A stretch of 64,000 nucleotides of DNA from Collybia mongolica (taxonomy: Eukaryota > Basidiomycota > Agaricomycetes > Agaricales > Clitocybaceae), in assembly GCA_013420905.1 (NCBI GenBank), contig JAAXNY010000001.1:6386001-6450000 (forward strand), in the 5' to 3' direction. The translations under genes were made by a program, and so were the position numbers. Of the stretch, positions 1-64,000 are shown piece by piece. Numbering within the stretch: position 1 is the first letter of the stretch; each line of letters starts with the position of its first letter. The notes beneath the pieces were generated by a model. The model was given only the letters and a program-made list of their open reading frames with translations, had not been told where the DNA came from and made no database searches.

Positions 1-76
1 GACATTTGTTTATGTTTGCACCATGGCAAACATCTTGCATGAAAGTGGTAGAGGAGCTGGCAGATTATGTCTTGGT
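1..76. repeat. Left copy of a large inverted terminal sequence
   Basis: The first 76 bases match the reverse complement of 38880-38954 with only a few mismatches; both contain ATTTGTTTATGTTTGCAC and CTTGCATGAAAGTGGTAGAG. The similarity ends near base 76 and probably continues left of the window. Seen: an inverted pair about 39 kb apart. Inferred: these could be the terminal repeats of one old DNA element that hosts all the insertions between them, or two independent copies of one repeat. No target-site duplication can be tested because the left end is cut off. Confidence 0.6.
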
Positions 77-2538
77 GATCTCAGAGGTAACCCATAAACC
101 CTAGCTTGGGTCTTTTGTTGTTTCTTGAACAACACACCAAACCTGCACAAGCATTATTAAAACACATTGCCTAACTTATTGAGTCACAACACCCAGTAAG
201 AAAGGCATGTATTATCTAGCATTTCCTCTGATTATCTTATATTAGTTTTACCAAAATGCAAGACAATACCCCATCAGCAAAATCAATAGCTATATAGCCA
301 TTATCTACTATTACCTGGCATTTCTACACAGCTAACATGAGATAACACATCACAAACAAGCATAATAGCCATATGAATATTATGTAACATTTCTATGCCA
401 CTAATGTATAGCAATATGCAATTGTGTATTATTTACTAAACACAGGCATTAATATGCATTCAATTCCTACTGCTTCTCCTCCTTGTGAATTCATCCAGCC
501 CAAAACCCATCACAAGCACTATACAGTTGCAGTTGCACCTACAGGTGACCATTAGTGCTGGAATGTTATAAAGCCCATATCTAAAATGTTACCTTTGGAG
601 TTGCTGGATCTCATGGCCTTTTTCTGATGAAAAAATTATCAGGTCAGTTAGACTCGTACTGGAGTAAGCCTTACTGCAGCCTTTGCTTGTGCATCAAATA
701 ACTGATAGTAATGGCTTTCAGCAAAATTCAGATGCAAATTTCAACATGGACAAACCTTTTTGTCTGTTGGTGAGAGATTCTTGTAGTGTGCTTCAAAATT
801 GGCTTTTGAAGCCCCATGGTTGTTCTTGAGCCAGTCCATCATGGCAAAATTCCTGCATATACATATGTAGGTTTTAATTAGTAGTGTCTGACATTAGCAT
901 ATAACATACTTTTCTGTCAAGCCAGTACCAACAACTGCAGCAGGGGCTACTTTCACTTTTTTGGAGCCTTGAGGGGTGCTTGTAGGCATATTTTGTATTG
1001 GGAACAGAGGGCCAAGGACATTAGGAGTTGGCACTATGCCAGTACCCCATTGGGCAGCCAATGTAGTGATGTCAAGAGTTGGTATAGCAATGGGAACACT
1101 ATGGCTTGGGTGGGCAGCAGGGAAACAGTTTCAGTTTGAGGTGGTAACCTTGGAATACTGTCAAGGTGAGCCATAATAATGCCATGATCACTATTTCTTC
1201 TATTGTACATCATTCTCATTGGGGAAGGATATGTAGGTCAATACTTATGTTAAATTGGTAATTCCTGGAGTGATGAGCAGAAAGGGAACCAAGTTAGAAA
1301 CAAAAATCCTCATAAGGACAAGTACCATACACCATGGCCTCCAACTTGATCAAGAGAAGACTCAATCCCATTAGGAGCTTGTAAATCAATAGGCCCATTC
1401 AAAACCAATACATCTGCAACAGGCTGCATTGTCATTGGGGGTGGTTCCATTGATGAGGCAGTAGTAGTTGGGTCATTGAGGTCATCCATTTTCAACAAGC
1501 CTGCAATGTCCAAAGAGGGAGCCAGCTTTGAAGACAGTGATTGCTTTCCCTTCCTTATGGTATGATATTCAGCCTCACTGTCATTTCATCAAACCCCTTG
1601 CATCCACAATCCATATGTGCATGAGGCCCATCATTTGAGTTTCCAACAGCTTTCACACAGGCAAAATTCTTGAAATTCACATGCCATCTTGGTCTTGATA
1701 TATTCAGATATGTCAAGTCCTAAATGGCTCCAGGAAGGCACAGCAAGCGAGGCAGATTTGAGAGAGTTGAAGATTTTATGTGTCTTGTCACTAAATTTGA
1801 CAAGTTGAGATTGATCAACTGGAGTGCCTGTGTCATCTTCAAGGTATGGATGTTTGTCCTCATTATCATCTGAATTGGAAGGTCAGCTGTGTCATGTTTC
1901 TTTTGTAGTGAGTCCATCTGTTTTGCCATCATTTCATTTTTGGTATTTATCATAACTCTTTTCAGTCCAGAACCTGATGCATTCATGGTCTTTTTGGAAC
2001 AGGGGGGGTGGAAGTGCATTTATTGACACAAGGCAGTTGCTCAGAACACTAGAAGAGTTGACCTTTTTGAGAAGTTTATCATAGTCTTCACTTGAATGCC
2101 ATTCAGTCAACAATTCAATGTAGATATCTAAATATACCTTGCCATATTCAACTTTGCCTTTAGCTTCAAAGCTTTTTTTGTAAGGATAGTGTTTTCAGTT
2201 CTAAGGCTTTCCAGATCAATATGATAGCTATGATAGCTTGGTGTGTATGGAATATGAGAAGTTTTGAAGGAATTTTGACACAAGCCTGATGAGACAAATG
2301 GTGTTGTTTTATGGACACCCCATTGTGAAAGATAAAAATCTTGATGATATATATTTACTTACTTGGCTCATGTAGTGGTATTGCAATTGCAAATTTGGTG
2401 AGAAACCTTGTAGTTGCATTGGGGAACCTGGGGAGCTCAGAGCAGAAAGGTGGTCCATTTGCAACAAATGTCTAACTTGATTGTTGTTTATCTGAGAAAA
2501 CCTGTTAAAAGATTGAACAGTCCAGATGTTTGCAGGAG
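77..2538 (-). pseudogene. AT-rich old element with a spliced minus-strand gene fragment of unknown function
   Basis: I do not recognise this gene. On the minus strand several pieces read as real exons separated by short introns. One exon ends at 910 with a GTATGT donor and is joined across a 57-bp intron to an exon at 852-756 that reads NFAMMDWLKNNHGASK and ends at a GT donor. A glutamine-rich exon near 2500-2370 includes LQMDHLSALSSPGSP and ends at GTAAGTAAATA. A 99-codon open stretch lies at 2019-1720. The TSD of Gypsy-1 shows this sequence was continuous with 24564 onward before the insertion. The exons lie on the same strand as a coding fragment near 38484-38610, so all may belong to one gene of the old host element. 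Function unknown; it may be a transposon-borne accessory or transposase gene. Confidence 0.4.
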
Positions 2539-2987
2539 TGTAAGGGCAACTCCGGCGGAGTGTGTGTGAACTTAGTAGAGCGGGCTGACGCTGGTGGAGG
2601 GGATCCTAAGAGAATTCTCTGAGGAGCCTCCATCAGGGGGGGTGTGCTATATACCTAGTACTACATTAAATACACGTTCCCGGTGCGGTACGACGACACG
2701 CGTTGGGCTAGCGAAGGTCACGTGACCGTGCCCTTGATAGTCCGAACAAGTGCGAAGTCCGGCGGCGAACTGCGCGCGAAGTAGAGAGTGGGGGTGCGTG
2801 TGGGCGTAGGTAATGAACGTGCGATGTAGTGAATGTAATTGAGTGAGCGCGAAGTAAGCAGAGAAATTGTATCGTAAGTCGGCGGGATGACTGAGTCGCG
2901 AATCAGCGAAGTAGAAGTCGGCGGAGTGAGATTTGGCGAAGTAAGGCTAGATCGGCGAAGTAAGGCGGAAATGGAGTTCCCCTTACA
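2539..2987 (-). repeat. 3' LTR of Gypsy-1
   Basis: 449 bp, same length as the partner at 24110-24558, starting TG and ending CA on either strand. It differs from the partner at nine sites that I could count, all transitions at CpG dinucleotides (CpG in one copy, TpG or CpA in the other). On the minus strand it is preceded by the purine tract AAGGGGGGTAA (2998-2988), the expected plus-strand primer site. Confidence 0.95.
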
Positions 2988-3020
2988 TTACCCCCCTTCT
3001 AGGTTCGCGTGTCTTCACGC
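2988..3020 (-). other. Severed 3' end of Gypsy-1 pol plus polypurine tract
   Basis: Read on the minus strand, 3020-2999 continues the chromodomain-side end of pol that breaks off at 18855: five further codons and then TAG at 3001-2999. The purine tract follows directly and abuts the LTR. This shows the Gypsy-2 insertion removed only the last few residues from the reading frame; the frame now meets TGA at 18854-18852 inside the Gypsy-2 LTR. The last four bases, ACGC, are the target duplication repeated at 18855-18858. Confidence 0.85.
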
Positions 3021-4236
3021 TGATAGGGCCCGAAATTGTTTGCACTTATAAAGTCAACAAGTAAGGCTATTAGTGTCATTTCTAATAACCAAGTAAGCAG
3101 TAATAAAGGATTAGAGTCGAGCTCCGAGACGGCTAATCAGAGTGAACTAGTCTAATGGATAATACACTATCAGTACAGAGGACTATGAGTATGGTCTATT
3201 ATTAGTCCTATTCACCATGCCCGGTTACAACCTCGGTGTCTTAGTTCATAAGTAACCGTTGTAGTATGATATCATTAGTCCGGGGATCATCATTAATAGG
3301 AGAAGTAATTGTAAATTCGGGACTTGCACAACCCGATCCTAGTCAGGGGTACTTGGTGTTAACTACCGGAAGTGACGGGACACCGTGAATAGCAACCAGG
3401 ACAATCAGGAGGAGTAAACGACAGTGCCGCGCTGTTTTAATAACAGAGCGCGCGGTCGGGACTTGATAAGAGTTTAGCCAGCTCTTTCAATATTTGATAA
3501 GTAACCAGTAAACGACATAATTGGCACGCATGGCGCGCGCGCCAAGTTGTAGTAGACGCGTCAGTATTGAATACAGATTCTTGGCGCGCGGGAGCGCGGT
3601 TCCGTGTAAAATTTACAATTCCATATGATATTTAGTTTGTACATTATAAATAGACTGTAGATGAGTAGCGCTAAGGCAAGGAATCTTGCCCCCACTTCGC
3701 GCTACGATAGAGTATACAAATCACATTTGTTAAAAACACTATTGCGTGCCCGAATTAAGGATCAGATTGCTTCAACATGTCTTGATTGGAATTGATTGAA
3801 GAACTACAGAATTAAAGAGACTTAGTTCACTTGGAACTTAGTATTGTATTGTCCGTTGGAATTACTAGGCACTTGGCCTTAGTGCACTTGGCACTGTATT
3901 GTTTGATAAGTCGCTTGGACTTACAGATCCGTTTGGGATCATTAATAATTGAACGTACACTTGGTACCCAGTCTATTGGATCGAGAAATATTATAAATAT
4001 ACCTAGCAGGTTTATAAACCTGTGTTGAAGCTTTTGTCTGAATCAAACCCGTTGGGAGATCATTGAAAAGGGCTTTGGCTAGTACTATTCAAAGCTTAGT
4101 GCTTCTAAGCACTTGAACCCGAACTCAAAACAGGCGATTCCTACTGTTCGTGTGTTGATTGTTAAGTTTGGTGTGTGTGTGTAAGGGATTACATTTCATA
4201 GCATCAGCGCACTTATAGCCCAGGAGCCCCCTTTCA
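3021..4236 (+). repeat. 5' LTR of Gypsy-2
   Basis: 1,216-bp LTR from TGATAGGGCC to GAGCCCCCTTTCA. A TATA box (TATAAATA) lies at 3645-3652. About 100 bp upstream is a GC palindrome GGCGCGCGCGCC (3532-3543) embedded between TTGGC and GCCAA. A 65-codon open frame at 3831-4028 recurs in both LTRs and is probably chance. Four differences from the 3' LTR were found, all CpG transitions. Confidence 0.95.
3645..3652 (+). promoter_or_regulatory. TATA box of the Gypsy-2 5' LTR
   Basis: TATAAATA in the middle of the LTR, where an LTR promoter is expected. In the 3' LTR the same box (ending at 16660) is where the Tc1 element inserted, using the final TA as target. Confidence 0.65.
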
Positions 4237-4692
4237 TCTGGAGCCCACCGCGAGGGTTCAGAGTTTTTGAATAGTCTAAAGAGAGCATCTTTCTTTGAAA
4301 AATATTATACCAAGACGAGTAACGTCGTCTACAAATTGAAGTAGAGCGGAGAAAGTTTAGTCAATCTGTCTCAAGAGCCACGCCCACAAGCCAGCTCGTC
4401 AAACAGACTAACTAATCAGCCACTTGCAAGACAAGTAGCTACAAAAACGCGGCAGACTAAAAATTCGCAAAACGCTGGAGTAACAGAGTCGTTACCACCT
4501 CCTAGGCGAGCGCGCACACGAGGATCTTCACAACCAGCCTTTGGATCTTCAGGACCAAGGCAAGTATTTAGAACTCCAGAGCCCTTAGGAAACATATCGA
4601 CTACTAGTAGACCAGTAGCGCGCGGAAGATCGTCCGTAGTAAACCCAGTAGCAAACCCGAACTCGTTAGCTACTCAGAACCGTTCAGTAATC
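4237..4692 (+). other. Gypsy-2 leader: primer binding site and open extension of gag
   Basis: TGGAGCCCACCGCGAG starting at 4239 has the form of a primer binding site complementary to a tRNA 3' end (TGG pairs with CCA); I cannot name the tRNA. From 4345 the gag frame is open up to the annotated ATG at 4693, about 116 codons, and the translation is rich in Ser, Pro and Arg, like a disordered Gag N-terminus. No in-frame ATG is present in that stretch. gag may therefore start at a non-AUG codon or at 4693. Confidence 0.6.
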
Positions 4693-6204
4693 ATGACTGA
4701 ACCCCCTCGTAAATATATGCCCCAACCAGGCGTCCGTGATGCACCAGTATTCAAAGGAAAAGAGCCCACGGGTTTAATCCGGTTTCTGGAGCGAATGGAG
4801 GTCCTATGGAAGGAGTGTAACATTACAAATGATGAAGAAAAGAAGTTAATGTTGGGAAAATACGCAGACCTACAATCAGAGAATGAGTGGAGGGCATTAG
4901 ACCACTATAAGACAGGCACTTGGACGGATTTCAAGACAGAGTTGATCTCTAGTTATCCGGAAGCACTCGATCAAGTAGAAGGATCAGTAGCCAAGTTAGA
5001 GGCAGTGTGTCGCGCCAACCCACGTATTGGAGTAACCGATGAGGCCGCGCTGAAAAAGCTGAAGCGTGAATTCAAAGCAGAATCTATTAAACTCTTGGGA
5101 GTTAGGCCACCTATTATCTCTAACCGTGAATTAGTTACCAAGTTCTTGGGATGTCTAGACGAAGTCTTCAGATCCCAAGTACAAGGAAGGCTAACCCTGC
5201 TAGGGAATAATCAGTCTAATGCTACACAGGCAGGACAAGCCGTTGCTACAAACAACCGAGCAGATCCTAATACTATTGCCGAAGCCGCCGCGCTCGCGCG
5301 ACGAAAAGGGGATCAGTACGATCTGGAGGAAGTTATAGCAACTGCAATCAGCATTTCTGAAGGTGTAGCCAACATGAATATTCCAGACACAAATAGATCG
5401 TTTATAACGTCCGTAACAGCAACAGCAGCGCCCAAAATCAAAGTAGAGATGGATGAAATAAAACAACAAATAGTTAATTTGTTAGACCGTCTCCAAGTAA
5501 ATGAGAAGAATACGAGGAGTGGATTCGAGGATGTAATGAAAGCGCTTCAACAAGCAACTGTTCAGAACCATGCCACGAATAGCGCACCCCAGCAGCATCA
5601 GTATCAGAATCAGTACGGAAAGCCTAAAGAAGGACAACCGCAAAGACCAAATGCGTATAAATGTCACTACTGTTTTACACCCGGACACTTCATAATGGCC
5701 TGTCCCGAGAAACAGAAACATTTTGAGGAAGGGAAAATAAAAACCAACGCAAATGGAGGAGTATGCTTACCAGACAGATCATATATTCCAAGAGAACCAG
5801 AAACGGTATCATTGAAAGATAAAGTGGAACACTTCCATTCAAAGAAGGTAGCGGCCCTTTATTACGGAGATGTCACAGAAGGACCCGCTCCAGGAGTATT
5901 GTCCGTTATGCAGTCACATAATGCAGTAGACAATAGTAACGACATTGGAACCTTGAAAGCCATAATGGCACAAATGGCACAATTTCAAGCGCAACAAATG
6001 TTAGGACAACAGAGCGTGCAAACCGCGCTGCCAGTAGCGCCTCAGATGCAGAAACAGGAATATATAAATAATAACTATAATCCTACGGCAAAGAGCGCGC
6101 CGAACCCTGACATAGTAGCCTTACAAGCACAAATGAGGACTTTATTAGGGCAGGTAGCAGAACTCAATAACCAAAACAAGGTTAAAGAGTCGGGTTTCAA
6201 TTAG
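4693..6204 (+). CDS. gag: Gypsy-2 Gag polyprotein
   Basis: 503-residue capsid/nucleocapsid precursor that would form virus-like particles. The N-terminal half carries a retrotransposon-Gag type helical region. A single CCHC zinc knuckle, CHYCFTPGHFIMAC (C-x2-C-x4-H-x4-C), lies near residues 325-338 and should bind the genomic RNA. The C-terminus is rich in Gln and Asn. Six bases before the TAG stop is the heptamer GGGTTTC in the right phase for -1 slippage into pro. Start chosen as the first ATG of the frame, but the frame is open upstream to 4345 without another ATG. Confidence 0.92.
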   Translation: MTEPPRKYMPQPGVRDAPVFKGKEPTGLIRFLERMEVLWKECNITNDEEKKLMLGKYADLQSENEWRALDHYKTGTWTDFKTELISSYPEALDQVEGSVAKLEAVCRANPRIGVTDEAALKKLKREFKAESIKLLGVRPPIISNRELVTKFLGCLDEVFRSQVQGRLTLLGNNQSNATQAGQAVATNNRADPNTIAEAAALARRKGDQYDLEEVIATAISISEGVANMNIPDTNRSFITSVTATAAPKIKVEMDEIKQQIVNLLDRLQVNEKNTRSGFEDVMKALQQATVQNHATNSAPQQHQYQNQYGKPKEGQPQRPNAYKCHYCFTPGHFIMACPEKQKHFEEGKIKTNANGGVCLPDRSYIPREPETVSLKDKVEHFHSKKVAALYYGDVTEGPAPGVLSVMQSHNAVDNSNDIGTLKAIMAQMAQFQAQQMLGQQSVQTALPVAPQMQKQEYINNNYNPTAKSAPNPDIVALQAQMRTLLGQVAELNNQNKVKESGFN

Positions 6205-7415
6205 GTCCGATGAAGGAGGCTAAGGAACACGCTAGACCTACGACTAGGTCGCGTTCCAAGAGACAGCCAGAGGACCGAAGTAAAAATAGAAATAGTCGTC
6301 AAGAAAGTAACAATTCAGAGAGTAGTCAGGATAGTAGTGAAGAGGAGTTGGTAGCGCCGTCTCCTAGTAAAAAGAAAGTAAAATTTGTTGAACCATCAGT
6401 AAAGTCCCCAGTACGAAAAGAATTACCCTACATCGATGTGCCCGTGGTACCCTACATACCCCGGAGAACGGAACGCAACCCTGAACCAGTTGATCCGCTA
6501 CCTAATTTTAACACTAAGCGCGGTCCGACTTATGAAACTAAGTCCCCGATAGAAGTAAAATTAAAAGGTGGCGATATAATTGCTAAAGTGTTAGACAACC
6601 CTATCACATTGACCACGGGAGAGTTAATGGGCTCGTCAAAAACCATTAGAGATGGAATAAAGAATATTGTAACTGCCAGACGTAAGTCCCTTACCCAAAG
6701 GGACGCTAACTTGCAAATAAACGGAATAGATGAGGAAGACGTCTTACCCTTTGGAGGGGACTGGGAACTTGATGATAACTACTTACGGCATGACGCGCTA
6801 CCAGTAGAGTCAATCCCATTCCAGTCTTTCGTCATCTCAGAGTATGACCGCAGCGGAATACCTAAGGGATCTATAATATGCGGGGACCCAGTCCTACAGT
6901 ATTTAGAATCTTTACCAGCCGGGGAAGAGCCCAAACAGTTGTATGTAGCAAAAGAATCGGCCTCTTTGCGCGCAGTATATCCAGTAATAAATGGGGTAGG
7001 AACGGAGGAATCTTTATTAGATGGGGGATCCCAAATAGTATCAATGGCTAAACAAACGGCTTTAGACTTGGATATTTCATGGGATCCGGACGTTGTCATA
7101 CACATGCAGAGTGCTAATAAACAAGTGGAGAAAACAGCGGGATTAGCGCGCAATGTCCCTTTCTTGTTTAATGACATGGCCATCTACCTCCAAGTACATA
7201 TTATAAATTCACCCGCATACAAAGTATTGCTCGGGAGACCGTTTGATACGCTCACGGAAAGTCAGATCAAAAATGCTCGGGACGGGGGACAAGTAGTCAC
7301 TATCACGGACCCTAACACGGGACGAAGGTGTACTATTCCTACCCATGCAAAGGGATCACCGCCTAAGCTGTTGAAAAGACAACCGGAGCAGGATTTTCGG
7401 CCTTCGATGAATTAA
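6186..7415 (+). CDS. pro: Gypsy-2 protease (Pro) frame
   Basis: Open in the -1 frame relative to gag from 6186; the first ATG is at 6210, six bases after the gag stop, giving 401 residues. The N-terminal third is basic and low-complexity. A retropepsin-like domain occupies roughly residues 255-370: [12 protein letters not shown] resembles the D-S/T-G catalytic loop of retroviral aspartic proteases, here with DGG, and a later VLLGRPFD matches the conserved hydrophobic-GR/D motif. Expression is probably by ribosomal frameshifting at 6192-6198, although re-initiation at 6210 is possible. Overlaps the pol frame by 49 bases at its 3' end. Confidence 0.88.
6192..6198 (+). other. Predicted -1 ribosomal frameshift site, gag to pro
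   Basis: GGGTTTC read as TCG GGT TTC AAT TAG in the gag frame fits the X-XXY-YYZ rule: shifting back one base gives GGG TTT CAA TTA, which continues into pro. The gag stop follows six bases later. I have not identified a downstream pseudoknot by eye. Confidence 0.65.
7367..7415 (+). other. pro-pol overlap, likely second -1 frameshift
   Basis: The pol frame opens after a TAA at 7364-7366 and pro ends with TAA at 7413-7415. Within the 49 bases there is no textbook XXXYYYZ heptamer. The best candidate is the T run in GATTTTCGG (7392-7400), where a P-site TTT codon could re-pair with TTT one base back. Confidence 0.45.
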
Positions 7416-10400
7416 TCCAAAGTGATCAAGGAGAGCTAGCCGTAGAAATTGCTGAAGATGAGGACGGGAACTTTATTATAACGGGTTATAGACACCCTAC
7501 TGATAAGCGGAATTTTGGTCACAAAGAACTTAGAGATGTCTTTTTGTCTAGAAGTGATGTAAACATGAATAGTACAGTACCTGAACGCGAATTACTAGCC
7601 ACATACTTGGCTTCCGTAGATGAGCGCGATGGACCAGTAATAAACTACGAGCAGAACAGTAGGGACCCAGCAAGCACACCCACTAGACCGCTGACATACG
7701 CTCAAGAACAGCCCATGATCAATAAAGCTTTAAGTAAATTAAAGCAGTGGCAAATTGGCACAAACGAGCGCGGTCTTGGAACGGCAACAAGTGAAAAGTG
7801 TAATATTGAGACCATGGATCAGCTAGTAGGAAAGAAGTATAAACCAGTACATTTGAAAACAAAACCAACACTGGCGGACCTGCCTGATAAATTTAGAATT
7901 ATCAGAGATATAAAGGGCGACCCTTTAGCAGCCCTACCAGTTCTAACGCCTAACCCACCTCCGTTTAAACCAACTGGGAGGTACACTGAGGAAAGGCGCG
8001 CGGAATTCCAAAGAGTACACGAAGAAGAAAGCTTTTTAAAACCTAAAGAGATGGATATAATCCACGACTTTATGTGCAAACATAATGATGGTTTTGCTTG
8101 GAATGATAGTGAGCGCGGTAGTTTTAAGAAGGAATATTTTCCTCCCGTCGAAATACCAGTAGTCCCACATACGCCGTGGACAGAGAGGAACATTAGAATC
8201 CCACCAGGAATCTATGAAGATGTTTGTAAAATCATCAAGACAAAAATTGATGCAGGAGTCTATGAGAGATCCAATTCATCATACAGGTCTAGATGGTTTA
8301 CCGTATTAAAGAAAGGCCCAGGAAAGAAGCTTAGAATTGTACATAGTCTAGAACCACTGAATGCAGTCACAATAGCGCACTCGGGTCTACCACCCACTAC
8401 CGAAGAACTAGCAGAACACTTCGCAGGGCGCGCTTGTGGCGGAATGATGGATCTATATGTAGGATACGATGAGAGGCCTTTAGCAGAAACCTCGCGCGAT
8501 CTAACCACGTTCCAAACACCATTTGGCGCGCTGAGATTAGTAACACTCCCTATGGGATGGACGAATTCTGTTCCAATATTTCATGACGATGTCACGTACA
8601 TCCTACAGGATGAGGTACCACATGTCACAATACCCTATATTGATGATGTACCCGTGCGCGGTCCAGCAACGCGTTACGAACTACCGGACGGAACAGAAGA
8701 AGAGCTACCTGGTGCTCCAGGTGTTAGGCGCTTCTTCTGGGAACATATGCAAAATGTAAATCGCGTCGTACAGAGAATGAAGTATTCTGGAGGAACATTT
8801 TCAGGATATAAGTCTATGTTATGCGCAAGTGAAATTCTAGTGGTAGGACATAGATGTACATATGAAGGACGGAAACCTACTACAGATAGAATCGGTGTAG
8901 TTGAAAGATGGGGACCATGCAAAGATGTCAGTGAAGTACGCGCTTACATGGGAACTATTGGTGTATGCAGGAATTTCATTAAAGACTTCGCCCGTATAGG
9001 TCAACCAATTCAAAAGTTAACTAGGAGTAGTGAACCTTGGATATGGGGGCCTGAGCAAGAAGAAGCGCAGCAGCTATTATTAGACGCACTTAAAAATAGC
9101 CCCGCGCTCCGTCCAATTAATTACACCTGGAATACGCCAGTAGTACTGTCAGTAGATACGTCATGGAAAGCCGTAGGCTACTATATCTACCAGGAAGACC
9201 CTGATATACCTGGAAGAAAGCACTATGCTAGATTTGACTCGATAACTCTGAATGAGCGCGAAGCGCGCTTCTCACAACCCAAACGAGAGCTATTCGGATT
9301 AATGAGAGTTCTAATGGCATGTTATTATTGGTTTATTGGAGTACGAAATTTGGTAGTGGAAACGGATGCAAAGTACATTAAGGGGATGTTATCAAACCCA
9401 AGTTTAGGACCTAATGCAACGGTAAATAGGTGGATCGATAGGATACTTATGTTCCACTTTACTTTGGTTCATAAAGCTGGTAAAGGCTTTGGCCCAGACG
9501 GTCTGTCAAGACGCGACGCGCGGCTAGGGGATCCTGTCTACCCGGACCCAGACGATGGTTACGACGAACCCTCAGGTCCTTTAAGGTTTATCAACCCAAC
9601 GGAAGGATTGGATGACCCTTTGGAACTGTCAGACTTTAAAGAGGAGATCGACACGCGCGGCGGATATCTATTCCAACTTGCAAAGGAAATCTCTGATTTT
9701 GAAGTGGAAGTAAACAATGCCTGGGCTGGTGAAGCAGCATTTATCGGAGAAGTAAAACAGCACTTAGGTTTAGGACGGTTCGGTATTCAAAGAGAAGCTT
9801 ATCTAAAGCAACTTGTAAATACTACTGTCATACCCAATGAAAAGTTTAAATACGACCCTAATGTAAGGGAAGTATATGATGAGTCTAAACGGACACCTAC
9901 GGCACAGGAACAGGATAAAAACCTACCTTTAATAAAAGAATGGTTAAAAAGACCACAAAAGAGACCAAAAGGAATGACAGATCGCGCCTACCTAAAGTTT
10001 GCAAGGCAGGCGTCTAATTTCTTTTTGGATCCAGAAGGCAGGATGTATAGGAAAAATATCAATAGCGCGCACCAGCTTGTTGTTGATAAAAATCACCGAA
10101 CATATATGATGAAGGCGTCGCACGATTCTGTTGGACATAGGGGTTTCTATGCAACAAAATCTTTAATAGATAAAAGATTTTGGTGGCCAGAAATGGAACG
10201 CGATGTATCATGGTATGTGAAGTCATGTCACATCTGTCAGACAAGGCTTTTAACTTTGTTGAGAATCCCTCCTGTTATAACCCACACACCGTCTATATTC
10301 CAAGTATTGCATGCGGACACCATGTATATGAGCCCATCGTCTAACGGTTATAAATACATTGTCCAAGGAAGATGTGCGCTGTCTTCATGGATGGAAGGCG

Positions 10401-11410
10401 CGCCCCTCAAATCTGAGGACGGCAAGACCTTGGGAAGGTGGCTGTTCGAAGAAGTAATTTGTAGATGGGGTTCTCTAACGGAAATTGTAACGGATAATGG
10501 TCCTGCCTTTGTCGCAGCCAAAGCGTGGCTGGAATCCAAGTATGGTATTACAGGAATAAGTATATCACCATACAATTCCAAAGGAAATGGGATCGCCGAG
10601 CGCGCACATTGGGATGTGCGTCAAGCTGTCTTCAAAGCTACAGGTGGTGATGTAAAGAAGTGGTACTACTTCTTCCACCATGTAATGTGGGCTGACAGGA
10701 TTACTATACGGAGAGGGACGGGTTGCTCCCCCTATTTTATGATTACGGGCGCGCACCCAACCTTACCGTTAGATATCATTGAAGCCACTTGGTTAGTAAA
10801 GTTACCAGGAAAAATATTGACTACAGAGGAACTCATTGGGTTTAGAGCGCAGGCTCTAGCTAAGCACGTCCAGCATGTGGCCGATATGAGGAAACGTATC
10901 AATATAGAAAAACGAAGGAGACTATTACAGTATGAGAAGGATCACAGCGCGACCATCAGAGACTATGATTTCAAACCAGGAAGTTTAGTACTAGTTAGAA
11001 ATACTGAGGTCGAAAGTTCGCTCGATAAAAAGCTGAAGCCACAGTACCTGGGACCAATGATAGTCCTGAGACGAAACCGCGGGGGAGCCTATATTGTTTG
11101 TGAAATGGATGGATCGGTGTGGCAACATAAAGTGGGGGCATTTAGGGTTATTCCCTATTTTGCTAGGAGTACAATTGAACTGCCGGATAATCTGCAAGAT
11201 CTAATAGACATCTCTAGCGAAACATTAAATGCTTTAGTGGAATCGAAAGATCCCGCTAATAGACAAGTTTATAAGGAGCGTGACTATACCTTTGACAGAG
11301 TCCAATTGGATCAGTCCGATTCAGAGTCAAGCTCTAGTGAAAACACTGAAGAGGGGATAGCGCCGGCGCTACCACAAACTACTATGTCACACCGGAAGTT
11401 GCATAAGTGA
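7367..11410 (+). CDS. pol: Gypsy-2 Pol: reverse transcriptase, RNase H, integrase
   Basis: Open from 7367, again in the -1 frame relative to the preceding ORF and overlapping pro by 49 bases, so a second frameshift is likely; no conventional ATG start exists near the beginning. Domains in order (residues counted from 7544): linker; reverse transcriptase with the catalytic motif YIDDV near residue 366; RNase H starting at SVDTSW near 543; integrase with an HHCC zinc-binding domain ([10 protein letters not shown] ... CHICQ) near 865-900, and the DDE core [15 protein letters not shown] and the Glu in [11 protein letters not shown]; then an SH3-like C-terminal region and an acidic, Ser-rich tail. 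No chromodomain is seen, unlike Gypsy-1. No internal stop or frameshift. It should copy the element RNA and insert the cDNA. Confidence 0.93.
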
Positions 11411-11556
11411 TAAATCAGTATGAAAACAGAAGCAGTAAAGACAGTGTAAGCAACGATGCTAAGTAGTAAGGACAGTGTTAAACCGAGTAAAGACAGTAAT
11501 ACAAAGGAGCGTGGGGAGGGACACCATAACTAAGGAGGAAGTTAATTGGACTACCC
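11411..11556 (+). other. Spacer between pol and the antisense genes
   Basis: 146 bp that separates the tail-to-tail ends of pol (plus) and antisense gene B (minus). The motif AGTAAAGACAGTG/T recurs about three times here. Nothing coding is evident. Confidence 0.5.
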
Positions 11557-12934
11557 TCAAGCAGATATGAAGTCGTCTTCAACCTCGGGCAAGGGCACAT
11601 CAGCCGGAGCTACCTCCTCTTTATCATTGTCATCCTGGTCATGGACTTCGGTAGCGCTTGCAGTGGCAGCCTCGTCAGAGCCTCCCTCCAGAGCGGCCTC
11701 GTTCATTAGACCGTTGAGGCGAGTAACCTCGTCCATAGTGGCGTCACGACGCTTCAATAAGAAGGACACTGTATGACTGATCTCCTCCAACTCAGCGCGG
11801 TAGTTTAAAAGCATCCTACCGAGGGCTTGCTTGGTGTGTGACAAGGGATCGCCCGCGTCAGCAATCAAGCGCGCCCGCGCTAAGACTACATCGTGCTCCT
11901 TGGAGGGACGGAAGTCAATAAAGACACGAGTATCTGATACACAGTCAGTATAAAAATAGAACCATCTATTATTAGAAAACGTACCCTCAGCAGATGCCTT
12001 TGGATCTTCATCCGGGGTGTCCTGCCTCGTACGCTTTTTGGGACGAAGAGTGCTGCCGCGGTTGAGCTCGGAACGCTTACCGTCCTGTAGGAATAAGAAA
12101 CAAAGTAATAGACAGAGCAAAAACAAGAATGGGTACCTTGATGGCAGCCTTTTCAGCCTTAGTCCTTTTGACACGGGGAACCTTAATGTTCTCCTTCTCC
12201 TTGCGACTACGGGTGATTGGTCCTTCACTAAGGAGACGACTAGTCACTGGCCCAGAGACAGTAGCGCTAGCCGTAGCGCCGGAATCAATGACCATATTCT
12301 TGAGTAAAGAAGAGACGCCATTGAGTATGTCGCGCACTGACAGCGCGGTAGCTAAAAAGAAACATACCGAGTCAGTACCAGACATTTCAATGTCACCATC
12401 ATATTCACCGCCAGCAATGACCTCGCCTGGAATAGCGGGACTATCCGCATCACCACCAGTAGCAGGGACCTAGTACCAGAAAACCATGGTTTAAGAACAG
12501 TACAGTGCAAGATAAGGTAAAAAGCGCGCACCGCGGTTTGAGACAGGTGCTCGGTGTGGACCTTTTCACGGTGACGGTGAATAGCGGCAGTAAGAGTCAC
12601 AATGTTGCGGTAGACGGGCTCTTGAAGTAACTCGGGGTATACATGTTGTAGTCCCTGGAATGCTTTACGGACGCCAAAGATAACATTCTGCCAGGACCGC
12701 TCCGTCAAAACCATTTTGGACTCAGTCAGGAGTAGCTGTAAATTGTAAAAGTTGTTATGATAACGGCGTATATAAGTTAATTGGTAAAAAGTGTACCGCG
12801 GTTTCGCCTAACTTCTGGACGCTGACCCTTTGTTCAACAAGGGTGTCCATCGATAAACGAGCTTGAAAGGTGTGCCACTGAGCTTGGACCATCTTGAAGT
12901 TCTCGATGTCTTGATAGTTGGGGGGGCTAGTCAT
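11557..12934 (-). CDS. Gypsy-2 antisense gene B: basic, coiled-coil protein of unknown function
   Basis: Not a family I recognise. Five exons fit together on the minus strand: 12934-12797, 12735-12532, 12469-12137, 12084-11985 and 11933-11557, with introns of 49-62 bp, all GT-AG. The exon lengths add to 1,152 bases, giving an uninterrupted 383-residue protein that starts MTSPPNYQDIENFKM. The N-terminal part is predicted helical. Two basic clusters (RVKRTKAEKAAIK and RPKKRTRQDTP) look like nuclear localisation signals. The C-terminal 150 residues contain a probable coiled coil and a strongly acidic tail. A TATA box lies about 100 bp upstream of the ATG. The last intron is a multiple of three, so it could also be read through. 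Its place inside an LTR element suggests an accessory role. Confidence 0.7.
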
Positions 12935-13030
12935 AATGATGCAGAGGAAATTGATTCTTCGAACCAGAACGTTGTAAAGAGAGTATAATAGAGTTGGGCG
13001 ATGTCTTGGGACAAAAAGCACAGCCAGTGC

Positions 13031-13040
13031 CCTTTTTATA
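13031..13040 (-). promoter_or_regulatory. TATA box of antisense gene B
   Basis: On the minus strand TATAAAAAGG, 97-106 bp before the ATG at 12934. The position suits a fungal core promoter and argues that gene B has its own transcription start rather than using an LTR. Confidence 0.5.
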
Positions 13041-13628
13041 CCTCTACGACTAGAGAAGTGCTACCCAGTCTCTCATTCGTTGCGCGCGTTCTATCCCCAG
13101 AAAAATCTATACATTTCAACTGAACAGGTCCGAGACGCGTGCCTAATTGAAATGCTGGGCCCAATTAAAAAAAGGAGCTCTGTAAAAATTCATGTGGAGC
13201 GCGGCAGTGTCCGCATGACAACTGGGACAGTTGTTATCAGTGTTGAGGGGGAGATGGGTATAAGCAAAATCGAATTGGAAAAACCTTACCAAGGTTACAA
13301 GGATTGAAATAGATTGTCTATAAAAAGTCAGTGATCGCACCACGGTTTTTAATGATCGAGAGAATTGCACCAGAATTAAACCGTACTATTTATAACTTAA
13401 GTAGCCGGGGCAAGGGTGGAAGCTTTCTTATGAAGACAATAGAACCACAGCCAAATCAATAGCATTGTTTATAGTCCGAGGGACTGTATGTAAGACAAAG
13501 TGTTGGACTTCAATTAATAAAATTGAAGCCCAACGAAAGGTGGGGGAATAAGTGATATGTAAGGGCACTAGGGCCCGGGAAAACACATATAGAAAGAAAA
13601 CGTAGGTGGGGGGGGGGGCGCGGCGCGG
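13041..13628. other. Intergenic stretch between antisense genes A and B
   Basis: Upstream region of gene B and 3' region of gene A. It contains a run of G/C near 13606-13620 (nine or more G) just downstream of gene A's stop. Short open frames at 13080-13307 and 13143-13370 overlap on opposite strands and show no recognisable protein, so I do not call them. Confidence 0.5.
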
Positions 13629-15578
13629 CTACTCCTCCTCGCTGTCAGGCACGGACGCAGAAGATCTTGATGACGAAGAACTGTCATCAACCTCTACTTC
13701 TTCTTCCAAGGGCGGCCAAGGGAGATTCTGGAAGTCCGCGTAGAAGAGGAGGGCGCTCTCCGTGGCTGGCGTAGTCAGCAAGAGGTTTTGAAGGCCCTCC
13801 AGGCCTTCCTCCTCGTACAACCTACCAATGGTGCCAACTATGCGCGCCAACAAGGAGTCGCGCATTTCAAGCGCGCGGTTAGCGGCCTGAATGACCTCCG
13901 CGGCAAGGGTGTCCGCGTCGCCGAGCTGAGCATAGGCTTCAGCAACCGCTAGTAGAATAAGTAAAATCAGTAGTAAACAAAAAGACGGAAAGAAGATGGC
14001 TTACTAGAAATGCCTGCACCAAGCATGGGCCCCAGATCCTCACGGAGCCTAGCGCGCTTCTGGGGAGTGAGGCTGAAGCTGCACTTCCCCTTCTTGGCGG
14101 TGGCGCATTCCACGCATGGTTTATCCCAACCGTTGAAGGTGCACTCAATGTCGCCGCGGGTGGCGCACATCGTGCAAGGATAGCCCACCTAGTAAAAATG
14201 ATCAGTAACAAGAAATAAAGTAGTAATAAACATACGGAAGAGCGCCGCGGCGCAAGGTCAGCCAGCAGGGAGGTAATGGGGGACTGTAGCGGCGTCAGCT
14301 CCCGGTTGGGAACCAGCGCGTGCTTGCGGCGTGTCGCCTGTGCCCTATCCCTAGAGCGAGTGGTCTTACGCGACCGACGAGGAGAAGGGGCCGCGGGAGG
14401 CAACAACTCCGCGAACCCCTCTTGAGCCAACTGGCGGGCGATCTCATCATCGAAGAGCCGAAGTTCAGGGACTTCAACCTTCACCAGCGGCTGCCCAGAG
14501 GACTAAGGAGATAAAGATGAGTAAAAGTAAATGACTTCAAGAGAGAAAAGAGACATACCGGGCCTGCTTCCGAGGGACGCGGCGCGGAAGCACTGCCAGT
14601 CCCCTGGGCGCGCGACATGTCGGACTAGAATTTTGAAATCAAGTCAGCAATAATGTGAAACTCGTAAAGTAAAGGATATACCTGGGGAACCGCACGGCCT
14701 TTGCCCTTGGACCCAGCTGTATGCTTCCGCTTGAGGGGCTATTAAAATAAGTCAACTACCGAAGAAAAGTAATAAAAAGCAGTAATAAACGAACCGCGGG
14801 TACCAAGACCGGGGAGCGCGCCGGCAAGGGCGCGGCGGACCAACTGTCCCGGTACTGATGGTAACGGCGCGGTGCGCCAACCATGCGAGGAGGGACGAGG
14901 AAAGTATCCTGAAAGATACTTTCACCATTGTCGCGCTCGAAGCGCGACCCCACCTGGTCCAGGACTTGCTCCACAGTGGGAGCCTGGCCCTAAAGTAAAA
15001 GGTAGTCAGCTTGACAAGGGCAGGCAGAGTAAAGAAGTAAACAAGTCACTTACCAGAAGAATGGAATTGTGGCCCAGGTCAGTCGATATGACCGTGCGCC
15101 AGGAAGACCACGAAGCCTCGCGCGCGTCGACTGGGATGCGCATCACTTGAAGGTGAAGCGCGCGCAGGAGGAGAATAGCCGGATATGGCAGCGAAAAACG
15201 CGCGCCACGGACCACGCCAGTGATGGCATCCTGAGACCAGTAAATAAGTAAAAGGTTTTAATAAGTAAAAGATGGGCGTACGATGAGCATGGAGCAGTGA
15301 TCGACGAAGTCAATCAACTCGTCGAGGTCAAGGGGGCCCTGATGGTCCATACGGGGCGCGAGTTCCTCGGCCATAATAATCCACCCTTGCTCCATGGCGA
15401 CAAAGACATCGCCCTCGGCATCTTCAAGGAGGTCGGAAAATGAGGGGACCGGCTGGTCCACATAGACCATAGTGGGGGAACGGCCCTCAGTCGGTAGAAT
15501 CGCGGCAGAGAGCGAGAGAGACAGCGCGGAAGGCGAGCGCAGAGCACGAGCCATGGCGGAAGTAGAAGTGGAAGACAT
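13629..15578 (-). CDS. Gypsy-2 antisense gene A: zinc-cluster (Zn2Cys6-like) protein
   Basis: Eight exons on the minus strand: 15578-15282, 15230-15054, 14989-14795, 14738-14682, 14624-14559, 14502-14236, 14188-14005 and 13948-13629. All seven introns are 47-64 bp with GT-AG ends. The exons total 1,563 bases, a 520-residue protein without stops. Near residues 357-387, exon 7 encodes six cysteines spaced C-x2-C-x7-C-x8-C-x2-C-x7-C (CTMCATRGDIEC ... CVECATAKKGKC), close to the fungal Zn2Cys6 binuclear cluster that binds DNA. Upstream are Arg/Lys-rich stretches with nuclear-signal character. The C-terminus is acidic and Ser-rich (DDSSSSSRSSAS). A DNA- or chromatin-binding role is likely; control of the element or the host is a guess. 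A TATA-like box lies 63-72 bp upstream of the ATG. Confidence 0.75.
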
Positions 15579-15640
15579 TTCTGTTTGAAAAGGTTGGAGC
15601 GTTTGAGCAATGCAGATAGCAAAGAGATTTAGAAATGGGC

Positions 15641-15650
15641 TATAAAGTCC
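15641..15650 (-). promoter_or_regulatory. TATA-like box of antisense gene A
   Basis: Minus-strand GGACTTTATA, 63-72 bp upstream of the ATG at 15578. Suggests an own promoter firing away from the 3' LTR. Confidence 0.35.
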
Positions 15651-16028
15651 AAATTGTCTAAAACTTAGCAAGGACGCGAGCTTTTTAAAACGCACAACCC
15701 TGCATTGCGAAGCTCTAAAGAACAAACAGGAGTACCGATCTCTTGCTGAAGTGTCAGAAACATAACGAGAAAAATGTCCAGATGACTGAAATATCTGTAA
15801 AGCGATGTCCAAATGTCAAGTACTCTCTCAGGAGACGTATATAACTGTCACGATCCTGATGGGAAGTAAACCTCTGGGCTCGATCCCAACATCGCGCGCC
15901 TACCTGTCTAAAAGCGGAACCGTTGTAACATTGTACTGAAAGATTAGATGCGTGCAGACCCGAAGTATTGGACCAACCTGCCGGCAAAGAGAGACTGAGG
16001 ACAGTCTACATTTGTGGTATGGGGGAGA
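15651..16028. other. Gypsy-2 3' untranslated segment and polypurine tract
   Basis: No convincing gene. Ends at 16019-16028 with a purine run (GGGGGAGA preceded by TAT) directly before the 3' LTR, the expected primer for plus-strand DNA synthesis. Confidence 0.6.
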
Positions 16029-16660
16029 TGATAGGGCCCGAAATTGTTTGCACTTATAAAGTCAACAAGTAAGGCTATTAGTGTCATTTCTAATAACCAA
16101 GTAAGCAGTAATAAAGGATTAGAGTCGAGCTCCGAGACGGCTAATCAGAGTGAACTAGTCTAATGGATAATACACTATCAGTACAGAGGACTATGAGTAC
16201 GGTCTATTATTAGTCCTATTCACCATGCCCGGTTACAACCTCGGTGTCTTAGTTCATAAGTAACCGTTGTAGTATGATATCATTAGTCCGGGGATCATCA
16301 TTAATAGGAGAAGTAATTGTAAATTCGGGACTTGCACAACCCGATCCTAGTCAGGGGTACTTGGTGTTAACTACCGGAAGTGACGGGACACCGTGAATAG
16401 CAACCAGGACAATCAGGAGGAGTAAACGACAGTGCCGCGCTGTTTTAATAACAGAGCGTGCGGTTGGGACTTGATAAGAGTTTAGCCAGCTCTTTCAATA
16501 TTTGATAAGTAACCAGTAAACGACATAATTGGCACGCATGGCGCGCGCGCCAAGTTGTAGTAGACGCGTCAGTATTGAATACAGATTCTTGGCGCGCGGG
16601 AGCGCGGTTCCGTGTAAAATTTACAATTCCATATGATATTTAGTTTGTACATTATAAATA

Positions 16661-16871
16661 CAGTGGCTCAAAAAACTGCCCCAATGTTTGTACATTTTTG
16701 AAAGATCAATATGGTATGAAGTGCTGACATAAGCAGGGGACCTGGGGTAATTATGTAAGATACTATGACATCGTGGCTGTCCAATGGACCCTGGATCATG
16801 TGATTTGGATCAATATCCATTAAGCTATAAGCCAAACAAAATGGTTACTTATTGGGGCAGTTTTTTGACCC
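16661..16871 (+). repeat. Left terminal inverted repeat of the Tc1 element
   Basis: 211 bp, pairs with 18058-18268 with about nine mismatches by eye. Confidence 0.93.
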
Positions 16872-17021
16872 TTATCTTATTTTCCATTATTCTGGCATTT
16901 ATGATCCAATGCAAGAACATTATGGACTGTGGGAAGAATAAACAATGTCATGTGACTTTATTTGTATCAATTTGACATGTTGGAATTGGTTCAATCATCT
17001 TCTTGACCTCTTACCACCATC

Positions 17022-18041
17022 ATGAAAGCCATTTCTACTGCTCAGCACAATACTGTTGTTTCTCTCCTCAATGAGGGCTATTCTCAGCGTCAAATCAAGG
17101 AGAAAACTGGTCTAGGGAAGGGTACCATCAGTAGGATCAGCAAAGATGTGGATGGAAACAAAGAAAACAACCTTGGTGGCCGCCCCTCCAAGCTGTCTGT
17201 TCGTGACAAACAGTCAATTATTCGTCAAATCAAGTCAGGGAAGCTTGATAATGCAGTTCAGGCTACCCAATTCATCAATGGCATCATCCCCAATCCTGTC
17301 ACACCCCAGACAGTCAGAAATGCACTCAAGGAAAATCAATTTTATGCTGCTACAAAGAGGAAAGCTCCTCTTCTCAAACGAGCCCATCGCATCCGGCGTC
17401 TCCAGTTTGCAAAATATCATGAAAGCTGGACTGTGGAGGACTGGAAAAGGGTTCTATGGACAGATGAGACCAAAATCAATAGGATTGGGTCAGATGGAAA
17501 GGTTTATGTCTGGAAACAAAGGGGAAAACCACCATCTGATAGAACAACATCACCTACTGTCAAACATGGAGGAGGAGGAAACCTCATGGTATGGGGTTGT
17601 ATGGGGTGGAATGGAGTGGGAAAGCTCATAGAGGTGCAGGGGAACATGGACAAGGTTCAATACTGTGAAATTTTGGAGAGTGGAGTTCAGGAAAGTTTTG
17701 AGAAGTTGGAAATGGTGGATGGCGAGCGCTACTTTCAGCAAGATAACGACCCCAAACACACATCTGGACTGGCCACACAGTGGTTTGAAGACAACAACAT
17801 TCAAGTCCTTGGCTGGCCTGCCCAATCCCCTGACATGAATCCAATAGAACACCTTTGGGAACATCTCAAGCGCCGTCTTAAAGAATATCCGACACCACCC
17901 AAAGGAGTACATGAGTTGTGGGATAGATTGGCTGAAGAGTGGGGTGAAATTCCACCAGAGGTATGCCAAAACCTGATAGAAAGTATGCCCAGGCAGATAC
18001 AAGCAGTTATAAAGGCAAAAGGTGGTCATACAAAGTATTAG
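17022..18041 (+). CDS. Tc1-family transposase (DD34E)
   Basis: 339 residues, full length for Tc1 transposases (about 340). The N-terminus carries two helix-turn-helix units (QRQIKEKTGLGKGTISRI near 22-39), which bind the inverted repeats. The catalytic core shows LWTDETK near residue 147, FQQDNDPKHTS near 240 and NPIEHLWEHLK near 275. Thirty-four residues separate the second Asp from the Glu, the DD34E signature. The reading frame is intact with no introns. It should cut and paste the element into TA sites. Start is the only sensible ATG, about 150 bp inside the left repeat. Confidence 0.96.
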   Translation: MKAISTAQHNTVVSLLNEGYSQRQIKEKTGLGKGTISRISKDVDGNKENNLGGRPSKLSVRDKQSIIRQIKSGKLDNAVQATQFINGIIPNPVTPQTVRNALKENQFYAATKRKAPLLKRAHRIRRLQFAKYHESWTVEDWKRVLWTDETKINRIGSDGKVYVWKQRGKPPSDRTTSPTVKHGGGGNLMVWGCMGWNGVGKLIEVQGNMDKVQYCEILESGVQESFEKLEMVDGERYFQQDNDPKHTSGLATQWFEDNNIQVLGWPAQSPDMNPIEHLWEHLKRRLKEYPTPPKGVHELWDRLAEEWGEIPPEVCQNLIESMPRQIQAVIKAKGGHTKY

Positions 18042-18057
18042 ATAGAAAATTAATAGA

Positions 18058-18268
18058 GGGTCAAAAAACTGCCCCAATGAGTAATCATTTTGTTTGGCCT
18101 ATAGCTTAATGGGTTTTGATCCAAATCACATGATCCAGGGTCCATTGGAAAGCCACGATGTCATAGTATCTTACATAATTACCCCAGGTCCCCTGCTTAT
18201 GTCAGCACTTCATACCATATTGATCTTTCAAAAATGTACAAACATTGGGGCAGTTTTTTGAGCCACTG
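18058..18268 (-). repeat. Right terminal inverted repeat of the Tc1 element
   Basis: Reverse complement of 16661-16871; its inner end begins 17 bp after the transposase stop. Confidence 0.93.
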
Positions 18269-18854
18269 TAGACTGTAGATGAGTAGCGCTAAGGCAAGGA
18301 ATCTTGCCCCCACTTCGCGCTACGATAGAGTATACAAATCACATTTGTTAAAAACACTATTGCGTGCCCGAATTAAGGATCAGATTGCTTCAACATGTCT
18401 TGATTGGAATTGATTGAAGAACTACAGAATTAAAGAGACTTAGTTCACTTGGAACTTAGTATTGTATTGTCCGTTGGAATTACTAGGCACTTGGCCTTAG
18501 TGCACTTGGCACTGTATTGTTTGATAAGTCGCTTGGACTTACAGATCCGTTTGGGATCATTAATAATTGAACGTACACTTGGTACCCAGTCTATTGGATC
18601 GAGAAATATTATAAATATACCTAGCAGGTTTATAAACCTGTGTTGAAGCTTTTGTCTGAATCAAACCCGTTGGGAGATCATTGAAAAGGGCTTTGGCTAG
18701 TACTATTCAAAGCTTAGTGCTTCTAAGCACTTGAACCTGAACTCAAAACAGGCGATTCCTACTGTTCGTGTGTTGATTGTTAAGTTTGGTGTGTGTGTGT
18801 AAGGGATTACATTTCATAGCATCAGCGCACTTATAGCCCAGGAGCCCCCTTTCA

Positions 18855-21800
18855 ACGCCGGCGTTGGAACGGGATCTGTGCAAATTGGACGCGTTGTACG
18901 AGTCGCGGTGCTCCGGGGTTGCGTCTGTAGAATTCGGCGACCAACTCGTCCGCATTCACCTTGTCGGCAGGTTCCCAGGTGTTCTGTTTGTAGCTGTAGC
19001 CCTTCCAGGCGATCAGGTACTGCAGCTTGTTCCTGTAAACCCGGCTGTCCATGATCTCCTGAACCTCATAATGTACCTCGCCGTCTATGAGAGTGGGTTC
19101 AGGGACTTCGGTGACCGTTCTACCGGGTATTGGGTCGTGCGGCACAGGTAGGAGTTTGACAACATGGAAGACCGGGTGGATGCGCAATAGCGCCGGCGGA
19201 AGTTTGAGGCGGTAGGCGTGCGATCCAACCTTGGCTTCGATGGGGTAGGGCCCGATGTAGCGGTGAGCCAGTTTCTGCGACGGTCGAGTGATATGAATGT
19301 CGCGCGAATCCAAATACATCCGGTCTCCAACCTGGTAGTCAGGTGTTGGGTTTCGGCGGCGATTGTAGTACATCGCCATCTCGTCCTTGGCTTTGGCTAA
19401 TGCGGCGCGGGCTTCCTCGAGGGTGTCCTTCATTCGGTCGCGGAATTCGTTCGCGGTTTCCAGCCGGGATGGTGCGGTCTGTGGTTCAAAGCCCATGCGT
19501 GGATGTCGACCGGTGTCCAGGAAGAACGGCAAGTGCTGTGTCGAGGAGTGGACGTGGTTATTGTACTGGAATTCGGCGAGCGGTAAAAGGTCGACCCAGT
19601 TGTCCTGTCGCTCGCTGACGAATAACCGGAGATACTGCTCCAGTTCCTGGTTCACTCGCTCGGTCTGTCCGTCTGTCTGTGGGTGGTACGCCGTAGACGC
19701 TGTGAGTTTAATATCAAGCATGCGATATAACTCCCTTGTGAATTCCGCCACGAACTGTACCCCTCGGTCGGAGACCATAGCCTTCGGTAAGCCGTGCAAC
19801 TTCCACACATGCTGGAGGTAAAGCCTCGCCGATCCAAGCGCGGTAATTGTCGTCGTGGTTGGGATGAAGTGCGCGCATTTACCCACCGTGTCCACCACTA
19901 CCATGATCGCATCATGCCCTTGCGACTCGGGGAGTTCCACGATGAAATCCACGCTTGCGACGTCCCAGCAACCTTCCGGAATTGGCAGCAGTTTAAGTTC
20001 GCCGCTTGGAAGTTGACGCTGAGCCTTCGTTCGGAGACAGAGGTCGCATGTCTTGCAGTATTCGCCGATGTAGCGCGACATTTGAGGCCACCAGTAATTG
20101 CGCGATACGAGTTCCAACGTCTTCCATCTTCCGGCGTGTCCCGCAATTCGCGAATTGTGATGTTGCGCAACTATACGTCTGCGAAGGTCAGCGTGTTTTG
20201 GGACGTAGATGCGATCGCGGAAATACAGCAACTCCTGCGCTTCCCTCCACTCTGCGCTCCGAACCGATTTTCCTGCGGACTTCTTCAACTCCTGCGCTGC
20301 CTTCACCACCGCTTCCTCCTGATGTCCCTCGCGATTGCCTCTCCGAATATCCCGCAGAATGTCCCTTTCCTCTCCTTCCACGACCATTCCTTCCAGCGCG
20401 CGGATTGTGAACAACTCCGGTTTGAGGAGGACTAGATCGCGGTTATCCTCGCTTCCATCGCTGTGGTCCGCTCAGCGAGATAGCGCGTCTGGCTTACCCA
20501 TACTTCGTCCGGGCTTGTGGTGCAGCGAGAAGTTGAATCGGGAGAGGTACAGTGACCACCTGGCCTGTCTCCGATTTAGCTTCTGGGACGTCCGGAAGTA
20601 CTCTAGATTTTTGTGGTCTGTCCAGATCTCGAAGTCGTGTTGCGCGCCTTCAAGGAAGTGTCGCCATTCTTCAAGTGCGCGAATGATGGCGAGCATTTCC
20701 TTGTCGTGTATCTCGTAATTCCGCTCGACCGCGTTGAGGCTCTTTGACGAAAACGCGATCGGGTGCCACTTGTCGTCCTCTGGGCTGAGTTGCGAAAGTA
20801 CTGCGCCGGTCGTGAAATCCGAACTATCTGCCTCCACCCTAAACGGCCGGTTGTCGTCTGCGAACATCAGTACCGGTTTAGACGACACCGCTTCCTTCAA
20901 CCCTTCGAATGCCTCCTGCTCTGACTCACCCCACTTCCAAGGCACGTCTTTACCGGTGAGATCAAACAATGGCCGCGCAGTATGGGAGAAGTCGCGAATG
21001 AACTGCCGATAGAAGTTCGTGAAGCCCAAGAAGGACTGCACTTGCTTCTTGTTCGTGGGCGTTGGCCATTCCGCTACTCCGGCAACCTTGACCGGGTCCA
21101 TCTCCGCCTGCCCCTCCGAGATAATGAGCCCCAGATACTCGATTCGGGTCTTCTCGAATTCGCATTTGTCCAGTCGCAGGTACAGTTTATGTTCGTGGAG
21201 TCGCTGGAGAACTAACCTCGTAATTCGGCGGTGTTTGGCGAGTGTCTTTGTGTAGATTAGAATATCATCGATGTAGACACATACCACTCCTTCCATGATG
21301 AGATCGTGGAATATCTCGTTCATCATGGTTTGGAACGTTGCCAGCGAGTTAGTGAGACCAAAGAACATTACCAGGGGCTCAAACATTCCGCGGTTTGTGC
21401 GAAATGCGGCCTTCCACTCATCACCTTCCTTAATTCGGACGTTGTTGTATCCCCAGCGAACGTCGAATTTGGAGAAGTATTTCGCTCCCCGAAGATTGTT
21501 GACGAGGTTGGAGATGAGTGGGAGTGGGTATTTGTTCTTGATCGTCAGCGAATTGAGAACGCGGTAGTCCTGTACCGGGCGTAGCGAACCGTCCTTCTTC
21601 TTGATAAAGAAGAACGGCGAAGCCATTGGCGATTTGGAGGGGCGGATCCGACCAGAGGCGAGGTTCTCCTCGAGGAACTTGTCCAACTCCGCTTGTTCGG
21701 CGACTGAGAGCGGGTAGACCTTGCAGGATTTCCCTTCTGCGTCGCGGACGAGTTCGATTGTGTGGTCCCATGGTCGGCGATCTGGGAGAGCGTTGAAGGA

Positions 21801-22787
21801 CGTCTTGGAGAACACATCCTCAAATTCGTGGACGTGCGCCGGTGCTAGATTGAAAAACGTCTTGGGTTGCGCATTACGATCAAAGGAGTCTGCGATCTGC
21901 TGGGACGCGTTCTTCCGGGCTTCCGTTTGGATCTTTTCCGCTAGTCGCTGCGAGATGGTTTGGGTTGTCCGAATCTCTTCCGGTGCCTTCTGAAACTGTC
22001 CTGGTTCGCCGATGTTGACCACGAAGATACAGTCGCCCTCTTCAATGCAATCTTCAAGGGCGATATCTCCTTCGTGCTCAGAGTCGGGAACCTCTCCAAT
22101 TTCTGTTTCTGGTTCGGGCATGGGTCCTGCGCGACAGGCGTTGATGCGGGCCTCCAATTTACGCTTCTCCGCCTTTTCCGATTTAACCTCGTTCGCGCAG
22201 GTCCGACATTTGTCGGGACAGCGACTCATCTTCACCTCGTTGGTCTGCCAGTTGATCTCCGGGTTGTGCTCCTGCAACCAAGTGTAGCCCAGTATGAGAT
22301 CCTGCTTCCCTAGGCTGGTGACCGCGAAGTGGGTGCGTTCTGAGTGACCGTTGTACCGGAGGATGAGGTCTACGATCTCCGAAATAGACCCGTTCTCGTT
22401 CGGAGTGCCGTCGACGTTGAACACCGGAATAGTGCGAACTAGCTTGCGCGAGGTCAACCTGTTCCTCCGCACGAATTCAGAATCGATGAAAAGGCCCGTT
22501 GCTCCCAAGTCTACCAAGCTGTTCGTCGCGAATGTCTCGCCTGTGTCGGTCGTCTGAAGTTCAATCTTGAGCTTCAGCGAGCGAGTGCTGGGGGTGGCGG
22601 CGACTACGAATCGCTTGGGTAGAGCTCGTTCCCATCGGGGGAGTCTCTGGCGCGGCGGTTTAGGGACGGGGATGGTATCTTGTACGGCTTCTGTAGTAGT
22701 TTCGGGTGTTTGGGAAATTTCAGTTGTATTCTCAACTTCTAAACACGCGAACCTATTTACAGATGACAGCGAGGGCGTACTGTTCAC
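18855..22787 (-). pseudogene. pol: Gypsy-1 Pol (protease, RT, RNase H, integrase, chromodomain) with one nonsense codon
   Basis: One continuous minus-strand frame, entered by a +1 shift or re-initiation after gag, broken by a single TGA at 20474-20472 just after the RNase H end (GKPDALSR). Domains in order: aspartic protease near residue 90 (VDLGATGLFID, where Leu replaces the catalytic-loop Ser/Thr), RT with CVYIDDILIYTK, RNase H beginning FRVEADSSDF, integrase zinc domain (HHNSRIAGH ... CDLC), DDE core with VDFIVELP, VSDRGVQF and HPQTDGQTERVNQ, and a C-terminal chromodomain (YLIAWKGYSYKQNTWEP). The 3' end is severed by Gypsy-2 five codons before its stop. The nonsense codon is consistent with CGA to TGA and the protease change with TCG to TTG. 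The chromodomain would guide integration to modified chromatin. Confidence 0.92.
20472..20474 (-). other. In-frame stop inside Gypsy-1 pol
   Basis: TGA where related Gypsy elements continue from RNase H into the integrase linker without a break. The frame stays open on both sides. A CpG transition (CGA to TGA) explains it. Confidence 0.75.
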
Positions 22788-22797
22788 TCGCTGTCCG

Positions 22798-23970
22798 CTA
22801 CAAACCCTCTTGAGTGGTTGCGAACGTTTCCCCTTCTTCCGCCGGCGGTTCGACTTGTGCGTCTATCATCGCGAAGATGTGCTGCGCGAACTCATGCTGC
22901 TCCTCCATTGACATGAACCGCGTGTCGTAGCGGAGGGGGCAGTCCTTCCGGAAATGGCCCGGCTGCTTACATCGGTGGCAGGTCTCGATGTTCATTCGAG
23001 CCCTCCGCATCGCGTCTACATCCATCGGAACCGGTGGAGGGAAAGCAGGGGGCGGCAGAGGTGGTGGTGGCGCCATCCGTTGCAGCGTCGGGGCTGAGAA
23101 GTGCAGCGGTGCGCGAAACGCCGAGGTAGTGCGTGCGGGAGGTGCGCAAGCCGCCGGTTTAGTGCTCAGGAAGGCCTTGTTGGTGAGGCGGTTTTCATCG
23201 CACTTCATCGCCGCTACATACCACTGTTCCGGCTGATCGTCCGCTGGTCGTCCCACTGCCATCGTCGCGATCTGTGACTGAATCTCCCCGCTCAGTCCCT
23301 TCCGGTACTTCACCACAATCGTCAACCCCTCCTTGTATCCCGACTTGTCGATGAGATCCCTGAACTCATCCGTGTAGTCGTCCACCGATCGCGACCCTTG
23401 GTGGTAGCTGCTCGTTTCCAACCTCGTAATCACCCGCTGCGCTTCGCTCTGCACGAAGAAGTTGACCGTGAAGTCGGCGCGGAATAGGGCCCATGTCGCG
23501 TACTTCGGGTTCCCGGTAGCGGTCTGGTATCGCATGGCCCGGTCCGCGAACAGATACGCTCGGCCTTTCTTCATGAAGGTGTACGCCCACCGTACCTGCG
23601 TCACTTCATCCGCGAACTGGTGTGGTACAAGATTTATATACAGTTTGCATGCGTTAATGAACGCACGCCCTCGTTCGTGCAATCCGTCGAAGTCATCGGG
23701 AAGCGATGGCCGGAGTGCCGAAGGTCGTCCCGAATTAACGTGGGTCGCGGGGGGAGGTGTTGATACATTATTTACAGGGGCGCTGGGTGCAGGGGTATTG
23801 ACCGGGGGTGGGGGAGCCACGGTTTGGAGCACGATCAGCGCGTTGATGCTGTCGGTGAGCTTCTTAAGCTGCTCGGCTTGTTCCTCCGCCTTCCTATTGA
23901 GATCTCCTACGTCTCGTTCGATGTTATCCATCCTCGTTTCGGCGTCCATCGGCTGGAGTAGGAGTTCCAC
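22798..23970 (-). CDS. gag: Gypsy-1 Gag
   Basis: 390-residue Gag. Residues 10-50 form a coiled coil (MDNIERDVGDLNRKAEEQ region), followed by a Pro-rich linker, a retrotrans_gag-type capsid region around residues 80-220 (FINACKLYINLVPHQFADE), and one zinc knuckle CHRCKQPGHFRKDC near 333-346. The frame is uninterrupted. pol lies in the +1 frame and is open across the gag stop, so the shift could occur in the final gag codons. Confidence 0.9.
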   Translation of the reverse strand: MELLLQPMDAETRMDNIERDVGDLNRKAEEQAEQLKKLTDSINALIVLQTVAPPPPVNTPAPSAPVNNVSTPPPATHVNSGRPSALRPSLPDDFDGLHERGRAFINACKLYINLVPHQFADEVTQVRWAYTFMKKGRAYLFADRAMRYQTATGNPKYATWALFRADFTVNFFVQSEAQRVITRLETSSYHQGSRSVDDYTDEFRDLIDKSGYKEGLTIVVKYRKGLSGEIQSQIATMAVGRPADDQPEQWYVAAMKCDENRLTNKAFLSTKPAACAPPARTTSAFRAPLHFSAPTLQRMAPPPPLPPPAFPPPVPMDVDAMRRARMNIETCHRCKQPGHFRKDCPLRYDTRFMSMEEQHEFAQHIFAMIDAQVEPPAEEGETFATTQEGL

Positions 23971-24109
23971 TTCTAGTTCGGAGGAGGGTGGAGAGGGCGA
24001 TTCTCGCGCGGTCTTGACGGATTCTGTATCGGAGCTGACAGTTTCTGCCGATCGGAATTTGGCAATGGCTGCGGTGAGGTTGCAGTCTCTGCTGGTGAGA
24101 GAATTCTAC

Positions 24110-24558
24110 TGTAAGGGCAACTCCGGCGGAGTGCGCGCGAACTTAGTAGAGCGGGCCGACGCTGGTGGAGGGGATCCTAAGAGAATTCTCTGAGGAGCCT
24201 CCATCAGGGGGGGTGTGCTATATACCTAGTACTACATTAAATACACGTTCCCAGTGCGGTACGATGACACGCGTTGGGCTAGCAAAGGTCACGTGACCGT
24301 GCCCTTGATAGTCCGAACAAGTGCGAAGTCTGGCGGCGAACTGCGCGCGAAGTAGAGAGTGGGGGTGCGTGTGGGCGTAGGTAATGAACGTGCGATGTAG
24401 TGAATGTAATTGAGTGAGCGCGAAGTAAGCAGAGAAATTGTATCGTAAGTCGGCGGGATGACTGAGTCGCGAATCGGCGAAGTAGAAGTCGGCGGAGTGA
24501 GATTTGGCGAAGTAAGGCTAGATCGGCGAAGTAAGGCGGAAATGGAGTTCCCCTTACA
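24110..24558 (-). repeat. 5' LTR of Gypsy-1
   Basis: 449 bp, the less CpG-depleted copy at several positions. Inside the LTR (about 24180-24191) and again just downstream of the LTR on the element strand (24109-24097) is the same core AGAGAATTCT, part of the palindrome AGAGAATTCTCT. No TGG-type tRNA primer site follows the LTR. Confidence 0.95.
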
Positions 24559-24563
24559 AGGAG

Positions 24564-26110
24564 ACTGTAATGGGGACAATGAAGACAACATAGTAGCAAA
24601 ATATTCAAGGGGAGGAGTAAAGAGGAAGAGAGAAGAGGAAGAGATGGGGAAACAATAGAGGAACCAAGTAGTATGACAGGTGACATTGCATGACCATTGC
24701 AGTACTTGACACATGCAAAAGATGCATCAAGTTGCTCCAACACATTGTTTACCATATGTTATACCCTCATCCTGTTGTAATGCCTCTTTTATAAATCAAG
24801 TCAAGAATCTCAACCATGACACTCTTGTGAAAAGTGGAAATATCCCATACAAACCACTCTTGGAAGAGCTGCTTCTGCTTCAGTATTTGTCATCTACTAC
24901 TGTGGGAAGCATACTAATGGCTTGTATCTCAGGCACATATATACCAAAAACAAGGGAGAAACCTGCCCCAAAAGCTCCAAAGATACCCCACTGGATCCCA
25001 CTCTCAACCACAGCATTTACTGTGTCAGGTATTCATGCAGTGGATGTCAGTGATGCAACAATAACAGTCACTGCAGAATGTCAGAGAGTAGAAGGAGAGA
25101 GAGCACAAGAGATAGAGGACTGAGAAGACCTGTCTGTATTGCAGAGAATAGACTTGAGGTAGAGGGCCATCACTGGCAGATACAAGTCCTTATTTTTTTT
25201 AATTAACTTTTCTTTATATTTCTAGAACCAATAGAACTAGCTATCCAGAATCCCTTTGACTTTATATTACTTTTTGTTTTTAATAAGTTTGGTTCTGGAA
25301 CACTTGTCAGGCATTGTCATAGAATTAGATTGCAGGATACAGGAAGTAGCTTGACAACATGGAAGGCTTAATGGGATGCACAACATGAAGATGTAATATG
25401 ACCACACATTTGAGCTTGCCAAATACTTGTTGCACTTCTGTAAGGGGTCATGTTGCCAAGAGGCTCAGGCAGGGAGCAGTATACACAGTATGAACAGCCA
25501 TGCAGGAAAGTGATGAGTATAGAGCACTAGAGGCTTGATCACAGGTAGAGAACCCAATCCAAGTCTATTGCAAAGGTACCCTTCCATGGAGAGGAAGGAG
25601 CACCTTATATACAGTACATTGGGGCTACATCTCAAATAACAACAGAATCTGATATCAGTAACTCTACTGATGCAACAATCCATCTGTGATATGTCAGTCC
25701 AGAGTTAACTACTATTTATCAAGGGGTTAAGGCAATGCATATCAGGATGATAGATGTAACAGTAAGGCTATACAAGCTGTGCAATAGTGATCCTGATGGC
25801 TAGATGTGGACAAACAAGTGATGCCCTTACAGTTTCACCCAAATCCATGGTGTATGATATCAGCAACTCCAAATAAATTTCCAATAGAAGTTGGCATTTA
25901 TAGATCCTATTATTAGATTTAGGATCATGTGACTTCTTGTCTCACATGCTCAATGCCACATCACCAAGCCACCTGTACTAGACTTAGCTATACTGTTGCT
26001 AATACAACTGTTGTAGTCATTCTGGTGCTTCATCTGGACACTTCTGGAACTTCTCTCCTCTTGGGTCTTTCTCATTCTAACACCCATACAAATACCCAAC
26101 AACAAAAGGT
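24564..26110. other. Old AT-rich repeat DNA continuing the target of Gypsy-1
   Basis: Sequence that joined 1-2538 before Gypsy-1 inserted. It contains a 136-codon plus-strand open frame (24713-25123) with no recognisable motif and a polypyrimidine/intron-like stretch on the minus strand just after 24564. A 105-bp block at about 25735-25840 (including GATAGATGTAACAGT and CAATAGTGATCC) matches the reverse complement of about 38780-38875, so the region holds a diverged copy of the same repeat family. No gene is called. Confidence 0.5.
25735..25840 (+). repeat. Diverged repeat shared with 38780-38875
   Basis: About 105 bp matches the reverse complement of the right-hand block, with many substitutions, including GATAGATGTAACAGT, GCTGTGCAATAGTGATCC and ATGGCTAGATGTG. 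Confirms that fragments of one old element are scattered through the 39-kb repeat half. Confidence 0.65.
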
Positions 26111-26124
26111 GACCATATATATCT
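26111..26124. repeat. Left target-site duplication of the LINE
   Basis: GACCATATATATCT, repeated exactly after the poly(A) at 26820-26833. Confidence 0.9.
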
Positions 26125-26819
26125 TCCAATTTCCTGATGCTCTATGCGAAAAAGGACACCCTGCTCACCCCAACCCATGTAAACAATGGGCCATGGATGC
26201 GCAAGACTGGTCACAGCCATGCTTTGACCGCCTGCATGGTGCGATGCATCACTGGACACGCTCCAATTGGGGCATTCTGATCACGATTCTTCAAGGAAGA
26301 ATCTGTCTCCTGTAGGTGCGGTGCTCCCCTGGAAACCGTACAACACGTCCTATACGACTGTCCATGACATGGACAGGAAGACAAGCCTGGCCGTCAGCTG
26401 TGCTATGCGTGGCTGGTTGACTTCCTCTCAGAGAACAAAAGCGCTTTCGTGTTTGACGTTCCCTAGTCCTAAACAGGCTAGGGGCGGTACTCAGTGTTCT
26501 AAGTGACAGCTATAGGGTGCTCCCTGCCCGAACATGTGAACCTGGATAATTGGTGGACTTGAAGCCACCACCCACTGTGGGGCACTGCAGTGGGGGGGGC
26601 CTATCCCCTGGTGTAGATTGGCCCTCCCAGCCTGTGTACAATGAGCTCCAGCTCCATTCGCTAGCTCAACCTCAGTCGGGCAAGCATCCCAGCTCCGCAG
26701 TGCTTTGTCCTCTGCCCCCCCTCCCCATTCCCCCAATTACTACTTGTAGTGACCAGCACATGTATTAGGTACAGTTGGTATATAAAATGTTGAACCAAAA
26801 AAAAAAAAAAAAAAAAAAA
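26125..26819 (+). mobile_element. 5'-truncated LINE (non-LTR retrotransposon) with poly(A) tail
   Basis: 695-bp insertion ending in 23 A (26797-26819) and flanked by a perfect 14-bp duplication GACCATATATATCT at 26111-26124 and 26820-26833. The 5' part translates as the end of the LINE RNase H plus the zinc-finger tail: TGHAPIGAF, a stop, then SRFFKEESVSCRCGAPLETV and the His and Cys ligands of a CCHC motif. This is how many fungal LINE ORF2 proteins end. It is a dead-on-arrival copy: truncated and with an internal stop. Confidence 0.9.
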
Positions 26820-26870
26820 GACCATATATATCTAGGCACTTCCCTTAAAAACAAGTCAGCTGGTAAAGTT

Positions 26871-27396
26871 ACAAGTTCTTTATCAACCCAGTTTTCGGGC
26901 AGAAAGGTGATTCATTCATTCATTCATTCATTCATATTTCAACACTGCAGGAAAATATTTCCATAATGGGATTTTTCTTCTCTTATGGCTTTTTACAGCA
27001 TTTCTCCACAAATACAAAGTATTGTGACATAATTTGCATGTATTTGGGATGCTTACATAATGCCTTTGATGATGCCATCAAAATTATGCATATCTAATAT
27101 TTCAAAGCGTTGCATTTCAAAATTTATTTTGTGATTTTCTCCATAACCAGTAAAGCTATTAACTTTGTTTTTATATATTTGGAATGTACAAACATGGCTC
27201 TACAATTTCCTTATTGAGCACATTTTTCCCACGGTCTATTTTGAGCGAAATATTAGAAATGTCCAGATTCAGCTAGGTTTGAAGGTCTGTGTGTTATGCC
27301 AGGGGTGAACAAACATCTTATAACAACAATGACCCTGACCACATGACCCTTGTGGGAAATTATCCTAAACATTGGAAAAATCAACAACTACTACTA
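26871..27396 (+). repeat. Left arm of fold-back element copy 1, split by a DDE transposon
   Basis: Starts ACAAGTTCTTTATCAACCC and runs parallel to 37188-37717 (same order and strand) including a short ATTC repeat at 26907-26934. It breaks at a TA at 27395-27396 where a DNA transposon entered. The continuation of the fold-back sequence resumes at 33555 (TATTTACCTGAAATAC) and runs to about 33770, then is lost, so only one arm and the centre remain. Confidence 0.8.
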
Positions 27397-27734
27397 AGAT
27401 AGCGGCAGTCAGGAACCGACCCCCCTTATATAAGCAACAACAAAGACCATGAAGGCTTCACAACACAAAGTCTTGAGGCTATTCTGGATGCTAGGGAGGG
27501 TTGTTTTGATGTATGTGAACAGGTCCCCGAAGTCAGAATGAGAATATTCATTATATATTTTGAATAGTAAAGATTTTTTTTATCCCTTTTCCTTTTATTT
27601 CCCAAATGTGTTTTTGTGTTGATCTGAGCGTTTTATAAATTTACATCCTCTCTGATTTGGCCGCTTAGTAACACAGTCACGTGATGTCTCCACTGAAGGA
27701 AAGTGTCCGATAACCAACCAAAAAAACCAAAATT

Positions 27735-28115
27735 TCCGAGCTTGTGACATCGCGAGGGCATATCTGTGATTTTTATCCAAATACCACTGTGAGCTAAACT
27801 TTATTGAGCAGTACTGGGGGGCTGCCAAGTTTGGCTATCAAAATTTCTGTACACAGCCATCAAACATCGCCAAGATGGAGACTTGGGTTCTTGAGTGTTT
27901 GGATAGTGTTCCTCTTCTTCAGATCTGGCAGTTAGTGTTATAGTGCAACCTCTCACACCATCTAATCATGAGCAACAGTTATGCCAACCGAGTGGCACAA
28001 TTTATCAATGCATATTCAAAGGGTTTGACAGGTACCAATGCCGTCTGGGCCAATCGGAAGTACCATGGACATCGCACTCTACCTGCAAACATTCTGGCTG
28101 AAGTAAAAAAGTCTA
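27735..28115 (+). pseudogene. C-terminal fragment of a basidiomycete DDE transposase
   Basis: Translation reads GHICDFYP, then after a one-base frameshift KYHCELNFIEQYWGAAKFGY, a stop (TAG), and further NSYANRVAQFINAYSKGLTG and WANRKYHGHRTLP. This matches the pattern of a transposase family common in mushroom genomes, in which the Glu of NFIEQYWG is the third catalytic residue (from family knowledge). The frameshift, the stop and the loss of the first two thirds make it non-functional. Confidence 0.8.
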
Positions 28116-28159
28116 TTCTACCCTCTACATAGTCCATTATAATACCTAATTGTGTTTGC

Positions 28160-28426
28160 TGTTAAAGGTGGAAGCCTAGAGCTGGAGTCCTGAGTAAGAA
28201 ACTGGTATATTTACTAATATAAGTGAGTACTAACCTGGAGTCCTGAGTAAGAAACTGGGGACTCCAGAATGAGCTACTCTACACCCATATACCTGTAGGA
28301 ACAATAGTAGAGTACAATAAACAATGGAACAATAGAACAACGGAACAATAGAACAATAGAACAATAGAACAATGAAAGAAGCAAAACAATACCAAGCTAA
28401 GCTATATATACAGGTCAATTCTAACA
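28160..28426 (-). repeat. 3' LTR of the Copia element (expanded)
   Basis: 267 bp. Contains a local duplication of GGAGTCCTGAGTAAGAAACT near 28181-28257 and an array of AACAATAGA-type units near 28309-28378, longer than in the partner LTR. Confidence 0.93.
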
Positions 28427-28497
28427 TACCCCCCTGACCTGGTGCATCTCAATAAGAGTTACCAAAATCAAAATAGAGTAGTCAGAAACAAAACCAT

Positions 28498-31400
28498 TCA
28501 GGGTTTAATACCCATCATCTCCCTGCAGTATTGAACCTTGGGGAGTGTAACAGCCTTGGTAAGAATATCTGCCACTTGAGCTGTTCCAGGAATGTGATAA
28601 GTAGAAATAATTCCACTTTCCACTTTTTCCCTTAGCCAGAATAGTCTGGTGTCAATATGTTTCATTCTTCCATGGTGTTCTGGGTTCCTGGTCACATTTA
28701 ATGAAGACATATTGTCAATCATTAAAATGGAAGAGTTTTGAATAGGATACCCAAGTTCTTGCATGAGACTTTGCATCCAGAGAATCTCCTTGCCTGCCTC
28801 CACAGCAGCAACATACTCTGCTTCAGTGGTGGACAATGTAACAATTGGTTGCATTTTGCTGCTCCAGCCTATTGCTCCTCCCCCCAAAATTGTGACATAT
28901 CCACCAGTAGAGCGTCCAGTGTCTACACAGTCTGCATGAGAGGCATCACAGTATGTCTTGAACTCCAGTGGTTCACCATTTGCCTGGTAGGTCAACTTGT
29001 AGTCCATGGTGGCCTTGCAATATCTGAGCATATGCTTTGCAGCAGCCCAATGCTTAGGACCAGGATTAGAGTTATACCTTGCAAGCTTGGCTACACCTGC
29101 AGCTAGATCACCTCTAGTCATACTGACAAGGTATTGAAGTGATCCAACAAGACTGAGATATGGGACATTTTGCATTTCCTCCCTTTCTGCATCTGTCTGT
29201 GGGCACATTGACTGGGATAGAATAAGTCCTGGGGTCATAGGAGTGCTGATGGGATTGCAGTCTGTCATGTTGTACTTTTCCAGCATGTCCACAATGTACT
29301 GTCTCTGGGAGAGGGAAATGGTGTGATTTGGATGATCTCTGATGATTTCAACACCTAACAGGAACTGAGTGGGCCCAAGGTCACGAAGTTTGAAGTGTTT
29401 AGACAGCTCCTTGACTGTTCTGTCAATTTCTGCATTGGATTTTGAAGCCAGAGTGATATCATCAATATAGATGGGGACAATGATCTTGACTTCTCCCTTT
29501 ACATACAAGTAAATGGAGCAGTCAGATTCCAGTCTGGTGAATCCCATGCTGTCAAGAACACCATGTAGCTTCTTGTTCCACTGCCTGGCAGCCTGTTTGA
29601 GTCCATAGAGCGATTTCTTGAGCTTCAAAACCTTGTTTCCAACCACATAACCCGGAGGAGGACGCATATAAATGTCTTCTTCCAGATCTCCATTGGGGAA
29701 AGCAGATGTGATGTCCACAGAGTGCAGTTCCATGTCTTCAATTCCAGCAATAGCCAGAATCAATCTCAGAGCAGCTGGGCGAAATGTAGGTGCAAAGACT
29801 TCATTATAGTCAATGCCAGGACGTTGTGCACATCCCTTTGCAACCAGTCTTGCCTTGTAGCACTCAATTGAGCCATCTGAATTGCGCTTGACCTTGAATA
29901 CCCATCCAGAACCAATTGCCTTCCTATCTTGAGGCAGATCAATGATGTCCCATGTGCCATTCTGTGTCAATGACTCTATCTCTTCATCAACAGCCTTCTT
30001 CCATTTGTCAGCATCCTTAGACTTCATGGCAAGGTGCCAGTTCTGGGGATCTGGCTCAGGACCAAGGGCAGCACCAGCAAAGTGAACAAATTCAAATCCA
30101 TCCTCATCCATTTCTCCACATGTGAAGTTAGCCTCAATATCACTATCACCATCATCCAGGACAGGCTTGGATGGCCTTACAATCCAATATTCCTGGGGAG
30201 GTCTAGTAGCCCTAGATGACTTCCTGGTGGGGAGTACAGTGCCTTTGGGAGGCTTTCTACCTCTAGGTCTAACAGGACCATCATCCAAGTCAGGATCATG
30301 TTGCTCATTGGGTAATGGGTAATTGGCTGGATCAATGTTTGGGATTTGGACATTATGCTGGACAGGTGGTGCTTGGGCAGCAGGGGGAATAGGTACAGGG
30401 GCAGGTGCAGGACACTTTGGGGCTGATTTTAGATTATCATCATTATTATCATCATCATACCCCCCAAAATCAGGCATATTGCTTGAGTCTGGCACTGGAC
30501 TGCTATCAGGACAATTTGGACCAACAAAATTAGGTGGGGGTGGGCCAGAGGGAACAGGGACACTGCCAGATGTCTTCAGACCAGGGAAATAACGCTCATC
30601 AAACTCTGCTTTGTCTGAGATCATGGTCTTCTTGGTGGTGGGGTTGTAGAACTTCCAACCCTTGTAACCATCAGCATATCCAATAAAGACACATTTCTCC
30701 ATGTGTGACTGCAGAGTCTTGCGCTTATCCTTCTGCACAAAGACATAGGAGGTGCATCCCCACACCCTGAGATGACTGATATCAGGTTTAGTTCCAAACC
30801 AGCCATAGTGAGGAGTTTTGGGTGCTACAAGCATTGGAATGCGATTCCAGATGTGTACTTGTGCATCCATGCAATGCTCCCAAAAGGATGGGGGCAACTT
30901 GGACTCTGCAAGCATAGCAGTAATGTCATCAGACATAGTCCTGTTAGCTCTCTCTGCAACTCCATTCTGCTGTGGTGTGTTTCTGCATGTGTGTCTCCTG
31001 GTAATCCCACAATGGTCTGTGAATTGAATGAACTCCTTTGACATGTATTCACCACCCTTGTCATCCTGCAATGTCTTAATAGTGTAGCCCTTGTCCTTCC
31101 AATGGTTCTCAGCATAAGCCTTGAACTTCTGGAATGCCTGGAATGCCTGAGACTTTTCCTTGAGTGCCATCACTGCTCTGAAATCCAAGAAATCATCAAT
31201 GAAGGTAATCCAGTAAAGTGCTCCAGAGTGTGATTTTGTAGTCATAGGACCATGCAAGTCACTGTGGATGAGTTCCAGGGGCTGTGTAGCACAATTTCCA
31301 GTAGAGGGATAGGATTTAGACTTCATTTTGCCTACCAGACAAGCCTCACAGATAGGATCTGGCTTGGTTGTAGAATTCATGTCCATGCCTGTTCCCAACT

Positions 31401-32883
31401 CCTGTTTAGCCATAGTCTTAACCACTGCATAATTGTGGTGAGCCAGTCTTCTGTGCCATAAGGACAAGTCCAGAGGAAGGGTAGAGGCAACATTAGCATA
31501 CTCTGAAATGCATTGGACTGTTCCATCAAGCTGGGCACAGTTGTTGGACTTGATTGTGGCAGAGAACAAGGCCTGAGATGAGTTCTTGAGTCTGAACCAC
31601 AATGCTTGACTGTCAATCACAATCTTGAAACCCTTTGCTCTGGTGAGGTATAGGATAGAGAGGAGGTTGTTCCGAAGCCTAGGTACATGTAGGACTCTAG
31701 TGAACTCCACTGGACGCAGATTCTGCCCTTTTACTACAGGATTAAACACAACTGTCCCAACCCCAGCTGAATATATCACACTATTGTCTGCCAGCCTGAT
31801 TGGTACAACATGAGGGCGATAATTATGCACCCAGTTGCAATGTGGGGTCATATGCAAAGAGGCCCCAGAGTCTGGAAGCCAATTGAAGTCAGCATCTAGT
31901 TGGAGTGGGCCAGACAGATCAGAATGATCTGGGAGGGAGGTACTTGCATTTCCAGCATATTCTGTGACATCCTCATCAGAGGCATTGTCTTGTGCCTTGT
32001 CCTTTTTGTCCTTGGATTCCTCCTTGGATTTCTGTGCCTTGTTTGCAGTCTCCTTGCGCTTTTTGCCTTTATTTTTGCCACCATTTGAAGTCCCATTAGA
32101 CTTCTTTGCCTCCTTTTGTGCATTGATGTACAGTGTGCACTTGGTCTGGATGTGACCCCCTTTGCCACAGAAATGACAACTGTTTCCTGAGGTGGATGCA
32201 GCCATGGCAGTGTGCTCTTCTGCCCTTCTGCGACGAGATTGGTCCTCAGTAATGAATGCCTGATGGACTTTTGACTTGTCCAAGTCAGAAGTGAGGAGTA
32301 AACTTGTCACAAAGTGATTATAGTCCTCAGGAAGAGCTCTAATCAAAGCCATGGTTGCTAGTTCTGAGTCCATGTCAGCCAGAGTATACTTCTCTGACCT
32401 AAGACTTTTGACATTGGTGATGGCTTTTTCAACTCTGTTAATAAGAGTTTGAAGGGACTCTTCCTCTTGCTTTCTGATGGAGAACAAGTCATCCAGGGCA
32501 TTAAAGCAAGGTCCAGGATGCTTCTGGACATGTACTTTGGCTAGTGCCTCCCACATTTTGACAGGATCCTCAGCAATTCCATTGAAGTGGACTCTCTGGG
32601 GTTCCTCAACCATAAAGAAGATCTGGTCAGCTGCCTTTTCAACTTTGATGAGGTAGGCTTCCTGTGCATCCAGTTGCTCTTCTGTAGGAGGGCTACTGAG
32701 GGAGGGCACTCTAGTAATGCCTTTGACAATCCTCCAGCTGCCATTAGCCCTAAGCCAGGCAGACATATCAGATGCCCAGGAGGTGTAGTTGGTGTCATTG
32801 AGGAGGGGAAAGGTAGGTTTTGTAAGAGACATGTTGGTAAGGAGTGAAAATGGGGTGTTAACCTCTGTGCAAGTTTGTATCAA
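28498..32883 (-). CDS. Copia Gag-Pol polyprotein
   Basis: 1,461 codons without interruption. The likely start is the Met at 32832 (residue 18, MSLTKPTFPLLNDTNYTSW), where the conserved Gag N-terminus begins. Domains in order: UBN2-type Gag; zinc knuckle CHFCGKGGHIQTKC near residue 237; aspartic protease with LPDSGASLHM near 337; integrase with an HHCC domain (HRRLAHHNY ... CEACLVGK), HSDLHGPM, DDKGGEY and NGVAERANRT; reverse transcriptase (WVFKVKRNSDGS, PIYIDDITLA); and RNase H ending with STTEAEYVAAVEAGKE near 1370-1390. The integrase-before-RT order defines Copia/Pseudoviridae. It should be self-sufficient for retrotransposition. Nothing essential is visibly missing. Confidence 0.95.
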   Translation of the reverse strand: MIQTCTEVNTPFSLLTNMSLTKPTFPLLNDTNYTSWASDMSAWLRANGSWRIVKGITRVPSLSSPPTEEQLDAQEAYLIKVEKAADQIFFMVEEPQRVHFNGIAEDPVKMWEALAKVHVQKHPGPCFNALDDLFSIRKQEEESLQTLINRVEKAITNVKSLRSEKYTLADMDSELATMALIRALPEDYNHFVTSLLLTSDLDKSKVHQAFITEDQSRRRRAEEHTAMAASTSGNSCHFCGKGGHIQTKCTLYINAQKEAKKSNGTSNGGKNKGKKRKETANKAQKSKEESKDKKDKAQDNASDEDVTEYAGNASTSLPDHSDLSGPLQLDADFNWLPDSGASLHMTPHCNWVHNYRPHVVPIRLADNSVIYSAGVGTVVFNPVVKGQNLRPVEFTRVLHVPRLRNNLLSILYLTRAKGFKIVIDSQALWFRLKNSSQALFSATIKSNNCAQLDGTVQCISEYANVASTLPLDLSLWHRRLAHHNYAVVKTMAKQELGTGMDMNSTTKPDPICEACLVGKMKSKSYPSTGNCATQPLELIHSDLHGPMTTKSHSGALYWITFIDDFLDFRAVMALKEKSQAFQAFQKFKAYAENHWKDKGYTIKTLQDDKGGEYMSKEFIQFTDHCGITRRHTCRNTPQQNGVAERANRTMSDDITAMLAESKLPPSFWEHCMDAQVHIWNRIPMLVAPKTPHYGWFGTKPDISHLRVWGCTSYVFVQKDKRKTLQSHMEKCVFIGYADGYKGWKFYNPTTKKTMISDKAEFDERYFPGLKTSGSVPVPSGPPPPNFVGPNCPDSSPVPDSSNMPDFGGYDDDNNDDNLKSAPKCPAPAPVPIPPAAQAPPVQHNVQIPNIDPANYPLPNEQHDPDLDDGPVRPRGRKPPKGTVLPTRKSSRATRPPQEYWIVRPSKPVLDDGDSDIEANFTCGEMDEDGFEFVHFAGAALGPEPDPQNWHLAMKSKDADKWKKAVDEEIESLTQNGTWDIIDLPQDRKAIGSGWVFKVKRNSDGSIECYKARLVAKGCAQRPGIDYNEVFAPTFRPAALRLILAIAGIEDMELHSVDITSAFPNGDLEEDIYMRPPPGYVVGNKVLKLKKSLYGLKQAARQWNKKLHGVLDSMGFTRLESDCSIYLYVKGEVKIIVPIYIDDITLASKSNAEIDRTVKELSKHFKLRDLGPTQFLLGVEIIRDHPNHTISLSQRQYIVDMLEKYNMTDCNPISTPMTPGLILSQSMCPQTDAEREEMQNVPYLSLVGSLQYLVSMTRGDLAAGVAKLARYNSNPGPKHWAAAKHMLRYCKATMDYKLTYQANGEPLEFKTYCDASHADCVDTGRSTGGYVTILGGGAIGWSSKMQPIVTLSTTEAEYVAAVEAGKEILWMQSLMQELGYPIQNSSILMIDNMSSLNVTRNPEHHGRMKHIDTRLFWLREKVESGIISTYHIPGTAQVADILTKAVTLPKVQYCREMMGIKP

Positions 32884-33223
32884 CAGGAATACAACCAGGT
32901 TCCCTTGAAAATAACAAAGGGCAGGGTTCCAAGTTGAGCCTTCAGGAGTGTGTGCAGGAAAGGAGTGCTGAGAGTATTCTACTGTAACTACTGAGCAATC
33001 CTAATTGTAGCACCTCCAGGATCACCAGGATGATTACTGGGATATTTCCTAGGTAGGATGAAAACCAACCCACTGAAGAGTATGGTCCCAAAAGTTGGAT
33101 GCCCTTGTAACTAAAGGGGGTGCAACACACTATAAAGGCAAAAAATGCAAACAGAGGGTGCAAAAATGGCACTGGTGAGTTGTATACTTGAACTAGAGCT
33201 CTTAGAGCGTGGGGCCCATAACC

Positions 33224-33413
33224 TGTTAAAGGTGGAAGCCTAGAGCTGGAGTCCTGAGTAAGAAACTGGGGACTCCAGAATGAGCTACTCTACACCCATA
33301 TACCTGTAGGAACAATAGTAGAGTACAATAAACAATGGAACAATAGAACAATAGAACAATGAAAGAAGCAAAACAATACCAAGCTAAGCTATATATACAG
33401 GTCAATTCTAACA
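33224..33413 (-). repeat. 5' LTR of the Copia element
   Basis: 190 bp, TGTTAAAGG to TCTAACA; abuts the predicted primer binding site on the element strand. Confidence 0.93.
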
Positions 33414-33554
33414 TTTGCTTCCCAACAAAAATTGTCAATTGCCACCCTTCTGCATCTCGAACTCATTTTCTTTTTTTCGACCCTCCATTTGGCCACTACC
33501 CCTAACCCTAATATGATTACATAAGGGGGTTGGTTCCTGACTGCTGCTATCTTA

Positions 33555-35042
33555 TATTTACCTGAAATACAAAGAGGATTGAATTCTCTATATATTGACA
33601 TATGTCACATGATCTATTTCATCACATAAGCATACCAAATACATGACAACAATCTGAATGCTCATTTAGTGTCCATGATCCTGGGAAAAGTAAGTTCTGA
33701 TGGTTTTTGTGCACAGGCATTGCTTGTTTGCTTGGTAACATTTTCCCAGGGTCACATGACCTCTATAAACTATCATCTAACATTGTTTCTAGTCATTTAC
33801 AACTTCCTGAATGTGGAATGGACTTATTTCTCCTAAGAAAAGAAATAAAGAATGAGTACTCGCCACACACAGTGTTGGCCCACTCCACCCAAGTAGGGAC
33901 TCAGACTCTCAGAGATATAGGTTAACTATTTGGCAATATAAGCTTGTTAGTCCAAGCTGCTTGTTATTATAATGACCCCCTGCTGCCTACTCTTGGCCAT
34001 TACTGGCAATGGCTGGGTGCCACATCACCCATTAGCCTTGTTGTCAACCACCACCACTACATCCCCAGCTGCCCCAGCCATCACCTCCCTGTCTTATGAT
34101 TGTGCACAACACTTCCAAATACAATGCCAGGTCCCACTGCCATGGATACCACCACCCTCTCAGTAATAATAACAACTGCCAAATCACAATAATAAGAGTT
34201 GCAACGAGAACCACAGAGGCATCTGCCACATCACCAGTGACTGCCTGCCCACATCTGCTAGTGAGCAGCTAGCATGGTGGACATGGGTGGTACAGTAGTG
34301 TATTCCATATGGTAGAACCATCACCTGGTGGGTGGGTGTGCACCCCTGGATGTGCTGTCTAGACCAAGTAGTGCCAACCACCCCTGTGCCCAAACCAGAT
34401 GTGTGTAAGGTGAGTGCATATGTGCCCCACATCTAGTTGCTCAGATATACCTTTCTCTATTGTATATACACCTACATGCTGCTGTATACCTTGAGACTAC
34501 CTTGGTGTAATTCTATCTACCTTGTGATATGTTCTTATCCCTTTCACAAATATTAGTTTAATTCTTACTGACACTTTACCCCTGTACTATTTGCACAGCT
34601 TTAGTGGGCTTATATAGACTTCTGGTACCCCCACAGTATTTATCCAATGTACCTATATATAGATTGGGCTGCCCAATTATAGACAGCACCTTTGCAATGA
34701 ACTAGGCCCAGATTTCTTGCAATAAAGCCCACTTAGTCCTCTGTTGCCCCCTTCCCTGTGTAGCTGAACCCTGCTGCTCATATCAATGCCCTCTTCTAAT
34801 ACTTAGTGTGATGTCACCCTCTAGAACACCACTGCATACGGGAGGCCACCTACTGCAGCAACATGCAAACACAACCCATCCCTTGCACATCACACACCAG
34901 CAAGCACTAATGCAAAATCAAATAAGGGGGCAGTGGTAGCTGAGGACAGTAGGGGAGTGGCAGGCTTGTGTGGGGGACAAGTTCTTGTGTAGACTTATAT
35001 TTTAATTGATGTAAGGAAGTAATATCAATCCAAATGCCTATA
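33555..35042. other. Fold-back remnant and unassigned AT-rich DNA
   Basis: 33555-33770 is the central part of the broken fold-back copy (compare the reverse strand of 37720-37955). The rest has no recognisable gene: a CCA-rich low-complexity patch near 34040-34160 and no open frame with recognisable protein. No inverted or tandem repeats were seen by eye. Confidence 0.5.
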
Positions 35043-35913
35043 ATAGAAACAAGTTCCCACAGTATTGAAATGTACATCAACTATTCAACATTTAACATTT
35101 TATTTCTAGCCTTGCATCCTGGGTTAATCAAGAACTTATCAGATGTACTAAAAATAGAAATATCATCATCAAAAACAAAGTTTAAACAAATGTACATATG
35201 CCTGTTGAGTGTTTTTTCTTGAATTATCACATACTATTTTTAACCATACTCATATAGCTAGCCATTGTCAAGATATTGAGCATTATAGATTCCAGGAGCA
35301 TCCACATTGACTTGTTTGGCTATGCTTTTGGCCAAGTAATATATGAACACTATATTATTAAAATAGATATAACAAGAGATTATAATCAAATTTAGAAAGA
35401 TACAAACAAATACAAATATACATTTTCTGATGTACCCCTCTATATGTCTAGGAGTAGTAGCAACTTCAATTTTGTATTTGCTGAGATATCCATCATCTAA
35501 ATTGTGGGAACTTCATTGATATTGTTTGTTTGGCCAGACATTGGCAAAGTAATATACAGATGACATTCATTACGAGTCCTTATGTTTACATAAGTAACTC
35601 GTTCATCATCCTGGGTTTGCGGGGAAAATTCAGCGTACCCAACAAGATCCAGTGTTGTTTTTCACACGGTTAGTAAGTTTGAAGTGTTCCGAGATTTCAT
35701 TAGAACATGATCAGTAAACATTTTGAAGTACATCAGTAAGACTTTGTAGTCGTGGAAATATTTTTCTAACTGTGGGAATCAAAATTAGCCGACGCGCGGA
35801 TTTCGAGCAAAAAAGGCAACTGCTAACATGGGCCGCATTTAATAATATAAATTCGAGTTAATTGGTCTTTTTCTTGGGATATCTCAAGAATTAATTAATA
35901 ACTGTCCACTGCA

Positions 35914-35983
35914 TAATCATGCTTACGTTTGTCAACTACACTGTTAGCTCTAACAGCATAGTTGACAAACGTAAGCACGATTA
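35914..35983. repeat. 70-bp near-perfect palindrome
   Basis: Centre between 35948 and 35949. Arms read TAATCATGCTTACGTTTGTC and the matching complement, with only a few mismatches over 35 bp. It lies in a 400-bp non-repetitive insert (about 35575-35990) within fold-back element 2, so it could be part of a separate small insertion. Confidence 0.85.
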
Positions 35984-36017
35984 CAAGACACTTGTTCTGC
36001 TTTGGGTCAAACTTTTC

Positions 36018-36750
36018 CCACAATACAAAACATTGCATATCTCAACAATGACAAGACCTATGGATGCAATTTAAATTGCTACTACTAGATATGGTGAGGG
36101 GCTACCCAATGTAGATATTTACATGTATTTGTATTTGTTTGTACACCTTCAAACATCATGATCAAAAGCAGCTCTCTCACGACAAGCATGTTACAAATCA
36201 ATATCAAGTATATGACTTTGCCACACAGCTGGCCAAACAAACAATAACATCAAAGTTCCCACAATATAAATCATTGCATATCTCAACAACAACAAGGCCT
36301 ATGGATGTAATTTAAATTGCTAGTATCAGATATGGTGAAGTAGTACCTCATGTATACATTTGTAAGTGTTTGTATTTGTTTTTATCCTTCTAAACCTCAT
36401 CAACAACAAATTTCTTGCTACATATTATAAATGAATACTGTCTGTATATCATTTCACCACACATCTGGCCAAATGAACAATAATACTAAAGAAATTTCCC
36501 ACAATATAGATGATACTTATCTCAACAAATACAAAGCTGATGGACATGCTACTACTAGACATTGTATGTGTTTATTTATATGTGTTTGTAGTTGTTTGTA
36601 CCCTTCCAAATCTCATTATCAACAACAACCTTTTACTACATATTACAAATGAATATGACCTGTATATTACTTTGTCAACATCTGGCCAAACAATCAATAT
36701 TAATGAAATTCCCACAATATAGATGATGCATATCTCAGCAAATACAAGGC
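36018..36750. repeat. Degenerate tandem units of about 240 bp
   Basis: Each unit begins with a CCCACAATATA-like motif followed by TATCTCAACAA and about 130 bp later TTGTATTTGTTT. Units near 36018, 36259, 36498 and 36713. Identity decays along the array. Confidence 0.6.
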
Positions 36751-37187
36751 TAACAGAGACGATTGAAATTCCTACTACTCCTAGACATATGGAGGGGGTA
36801 CCAGGAAATGTATATTTATATTTGTTTGTACCTTTCCAAATTTGATTATAATCTCTTGTTATATCTATTTTAATATCACATTTATACATTACTTGGCCAT
36901 AAGCATAGCTAAACAAGTCAATGTGGATGCTCCTGGAATCTATAATGCTCAATATCTTGACAATAGCTAGCTATATGAGTATGGTTAAATATAGTATGTG
37001 ATAATACAACAAAAAACACTTAACAGGCATATGTACATTTGTTTGAACTTTGTCTTTGATGATGATATCTACTTTTAGCATATCTTATAAGTTCTTGATT
37101 AACCCAGGATGCAAGGCTAGAAATAAATTGTTAAATGTTGAATGGTTGATATACATTTCAATACTGTGGGAACTTGTTTCTATTATT

Positions 37188-38482
37188 ACAAGTTCTTTAT
37201 CAACCCAGGTTTCAGGCAAAAAATTGATTCATTGATTGATTCATGGATTCATATTTCAACACTGTGGGAAAATATTTCCATAATGGGATTTTCTTCTCTT
37301 GTGGCTTTTTACAGCATTTCTCTACAAATACAAAGTATTGTGACATAATTTGCATGTATTTGGGATGCTTACATAATGCTTTTGATGATGCCATCAAATT
37401 TATGCATATCTAATATTTCAAAGTGTTGTGTTTCAAATCTATTTTGTGGTTTTCTCCATAACCAGTAAAGCTATTAACTTTGTTTTTATATATTTAATAT
37501 GTACAAACATGGCTCTACAATTTCCTTGTTGAGCATGTTTTTCCCACAGTCTATTTTGAGTGAAATATTAGAAATGTCCATATTCAGCTAGTTTTGAAGG
37601 TCTGTGTGTTATGTCAGGGGTGAACAAATATCTTATAACAACAATGACCCTTACCAAATATGACCCTTGTGGGAAACTACACTAAACATTGGAATAATCA
37701 ACAACTACTACTATATTTACTCGAAATACAAAGAGGATTGATTTCAATGCCTGTGCACAAAGCCCAATGCCATAGCTTGCCTGGTTATGGAGAAAATACA
37801 AAAACCATCAGAACTAACTTTTCCCAGGATCATGTACACTAAATAAGCATTCATATTGTTGTCATGTATTTGGTATACTTATGTGGTGGAATAGATCATG
37901 TGACATGTGTCAATAAATAGAGAAATCAATCTAATTTGTATTTCAGGTAAATATAGTAGTAGTTGTTGATTATTCCAATGTTTAGTGTAATTTCCCACAA
38001 GGGTCATGTTTGGTCAGGGTCATTGTTGTTATAAGATGTTTGTTCACCCCTGGCATAACACACAGACCTTCAAAACTAGCTGAATATGGACATTTCTAAT
38101 ATTTCACTCAAAATAGACTAGGAAAAACATGCTCAACAAGGAAATTGTAGAGCCATGTTTGTACATATTAAATATATAAAAACAAAGTTAATAGCTTTAC
38201 TAGTTATGGAGAAAAACACAAAATAGATTTGAAACACAACACTTTGAAATATTAGATATGCATAAATTTGATGGCATCATCAAAAGCATTATGTAAGCAT
38301 CCCAAATACATGCAAATTATGTCACAATACTTTGTATTTGTAGAGAAATGCTGTAAAAAGCCATAAAAGAAGAAAAAACCCATTATGGAAATATTTTCCC
38401 ATGGTGTTGAAATATGAATGAATGAATCAATCAATCAATGAATCAACTTTTTGCCTGAAAACTGGGTTGATAAAGAACTTGT
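37188..38482. mobile_element. Fold-back element 3 (most complete copy of the family of 26871)
   Basis: 1.3-kb inverted-repeat element. Left arm 37188-37745 and right arm about 37925-38482 are complementary over some 550 bp. Outer ends are ACAAGTTCTTTATCAACCC. The centre includes TGCCTGTGCACAAAGCCC. No coding capacity. It sits five bases from fold-back element 2, so the two are directly adjacent. Flanking duplication not clear. Confidence 0.85.
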
Positions 38483-38483
38483 C

Positions 38484-38612
38484 TTTAGTAAACTAAAGAA
38501 CTCATAATCATTGTACTCTTTGATCTCCACCCCATTCTCATTTGCATGTTTGAGGAGTTCCTCAGTTTTGTCTTTGAGGTAGTACATCAGCCTGGCAGTC
38601 TCCTCTGATCAA
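38484..38612 (-). pseudogene. Coding fragment of the old host element
   Basis: Minus-strand frame reads RLMYYLKDKTEELLKHANEN and then GVEIKEYNDYEFFSLLK before it is cut by fold-back element 3. Upstream an AG acceptor (GATCAG) suits an intron. Not recognised, but composition is protein-like and it lies on the same strand as the exons at 756-2538. Confidence 0.4.
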
Positions 38613-39261
38613 TAAAGTGCTTATATCACAGGTCCAATAGGAATTGTCAGAAATTGTCAACACCCATCTTTGGTCCCAGGGTGATACTGTGGCTGAGAGC
38701 ATTTTGGACAAATGCCAAGTGAGGCAAAGGGGCCCATAAACCATACACACCTATCAAGGCACATGTTGTATACAATGGGAGACTGTAAGGGGATTGCTTG
38801 TTCATTCACATCTAGCCATTGGGATCACTATTGCACAGCTCACATAGCATCACTGTTACATCTATCATTCTGACATGCACTGAGACATAATCTGCCAGCC
38901 CCTCTACCACTTTCATGCAAGATGTTTGTCACAGTGCAAACATAAACAAATGTCAAATTTGTCTACATGCAAAGTGGTAAGTACAATGGGATGGTTCTAG
39001 GAGCATGAAGTTGCTCACTAATTTCTGAGTACCAACAGGACCAAATACTGCCCTAGGATAAAGCCCCACTCGAGCAATATGAAAGTGCTGGTTTTAGGAG
39101 CCTGACTGCAACGTAGCTATGTAGACCATACTATCCGCTTTTTTCTCGGTACGTCAGACTAGGACTGATGTTTGTTTAGGCATGATAGCATTGTAATCAG
39201 CGTAAATTTGTGTACAGTTGTACCAGTAACTATACTGACATCCGAACATCCGAACAGTTAT
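38613..39261. other. Right end of the repeat half and boundary with host genes
   Basis: 38780-38875 matches 25735-25840 and 38880-38954 matches the window start in reverse. After about 39000 the AT-rich repeat character stops. The 39000-39261 stretch is the 3' flank of the GH79 gene with nothing else visible. Confidence 0.55.
38880..38954. repeat. Right copy of the inverted terminal sequence
   Basis: Reverse complement of 1-76 with a few substitutions and no large gaps. Confidence 0.6.
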
Positions 39262-41276
39262 TCAATGAAATTCAAGAAGGATGGCCTCTGTCTCCCCGAT
39301 ATTAACCCCTTCTGCAACTGCTATGTTATCGACCTTCAAGGTGCCAGCTATCCGCCCGTCGTTGGTTTCATAAGTCTGGCCGCCCCAAGTCAACCCAGAG
39401 GTATCTGTCGCGAGACTATGAATCACAACAGTCAGATTATTGGTGATATAGCAATGATATGCAAGACAGACCTTATTGCCAAGCGCTTGACGATCATCAT
39501 TGCAGGGGTGTTCGCTCTACTTCCAGTGAAGCTAAGGTCAAGATGCACGCTTGTTCTCACGTTGTCCATTGATAGATAGGCTTTGGAGTTGATCAACACT
39601 GCCCGCACAAGTTGACTGTCTTCGTAGAAGCCATAACCAGCAATTTGCGGATGGTCGATGGAAAGTTCTTGAACCTGAGCCCGACCAGTGTTTCCTAGGC
39701 CCTCGGCAGCAATGATAGCTGCGTAGTACTGTGATTGCACGTGAGGTGGGAGAGGGGAAGATAGTGGTGAACCATCGAGCGTTGAGCGCGTCAGAGTAGT
39801 GGGCTGGATCTATGAAACGCAGGTAAGAGTAAAGCATCAGGACCACATTATGTGGCGTACAAGACTATATTTGAAACCGATTCCAACATGGAAGAAGACT
39901 GACGAGATGCCAAGTTGTGTCCTGTTCACAAAAGTTGAGAGGTACGATGATGACTATGGGTCAAAACTCACGCGAACAGTGCATAGTCCAGAGTCCACAG
40001 GGCTGCACCCGCAGTGTTACTCACGCCAGGTGCACCCTATTATGTCAAACAATGTGAGTCTATAGATACAGAAGTGTTGTAACTCACATGACAAGAATAG
40101 CTATTTGTTTCACCGAGGATGTAGTCTAGACCTTGCGCACGAGTAGCCGCAATATCAGGTGTAAACACAGTTAAATTCCCGCGGATTGTCGACTTTGTCA
40201 TGAGATCCTGCAGGAGTCCACCGCTACCGGTGCAAAAGGAGCCACTATAACGATGTTGCGATATTCTAAGAACTATTTCAATAAAGCTCCTTCGTTGAAC
40301 ATGAAATTACATACGCAGAAATCAAATGGCCGGGTTCGGATGTGAGCAAACCTGCCTTGAATGCTGCTTGGGGTGAGAATCCCGTGGTCGTGTGCGAGGA
40401 GCCTGCGAAGGATGCTCCGAGGAATTTTGTGTGCGAAGTTGCACTAAGCCCAGCTGCAATGGAGACATTTTTGGCAAATGTTATCCAACTGTATACACAG
40501 TCAGCGATATGCATGTGAATTGCAAAATTGCATATGAAACTTACTCTTGTACCCATTGAGTCGAAGTATACGTGCTTGGCCTCAAACCATTGTTCTTGTA
40601 CAGGTCGGGCTCGTTGCCTATCTCCAGATAGTCTAGCACAATGCCAGCAGATGTGAATTCAGGTGAGGAAAATGTCTTGATGATGGAGCAGGTTTGTAGA
40701 AAAGCAGCCGTAACGTTGTTGGCACCAAGATTGACGCCCCAGGTAACATGGGTATCTAAACAAACGCGGATACAAAATGAGATGTATATTGGAGGACATT
40801 TGGTGGAATTGAGACAATACTTGAAGGAAGGAACCTTGTTGTGGCGTAGTACGAGTCACCCACAGTTATATTCGTTGCTTCAGGATATGGGACGGTCGCG
40901 GTGGGAGGCGGGAAAATTGCCTGAGCGAACTAACCAAAGGAATAGATGCCTTACTCCCTATGAAAACGGGGTCCAAATCACTCACGGCAATGTCTTGCCG
41001 GAAGTTAGTGTGGTCCTCACTATTAGCGCCTATTCGAATAAAAGGAGGTGCTCCAGTGAGCTGCTTCAAGTTGTCCAGCGTGTTATAGAAGAATTGATTC
41101 CGGGATGTTGTCCCAACCCAATCTGTCCACCGGTCCATCTCAATGGAAAGGGATATCAACGACGGGGAAACTGTTGGTACTGCAAGTGCCGCCACCAAAG
41201 GGATAGGGACATTGAGAGCAAGTGTACAAGATATTAGGGCGGCTGAGAGGAGAACTCGCATTCGAATTCGAGACAT
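39262..41276 (-). CDS. Secreted glycoside hydrolase family 79 (beta-glucuronidase-like)
   Basis: Spliced gene of several exons. Exon 1 starts MSRIRMRVLLSAALISCTLA, a signal peptide, then LSIEMDRWTDWVGTTSRNQF and PPFIRIGANSEDHTNF, hallmarks of fungal GH79 enzymes. Later exons give WGVNLGANN, YLEIGNEPDLY (acid/base Glu of NEP, near 40590) and YILGETNSYSCHG (nucleophile Glu, near 40100), then the C-terminal beta domain (ARTVQEL-like AQVQELSIDHP and DSQLVRAVLINS). The last intron lies near 39415-39470, and TGA at 39264-39262 follows GETEAILLEFH. It probably removes glucuronic or methyl-glucuronic acid from secreted glycans or arabinogalactan. No inactivating lesion seen; not every exon border was checked. 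Confidence 0.85.
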
Positions 41277-42669
41277 AGTATCCTCTGTAGAGGTCTAAGG
41301 CGGCCAAAGCGCTGAATGTTGGTAATATATACCGTGCCGTGTTTGCGAAGAACCCCAACTGTTCAGAAGCTTGTTCGGTCACCTCATGGAATAGAAGCTA
41401 TCCCAATAAACACCTATAATAGGTGGAGTAATAGTGTAGTTAAGCAGGCGAAATGGACCGGAAAAAAAATTGAAAATGATGCCGAAAGTCAACACAAGTT
41501 CGACATCAACTTCGATGATGAGAACACTGCCTCAGGTGATAAGACCCCATGCTAGTTTAACCAAAGCGACCGCATGAGTATGAATAAAGATAATGAAGGG
41601 GAACGAAAACATGTAAACCCAGCTCCTCGTGGTGCACTTCTTGAGCTCTTATTCCCGCTACTTTAGTAGTGGGTTTTGGGATGGGCCTTCACTAAGTATG
41701 AGTGCGGACACATGTGACCTAATTTGGAACTCCGCCATATACCCTCTTAAACTTTATCTTCACGTGTTTCCCCCTTACTCTTCGCCCATGCAAATGAATT
41801 CACTACCAGCTTCAACCACTACGATTTTAGTTACAGCAGTTTCCAAATGGAATGGCACTTGTGTGAAGATGTCTTGAGTTAACAAAATAACATAAACCTT
41901 TTTTTGGGACCCCCATAAACATGCATCACCTCGCAGGAGTATATACTGGTAGCAGGCAATTATTGATGAATATGGCTCCCTAACCAGACACCCAACACCG
42001 TCTGCAAAAGGCCACAACATTTGTGAAATGGTGATGTCAAAGAATTTTCATGCAAGTGCCACTCCGTTCGAAACCTGTTGTAATGGGCAAGCTGTGCTGG
42101 CTTCTTTTGCACCAGACCTGGCACAGAACCAGGTCATTGAGCATGACTATATATGTCTATCCCTAACAATAATTGTGTGAGATCAGGAAATTGCTTGCAT
42201 CAAACACACTGGCTAAACAATTCAAAATGGTTGTTCAAGACCATTAATTTGAGAGATTGTTGACTGCAGTAGTGTTTTATTGAAGCAAATACAAAACATA
42301 AACTTCTAGGGCACCCCGAGAGCCATGCGATAACGATGAAATCTGAAAAGTAGCGGGCTTTGCGGCGTCAGCGCGCTGGTGGGGTTATTTGATGTGCGTG
42401 CACGTGCCGATACATTTATGTTATCGCATGCATGCTTCAAATTTCAAATTTGATAAGGTGAAGCTGCGAGCTGCGAGATTAGGTGCGCAAGTATCGAGTT
42501 CTTAGACGTTGGTAACCAATAAATGATTCAACTTGGCATTGTATTGTGTCAAGTACTAGTCAAGTTAGACTGTGATAAGTACCAGAGTTGAACTTGAAGT
42601 GGGAGTGGGTGACACGTGCCTCAAACTATCAAGAGACAGGGTCTGGTGCTAACGAGCGCGTAAGTTCTT
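41277..42669. other. Intergenic region upstream of the GH79 and ZNF830-like genes
   Basis: 1.4 kb between divergent genes. Contains the promoters of both. Open frames here (for example 41316-41555, 41629-41877, 41775-42020) show no recognisable protein. No repeats seen. Confidence 0.5.
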
Positions 42670-43500
42670 ATGGCAGACGTTCGTGCACTGCTCAAGGCAA
42701 AAAGGCAAGAGACGAGGATCACACACCCTCTCGCATCTTACAATGCAAACGGCCAGCTGAGATGCCTTGCATGCGGAACCTTGGTGAAGCACGCGTCTGC
42801 CTGGGAGGGCCACATCGGCAGCAAAGCCCACCGAACCAATGTTGCGAGGCTAAAAGATGAGGAACAAGCCCGTGAAGCATTGCGACGGAGAGAGGAGGAG
42901 GAGCGTCATGAGCAGGTAGCGCGGGGTAAACGGAAAGCAGAGCATGAAAATTTGGAGTCGGAGTCTGATGAAGGAGAATCGAAGCGGCGGAAGGTCGGGG
43001 AGGAGACCAGGTCCCACTCCGTTGATTTTCCAGACGATTTCTTCTCGGACTCGTCTCGTGCACCACCTCCTCCGCAATCCAATGACTCGGAAGAGGATAA
43101 CGATACCGCGAAACCACCGCCCGGCCCAGCTGTACCCCAGACAGCAATCGATCTCGAATATGAACAGTTCCAACGCGAAATGCTCAACGGGCCCGATGAT
43201 CGCGAGGCGTACGAGAGAGCTACCGTATTTGCTGAAGCCCGGCTCACTGAGGAGACCCATGAAGGCATGCCTCCGCAGGAGGGCAGCGATAGCCGGTCAG
43301 AACTTATGCAGAAGATTAGTCAGGACGCTGCGAAGGACCATAAAGAACGTGAAGAGAGGGAGCTAATCATGGACCGCCTGTTGGATGAGGAGATGGCTCA
43401 GGAGGAGGCGGATATGCGGGTCAGCATGATGAAAAACAGAATGGAGGCCTTGAGGAAAAGACGAGAAGCAAAGATAACCAAGGTCAAACCACAATCATGA
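42670..43500 (+). CDS. ZNF830/CCDC16-like C2H2 zinc-finger protein
   Basis: Single exon, 276 residues. A C2H2 finger of the matrin/U1 type, CLACGTLVKHASAWEGH...H (C-x2-C-x12-H-x5-H), lies near residues 33-56 after the Asn-Gly-Gln-Leu-Arg lead-in. The rest is a charged, acidic and Lys/Arg-rich region with coiled-coil character and a nuclear-signal type KRRK. The C-terminal MMKNRMEALRKRREAK is typical of this family. Family members in animals (ZNF830) associate with spliceosomal and genome-maintenance complexes. Nuclear RNA processing is the best guess. Ends 61 bp from the COX10 stop, tail to tail. Confidence 0.85.
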   Translation: MADVRALLKAKRQETRITHPLASYNANGQLRCLACGTLVKHASAWEGHIGSKAHRTNVARLKDEEQAREALRRREEEERHEQVARGKRKAEHENLESESDEGESKRRKVGEETRSHSVDFPDDFFSDSSRAPPPPQSNDSEEDNDTAKPPPGPAVPQTAIDLEYEQFQREMLNGPDDREAYERATVFAEARLTEETHEGMPPQEGSDSRSELMQKISQDAAKDHKEREERELIMDRLLDEEMAQEEADMRVSMMKNRMEALRKRREAKITKVKPQS

Positions 43501-43561
43501 ACTCTCATTATTTTGTCGGGCCACTAGTTAACATTAATATACACCTGCTGAAAGGATTGCG

Positions 43562-44827
43562 TTAGTCACTGGGCTCTAACTCTTTTCTGTCTTGCTTCTC
43601 TTCCACTTTTCCCAACCCCAACCAGCGAAGCCAGTCTACTCCTTGTTTGTGTACCATCATAAGCCCCATTACAACAGGCAAATACCACAAACTATGTTGG
43701 AACACGGTTCTTGCCTCCTTCTCTCCCCCCTTATACCAGAATCTCCACGATGCCCTGGCCCAGATCAAGTTCGGCACCAGGGAAGTGAGGGCGAACATCC
43801 AAGTGGTCATCCCGGAGAGCGGAACGAGTATGGAGCAGATAGGCACTAACAAGGCAGTATGTCGGAGAGACACAAGGGCATTCTTCACAGGGTCAAGGAC
43901 CGCCAACATGCGGTAGCCGGCTTGCGCATATGAACCTCGCACAATATGAGCTAGCGCATTGAAGTGGGGAAATTGCCAACTGAATAATAGCATAAAGAAT
44001 GCGAAAGGCCCGAGGGGGTTGTCAATTAACGATAAATCGACCGGAGGAAGGGGATTCGACGCAAGGAAAGGGGGGAGGAATGCCTCAATAGGGTAAGATG
44101 AGCTCGGTAATAATTGTCCCCCACATGCGGTCCAGCCCATCAGTGGTGGAATTGCACCAACAACGGAACCAACCCAGGTGTTGGCAATACTCTTGCGTTT
44201 CATCCATGTATAGACTCCGGCGTATAGGAAGATATTTCCAGCGCCCAGAAGGGCTGTGATTGGGTTTACCATGTACCAGAGAAGGGCAGGGCCTGCGAGG
44301 CCCGTTACTGTCGCAAACACCGCGCCATGTAATGGCGATATTGCCCTTCGGACGAGGGGCCTCATCCTCGTCCGTGCCATCTGGGCATCGAATGGAATCT
44401 CTTGTAATTGATTGAGAGAGTTGGCAGAGGCAGAACATAACGCTGTCCCGATCGCTGTAGATAGCAAAATCGGGACAGTAGCTGGAAGGGGAGATAGTGC
44501 AACGCCAGACATTGCTGTTAAGACAACAAGAAAGCTAAGCCGGGCTTTTGAGAGTTGTGCATAAACTTTCAGAAGACGCCCTGGTGTAAGCACTTCGGCG
44601 GGACGATATGCAGAGAGTGGAAGTGACGGTGGGAGAGGGGTGTCAGAAATATTCAGAGTGCGGATTTGGGATTTCTTGATTTTTGCAGAGGCGAGCCATT
44701 GGGCGTTGTGGAAAAAGAATGATGTGAATGCTGGTGCAGCTATGGAGGAAGCAGGCCTTGCACCTGCCCTTCTGACCAAACATGTACTACATCGACTGAA
44801 AGATAGAAAGCCTCGCTGTGTGATCAT
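43562..44827 (-). CDS. COX10: Protoheme IX farnesyltransferase (heme O synthase)
   Basis: 421 residues, no intron. UbiA-type polyprenyltransferase that adds farnesyl to heme b to make heme O for cytochrome c oxidase, in the mitochondrial inner membrane. The N-terminal 60 residues are Arg/Ser/Ala-rich, a mitochondrial presequence. The first Asp-rich motif is represented by NSLNQLQEIPFDAQMARTR (about residues 132-150), where N-x3-[DE]-x2-D-x3-M-x-R-T binds prenyl diphosphate, and RPLVRRAISPLHG follows. The second conserved region is YTWMKRKSIANTWVG. About eight hydrophobic helices. Divergently transcribed from U1-70K with about 300 bp between the start codons. Confidence 0.95.
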   Translation of the reverse strand: MITQRGFLSFSRCSTCLVRRAGARPASSIAAPAFTSFFFHNAQWLASAKIKKSQIRTLNISDTPLPPSLPLSAYRPAEVLTPGRLLKVYAQLSKARLSFLVVLTAMSGVALSPLPATVPILLSTAIGTALCSASANSLNQLQEIPFDAQMARTRMRPLVRRAISPLHGAVFATVTGLAGPALLWYMVNPITALLGAGNIFLYAGVYTWMKRKSIANTWVGSVVGAIPPLMGWTACGGQLLPSSSYPIEAFLPPFLASNPLPPVDLSLIDNPLGPFAFFMLLFSWQFPHFNALAHIVRGSYAQAGYRMLAVLDPVKNALVSLRHTALLVPICSILVPLSGMTTWMFALTSLVPNLIWARASWRFWYKGGEKEARTVFQHSLWYLPVVMGLMMVHKQGVDWLRWLGLGKVEEKQDRKELEPSD

Positions 44828-45129
44828 TGTCTGTAACGAGACAGTGGGACTAGTCAGTAAACCTGCTAGCAGCTCTATAACAATTGACTCACAAATGTCG
44901 GCCGCTCACCAAAAAGGTTTGACGAGCCCAGACCACATGTGCCACCAATAATTTGCGCATGGGCGCGGAGTTTAAAAGCCAACTTCACTATTCACTACTG
45001 TTGTCTACGACGAGCGCTTGCTCTCAATCTTTTCGTTGAGTCTCTCGACCCCTCTGCGCCCTCAAAAAAGCGCAGTCCTCACCTCTAGGGGCCACCTTTT
45101 TTGCCATTGTACTCTAATATAGCTCAAAA

Positions 45130-46594
45130 ATGCCGGGAACACATCTTCTCCCACCCAACCTTCTCAAACTATTCGCACCACGGCCACCTCTTCCATGGCT
45201 CCGGGCTGTTGGAAAGGATATCGACCGCGTCACGAAGAAGGACGTCACAGGTGTTGCACACCTCCTTGCCCAGCTCAAGGAAGCGAATACCGAAACACTC
45301 ATAACCACTGGAGAGGCGGAGGCCATGGAAGAGGGCGAGGAGCCCATCTTTACGCACGCGGAGGAAATCAAGAGGCAGATTCGACGCGAGGAACGAAAAG
45401 CAAAGCGAACCGAGGAGTTCAAAATCGCAAAAGAGACTTGTATGACCCTGCTTCATTTTTCAACTATAGCCTAACTTCCTTTTTCAGACAAACCTGCAGA
45501 TGATCCTGAAGCTGTGGGCGACCCATACAAGACGCTATTCATCTCACGTCTGGTATGAATTCTTAATTTGCCTTTGTGAACTAACTTTTCTAACCTTTTT
45601 TTTTTCCAGCATAAAAGCGCGACTGAAACTGACCTTCGTCGTGAATTTGAGGGTTATGGCACAATTGAACGTGTTCGAATCGTTCGCGATAAGAAAGGTC
45701 GCAGCCGAGGTTACGCATTCATTGTATATGAGCGGGAACGAGATATGAAAGGTCAGGACTCACCGTCTTACTCGGTACACGAAACTCATTCTTTGTACCA
45801 GCTGCGTACAAGGAATCCGACGGGTTACACATCATGGGTAAAAGAATCCTCGTTGATGTCGAACGTGGACGGACAGTCCGAGGGTGGAAACCACGTCGAC
45901 TTGGTGGCGGGCTCGGCGGACGTCCCAAACGTGTCGAAGCCGTGGCACCCGTGTCTGGCCCTCCCATGCGCGGTGGCTTCCGAGGCGGTTTTGGGGGTGG
46001 AAGAGGAGGCGGCTTTAGCGATCGGGGTGGAGGGTTTAGGGGTGGTCGAGGTGGCTTTGGTGGTGGACGTGGTGGCTTCGGTGACCGCGGTGGATTTGGC
46101 GGTGATCGTGGTAGTTTCGGTGGTGGCGACCGAGGCTTTGGTGGCGGTGACCGCGGTGGGTTCGGTGGTGACCGTGGTGGAGGTGGGGGCTACGGTGGTG
46201 ACCGCGGAGGAGGTGGTTTCCGGGGCGGATATGGTGGTGGTGGCGGTGATGGAGGCTTCAGAGGTGGCGGTGGTGGCGGCTTCAGGGGAGGCCGGGACGA
46301 CTTTGGGGGTGGAAGTGGAGGTTTCAGGTATTCATTTCAGCTAGTTGAAAAGCAAAAAAAACAATGACTGACTTACGCCATAGAGGTGGACGCGGGGGAG
46401 GTATCGGCTACGGCGGCGGCGGCGGATTCAACGACAACCCCTCAAATGGTTATGGACCTCCTCCAGGTGGTCCTGTTGGGTTTGGAGGGCCACCCGGTGG
46501 TGGCATGCCGAGTTCTGGCGGTTATCGTGGGGACCTCAAGAGGGAAGGACCCAGTGGATTCGACGACAGAGAATCTAAACGGCCAAGATATTAG
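45130..46594 (+). CDS. SNP1: U1 small nuclear ribonucleoprotein 70 kDa
   Basis: Five exons: 45130-45439, 45488-45552, 45610-45751, 45802-46327 and 46384-46594, summing to 1,254 bases and 417 residues. The N-terminus has the U1-70K signature ([16 protein letters not shown]). Residues about 75-100 are the charged helix, followed by one RRM with RNP2 LFISRL and RNP1 [12 protein letters not shown]. The C-terminal half is a long Gly/Arg/Phe-rich tail (GGFRGG and GGDRGG repeats), unlike the RS-rich tail of animals. The protein binds loop I of U1 snRNA and helps define 5' splice sites. Introns are 48-58 bp. Confidence 0.93.
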
Positions 46595-49283
46595 TCTGGT
46601 TTGATGAGATAGGTATATTTTGTGTTTCGACTTTCAAGGTGATAGTACTTGGCCTGAGTATGGGTTGGTAAATTATCTTTCAGTTCCCGTTTTTTTTTTA
46701 TTATCATCTTGCTATGTTCGCGTAAGTATTGTTACCACCCCCACAGGTGGCCCTATGATCAATCGAGCTTGTTTGGAAAGGCAAGTATACACTCTCGCAA
46801 AGATTTGACTTACGCTCGCCTAGAATGCTCCTGGTCGTGGTGGCCTCATCCCCAAATGAAGCCTCGGTACACATCAGGGTTGAAATGACATTTGTGGTGA
46901 TTCGTAGCGGCGTCGCTTGTATGTTGACAGGACGCCGCTCACCTATTCTCCGATCGCACACACTGACATCAAACATTAAGATTCCTGTGTAAGTTAACAT
47001 CGGAGGTGATCAATACCGGATCAAATCCAAGCCAAGCATTCCCTAAAATCCACTGACTATGTGCGTCCCATGAATTTTTCCAATAAATGTTCATTGGCCA
47101 AAACACAAGTCTGTCATTCAGTAATCCCAATAATCCCAGACGCATATGTACGTTCTGGGTTACATTCGGCGGCAGGAAAACTTCATTCTGACGAAAGTCA
47201 GGTCGTCTTTGCCGGCCTTGCGAATATAAATGTCCCGATTTTCGCACATGCGAAGGCCCACGGTGGTTAGGAAACCACAAAGATAAATACATAACATTGT
47301 CGTCGTGGTGTGGAAACTTGAAATTGACTGTACCGCCGAGCCCGATGCACATCACCCTGTAGACAGACCCCTGCCAGTTCAGTGTGATGACGTCGACGCA
47401 TTTGTACACCGTGCGGGATAGGAGATACAGACAAAAGATACCGCGTCTTTTTCCGTATATAACACTCCTCGGGCTCTCCGCTGGCTATCCATTACCGATG
47501 ACAGATATCGTGTTCAACGATACCTCCCGAGGGTGCTTCGCTGTGGTCGCGCCTTTTTCCTCCTCTCCTGATGGTTCTTTATCATGGCCCAACATAGCTA
47601 GGCTCGACCAGTGGCGTTTATGTTAGCTTGGTAACTTTTTTTTCATGAACACAAACACCTGTCAGGTGGTGCCCGCTTGAGCTCTTTTTTTTTTTTTGAT
47701 TGGGTGAATGGAAATGTCGCGGAGTCACAAGTTGGGAAGTGGCGGGACGACCATAGGGTAAGTTCGGATCATTTGGATAACCCTGCATCCTGGCTTTCTG
47801 AACCCCGCTCAGTACTGGCTTAAGCTTCGGGAGCTTCAAGGTCTGCGAATCAAATCGGACAAAACATATGACCACCCAAATGTGGAAAGAAATCTTGAAG
47901 AAACACTTCTGTTGTTAAACTTGTGTTGTTTCCCCAGCGTTTGACGGGCTCTGTCCGAGACGCATTGATGTGAAACATGCTTTTTTGTGTTACTCTAATT
48001 GGTGCCTGTGTATGGCTTCAGGGAGAGGAGGTTCAGATGCCGACACCAAATTTGCCAAACTCTGATAATTGCTGTTGATTTTTTGCATAGGTTTGTGAAG
48101 ACCAAGCTGTGGCACGAGCTACATAGCATGAACACGGGCTGGTAAAGGTTCGAAACGTCGCATTTTACATGGGAAGATATGAAAGAGGAGTTGGAGAAAT
48201 TGCAAATCATCCACCCTCGATCGCGATTGCTTCTCCAAAAGGCAATTCAGCGATGATGAGGTCGGCTGCTGATGCCAACCACTACCCTATTTCTCCATTT
48301 ATCCTTAGCGACCACCTGGACAGCAGACAGGCTCCTCACAGCTCCAGATCAAGTTGGTTCAGGTTCCCCCACCCGCATAACCCCTGTGTTTGTCGTGACC
48401 AACGATATTTTGACCATGGATTCAGTATGTGAACATGGTGAACGCTGTAATGTTGAAAAGCACCTTCATTTGGCTACCATTCCTGACAGGGTGTCCACAC
48501 CGGTCAAGCCTATCAATGACTGCATCAATTTAGTGCGCTCTATTTGTGAGCATGCTGCTTGGTAGCCCTTGCAAGATCTGGTATCTTCGCTGCACCTGAA
48601 CTTATTCGGAATGCCAAGTTTCAGAAGCGTATGTGGCAAAACGTTTTTCAGCCAAACCACCCTTGGTACTATCATCCGGTCCTCCCAAGGCTAGTCCGCC
48701 TGATTTTCCAACAACACCTTGAAGCCTTTGCTAGCGCATTGTTGAACCATCCTAGTCAACGCGGAATCAATGGGGGGCCTCTATCTTGCTGTCCAACTAC
48801 CCAGAATGTAACACGCGGCGATGTAAACAAAAAGGCCCGTTCCCTTGCCATCCACATTCCCACTTGTGCCTAGATCTGATCGCGAAGCGGACTCTGGTGA
48901 GCGGCTTGTCTTCACCCTGCTTCCTTCTGACATGCGCCTTTTTCGGCACTGTACACCCGTAGCTCAGACGCCCTCTAATTCTCGTCTATCGTTTCTTTTT
49001 TTCTATACACTCCTATTTCTAACTTCTCCCTCCATTGGCGCTCCCATATAATTCTTTTCTCCTCCTACGGTCGACGTTCGACCGATTCACTGACTCTTAA
49101 CTCCTGGATTCTTTTACATTCCAACACCGATAGCGGCTCCGTCCGCTATATTTTGCTCACCAATCCTGGCGACTGTGTTGCTCCCAGGCCGCCCCGTCTG
49201 GGATCTCTATCCGAGATGCAAGTCCTTGTCTTAACTCGAGTATTTGTAATTTCTAATGTGTCACCGAACCCATAGCCAAAGAT
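46595..49283. other. 2.7-kb interval without a confident gene
   Basis: Includes the U1-70K 3' end and the upstream region of the homeodomain gene. On the minus strand 47409-46969 is open for 146 codons (MYKCVDVITLNWQG start) and may be an exon of an unknown gene with 46704-46960. On the plus strand 48169-48432 and 48559-48873 are open but unrecognised, with a possible small exon MDSVCEHGERCNVEKHLHLA at about 48417. A CT-rich stretch near 48985-49070 suits a leader of the homeodomain gene. None is strong enough to annotate as a gene. Confidence 0.4.
46969..47409 (-). CDS. Hypothetical 146-codon open frame
   Basis: Not recognised. Uninterrupted with Trp-rich composition (NWQG, FWPMNIYWKNSWDAHSQW). 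Could be one exon of a spliced gene, a decayed gene, or chance. No conserved motif. Confidence 0.2.
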   Translation of the reverse strand: MYKCVDVITLNWQGSVYRVMCIGLGGTVNFKFPHHDDNVMYLSLWFPNHRGPSHVRKSGHLYSQGRQRRPDFRQNEVFLPPNVTQNVHMRLGLLGLLNDRLVFWPMNIYWKNSWDAHSQWILGNAWLGFDPVLITSDVNLHRNLNV

Positions 49284-51124
49284 ATGGCGGACCATGAAGT
49301 ATACATGGGTTCGAAACGCGTGCCACTACAGCCCGATCCTTCGTCGTTCATCCGCACCATCGATAACGACAATAATATCGATTCCAATAATACTTCGCCA
49401 GACTCGACTGCACCTGAACGTTCTCCTAGGCCTAGGTCAATACATATAAATACTCGACCTTCGTCACGAGGGTCAGGATCAGACGATGAGAGGGACCCAG
49501 CCTCTGGCCCACACAGGTCGAGATCAGTGTCAAGTGGTAAATCTGACAAGGAGAAGCGGAAACGCTCTCGTGTAACGCAAGGGCAGTTGGTTCACTTGGA
49601 ATGTTTCTTCTCCATCGACCGTAGTCCCACAGCGGCCCGGCGACGGGAGATTAGTGACTTACTAGGTATGCAGGAACGTCAGACGCAGATATGGTTTCAA
49701 AATCGGTGGGTTTGATGTTTATTATTGCCCGTGCCGCCATGACTGAACGAGAATCTTGTAGACGCGCGAAAGCCAAAGTCCAAGACACCAAACAGAAGGG
49801 TCGGAGTGGTAGCGCCGAAATACCCCCGGATTCGCCACCCCAGTTGTCCACAGGTTTCGAAGCGGATCTTCAGAATTTGATCCACGAGAATGAACGTAAG
49901 CCCACAGAGTCACCGTATCCTTATACATTAAGATATTCACACCGCCTATTAGCTGTGACTATTATCCCCTGCACAGATTTGTCGATTGGAACCTGGCGAC
50001 GCATCGCGACTACAATAGGGAAACATGACCTTGTCGCTTACGTCTGCGACGTCAGAAAATGCCTAACATGGTTCATCCATTCTGCCGGGTATGGCTTCAA
50101 GATGGAAATTCCTTTTGAAACTATTGTCACCACGACTCTCACCAATGCTGCGCCCGGATCCGGTCTCGCGTCCTTCCAGCTATCGCAGCCGCCGATTTTC
50201 TATCTTGAGAATGTCGGGTCCCCAGACATAGATGAACCATCAGGTCGTTATTGGAAACGATGTTCAGATTGGACAGAAGGACACCAAGCGTCGACAGTGT
50301 TGCACCATGAGCTCATAGGGTCTGCCGTACAACTATCGCATGTTCTGCGGGGCCTCATTACATATAAAGGGAATGATATTCCCCTGCGATATCCCTCTTA
50401 TCGTGTAGAGCCCCCTACTTCACCAATGGAACTGCCTCTCCCACCCATGGCAGGGTTGACAGGTCCAGGATATCATTATCAACCCGAGGTCGCGGACTCT
50501 CCCCCGGATGGTACTCATACACTGTCATCTCGGAAGCGATCGTCGTACAGTGGATCCGTTTCGACAAGCCATTCACCTGACTCTGCCTATTCAAACGATA
50601 GCGACCGGCCGCCTCCTTACAGTGTCCCTCCTGGAAGCTCGTTCCCTCATCACCACCCGTACACTGCGGTTTCACACCGAGAAGCACCAACGATATCGGA
50701 TTTTGGTACTCCTATGTACAACGAGTATCCAGCCGAAGTTCACCACGTTGGCGGCCATCACGGACAGCATGTGAATGAATACACGGGAGTTCCCATTTCA
50801 CACGGGTTGGCCCCTCGACCTCATGCTGCTCAGCCAGTGCCTCGTACCTTTTATAACGAGATACCACGACTAACACAGGCAGCATATGATACGGACATAC
50901 AAATGCGGCGATCGAGTTCAGTGTCGAGCCTCGAGAACCATTATCTGCAACCCTCCCCATCACCGCCACTCTTGACAACACCCTATCATCCACCACCTCA
51001 CCTTCTCAACAACACTATCAACCATTCCGAAGGTCATCATAACCACCACAATTCTATCACACCCCCAATCTTGACAGGGATTCCGCCAGTGTATAATGAT
51101 AACCATCTACACCGGAACCACTGA
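49284..51124 (+). CDS. Homeodomain transcription factor
   Basis: Three exons fit: 49284-49705, 49762-49895 and 49977-51124, giving 567 residues. The second intron (81 bp) is a multiple of three, so it is judged from GTAAGC/CACAG borders. The homeodomain spans about residues 90-145 (KRKRSRVTQGQLVHLECFFS to WFQNRRAK), with recognition helix QTQIWFQNRRAKAK built across the first exon junction. A conserved region follows (SIGTWRRIATTIGKHDLVAY), then a His/Pro/Ser-rich low-complexity tail. Typical homeodomain, not the TALE-type of mating loci, so probably a developmental or stress regulator of the Hom1/Phx1/Hob1 kind. Exact orthology cannot be settled by eye. Confidence 0.88.
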
Positions 51125-51425
51125 TCACGGTAACTCAAGATACCTAATACTGTTAATCCATCGCCACTGCACACCTTCGCTTTGTTTGCTGTCTTTAAGA
51201 CACTTGTTGCATATTTTATTACTAGCCCATTTTGTCACGTGCATTTAGCACCACCTCTGCTTTCCGATTGAAACAGAGTATTTGTACCCCTTGTAGTATT
51301 CCCCATAATGATAAACAGAAGTCCCTCGTAACCTCACAAGGCATCCATAATTATTCAAAGGACCACTGAGTGCTCACTTCAGGGAAATTTTTATCATAGT
51401 GTCTAACCGACCCGCCCCCTAGCGT

Positions 51426-51847
51426 CTATTGTTCCTCTACTCGTTCCCTGCTTATCCTACCGATATAAGTTCTGCTGACGATGTTGACTTGAAGATAATC
51501 GAAAGTCAAGAAAAAGTTTGGGGGATAACTAATCTGTCAGATACTCACAAGCTTCCATATAGCGGTCCAAGCATCGTGATAGGCATGTCTGCAAGGATGA
51601 CTTTGATATTCATCTATAAAAGGAACTGAAAATCCTCACCTGCTCCGAACCCGAAAGAGATGACCCCGGTTTCGTTACACACTTCGAGAAACAGCTCTCG
51701 TTTGCTCTCTAGAAAAACACGACATAAGTGTGACATTGCGCTGTATGGAAGGCAATGGGGTTGTCATACGTTCATCAGTTCCTGTGCATTCGCTAATGCA
51801 ATCTCATTTTTAACAGAGTTCATTATTTGTTCCTTCTTAGCGGCCAT
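51426..51847 (-). CDS. TIM13: Mitochondrial intermembrane-space chaperone Tim13
   Basis: Four small exons: 51847-51770, 51708-51640, 51588-51549 and 51487-51426, with introns of 51-61 bp, giving 82 residues. Starts MAAKKEQIMNSVKNEIALAN. The twin CX3C motif is clear: ESCFSKC, 15 residues later TCLSRC, then LDRYMEAFNIVSRTYIGR. With Tim8 it forms the hexamer that carries hydrophobic precursors to the TIM22 complex. Tail to tail with the homeodomain gene, about 300 bp apart. None of its exons is long enough to be obvious as an open frame. Confidence 0.92.
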
Positions 51848-52174
51848 GTCTAAGCATGGGCTCTTTAGTTGTGAAGTTAAGAAGGAATGTCGCGAGAATG
51901 TATTCACCAGCTGGTGACGTGGAAGTGCCCATAGATGATCCCAGAAAGCCTGACATCTCCTCAGTAGTAAAATAGGGGGAGAATATTCAAGGATTGTGGG
52001 GTATAGTTCAAATGGTTGAATAGGGAACTGACAGCAAGAGTGAGTTGGAACGGAACCGCGACGAGACTTCAAATTTCTTACCGATCAATATCTCCATTAG
52101 GTAGCGTCAGAAATTTGAGATCAGCTCTGACTTGGCCCAACTTGACTTGAACCTTCATCGACTCGCTTTTCAAC
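51848..52174. other. Short divergent promoter between TIM13 and JJJ1
   Basis: 328 bp between the two start codons, with no open frame of interest. Both promoters must lie here. Confidence 0.5.
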
Positions 52175-54367
52175 ATGGGGGCCCGTGAATCCACCAGCCG
52201 TAACGCAAACTCAAACGTTCCTGCGACGGTGGCTGCCCCAGATTACTACCAGCTCTTAGAAGTCGATGAAAATGCGACCGCTGACGAAATCAAGGTAAGG
52301 ATTGCATGATCTATCGGCCCATCTTTGCATAACAAGTTCTCATCACTGAATAAAGCGCTCCTTTCGACGGCTTGCGCTGATTCACCACCCAGACAAAAAC
52401 AAAGACGATACCGATGGCGCGACGAAACGATTTGCAGAATTACAGCAAGCATACGAGGTGAGTGGCGATCTCTATTAATGTTTTATTAGAGCTCATACCC
52501 GAATGCAGGTTCTGAGCGATGAACAAGTAGGGACTCTGTGATTTTTTGGAACTCTGAACTCAATATGAGCCCGATAAGTAGGAACGAGCTTGGTATGATT
52601 CTCATAAGGCATCCATGGTGCCCGAAGCAGACGAAGAAACGGTCTTCGAAGAAATCCGTAAAGGGGCTCCACCCCCGCGTTCTCGTGACAGAGGCCTCAC
52701 TGTACGACATCTTTCGCGATTTTTTGATTCCACACTTTGGTCAGGCTTCGATGACGGACAGGATGTACGTTTGCTGAGAATAGCCTTTCCTTGCATACCA
52801 TTTGACATTCTACACAGAGTTTCTTCTCCATTTACCGCAACCTTTTTGCTCGATTACAGGCGGAAGAAGCTTTGTTGGATACCGATACGGACTTTCCTTC
52901 GTTTGGGTATTCGTCCTGGCCTTGGGTAGCTAGTAAGGGAGAAGGTACCAACGGAGCCAGGATCTTTTATACTGCCTGGACCAATTTCTCAACTGCCAAA
53001 GATTTTTCATGGTTTGAGCAATGGAATCTCGCAGAGGCGCCCGATCGACGTGTAAGACGGTAATATGGTTTTGAGTCTAACAAAAAACACCTCTTATTAG
53101 GTTTATAGGCTTATGGAAAAGGACAACAAGAAAGCCCGAGATGATGCGAAAAGGGACTATAACGATACTGTCAGGGTGGGTTAAAGCTTCAACGTTGCAT
53201 ATACTTGCTCTCTAACCTAGGAATTATATGAAGTCGCTGGCCAAATTTATTCGGAAACGAGATCCCCGCTACAAAGCCCATTTATTGTACCAGTCAGAGC
53301 TCAGTCAGGCTCAAGTATCGGGATCAGGAACGCCGGTAGGAGGTCCTACTCGGAAACGCGCAGACCCAGTCGAAGAATTTGTTGAACAAGAATGGCAAAA
53401 GGTCGATGCACATAGCGTGCATGCCGACTTAGATTGGGCAGCTGCGGAAGGAGACGACCCCGAAGAATGGGAGTGCGTTGCATGTCGCAAAGTATTTAGG
53501 AGTGAGGCGGCTTGGGATAGTCATGAACGGAGTAAAAAACATATGAAAGAGGTTGAGAGACTGAAGAAGGAGATGCTGGAGGAGGAGGAGGAGCTTGGGC
53601 TAGACGGGGAGCCAGAAGATGAGCTGCCAGAAGTGCCCATAGAGGAAATAGATATCATGGATACCCCGCCTTCACCATCCTTGGCCCCAGAAACCGAACC
53701 CAACAATAATGAAGGTCCACATATGATACCCGATTTCCCTGCGTCTGAAGTTACAGCGAATGATGATGGACAACCCCTGAACGAAGAAAAGAGAAGAAAA
53801 AAGAAGTCTAATAAAACGTTACGGGAACCACTCGCGAGAACTGAAAGGAAGGCAGTGAAGAAGGGACAGCCGCCTGGTGTCCAGCACCTCATCTCTCCGC
53901 AGGGATATACCAGCGGCGCGCGCAATAATTCTAAGTTAAGTCCGATGGGGAAGACGGTACATCCGCTTGAAACAGATAATGCCCCTTCACATGAAATTCC
54001 AAACGGGGCACTGAATACATATAACGACGTTGAACCCAACCCCCCTTCAAACGGGGGGAACTCCCAGGCCAAGCATGAGGACAGTGCCGTTCCAGAGCTG
54101 TCCAAACGCGAGAAGCGGCGCGCGCGAGAAGCGAAAAAAGCAGAGGCTGGCGAGACGAAAGAATCCTCGGTAAGCTCGGCGTGGATTAGCCCTTCGTTAC
54201 CGTTAACAATTGTATTCTACTGGTAGCAGCAGTGCAATGTGTGCCGGCAGCTTTTTGGGAGCAAAACTAAATTGTTTGCTCACATCAAGGAGACAGGACA
54301 CGCTCTGGCTGTCCCTGAGGATGATGACGGGAATCGAAGTAAGAAAGGAAGGAAAGGGAAGCGGTAG
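52175..54367 (+). CDS. JJJ1: J-protein of the Jjj1/DNAJC21 family
   Basis: Eight exons: 52175-52294, 52356-52457, 52509-52526, 52582-52764, 52818-53059, 53109-53175, 53234-54169 and 54227-54367; 1,809 bases, 602 residues. Exon 3 is only 18 bp. The J domain at residues about 20-85 has DYYQLLEV and the HPD motif ([10 protein letters not shown]). A DNAJC21-type region follows ([25 protein letters not shown]). Two C2H2 fingers: [20 protein letters not shown] near 328 and [20 protein letters not shown] near the end, split by a long acidic, low-complexity linker. In yeast it acts with Hsp70 in the cytosol to recycle Arx1 from 60S subunits. Confidence 0.93.
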
Positions 54368-55341
54368 ACAATGATGGATAACTTCGAGACCGTTGACCTG
54401 GCATCATGTTACGGTGTTGATTCTTGCTTGACATTCGGAAACATGACGGAGGTACATTGCAGCTAAAAATATTGGCCGGAAATTCCAAGGGAGCATTCCA
54501 GCGTTCCACGCTTCACCGGCACCCTCAGGGTGGTTGAGTCCGATGAACAGCGTCTGTATGGAGCATGGATTGTACCTGCTAGGGGAAGGAGGTTTTTGTG
54601 TGTTGACTTGACCGATCTGAGGTGGAACGTAATTTGGGCCAAAGGAGAGTGTTATGTGGCGAATGTATTGTGGTATGCGCATCTCATGTTTTCAGTGACT
54701 TCATTGCGTAAAGGGTTGGTGAGCCCAGACCATCCTGTGTATTCCCAAGAGAAAAAAGCTCCATGTGAAGCCAGGTGAAACCTGATGCACTGCTACCGAA
54801 AATGTAATCAAGGTCGACAAATTGAAGAGAACTTGAACCACACTGGAATGGGATCGTACTGGCCTGATCAAGGATCCAGTGACGTTTTCGGGGAGGCACC
54901 TATCCGGCATTGTAGTCCCTACAGGGTAGAGCGATCCTCGTTGATCGAGCACGCGAAAAACGGAATTATTTGGATCCAAGGAGCAATTATTGTCAGGCTT
55001 TCCATGGCTGCGGAAGAGAACCAGTAGCTCAATGCAAAATGCCGGTGTCGGTGCAGGGTCCCGAATCTGAGTCGAACCTTCTGACGATCGTGTGTATATG
55101 GTGGCGTTTCAGCTTAAGGTATTTTGGAACCTTGATCCCAAGTGTAGAGTTTTGACGTCGGGCTTTTGAGTGAAATATAATACTGTGTAGAAATAGGTAT
55201 TTCCTAGCTCTGGCGCCTATGAGGAAAAGAATAACAATTATGGTATTACACACAGAACATTGGGACACTGGAATATACACGAGCCTCATTATATACTCCA
55301 AGTTTCGGTGGCTTAACGCCACCCACCAGTGGATATCGACC
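54368..55341. other. Convergent intergenic region between JJJ1 and PRP18
   Basis: About 970 bp between two stop codons. Open frames on both strands (for example 54530-54778 plus, 55029-55322 minus) show no recognisable protein. Longer than most host spacers here, so a small non-coding or fast-evolving gene cannot be excluded. Confidence 0.4.
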
Positions 55342-56676
55342 CTAGCCCATCAACTGGGAAATGTCCTCAGGAGGATATTTTGTTTGGGAGAAAGTGAGAA
55401 GCCTGAACAGACACGAGGACCGTTGAGCACCAATGCGAGAGAAAACGTGGATAAACTTACCGCTTCAAACTCTGGATGTACTTTCGGCTCACTTCATCAT
55501 TCAGCACGTGTGCTACCTGATCCGCTGAAATTTTTTCACGCGCAGAACGCTCGTGAATACTAGAAAAGGGCGTTATTAATTTCTCATGGTTCACGTTGCG
55601 GTGACGATGAGTGCATACCCAACCATGGTCACTCCAATGGGCCAAGGGGCGTTTCCGATGGAAAGGCGTAGATAAGAGTCATTTGCCCGTTGATATTGGC
55701 GTTCTTGCATATAATGGACGATTTCGGCCATTCGTGCTAGCACGTCTGCAGGGAGATTCTAGAAACACAGCCATATCAATGATGTAGGTTGTAATGGAAA
55801 TCGTGATGCGCACCCTTGAGCGAAGAGCTTTGAATAAGGGTTTAAGGTACTCCGCAGATTGAACCTGGGTCGCAGCCGCTAATTTCCCTTGCGTTGTGCG
55901 CTTTACGTGCTCTAAACATGGGTTATAAACTGAAAACGGACAAAGATTAGGGGACCCTTTTACCTGGTCGTTCGTCCATAGCCTCTGCCCATTCTTTGAG
56001 TGTCCGTTTGAGGGCATAATAGATCAAGGGGTAAAGCTTGTCTGAGTCACTTTTGATGAGACTGAGATCCAAGGTCCCCGTTGCTATCTGCTCGGGGTCA
56101 TCCTTCTTCTTCCCTTTGTTGTTTTTGTTGTGCTTCTCTCTTTCAACATTCTCCACGTCCTCTAAGGCTTTCTTGAAGTCATTTTGTCCACCTTGCCGCT
56201 CATGTCCCTTTTCCTCAATAAGCTCAAGGGCACGGAGTCGCAGTCGCCGGTCCTTGTCAGATTCGGCGAATAGACGTATAGGTTGCCCTTTGGCTCGAAG
56301 ACGCCTGACGGTCTCCTCGTTGGATATATTAAAGGCGGCTTCAGGTTTGGGGGAGTCTGCACTATGTGCTAATGTTGTTGGATATGGTGAATTTGTGGAC
56401 GCCCGTGCAGGGGACTGCTCTCCATTCGCGAATAAGGACGCATAGATCTCGAAGAGTACACGCGAGACTCACTATTAACTCTTTTACTGCAGTGGCTTTG
56501 GCATCAACCTCTGCCTTGCGCTGTGCAGCTTCTTCTTGTTTCTTTGCCTCTTTCACCAATTGCTCCTCTCTCTGAAGCCGTTCAATGTCACCCCTCCGCA
56601 TGTACTTTGTAGGTCTAGTAGAATTTTCTTGGATAGCTTTACGCTTTGCAGCCACCTCGGCCTTGAGTGCCTCCAT
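55342..56676 (-). CDS. PRP18: Pre-mRNA splicing factor Prp18
   Basis: Six exons: 56676-56473, 56414-55964, 55929-55814, 55758-55619, 55559-55461 and 55402-55342; 1,071 bases, 356 residues. N-terminus has [15 protein letters not shown], followed by the PRP4/Sfm-like motif [20 protein letters not shown] near 96-115. The C-terminal Prp18 domain includes LNPADVL-like [29 protein letters not shown] and [10 protein letters not shown] with [10 protein letters not shown]. It acts in the second catalytic step of splicing, at exon ligation. Start codon lies 139 bp from the COX12 start, divergent. Confidence 0.95.
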
Positions 56677-56814
56677 GATACCAGCAATGGGAGTTCGAAG
56701 GCAGTTTGGTGGTTCGGCCCAGATGGTTCGAGGCAAAGTCGAATTGCTGATGTAAGCCCATTATTTGCATTTCTCCGCCAACGCCCGACCTTTCTCTCAA
56801 ACGCAACTACCAAC

Positions 56815-57356
56815 ATGTCTGAATCTGCTGAGCCTACCAGGTATGACCTTCCACTCTCTGGATCGCACTCATTTTGATATATATATTTTCTCTTAGTCGT
56901 TTCGTCCTCCAAACTGTCGGCTTTGACGGTGTGTTCTATCCATGTTTCAGCCAGCTGTAAACGTACGCTGACCCACAAACCACAGCCCGGTTTCCTAACA
57001 CCAACCAGACTAGGAATTGGTGAGTAAAGATATTTGCCGTAATGGCGGACAACTCCAATGATGATACGCCAGCTTCCAAAACTACACGGATTATTTCAAA
57101 TGTATCTCTGCTAAGGGCGAGGATTTTGCACCATGCAAACAGTTTAAGAGGGCCTATAACTCTCTCTGCCCTAGTGCGTTTTATGGCTTGTACTATACGT
57201 TTTCGGCGACTGACCGGCTCTCCACTACTATAGATGAATGGGTGAGTTCCCTAACGATTTTATATATCCGCCCTATCGCTTATTTCGATAAAACAGATTA
57301 CTAAGTTCGACGAGCAGCGCGAGAACGGGACGTTCCCTGCCTCACTAGAACCTTAG
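56815..57356 (+). CDS. COX12: Cytochrome c oxidase subunit VIb
   Basis: Six exons: 56815-56840, 56897-56928, 56986-57019, 57073-57173, 57234-57241 (8 bp) and 57297-57356, 261 bases in total, 86 residues. Reads VGFDARFPNTNQTRNC, then the twin cysteine motifs C-x9-C (CFQNYTDYFKC) and C-x10-C (CKQFKRAYNSLC), the coiled-coil-helix fold imported by Mia40, and ends WITKFDEQRENGTFPASLEP. Located on the intermembrane-space face of complex IV. More than half of the gene is intron; the tiny fifth exon is needed to keep the frame. Confidence 0.92.
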
Positions 57357-57706
57357 ACACCGCGTATAACTGTGGAGGATATAATATATACTTGTAACGT
57401 TACAACAACCCAAAAATGACAAGTATTCATCACGTGTTGTCTAATGAGTTTTGAATATCGGATTTCGAGGAGGGTTCATCCAAGTTTGTAAGATTTATTG
57501 TACATTCTTGTCTTTTATAATTTTTCTGCAAGTTCCTATATAACTAATCTGAACTGCCGTTTCAACTAATGTTGCATCAGCGTTTGTTTTTAGGTCGTTC
57601 ACTCCGTGCCACGCCCCGTGTCTTCCCGATCAACCGAAGTAGAGTAAGCTAACGAGTTCCGTCCGTCCACTGCCTCACCTCGTTTGCTCCACGTCTTTCC
57701 CGCGAA
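57357..57706. other. COX12 3' end and promoter of the molybdoenzyme gene
   Basis: 350 bp with no gene. AT-rich after 57400, then a CT-rich leader approaching the ATG at 57707. Confidence 0.5.
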
Positions 57707-58948
57707 ATGGCAACTATGGACTACTCTAAAGAGCCCCCTCGCTCAGAACTTCTCAACATTCAAGGGAATGAGCCCTTCAACGCGGAACCACCTGCCTCGG
57801 CTCTAGTCGAGTTCAACCTCACTCCTGAGGATCTGGTATATTGCCGGAACCATGGTCCAGTCCGGGAGTTTGAAGAAGACACATATCCTTTCACTATGAA
57901 GGGAGGTGTGAACCAGGAGTTCAGTATGACGGTCAAAGAGCTCAAGTCAAATTTTACCAAAGTAGAAGTCGTTGCTGCTCTTCAGGTACGGCGTGCTTCC
58001 AAAATACCCACAAACTCGCCTCATTTTGTTCCAGTGCGCTGGGAACAGACGCAAGGAGATGGGTGCAATAAAGCCAGTACATGGGGTCGCGTGGGCTGAC
58101 GGTGTGATTGCTAACTGCAAATGGGGTGGTGTCCGACTGCGCGACATTCTCAACCATACCGGTGTCCATGCTGGATACTCGCAGCTCTGTTTTGCATCGT
58201 ATGCCACGTTATGTCAGGACGACGAATACTATGGTGCTTCCATTCCTTTAGAAAGAGCTATGAGTGTTGAAGATGATGTTATTCTGGCATATGAGGCGAG
58301 TCCAATCCATGCTTTGGCAACCCCAACCTAACTATATTTCAAGATGAATGACGAACCCTTGACAGCAGATCACGGAGGCCCCCTTCGCGTCATAGTTCCA
58401 GGATATCTCGGTGCCCGCTGGGTGAAATGGGTCGACACAATTATTGTTTCACATGAAGAATCTCCAAATTTCTACCAACAGCGCGACTACAAGATCCTTC
58501 CTCCAAGTGTTCGCAACTCAACTAATTTAGTGGGAAACACCAGTATACTGATGTTCCTTTATAGGTCGAGACCAAAGATGCAGCTAAACCCTTGTGGTCT
58601 AAATACCCCTCTATGACTGCCCTTCCACTCAACTCTGTTATCGGTTCTGTTACTCCCACTTCAGAGACATCCATATACATCAAAGGCTATGCTATGGCTG
58701 GGTCATCTGCCAATGTCACGGGCGTGGAAATAACGACAGATGGCGGTGAAACATGGCATGAGGCGAAGGTTACTTATCAGGAGGGGAAGTGGAGCTGGAC
58801 CCTTTGGGAGGCCGAGGTCGAAGGCGTCGGAGAACGTGGAATTGTGTACAGCCGTGCACGGGATACGACAGGGAATGTGCAGGACCGAGACGGGACATGG
58901 AACTTGAGGGGTGTTGCCTTCAATGCTTGGGGCGTTGGGAAGTGGTGA
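57707..58948 (+). CDS. Sulfite oxidase-type molybdopterin enzyme
   Basis: Four exons: 57707-57985, 58035-58295, 58344-58508 and 58565-58948; 1,089 bases, 362 residues. Molybdopterin domain with the Mo-ligating cysteine in [11 protein letters not shown] (Cys94), then [39 protein letters not shown] and [12 protein letters not shown], and a C-terminal Mo-co dimerisation domain ([17 protein letters not shown]). No cytochrome b5 domain, so it resembles the plant-type and many fungal sulfite oxidases. It would oxidise sulfite to sulfate. The junction after exon 2 uses GC instead of GT as donor (GAG/GCGAGT), supported by conserved residues on both sides. Confidence 0.92.
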
Positions 58949-59231
58949 GGACTTACTTGGGTATATATCTCTTCTGTAGCTTTCGCTTTTTTTTTCTGTA
59001 TTGTTGTCGTGTAACTACGCTAGTTCATAAGTAAAAATCACAATATTTATTGATTATGATGACGTTGTATGAATAAAGTCCGGTTTGAGTCCGCTCGTGC
59101 TCGTAATTCCGGCCGATCAAATTCGTCCTCTTGCCGTCGTTTACTTGTTCAGTATTTATTCATCCACTGATCACCTATTCCCTCCACTACCCGCCGAGTC
59201 TAAAACATCATCATTATCAACCTCCACACCC
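58949..59231. other. Spacer with promoter of the DUF1748 gene
   Basis: Under 300 bp; nothing else found. Confidence 0.4.
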
Positions 59232-59531
59232 ATGGTTCTAGGTAGACTCATGCATTACGCCGTTGACGCGGTTCTTTTGTCAACCGTCGTAGCTGGCGTG
59301 CGACGGTCAAGTGGTTTCTCGTCAGTATCCTTCGATCTCAACTCTACAGCATATGCTCCCACACTAACATCCGCACCCACCCACAGTCCAAACGCATCCG
59401 CGATACCCGATCCAACTGCCCGCTCAGCCGCTGAAACCTTCCTCAGCGTAGGAGAAACTGTGTTCGACATGATTCAAGCCACGGCAGTCAACAGCGCATA
59501 CTTTAAGAAAGATTCCAAGGGCTCGAGATGA
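59232..59531 (+). CDS. DUF1748 family small membrane protein
   Basis: Up to 99 residues starting MVLGRLMHYAVDAVLLSTVV, with one hydrophobic helix, AGVRRSSGF, and a C-terminal FLSVGETVFDMIQATAVNSA YF-type end characteristic of this fungal family of small, probably mitochondrial, proteins. A stretch at about 59322-59393 has GT...CACAG ends and a length divisible by three, so it may be a retained intron; without it the protein is about 75 residues, closer to the family size. Function unknown. Confidence 0.8.
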   Translation: MVLGRLMHYAVDAVLLSTVVAGVRRSSGFSSVSFDLNSTAYAPTLTSAPTHSPNASAIPDPTARSAAETFLSVGETVFDMIQATAVNSAYFKKDSKGSR

Positions 59532-60011
59532 CATTTTCACGGCTGATTCATTTCATGTGCAGCCGTGTTTGGGAGTTTCTATAGACAGAGTTAGTCACTC
59601 TGAGATATGCGGAGAGATAACCTCGTTCACATCTGTGTTAGGAGGGGCGCTAGGGCTTTAGGTATTTATAATAAATGCTTTTGTGTAACAACATTTACCG
59701 TTGAATCAAACGCGCGAATAGCGACACTCCAGCTCTGCGTAATTGTGACAAGCCTGAAACAGTGCTACTACAGTAGGCAAATTAGCCAATGACTGGACCG
59801 ACACGAAATTCGTGCTGGCTGAACTCTTCCCTACCCACATTAACCTACTCCATCGGTGGCCGCGCAGTATGCAACACCTGATCCAAATAACCAGTATAAT
59901 CGAATCGCACGGCAGGCTTCCGTCGTTTATCTTCATTCATGATCGCAACCGCCTGTTGAGTACTAGTTTCCCAAAGGACCTAACGAGAAAATACCACATG
60001 TAGTATCCATT
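59532..60011. other. Intergenic region
   Basis: 480 bp. Short overlapping open frames on both strands (59607-59792, 59706-59936, 59812-60003) show no conserved motif. Nothing supported. Confidence 0.4.
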
Positions 60012-60305
60012 ATGGCTTTATACGTCAAAGCAACCCAAAACGAAGAGGTGTGTGACTTTCGCTCCCACTTTCCTTTGTTCCATAAAACCATCTTCAATCC
60101 AGATTACATGAGATTCTCACTATCAGACCTTACTTGGTCTTGTTCAAGGTTTCTGAGAATCCCAAAGGCATAGACCCCCGCCCAAGGTCTTCACTTCAAT
60201 ACGACGAGGTCCACCATTATTCAAATCTTTGTTTCAACACGCTCAGCTACTCACACATCCCTGTACATATCCCTTCCATCATGATTTTTTTGTCACACAC
60301 CAGCT
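60012..60305 (+). CDS. Possible small spliced gene
   Basis: ATG at 60012 reads MALYVKATQNEEV, then a GT-AG intron of about 55 bp ending CAATCCAG near 60102, and continues LHEILTIRPYLVLFKVSENP and onward to TAA near 60305, about 80 residues in all. Not recognised. The clean splice and lack of stops are suggestive, but the coding potential is modest; it could also be chance. Confidence 0.3.
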
Positions 60306-60886
60306 AACAATGAATCAATTAGGCAACGCGTCCGCACAAAATACAACGACGCGCTGTTCCTCGTGATGAGATCAGACATTATTGGATCAGCCAATGTCCT
60401 CTCTCCCCCACCTCAGCTGACTGGCTTAGGGGGCGAACATTCATTTGACTGGGGATTGTCTCGGACCTAACATTTTTAACTAAAATCACACATTGAAGAC
60501 GTTATGGTCAGTTCTCGTTGCCCTGCCAAACATTAAAGACTTTCCTGGCTACCTTATGTAAACGCTGGGGCGGACAGATAAGAGGGATGAACAACAAAGA
60601 TCTTATACCAACTGGGTTACGACGTCCCCTCATTTCACCCCTACGCCAGCTAGGATGGTGTTTAAACTCCTCAAGCGATACACTCTGGCGTCAGTCAGAT
60701 ACCTTCTTTTTTTTTCTGTTCTTCAAGTTTAGGATTTGATAATTCTAGATCGGATAACGTAAGTGAAATATCGCTCCTCGTATATTCCGAGTCTAACTTC
60801 ATTCCCTATATTAGTTGGTAGTGTAAGAGCGTCGCGCATAGGCCACCACCAATTCTCCCCCTGACTTTCCAATTCAGATACTACAG
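60306..60886 (+). other. Upstream part of the chitinase gene (first exon unresolved)
   Basis: The chitinase needs an upstream exon with signal peptide and the YWG motif. A candidate ATG at 60655 (MVFKLLKRYTLASV) does not give a convincing signal peptide, and no clear YWG codons were found. The start of this gene is therefore unresolved. Confidence 0.4.
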
Positions 60887-63427
60887 TCAGAAATCATGTG
60901 GTGCGACACACTCTGGCACAGCCAACTGGCAAAAGACGTTGTCAGCATACTGCCGGGACGACACAATTAATACCATTCCCCTCGCTTTTCTCCATGTATT
61001 CTTTTCCGTCGGTGGGCTCCCTGAAATCGATTTAGCTAGTGTAATTTAATAATTTAGCTTCGCTATAATCTTCTGATTCTCTTTGACAGTCCTGCGGCAG
61101 CAACGGTGGAAACGTTTTTCCTGGGACACATCTGGCTCGTTGTCCTTTTCTGGCAGCAGACATTAAGGCTTGTCAAGCTCGTGGCAAGATAGTGACTATC
61201 AATATCGGTGGAGCTACCGGTTTAGCGGAGTTTACCCCAGATGCGCAAGCACAGACCTTCGCAGACACTATATGGAACTTGTTCTTGGGTGGAGTGAGCT
61301 CCATCCGACCCTTCGGAGACGCAATTCTAGATGGGTGAGTCTTTCGGATTTCCAATTTATCTCTCCCTGGTACTTTGACAGTGTCGATCTAGATATTGAG
61401 GGTGGTTCAGGCGAAGGATTGGCCGCCTTTGTGACGAGGATCCGAAGCCACGCCAGTGGCACCAACAAGAAGTAAGCCCCCCTCTTCCAAAAACGATGTT
61501 CAACACTTATCCTTATTTTTTGAGGTACTACATTACTGCCCCTCCACAGTGTCCTTTTCCCAATGCCTACCTGGGCTCCGTTATAAGCGCAGTTGGCTTC
61601 GATGCTATACATGTTCAAGTGAGTCATGTGCTTCAACTGTGCTCCATCTTGACTCACCATGTCCAGTGTGAGTGTTCATATCTTTTCTTCCTGCCACAAT
61701 TACAGTCACACCCCACCCCTTTCCTTTCGCAGTGTGAGCATTCCATTTTGCATCAAATGCTGACATTAATTCACCATCATTTATCTTAGTGTGAGTTCGT
61801 CCCTAACATATTATCTGCTTTCTGTTATTCTTCAACCCACAGTACAACAACTATTGCGGCATGAATAATTACAATAACCCTTACGTACGTACATCCCACT
61901 CCTAGGAAGTCCCTGGCAAGCTGAATTGATTTCTTGAAAAGCATGGAATTTTGACACCTGGTAAGCTCTACCTACATATTCAACTTTTCACGTCGTTGAC
62001 TTATCTATCTTCTTGTAGGGATAACTGGACGAAGTCAATGTCTCCCAACAGAAGCATCACGGTTTATATCGGAGCACCAGCATCTCCCATAGCTCCAGGA
62101 TCAGGCTACGTCGATATCGCGACTCTGGGAAAGATAGCTGAGGAAACTCGTGCAAAATATTCATCTTTTGGTGGCATCATGCTCTGGGATGCGTCACAAG
62201 CATATGGTATGTTGTTTTTCTACATATATGCCCTGTTCTTCACTCTTGAGTTTTAAGCAAACGACCGTTATGACGTTACAATAAAAAACAATGCAATGAC
62301 TAAAGGGACCGTTATTCAGCCTCCAGACGGCGAGTGCACTCTTGAGACGACTCCTGCAAAGCCTACCACCACCCCTAGTACTATGATTACGATGACACCT
62401 ACCAAGACTCCGTCACCGACAACACTAACGACACCGACCTCAATGCCGAAAACTTCGACAACGCTCACTATGAAGACCTCAACAATCTCGAAGACGACCA
62501 CAACCTTGACGACGAGTTCCGCGATCAAGGCGACGGCCAGCACAACTTTAGAAGGCGCAGGTAGCTGTACTAGTATAACCGCATGGACGGCAGAGAACAT
62601 CGTGTGTAGATATCCATCTTCATGGGTAATAATCTGATATTACCCCTTCATCAGTATGCTGGTAGTAACAAAGTAATTTATGAGTGCGTATACCATTCAT
62701 TGCTTGTAAACTCTGACTGAATAGGAGATAGTGGCCGCCTGTGGACCGCAAAATGGTGGTCACTGGGAGGTGGGTATGCAGAAGCAACTGACTACCTTGG
62801 CTTATGTCTGTTATTCGATCTAGATACGCCTGGAGGTATGTGGATGATTTGTGGTTTGTCCGGCATGATGTCTCTCATGATCCAACGTCAAGGTGGTGCG
62901 GGTGTCTGGGCTGACATTGGTATTTGTTCTAACGCAAGCCTACCTACCGCCACAGCCAACGCCGGGGTCGGCGCATGGGGTTCAAGCGTTACCGTTCGCG
63001 ATAACAATTTACAGTCTTCTCATATAACTGATATTCAATTCCCGGCAGTATGCTGGGGGAAACAAAGCCACTTACGGGTGTGTATGTGTCAAGAATAGTG
63101 GGGTTATCTGCTGAAGGTGTAATTTAGAGGGCGCCTCTGGACTGCAAGATGGTGGTCACAAGCAGGTTCGTCGGTATTATTCAGACTTAGATTACTCCAA
63201 CTCACGAGATGGTCTGTTTCGTGTAGACACTCCGGGTGGTATGTGGCTCGCCGCTCGATTCTGGCACTGACGGGTTATCTGATTACCCAGGCCTCGAAGG
63301 TGTGTGGGCTGATAGTGGTGCCTTTTCTTTCCCTCGAAGCGAAACGCAAGCAGACTCAGAAGACGCTCCAGAATATTCCAATTCTAATTTGCGCCCCTTA
63401 ATATTATTTCGAGGACTCAATATGTAA
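60887..63427 (+). CDS. Class III chitinase (GH18) with Ser/Thr linker and two CBM5/12-like chitin-binding modules
   Basis: 5' end incomplete. From an acceptor at 60887 the exons read CGATHSGTANWQKTLSAYC, TINTIPLAFLHVFF, then CGSNGGNVFPG and KIVTINIGGATG. The catalytic motif DGVDLDIEGG (DxDxE, Glu as acid) is formed across the intron ending near 61381. Further exons give YYITAPPQCPFP and GGIMLWDASQAY. A Thr/Ser/Pro-rich linker (62340-62560) leads to two modules with the same pattern: TAENIYAGS ... GRLWTAKWWSLGDTPGG and GVWADIG; then GAWGSSYAGG ... GRLWTARWWSQADTPGG and GVWADSG. About 11 introns interrupt it, each module being split at matching places. Stop TAA at 63425. Secreted endochitinase for wall remodelling or degrading other fungi or insects. 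Confidence 0.87.
62770..63330 (+). repeat. Tandem duplication of a chitin-binding module with its introns
   Basis: The segments at about 62640-62935 and 63040-63320 encode two CBM5/12-like modules with equivalent introns: after the TY/IY of the YAGSNK/YAGGNK strand, after KWWSLG/RWWSQA, and after DTPG. Shared exon borders indicate duplication at DNA level. Confidence 0.6.
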
Positions 63428-63762
63428 ACTGAACTTGGACATTAAAAACCTGTTTACGTATTATTTACTTGAATAGGACTACCGTAACTTACGCATGCAT
63501 ATTTGCATCTTTACAGGATGGTGTGAAGGTTGAAGCTTCGTTGAAGCCGTGTAGTTGCCATCGCGTTCGATCAACGCGTCACATAATAATCACGTGTGAT
63601 CTGGCATGAGGCGAGGTGAAATGGCGTCGCGCACAGACCACAGCCAACCGATTGAGTAAATATTCGGGCACCTCACCTCATGGACCCTTAAATGACGGCC
63701 TGCGGACGCGATACGTGTCATACGCTCCTTTAGAACTCACCTGCGCTACCGCAGCGGCAAGT
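63428..63762. other. Intergenic region
   Basis: 335 bp. Contains the chitinase 3' end and the upstream region of the next gene; an open frame at 63616-63861 overlaps the next gene in a different frame and is not supported. Confidence 0.4.
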
Positions 63763-64000
63763 ATGGCAACGAGGAACCAGAGGCCAAGAGCAACTACACT
63801 TAGCACACAGACGTCGACCCGCCAAGGTCACCGAAATCTTGTTTTCTGGTTTCTCCCCTGAAACTTATTCCTAGTAGGCCAGCAGAACGTCTTCGCTCGT
63901 CTGCAAGGGCTATTTCCAACGACACCATCTCAGGCTGGTCCGACCAATCCACCACGTTCTGCTCAACGCGATGGAACACTGCCATCTCCGTCAATCGCAT
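63763..64000 (+). CDS. 5' end of a gene running off the window (unknown)
   Basis: ATG at 63763 gives MATRNQRPRATTLSTQTSTR, then a 52-bp GT-AG intron (63826-63877) and an exon reading QQNVFARLQGLFPTTPSQAG up to the right edge. The spliced frame is open. Arg/Thr/Gln/Pro-rich, with no domain visible in 60 residues, so the function cannot be named. A 66-codon minus-strand frame across the same bases is the alternative, but it lacks a start context and splice support. Confidence 0.45.

Follow-up and report, generated by a model that had tools for sequence, protein, structure and literature searches.

Background

Accessory genes placed antisense to gag-pol are already known from several LTR retrotransposons. 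In plant Gypsy elements they are represented by ORFs of the aORF-3R type, such as gene23 of maize Grande, rice RIRE2 and ORF4/TRP28 of Retand (PMC7264820, PMC11963269). Introns are not mentioned in the passages of these two papers that deal with such ORFs, and PMC7264820 calls for a search for spliced antisense transcripts. Among fungi, Boty-like LTR retrotransposons of Botrytis cinerea are described as carrying an additional antisense gene, brtn (Zhao et al. 2011, cited in PMC8365987 and PMC7264820). Spliced antisense genes are also found in human retroviruses, namely HBZ of HTLV-1 and the APH genes of HTLV-2/3/4. According to the relevant sections of PMC10186651, their nuclear products (APH-3 is also cytoplasmic) restrain viral transcription or replication, and the bZIP domain is missing in APH-3 and APH-4. 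Finally, sense and antisense homing endonuclease genes containing spliceosomal introns are reported from group I introns (PMC9548176).

Here we analyse Gypsy-2, an element located in a window of 64,000 nucleotides from the genome of Collybia mongolica. It harbours two genes, A and B, arranged in tandem about 700 bp apart on the strand opposite to gag-pol. Retrotransposition is expected to remove introns, and these genes contain 7 and 4 of them, respectively.

As in the aORF-3R elements, antisense ORFs occupy the region between pol and the 3' LTR, are present in most copies and are constrained like other genes of the element (455 codons of pol only serving for this comparison). Plant TRP28 constitutes Pfam family PF04195, whereas A and B match no Pfam family; moreover, they form a pair of intron-bearing genes. 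With brtn they share residence in a fungal LTR retrotransposon, but brtn, as described in the papers that cite it, is a single gene of an ascomycete. HBZ and APH are likewise antisense genes of reverse-transcribing elements, and splicing and a nuclear role are predicted for A and B as well. In contrast, the viral genes are single and use a promoter in the 3' LTR, whereas B has its own internal candidate TATA box; no homology is claimed. Homing endonuclease genes are similar in that an antisense gene of a mobile element holds spliceosomal introns, but both the mobile element and the protein are of another kind. Our literature search did not turn up intron-bearing antisense genes in an LTR retrotransposon of a fungus; since subscription journals were thinly covered, this is weak evidence of novelty. 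What we have not found described is a fungal antisense pair with many introns and measured constraint.

Results and discussion

Host element and gene models

The element is a Ty3/Gypsy-like LTR retrotransposon, assigned by its structure and domain order: LTRs with TG...CA ends, a target duplication, a polypurine tract, gag and the succession of reverse transcriptase, RNase H and integrase (Table 1). In pol, the domains RT_RNaseH, RT_RNaseH_2 and Integrase_H2C2 scored above Pfam cut-offs, while RVT_1 (16.2 vs 29.6) and rve (23.1 vs 32.6) remained below them. Domain search of the pol ORF gave no match to a chromodomain. The ORF between gag and pol contains what we take to be a protease-like motif. 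Since the LTRs differ at just 4 of 1216 positions (the transposon embedded in the 3' LTR being skipped), insertion of the element is young.

Table 1. Features of the Gypsy-2 copy in the window
Feature	Position	Strand	Remarks
Target duplication	3017-3020 and 18855-18858		ACGC, 4 bp, flanks the element
5' LTR	3021..4236	+	1216 bp, TG...CA ends
gag ORF	4693..6204	+	503 aa, CCHC zinc knuckle; PF13696 at 26.3 bits, just below cut-off 27
Protease-position ORF	6210..7415	+	401 aa; sole Pfam match PF13352, sub-threshold
pol ORF	7544..11410	+	1288 aa: RT, RNase H, integrase
Gene B	11557..12934	-	5 exons, 383 aa, 4 GT-AG introns of 51-62 bp, basic patches
Gene B exons	12934-12797, 12735-12532, 12469-12137, 12084-11985, 11933-11557	-	
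Gene B introns	12796-12736, 12531-12470, 12136-12085, 11984-11934	-	
Candidate TATA box of B	13026..13042	-	GGTATAAAAAGGGCACT, about 100 bp upstream of the B ATG
Gene A	13629..15578	-	8 exons, 520 aa, 7 GT-AG introns of 47-64 bp
Gene A introns	15281-15231, 15053-14990, 14794-14739, 14681-14625, 14558-14503, 14235-14189, 14004-13949	-	
Gene A exon 7	14005..14188	-	six-cysteine motif C-x2-C-x7-C-x8-C-x2-C-x7-C
Weak TATA-like sequence upstream of A	15640-15645	-	TTATAG
Weak TATA-like sequence upstream of A	15680..15697	-	TTTTAAAAAGC
Polypurine tract	16016..16028	+	GGTATGGGGGAGA, adjoins the 3' LTR
3' LTR	16029..18854	+	TG...CA; interrupted by 1.6-kb Tc1/mariner-type transposon
Tc1/mariner-type transposon	about 16661-18270		within 3' LTR; open 339-aa transposase

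A sequence-only reading of the window had proposed both genes, and its models were reproduced: between pol and the 3' LTR, the antisense frames close with GT-AG introns. B is convergent with pol, 146 bp separating them in the window copy. Stop-free stretches in the region reach 228 aa, in comparison with 188 aa (95%) and 251 aa (maximum) in 200 shuffles; frame length by itself is little above chance. The case for A and B as genes rests on conservation across copies, that is, on nearly constant exon lengths beside variable intron lengths, kept splice sites and dN/dS well below 1.

The same reading had assigned a TATA-like box to each gene. For B this is convincing: in an alignment of copies with 32 rows, one of which duplicates the window copy, 31 rows show an identical 17-bp segment and TATAAAAAG occurs in every row. 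For A, only weak candidates were found.

Copies of A and B accompany pol

DNA of the A/B region gave 39 matches at no fewer than 38 loci of the 46-Mb genome (scoring covered 38 of the 152 first-look candidates), 34 of these loci being near full length, with at least 3862 of 4061 bases covered. Absence of the pair from all other copies of Gypsy-2, which would have spoken against a function in the element, is thus not observed within this genome. Protein search located the pol integrase at a minimum of 97 loci and the C-terminal exon of B at a minimum of 82. In 72 of the 97 pol loci listed, a scripted count places B antisense to pol at a distance of 142-397 bp, and at 68 of the 97 this distance is exactly 153 bp, so that the suspected co-occurrence with Gypsy-2 pol is borne out. 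Inspection by eye adds 10 further pol loci with B, in one case 11 kb away. Three of the remaining 15 pol loci were looked at and have A/B nearly all deleted. In L052 the sequence passes from the post-pol spacer into the 3' LTR, in L053 the end of B is joined to the start of A adjoining the LTR, and in L054 the last exon of B is joined to the LTR edge. The three loci thus represent internal-deletion derivatives, and A/B can therefore be lost.

Viewed from the side of B, 72 of 82 listed loci stand beside a listed pol. Among the other 10, pol is further off in two, one locus lies at a contig start and seven were fetched, all with element sequence: five with pieces of pol, one with the last pol bases and spacer, and one with spacer. 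No free-standing copy of B was seen among the 82 listed loci, since nine of the 10 without adjacent pol display a junction with pol or other element sequence. With the single exception at the contig start, the B loci searched sit with element sequence, so that nothing in them points to a host gene independent of the element.

Six diverged loci (L039-L044) were fetched by choice. B is present in all of them except L039, where it was not found in the stretch fetched. A occurs in L039, L040, L042 and L043; L044 retains only its last exon and the stretch fetched for L041 did not yield A. An apparent second family of B at about 54% identity was rejected: values of 53-57% came from matches read across introns, and exon by exon L043 is 66-81% identical.

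Frames and introns are preserved

Integrity was assessed in 31 copies, comprising the diverged L040 and the 30 loci that scored best among the 38, the latter a set biased to young copies. When spliced as modelled, both frames are open in 28 of them; L034 and L036 are frameshifted and L038 is truncated by a contig end. All 11 introns are present in each of the 31 copies, in agreement with the earlier proposal that they are kept through transposition. The 3' AG is intact at every intron of every copy and the 5' GT is lost at one intron of one copy, L040.

Exon lengths are invariant in the 28 open copies, save one 9-bp in-frame deletion in L024, while intron lengths vary. Accordingly, exons (2715 bp) carry 1 indel event and introns (613 bp) 16 (binomial p 2.5e-11). 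These copies were chosen for open frames; with the three broken ones included, the counts are 7 and 16 (p 1.1e-7). Indel counts of 3' pol include missing ends and were left out of this comparison. In L019, the fourth intron of B is 1 bp shorter, and the frame would break were that intron not removed. The older copies L042 and L043 have gene A frameshifted and gene B open; they were left out of integrity and pairwise counts as their differences look like decay.

No intronless B was encountered among the 40 of 123 B candidates scored, all 40 matching with introns in place. The exon 6/7 junction expected in a processed A (one of seven A junctions) is matched nowhere in the genome when up to 3 mismatches are allowed. 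In these limited searches the lack of intronless copies fits passage of the introns in unspliced form; it neither proves nor disproves splicing.

A and B are under purifying selection

Selection was estimated against a neutral simulation preserving base and CpG class (2000 runs). L034 and L036 (frameshifts) and L038 (contig end) were omitted from the selection counts, L040 also from shared-variant tests and L027 from the shared-variant test in 26 copies given here. For variants shared by at least two of 26 copies, the ratio of nonsynonymous to synonymous changes relative to neutral expectation is 0.20 in A (23 N, 47 S; a value this low arose in 0 of 2000 simulations), 0.18 in B (4 N, 9 S; in 4 of 2000) and 0.16 in 3' pol (3 N, 12 S; 1 of 2000), shared variants being few in B (13) and 3' pol (15). 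Singletons (27 copies) are less constrained, with 0.46, 0.62 and 0.55, respectively. Such a difference would follow from selection that operates while elements transpose and weakens once they have inserted.

Wrong frames of A and B display ratios of 2.0 to 8.3, and third codon positions account for 50 of the 71 shared variable sites of A. Among variants there are no stops in A or B and two in 3' pol, copies with broken A/B frames having been dropped beforehand. Pairwise comparison of the window copy with L025 gives dS 0.122 and dN 0.019 for A (ratio 0.15), a ratio of 0.18 for B (8 differences) and 0.06 for 3' pol. As ratios scatter in very similar pairs, reaching 1.22 on 5 differences in B, pooled variants were relied on. 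Thus A and B appear to be under purifying selection in the course of transposition, to a degree similar to that of 3' pol. The expectation of dN/dS below 1 across copies was correct within this genome, and neutral evolution, named beforehand as its counterpart, was not borne out.

Protein features and relatives

Gene A had been labelled a zinc cluster gene. Its six cysteines in exon 7 are all kept in 28 of 28 open-frame copies. The canonical Zn2Cys6 spacing is C-x2-C-x6-C-x5-12-C-x2-C-x6-8-C; the spacing in A (Table 1) differs and Pfam gives no match, so the label is loose and the motif is not of the canonical type. Besides the cysteine motif, the A protein has basic patches. The B protein is basic, with NLS-like patches such as PKKRTR.

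Pfam search assigned no family to A or B at E up to 1 and in particular no bZIP domain, as present in HBZ; at E up to 10, nothing approached the cut-off for the exon 7-8 piece of A or for the Collybia nuda protein described below. No homolog of A was detected in the protein database, either with the full protein (best 7996 candidates scored) or with residues 352-452 (366 candidates). Sequence search of PDB with the zinc exon yielded one chance-level match (E 0.11). Models obtained by AlphaFold without alignment were too poor to use (mean pLDDT 40.1 for the C. nuda homolog of B and 60.5 for the zinc exon), and fold searches with the zinc exon model returned nothing usable.

Beyond this genome, the protein database contains a single relative of B, from one other Agaricomycete: hypothetical protein BDZ94DRAFT_1234893 of Collybia nuda, 63% identical over full length. 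N- and C-terminal parts are most alike, PKKRTR-like patches are present in both proteins and the alignment is gapless across the fourth B splice junction. One doubt concerns the B model: 27 bp of exon 3 are unmatched in the C. nuda protein and resemble the 3' part of an intron; the candidate removals are multiples of three.

Possible function and origin

A and B hold a fixed position, their frames are mostly open in the aligned copies, selection on them resembles in strength that on 3' pol and no intron has been lost. We therefore favour, with a probability of roughly 60%, the reading that they are the element's own antisense two-gene module, with introns left unspliced in the sense RNA and with proteins that are probably nuclear regulators of the element cycle. 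Both genes would be transcribed antisense from promoters inside the element; B has a clear candidate, and A may depend either on a promoter of its own or on a 3' LTR promoter. Judging from genomic splice sites, the antisense transcripts would be spliced and translated. The sense RNA reads the same introns as CT...AC, which are not splice sites, so the genomic RNA should keep them and would carry them into each new copy. On the best reading, persistence of 11 introns in 31 copies is due to the genes pointing the opposite way.

The role of the proteins is the least certain part of this reading. Considering the six-cysteine motif and basic patches of A, and the basic character and PKKRTR of B, we infer that both may be nuclear proteins contacting DNA or chromatin and, as such, regulators. 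They might tune the element cycle: they could restrain or time transcription from the LTR, or aid nuclear entry or integration, in the manner of HTLV-1 HBZ. An independent origin of an HBZ-like strategy in Gypsy elements of basidiomycetes, by which an antisense two-gene regulatory module, rich in spliceosomal introns that the sense genomic RNA does not show as such, controls their own expression or integration, is a tentative proposal, which we hold at somewhat below even odds. If A and B do regulate the element, antisense regulators arose separately in retroviruses, plant elements and fungal elements. With its many young copies serving as replicates, this fungus makes the role of antisense ORFs in LTR retrotransposons testable.

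Constraint on A and B means that they matter to the element; it does not tell how. They might be accessory and yet non-regulatory, serving e.g. in packaging, in the targeting of integration or in suppression of host silencing, and to this we assign a lesser, still appreciable chance. A DNA-binding domain is recognised by Pfam in neither protein, and targeting could come from elsewhere than from a pol without a matched chromodomain. Small contigs are also richer in pol loci (34 in about 7.6 Mb vs 63 in 38.4 Mb), but this density may only mirror repeat-rich regions, and the basic patches together with the conserved cysteine motif lean towards contact with nucleic acid or chromatin.

It is improbable that A and B are a host gene pair captured by chance, hitch-hiking as cargo with constraint left over from a host function. 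A captured piece of genome would come with introns and promoters of its own; against this, B was not seen apart from the element among the loci listed (see above), and the shared variants show constraint similar to that in 3' pol. Still less credible is that the antisense transcript acts as RNA, through dsRNA or control of silencing, and that the coding frames are incidental. Retroelement antisense transcripts may act so, as discussed in PMC7264820, but selection in A is codon-structured, alternative frames are oppositely biased and exons avoid indels that introns accept. Such constraint speaks against RNA as the sole explanation; RNA could still act alongside the proteins.

Mosaic history of copies

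Some copies diverge from the window copy by several per cent over positions 14240-15640, which include the first exons of A, and are near identical to it in pol and B. In other copies, divergence is found in the A-B spacer or at the start of B instead. The blocks thus vary independently of one another, a pattern that may reflect gene conversion among related elements or template switching.

Possible recombination, and internal deletion, among element copies

Compared with positions 12640-15640 of the window, the copies at loci L020-L037 of the same genome are mosaics, in which diverged blocks occur within gene A, in the spacer and at the beginning of gene B. Since these blocks assort independently of each other while pol is nearly identical throughout, the sequences suggest recombination between elements. 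At three further pol loci (L052, L053 and L054), whose integrase is 98-99% identical, most or all of A/B has been lost by internal deletions ending within or adjoining the 3' LTR. These copies are possibly non-autonomous derivatives.

Among the pol loci listed for the genome, density is higher in small contigs (such as C12, C14, C20 and C21), with 34 in ~7.6 Mb, than in the remaining 38.4 Mb, with 63. The small contigs may be repeat-rich regions. The old copies L042 and L043 have numerous replacements of the kinds that turn Arg into Cys or His and Ala into Thr, a pattern consistent with C-to-T decay at CpG.

Structural details of the window copy

Within exon 3 of gene B lies a segment that includes a branch-point-like CTGAC as well as TTTCTTTTTAG, and 27 bp of this segment lack a counterpart in the homologous Collybia nuda protein. 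An additional short intron may be present here, 27, 45 or 57 bp long, each length being a multiple of three. The transposon within the 3' LTR has an open transposase frame (339 aa) and inverted arms of 229 bp that are 95% complementary.

Positions of features in the window
Feature	Position	Location
Candidate intron stretch	12352-12408	gene B exon 3
Tc1/mariner-type transposon	16661-18270	inserted in 3' LTR of element
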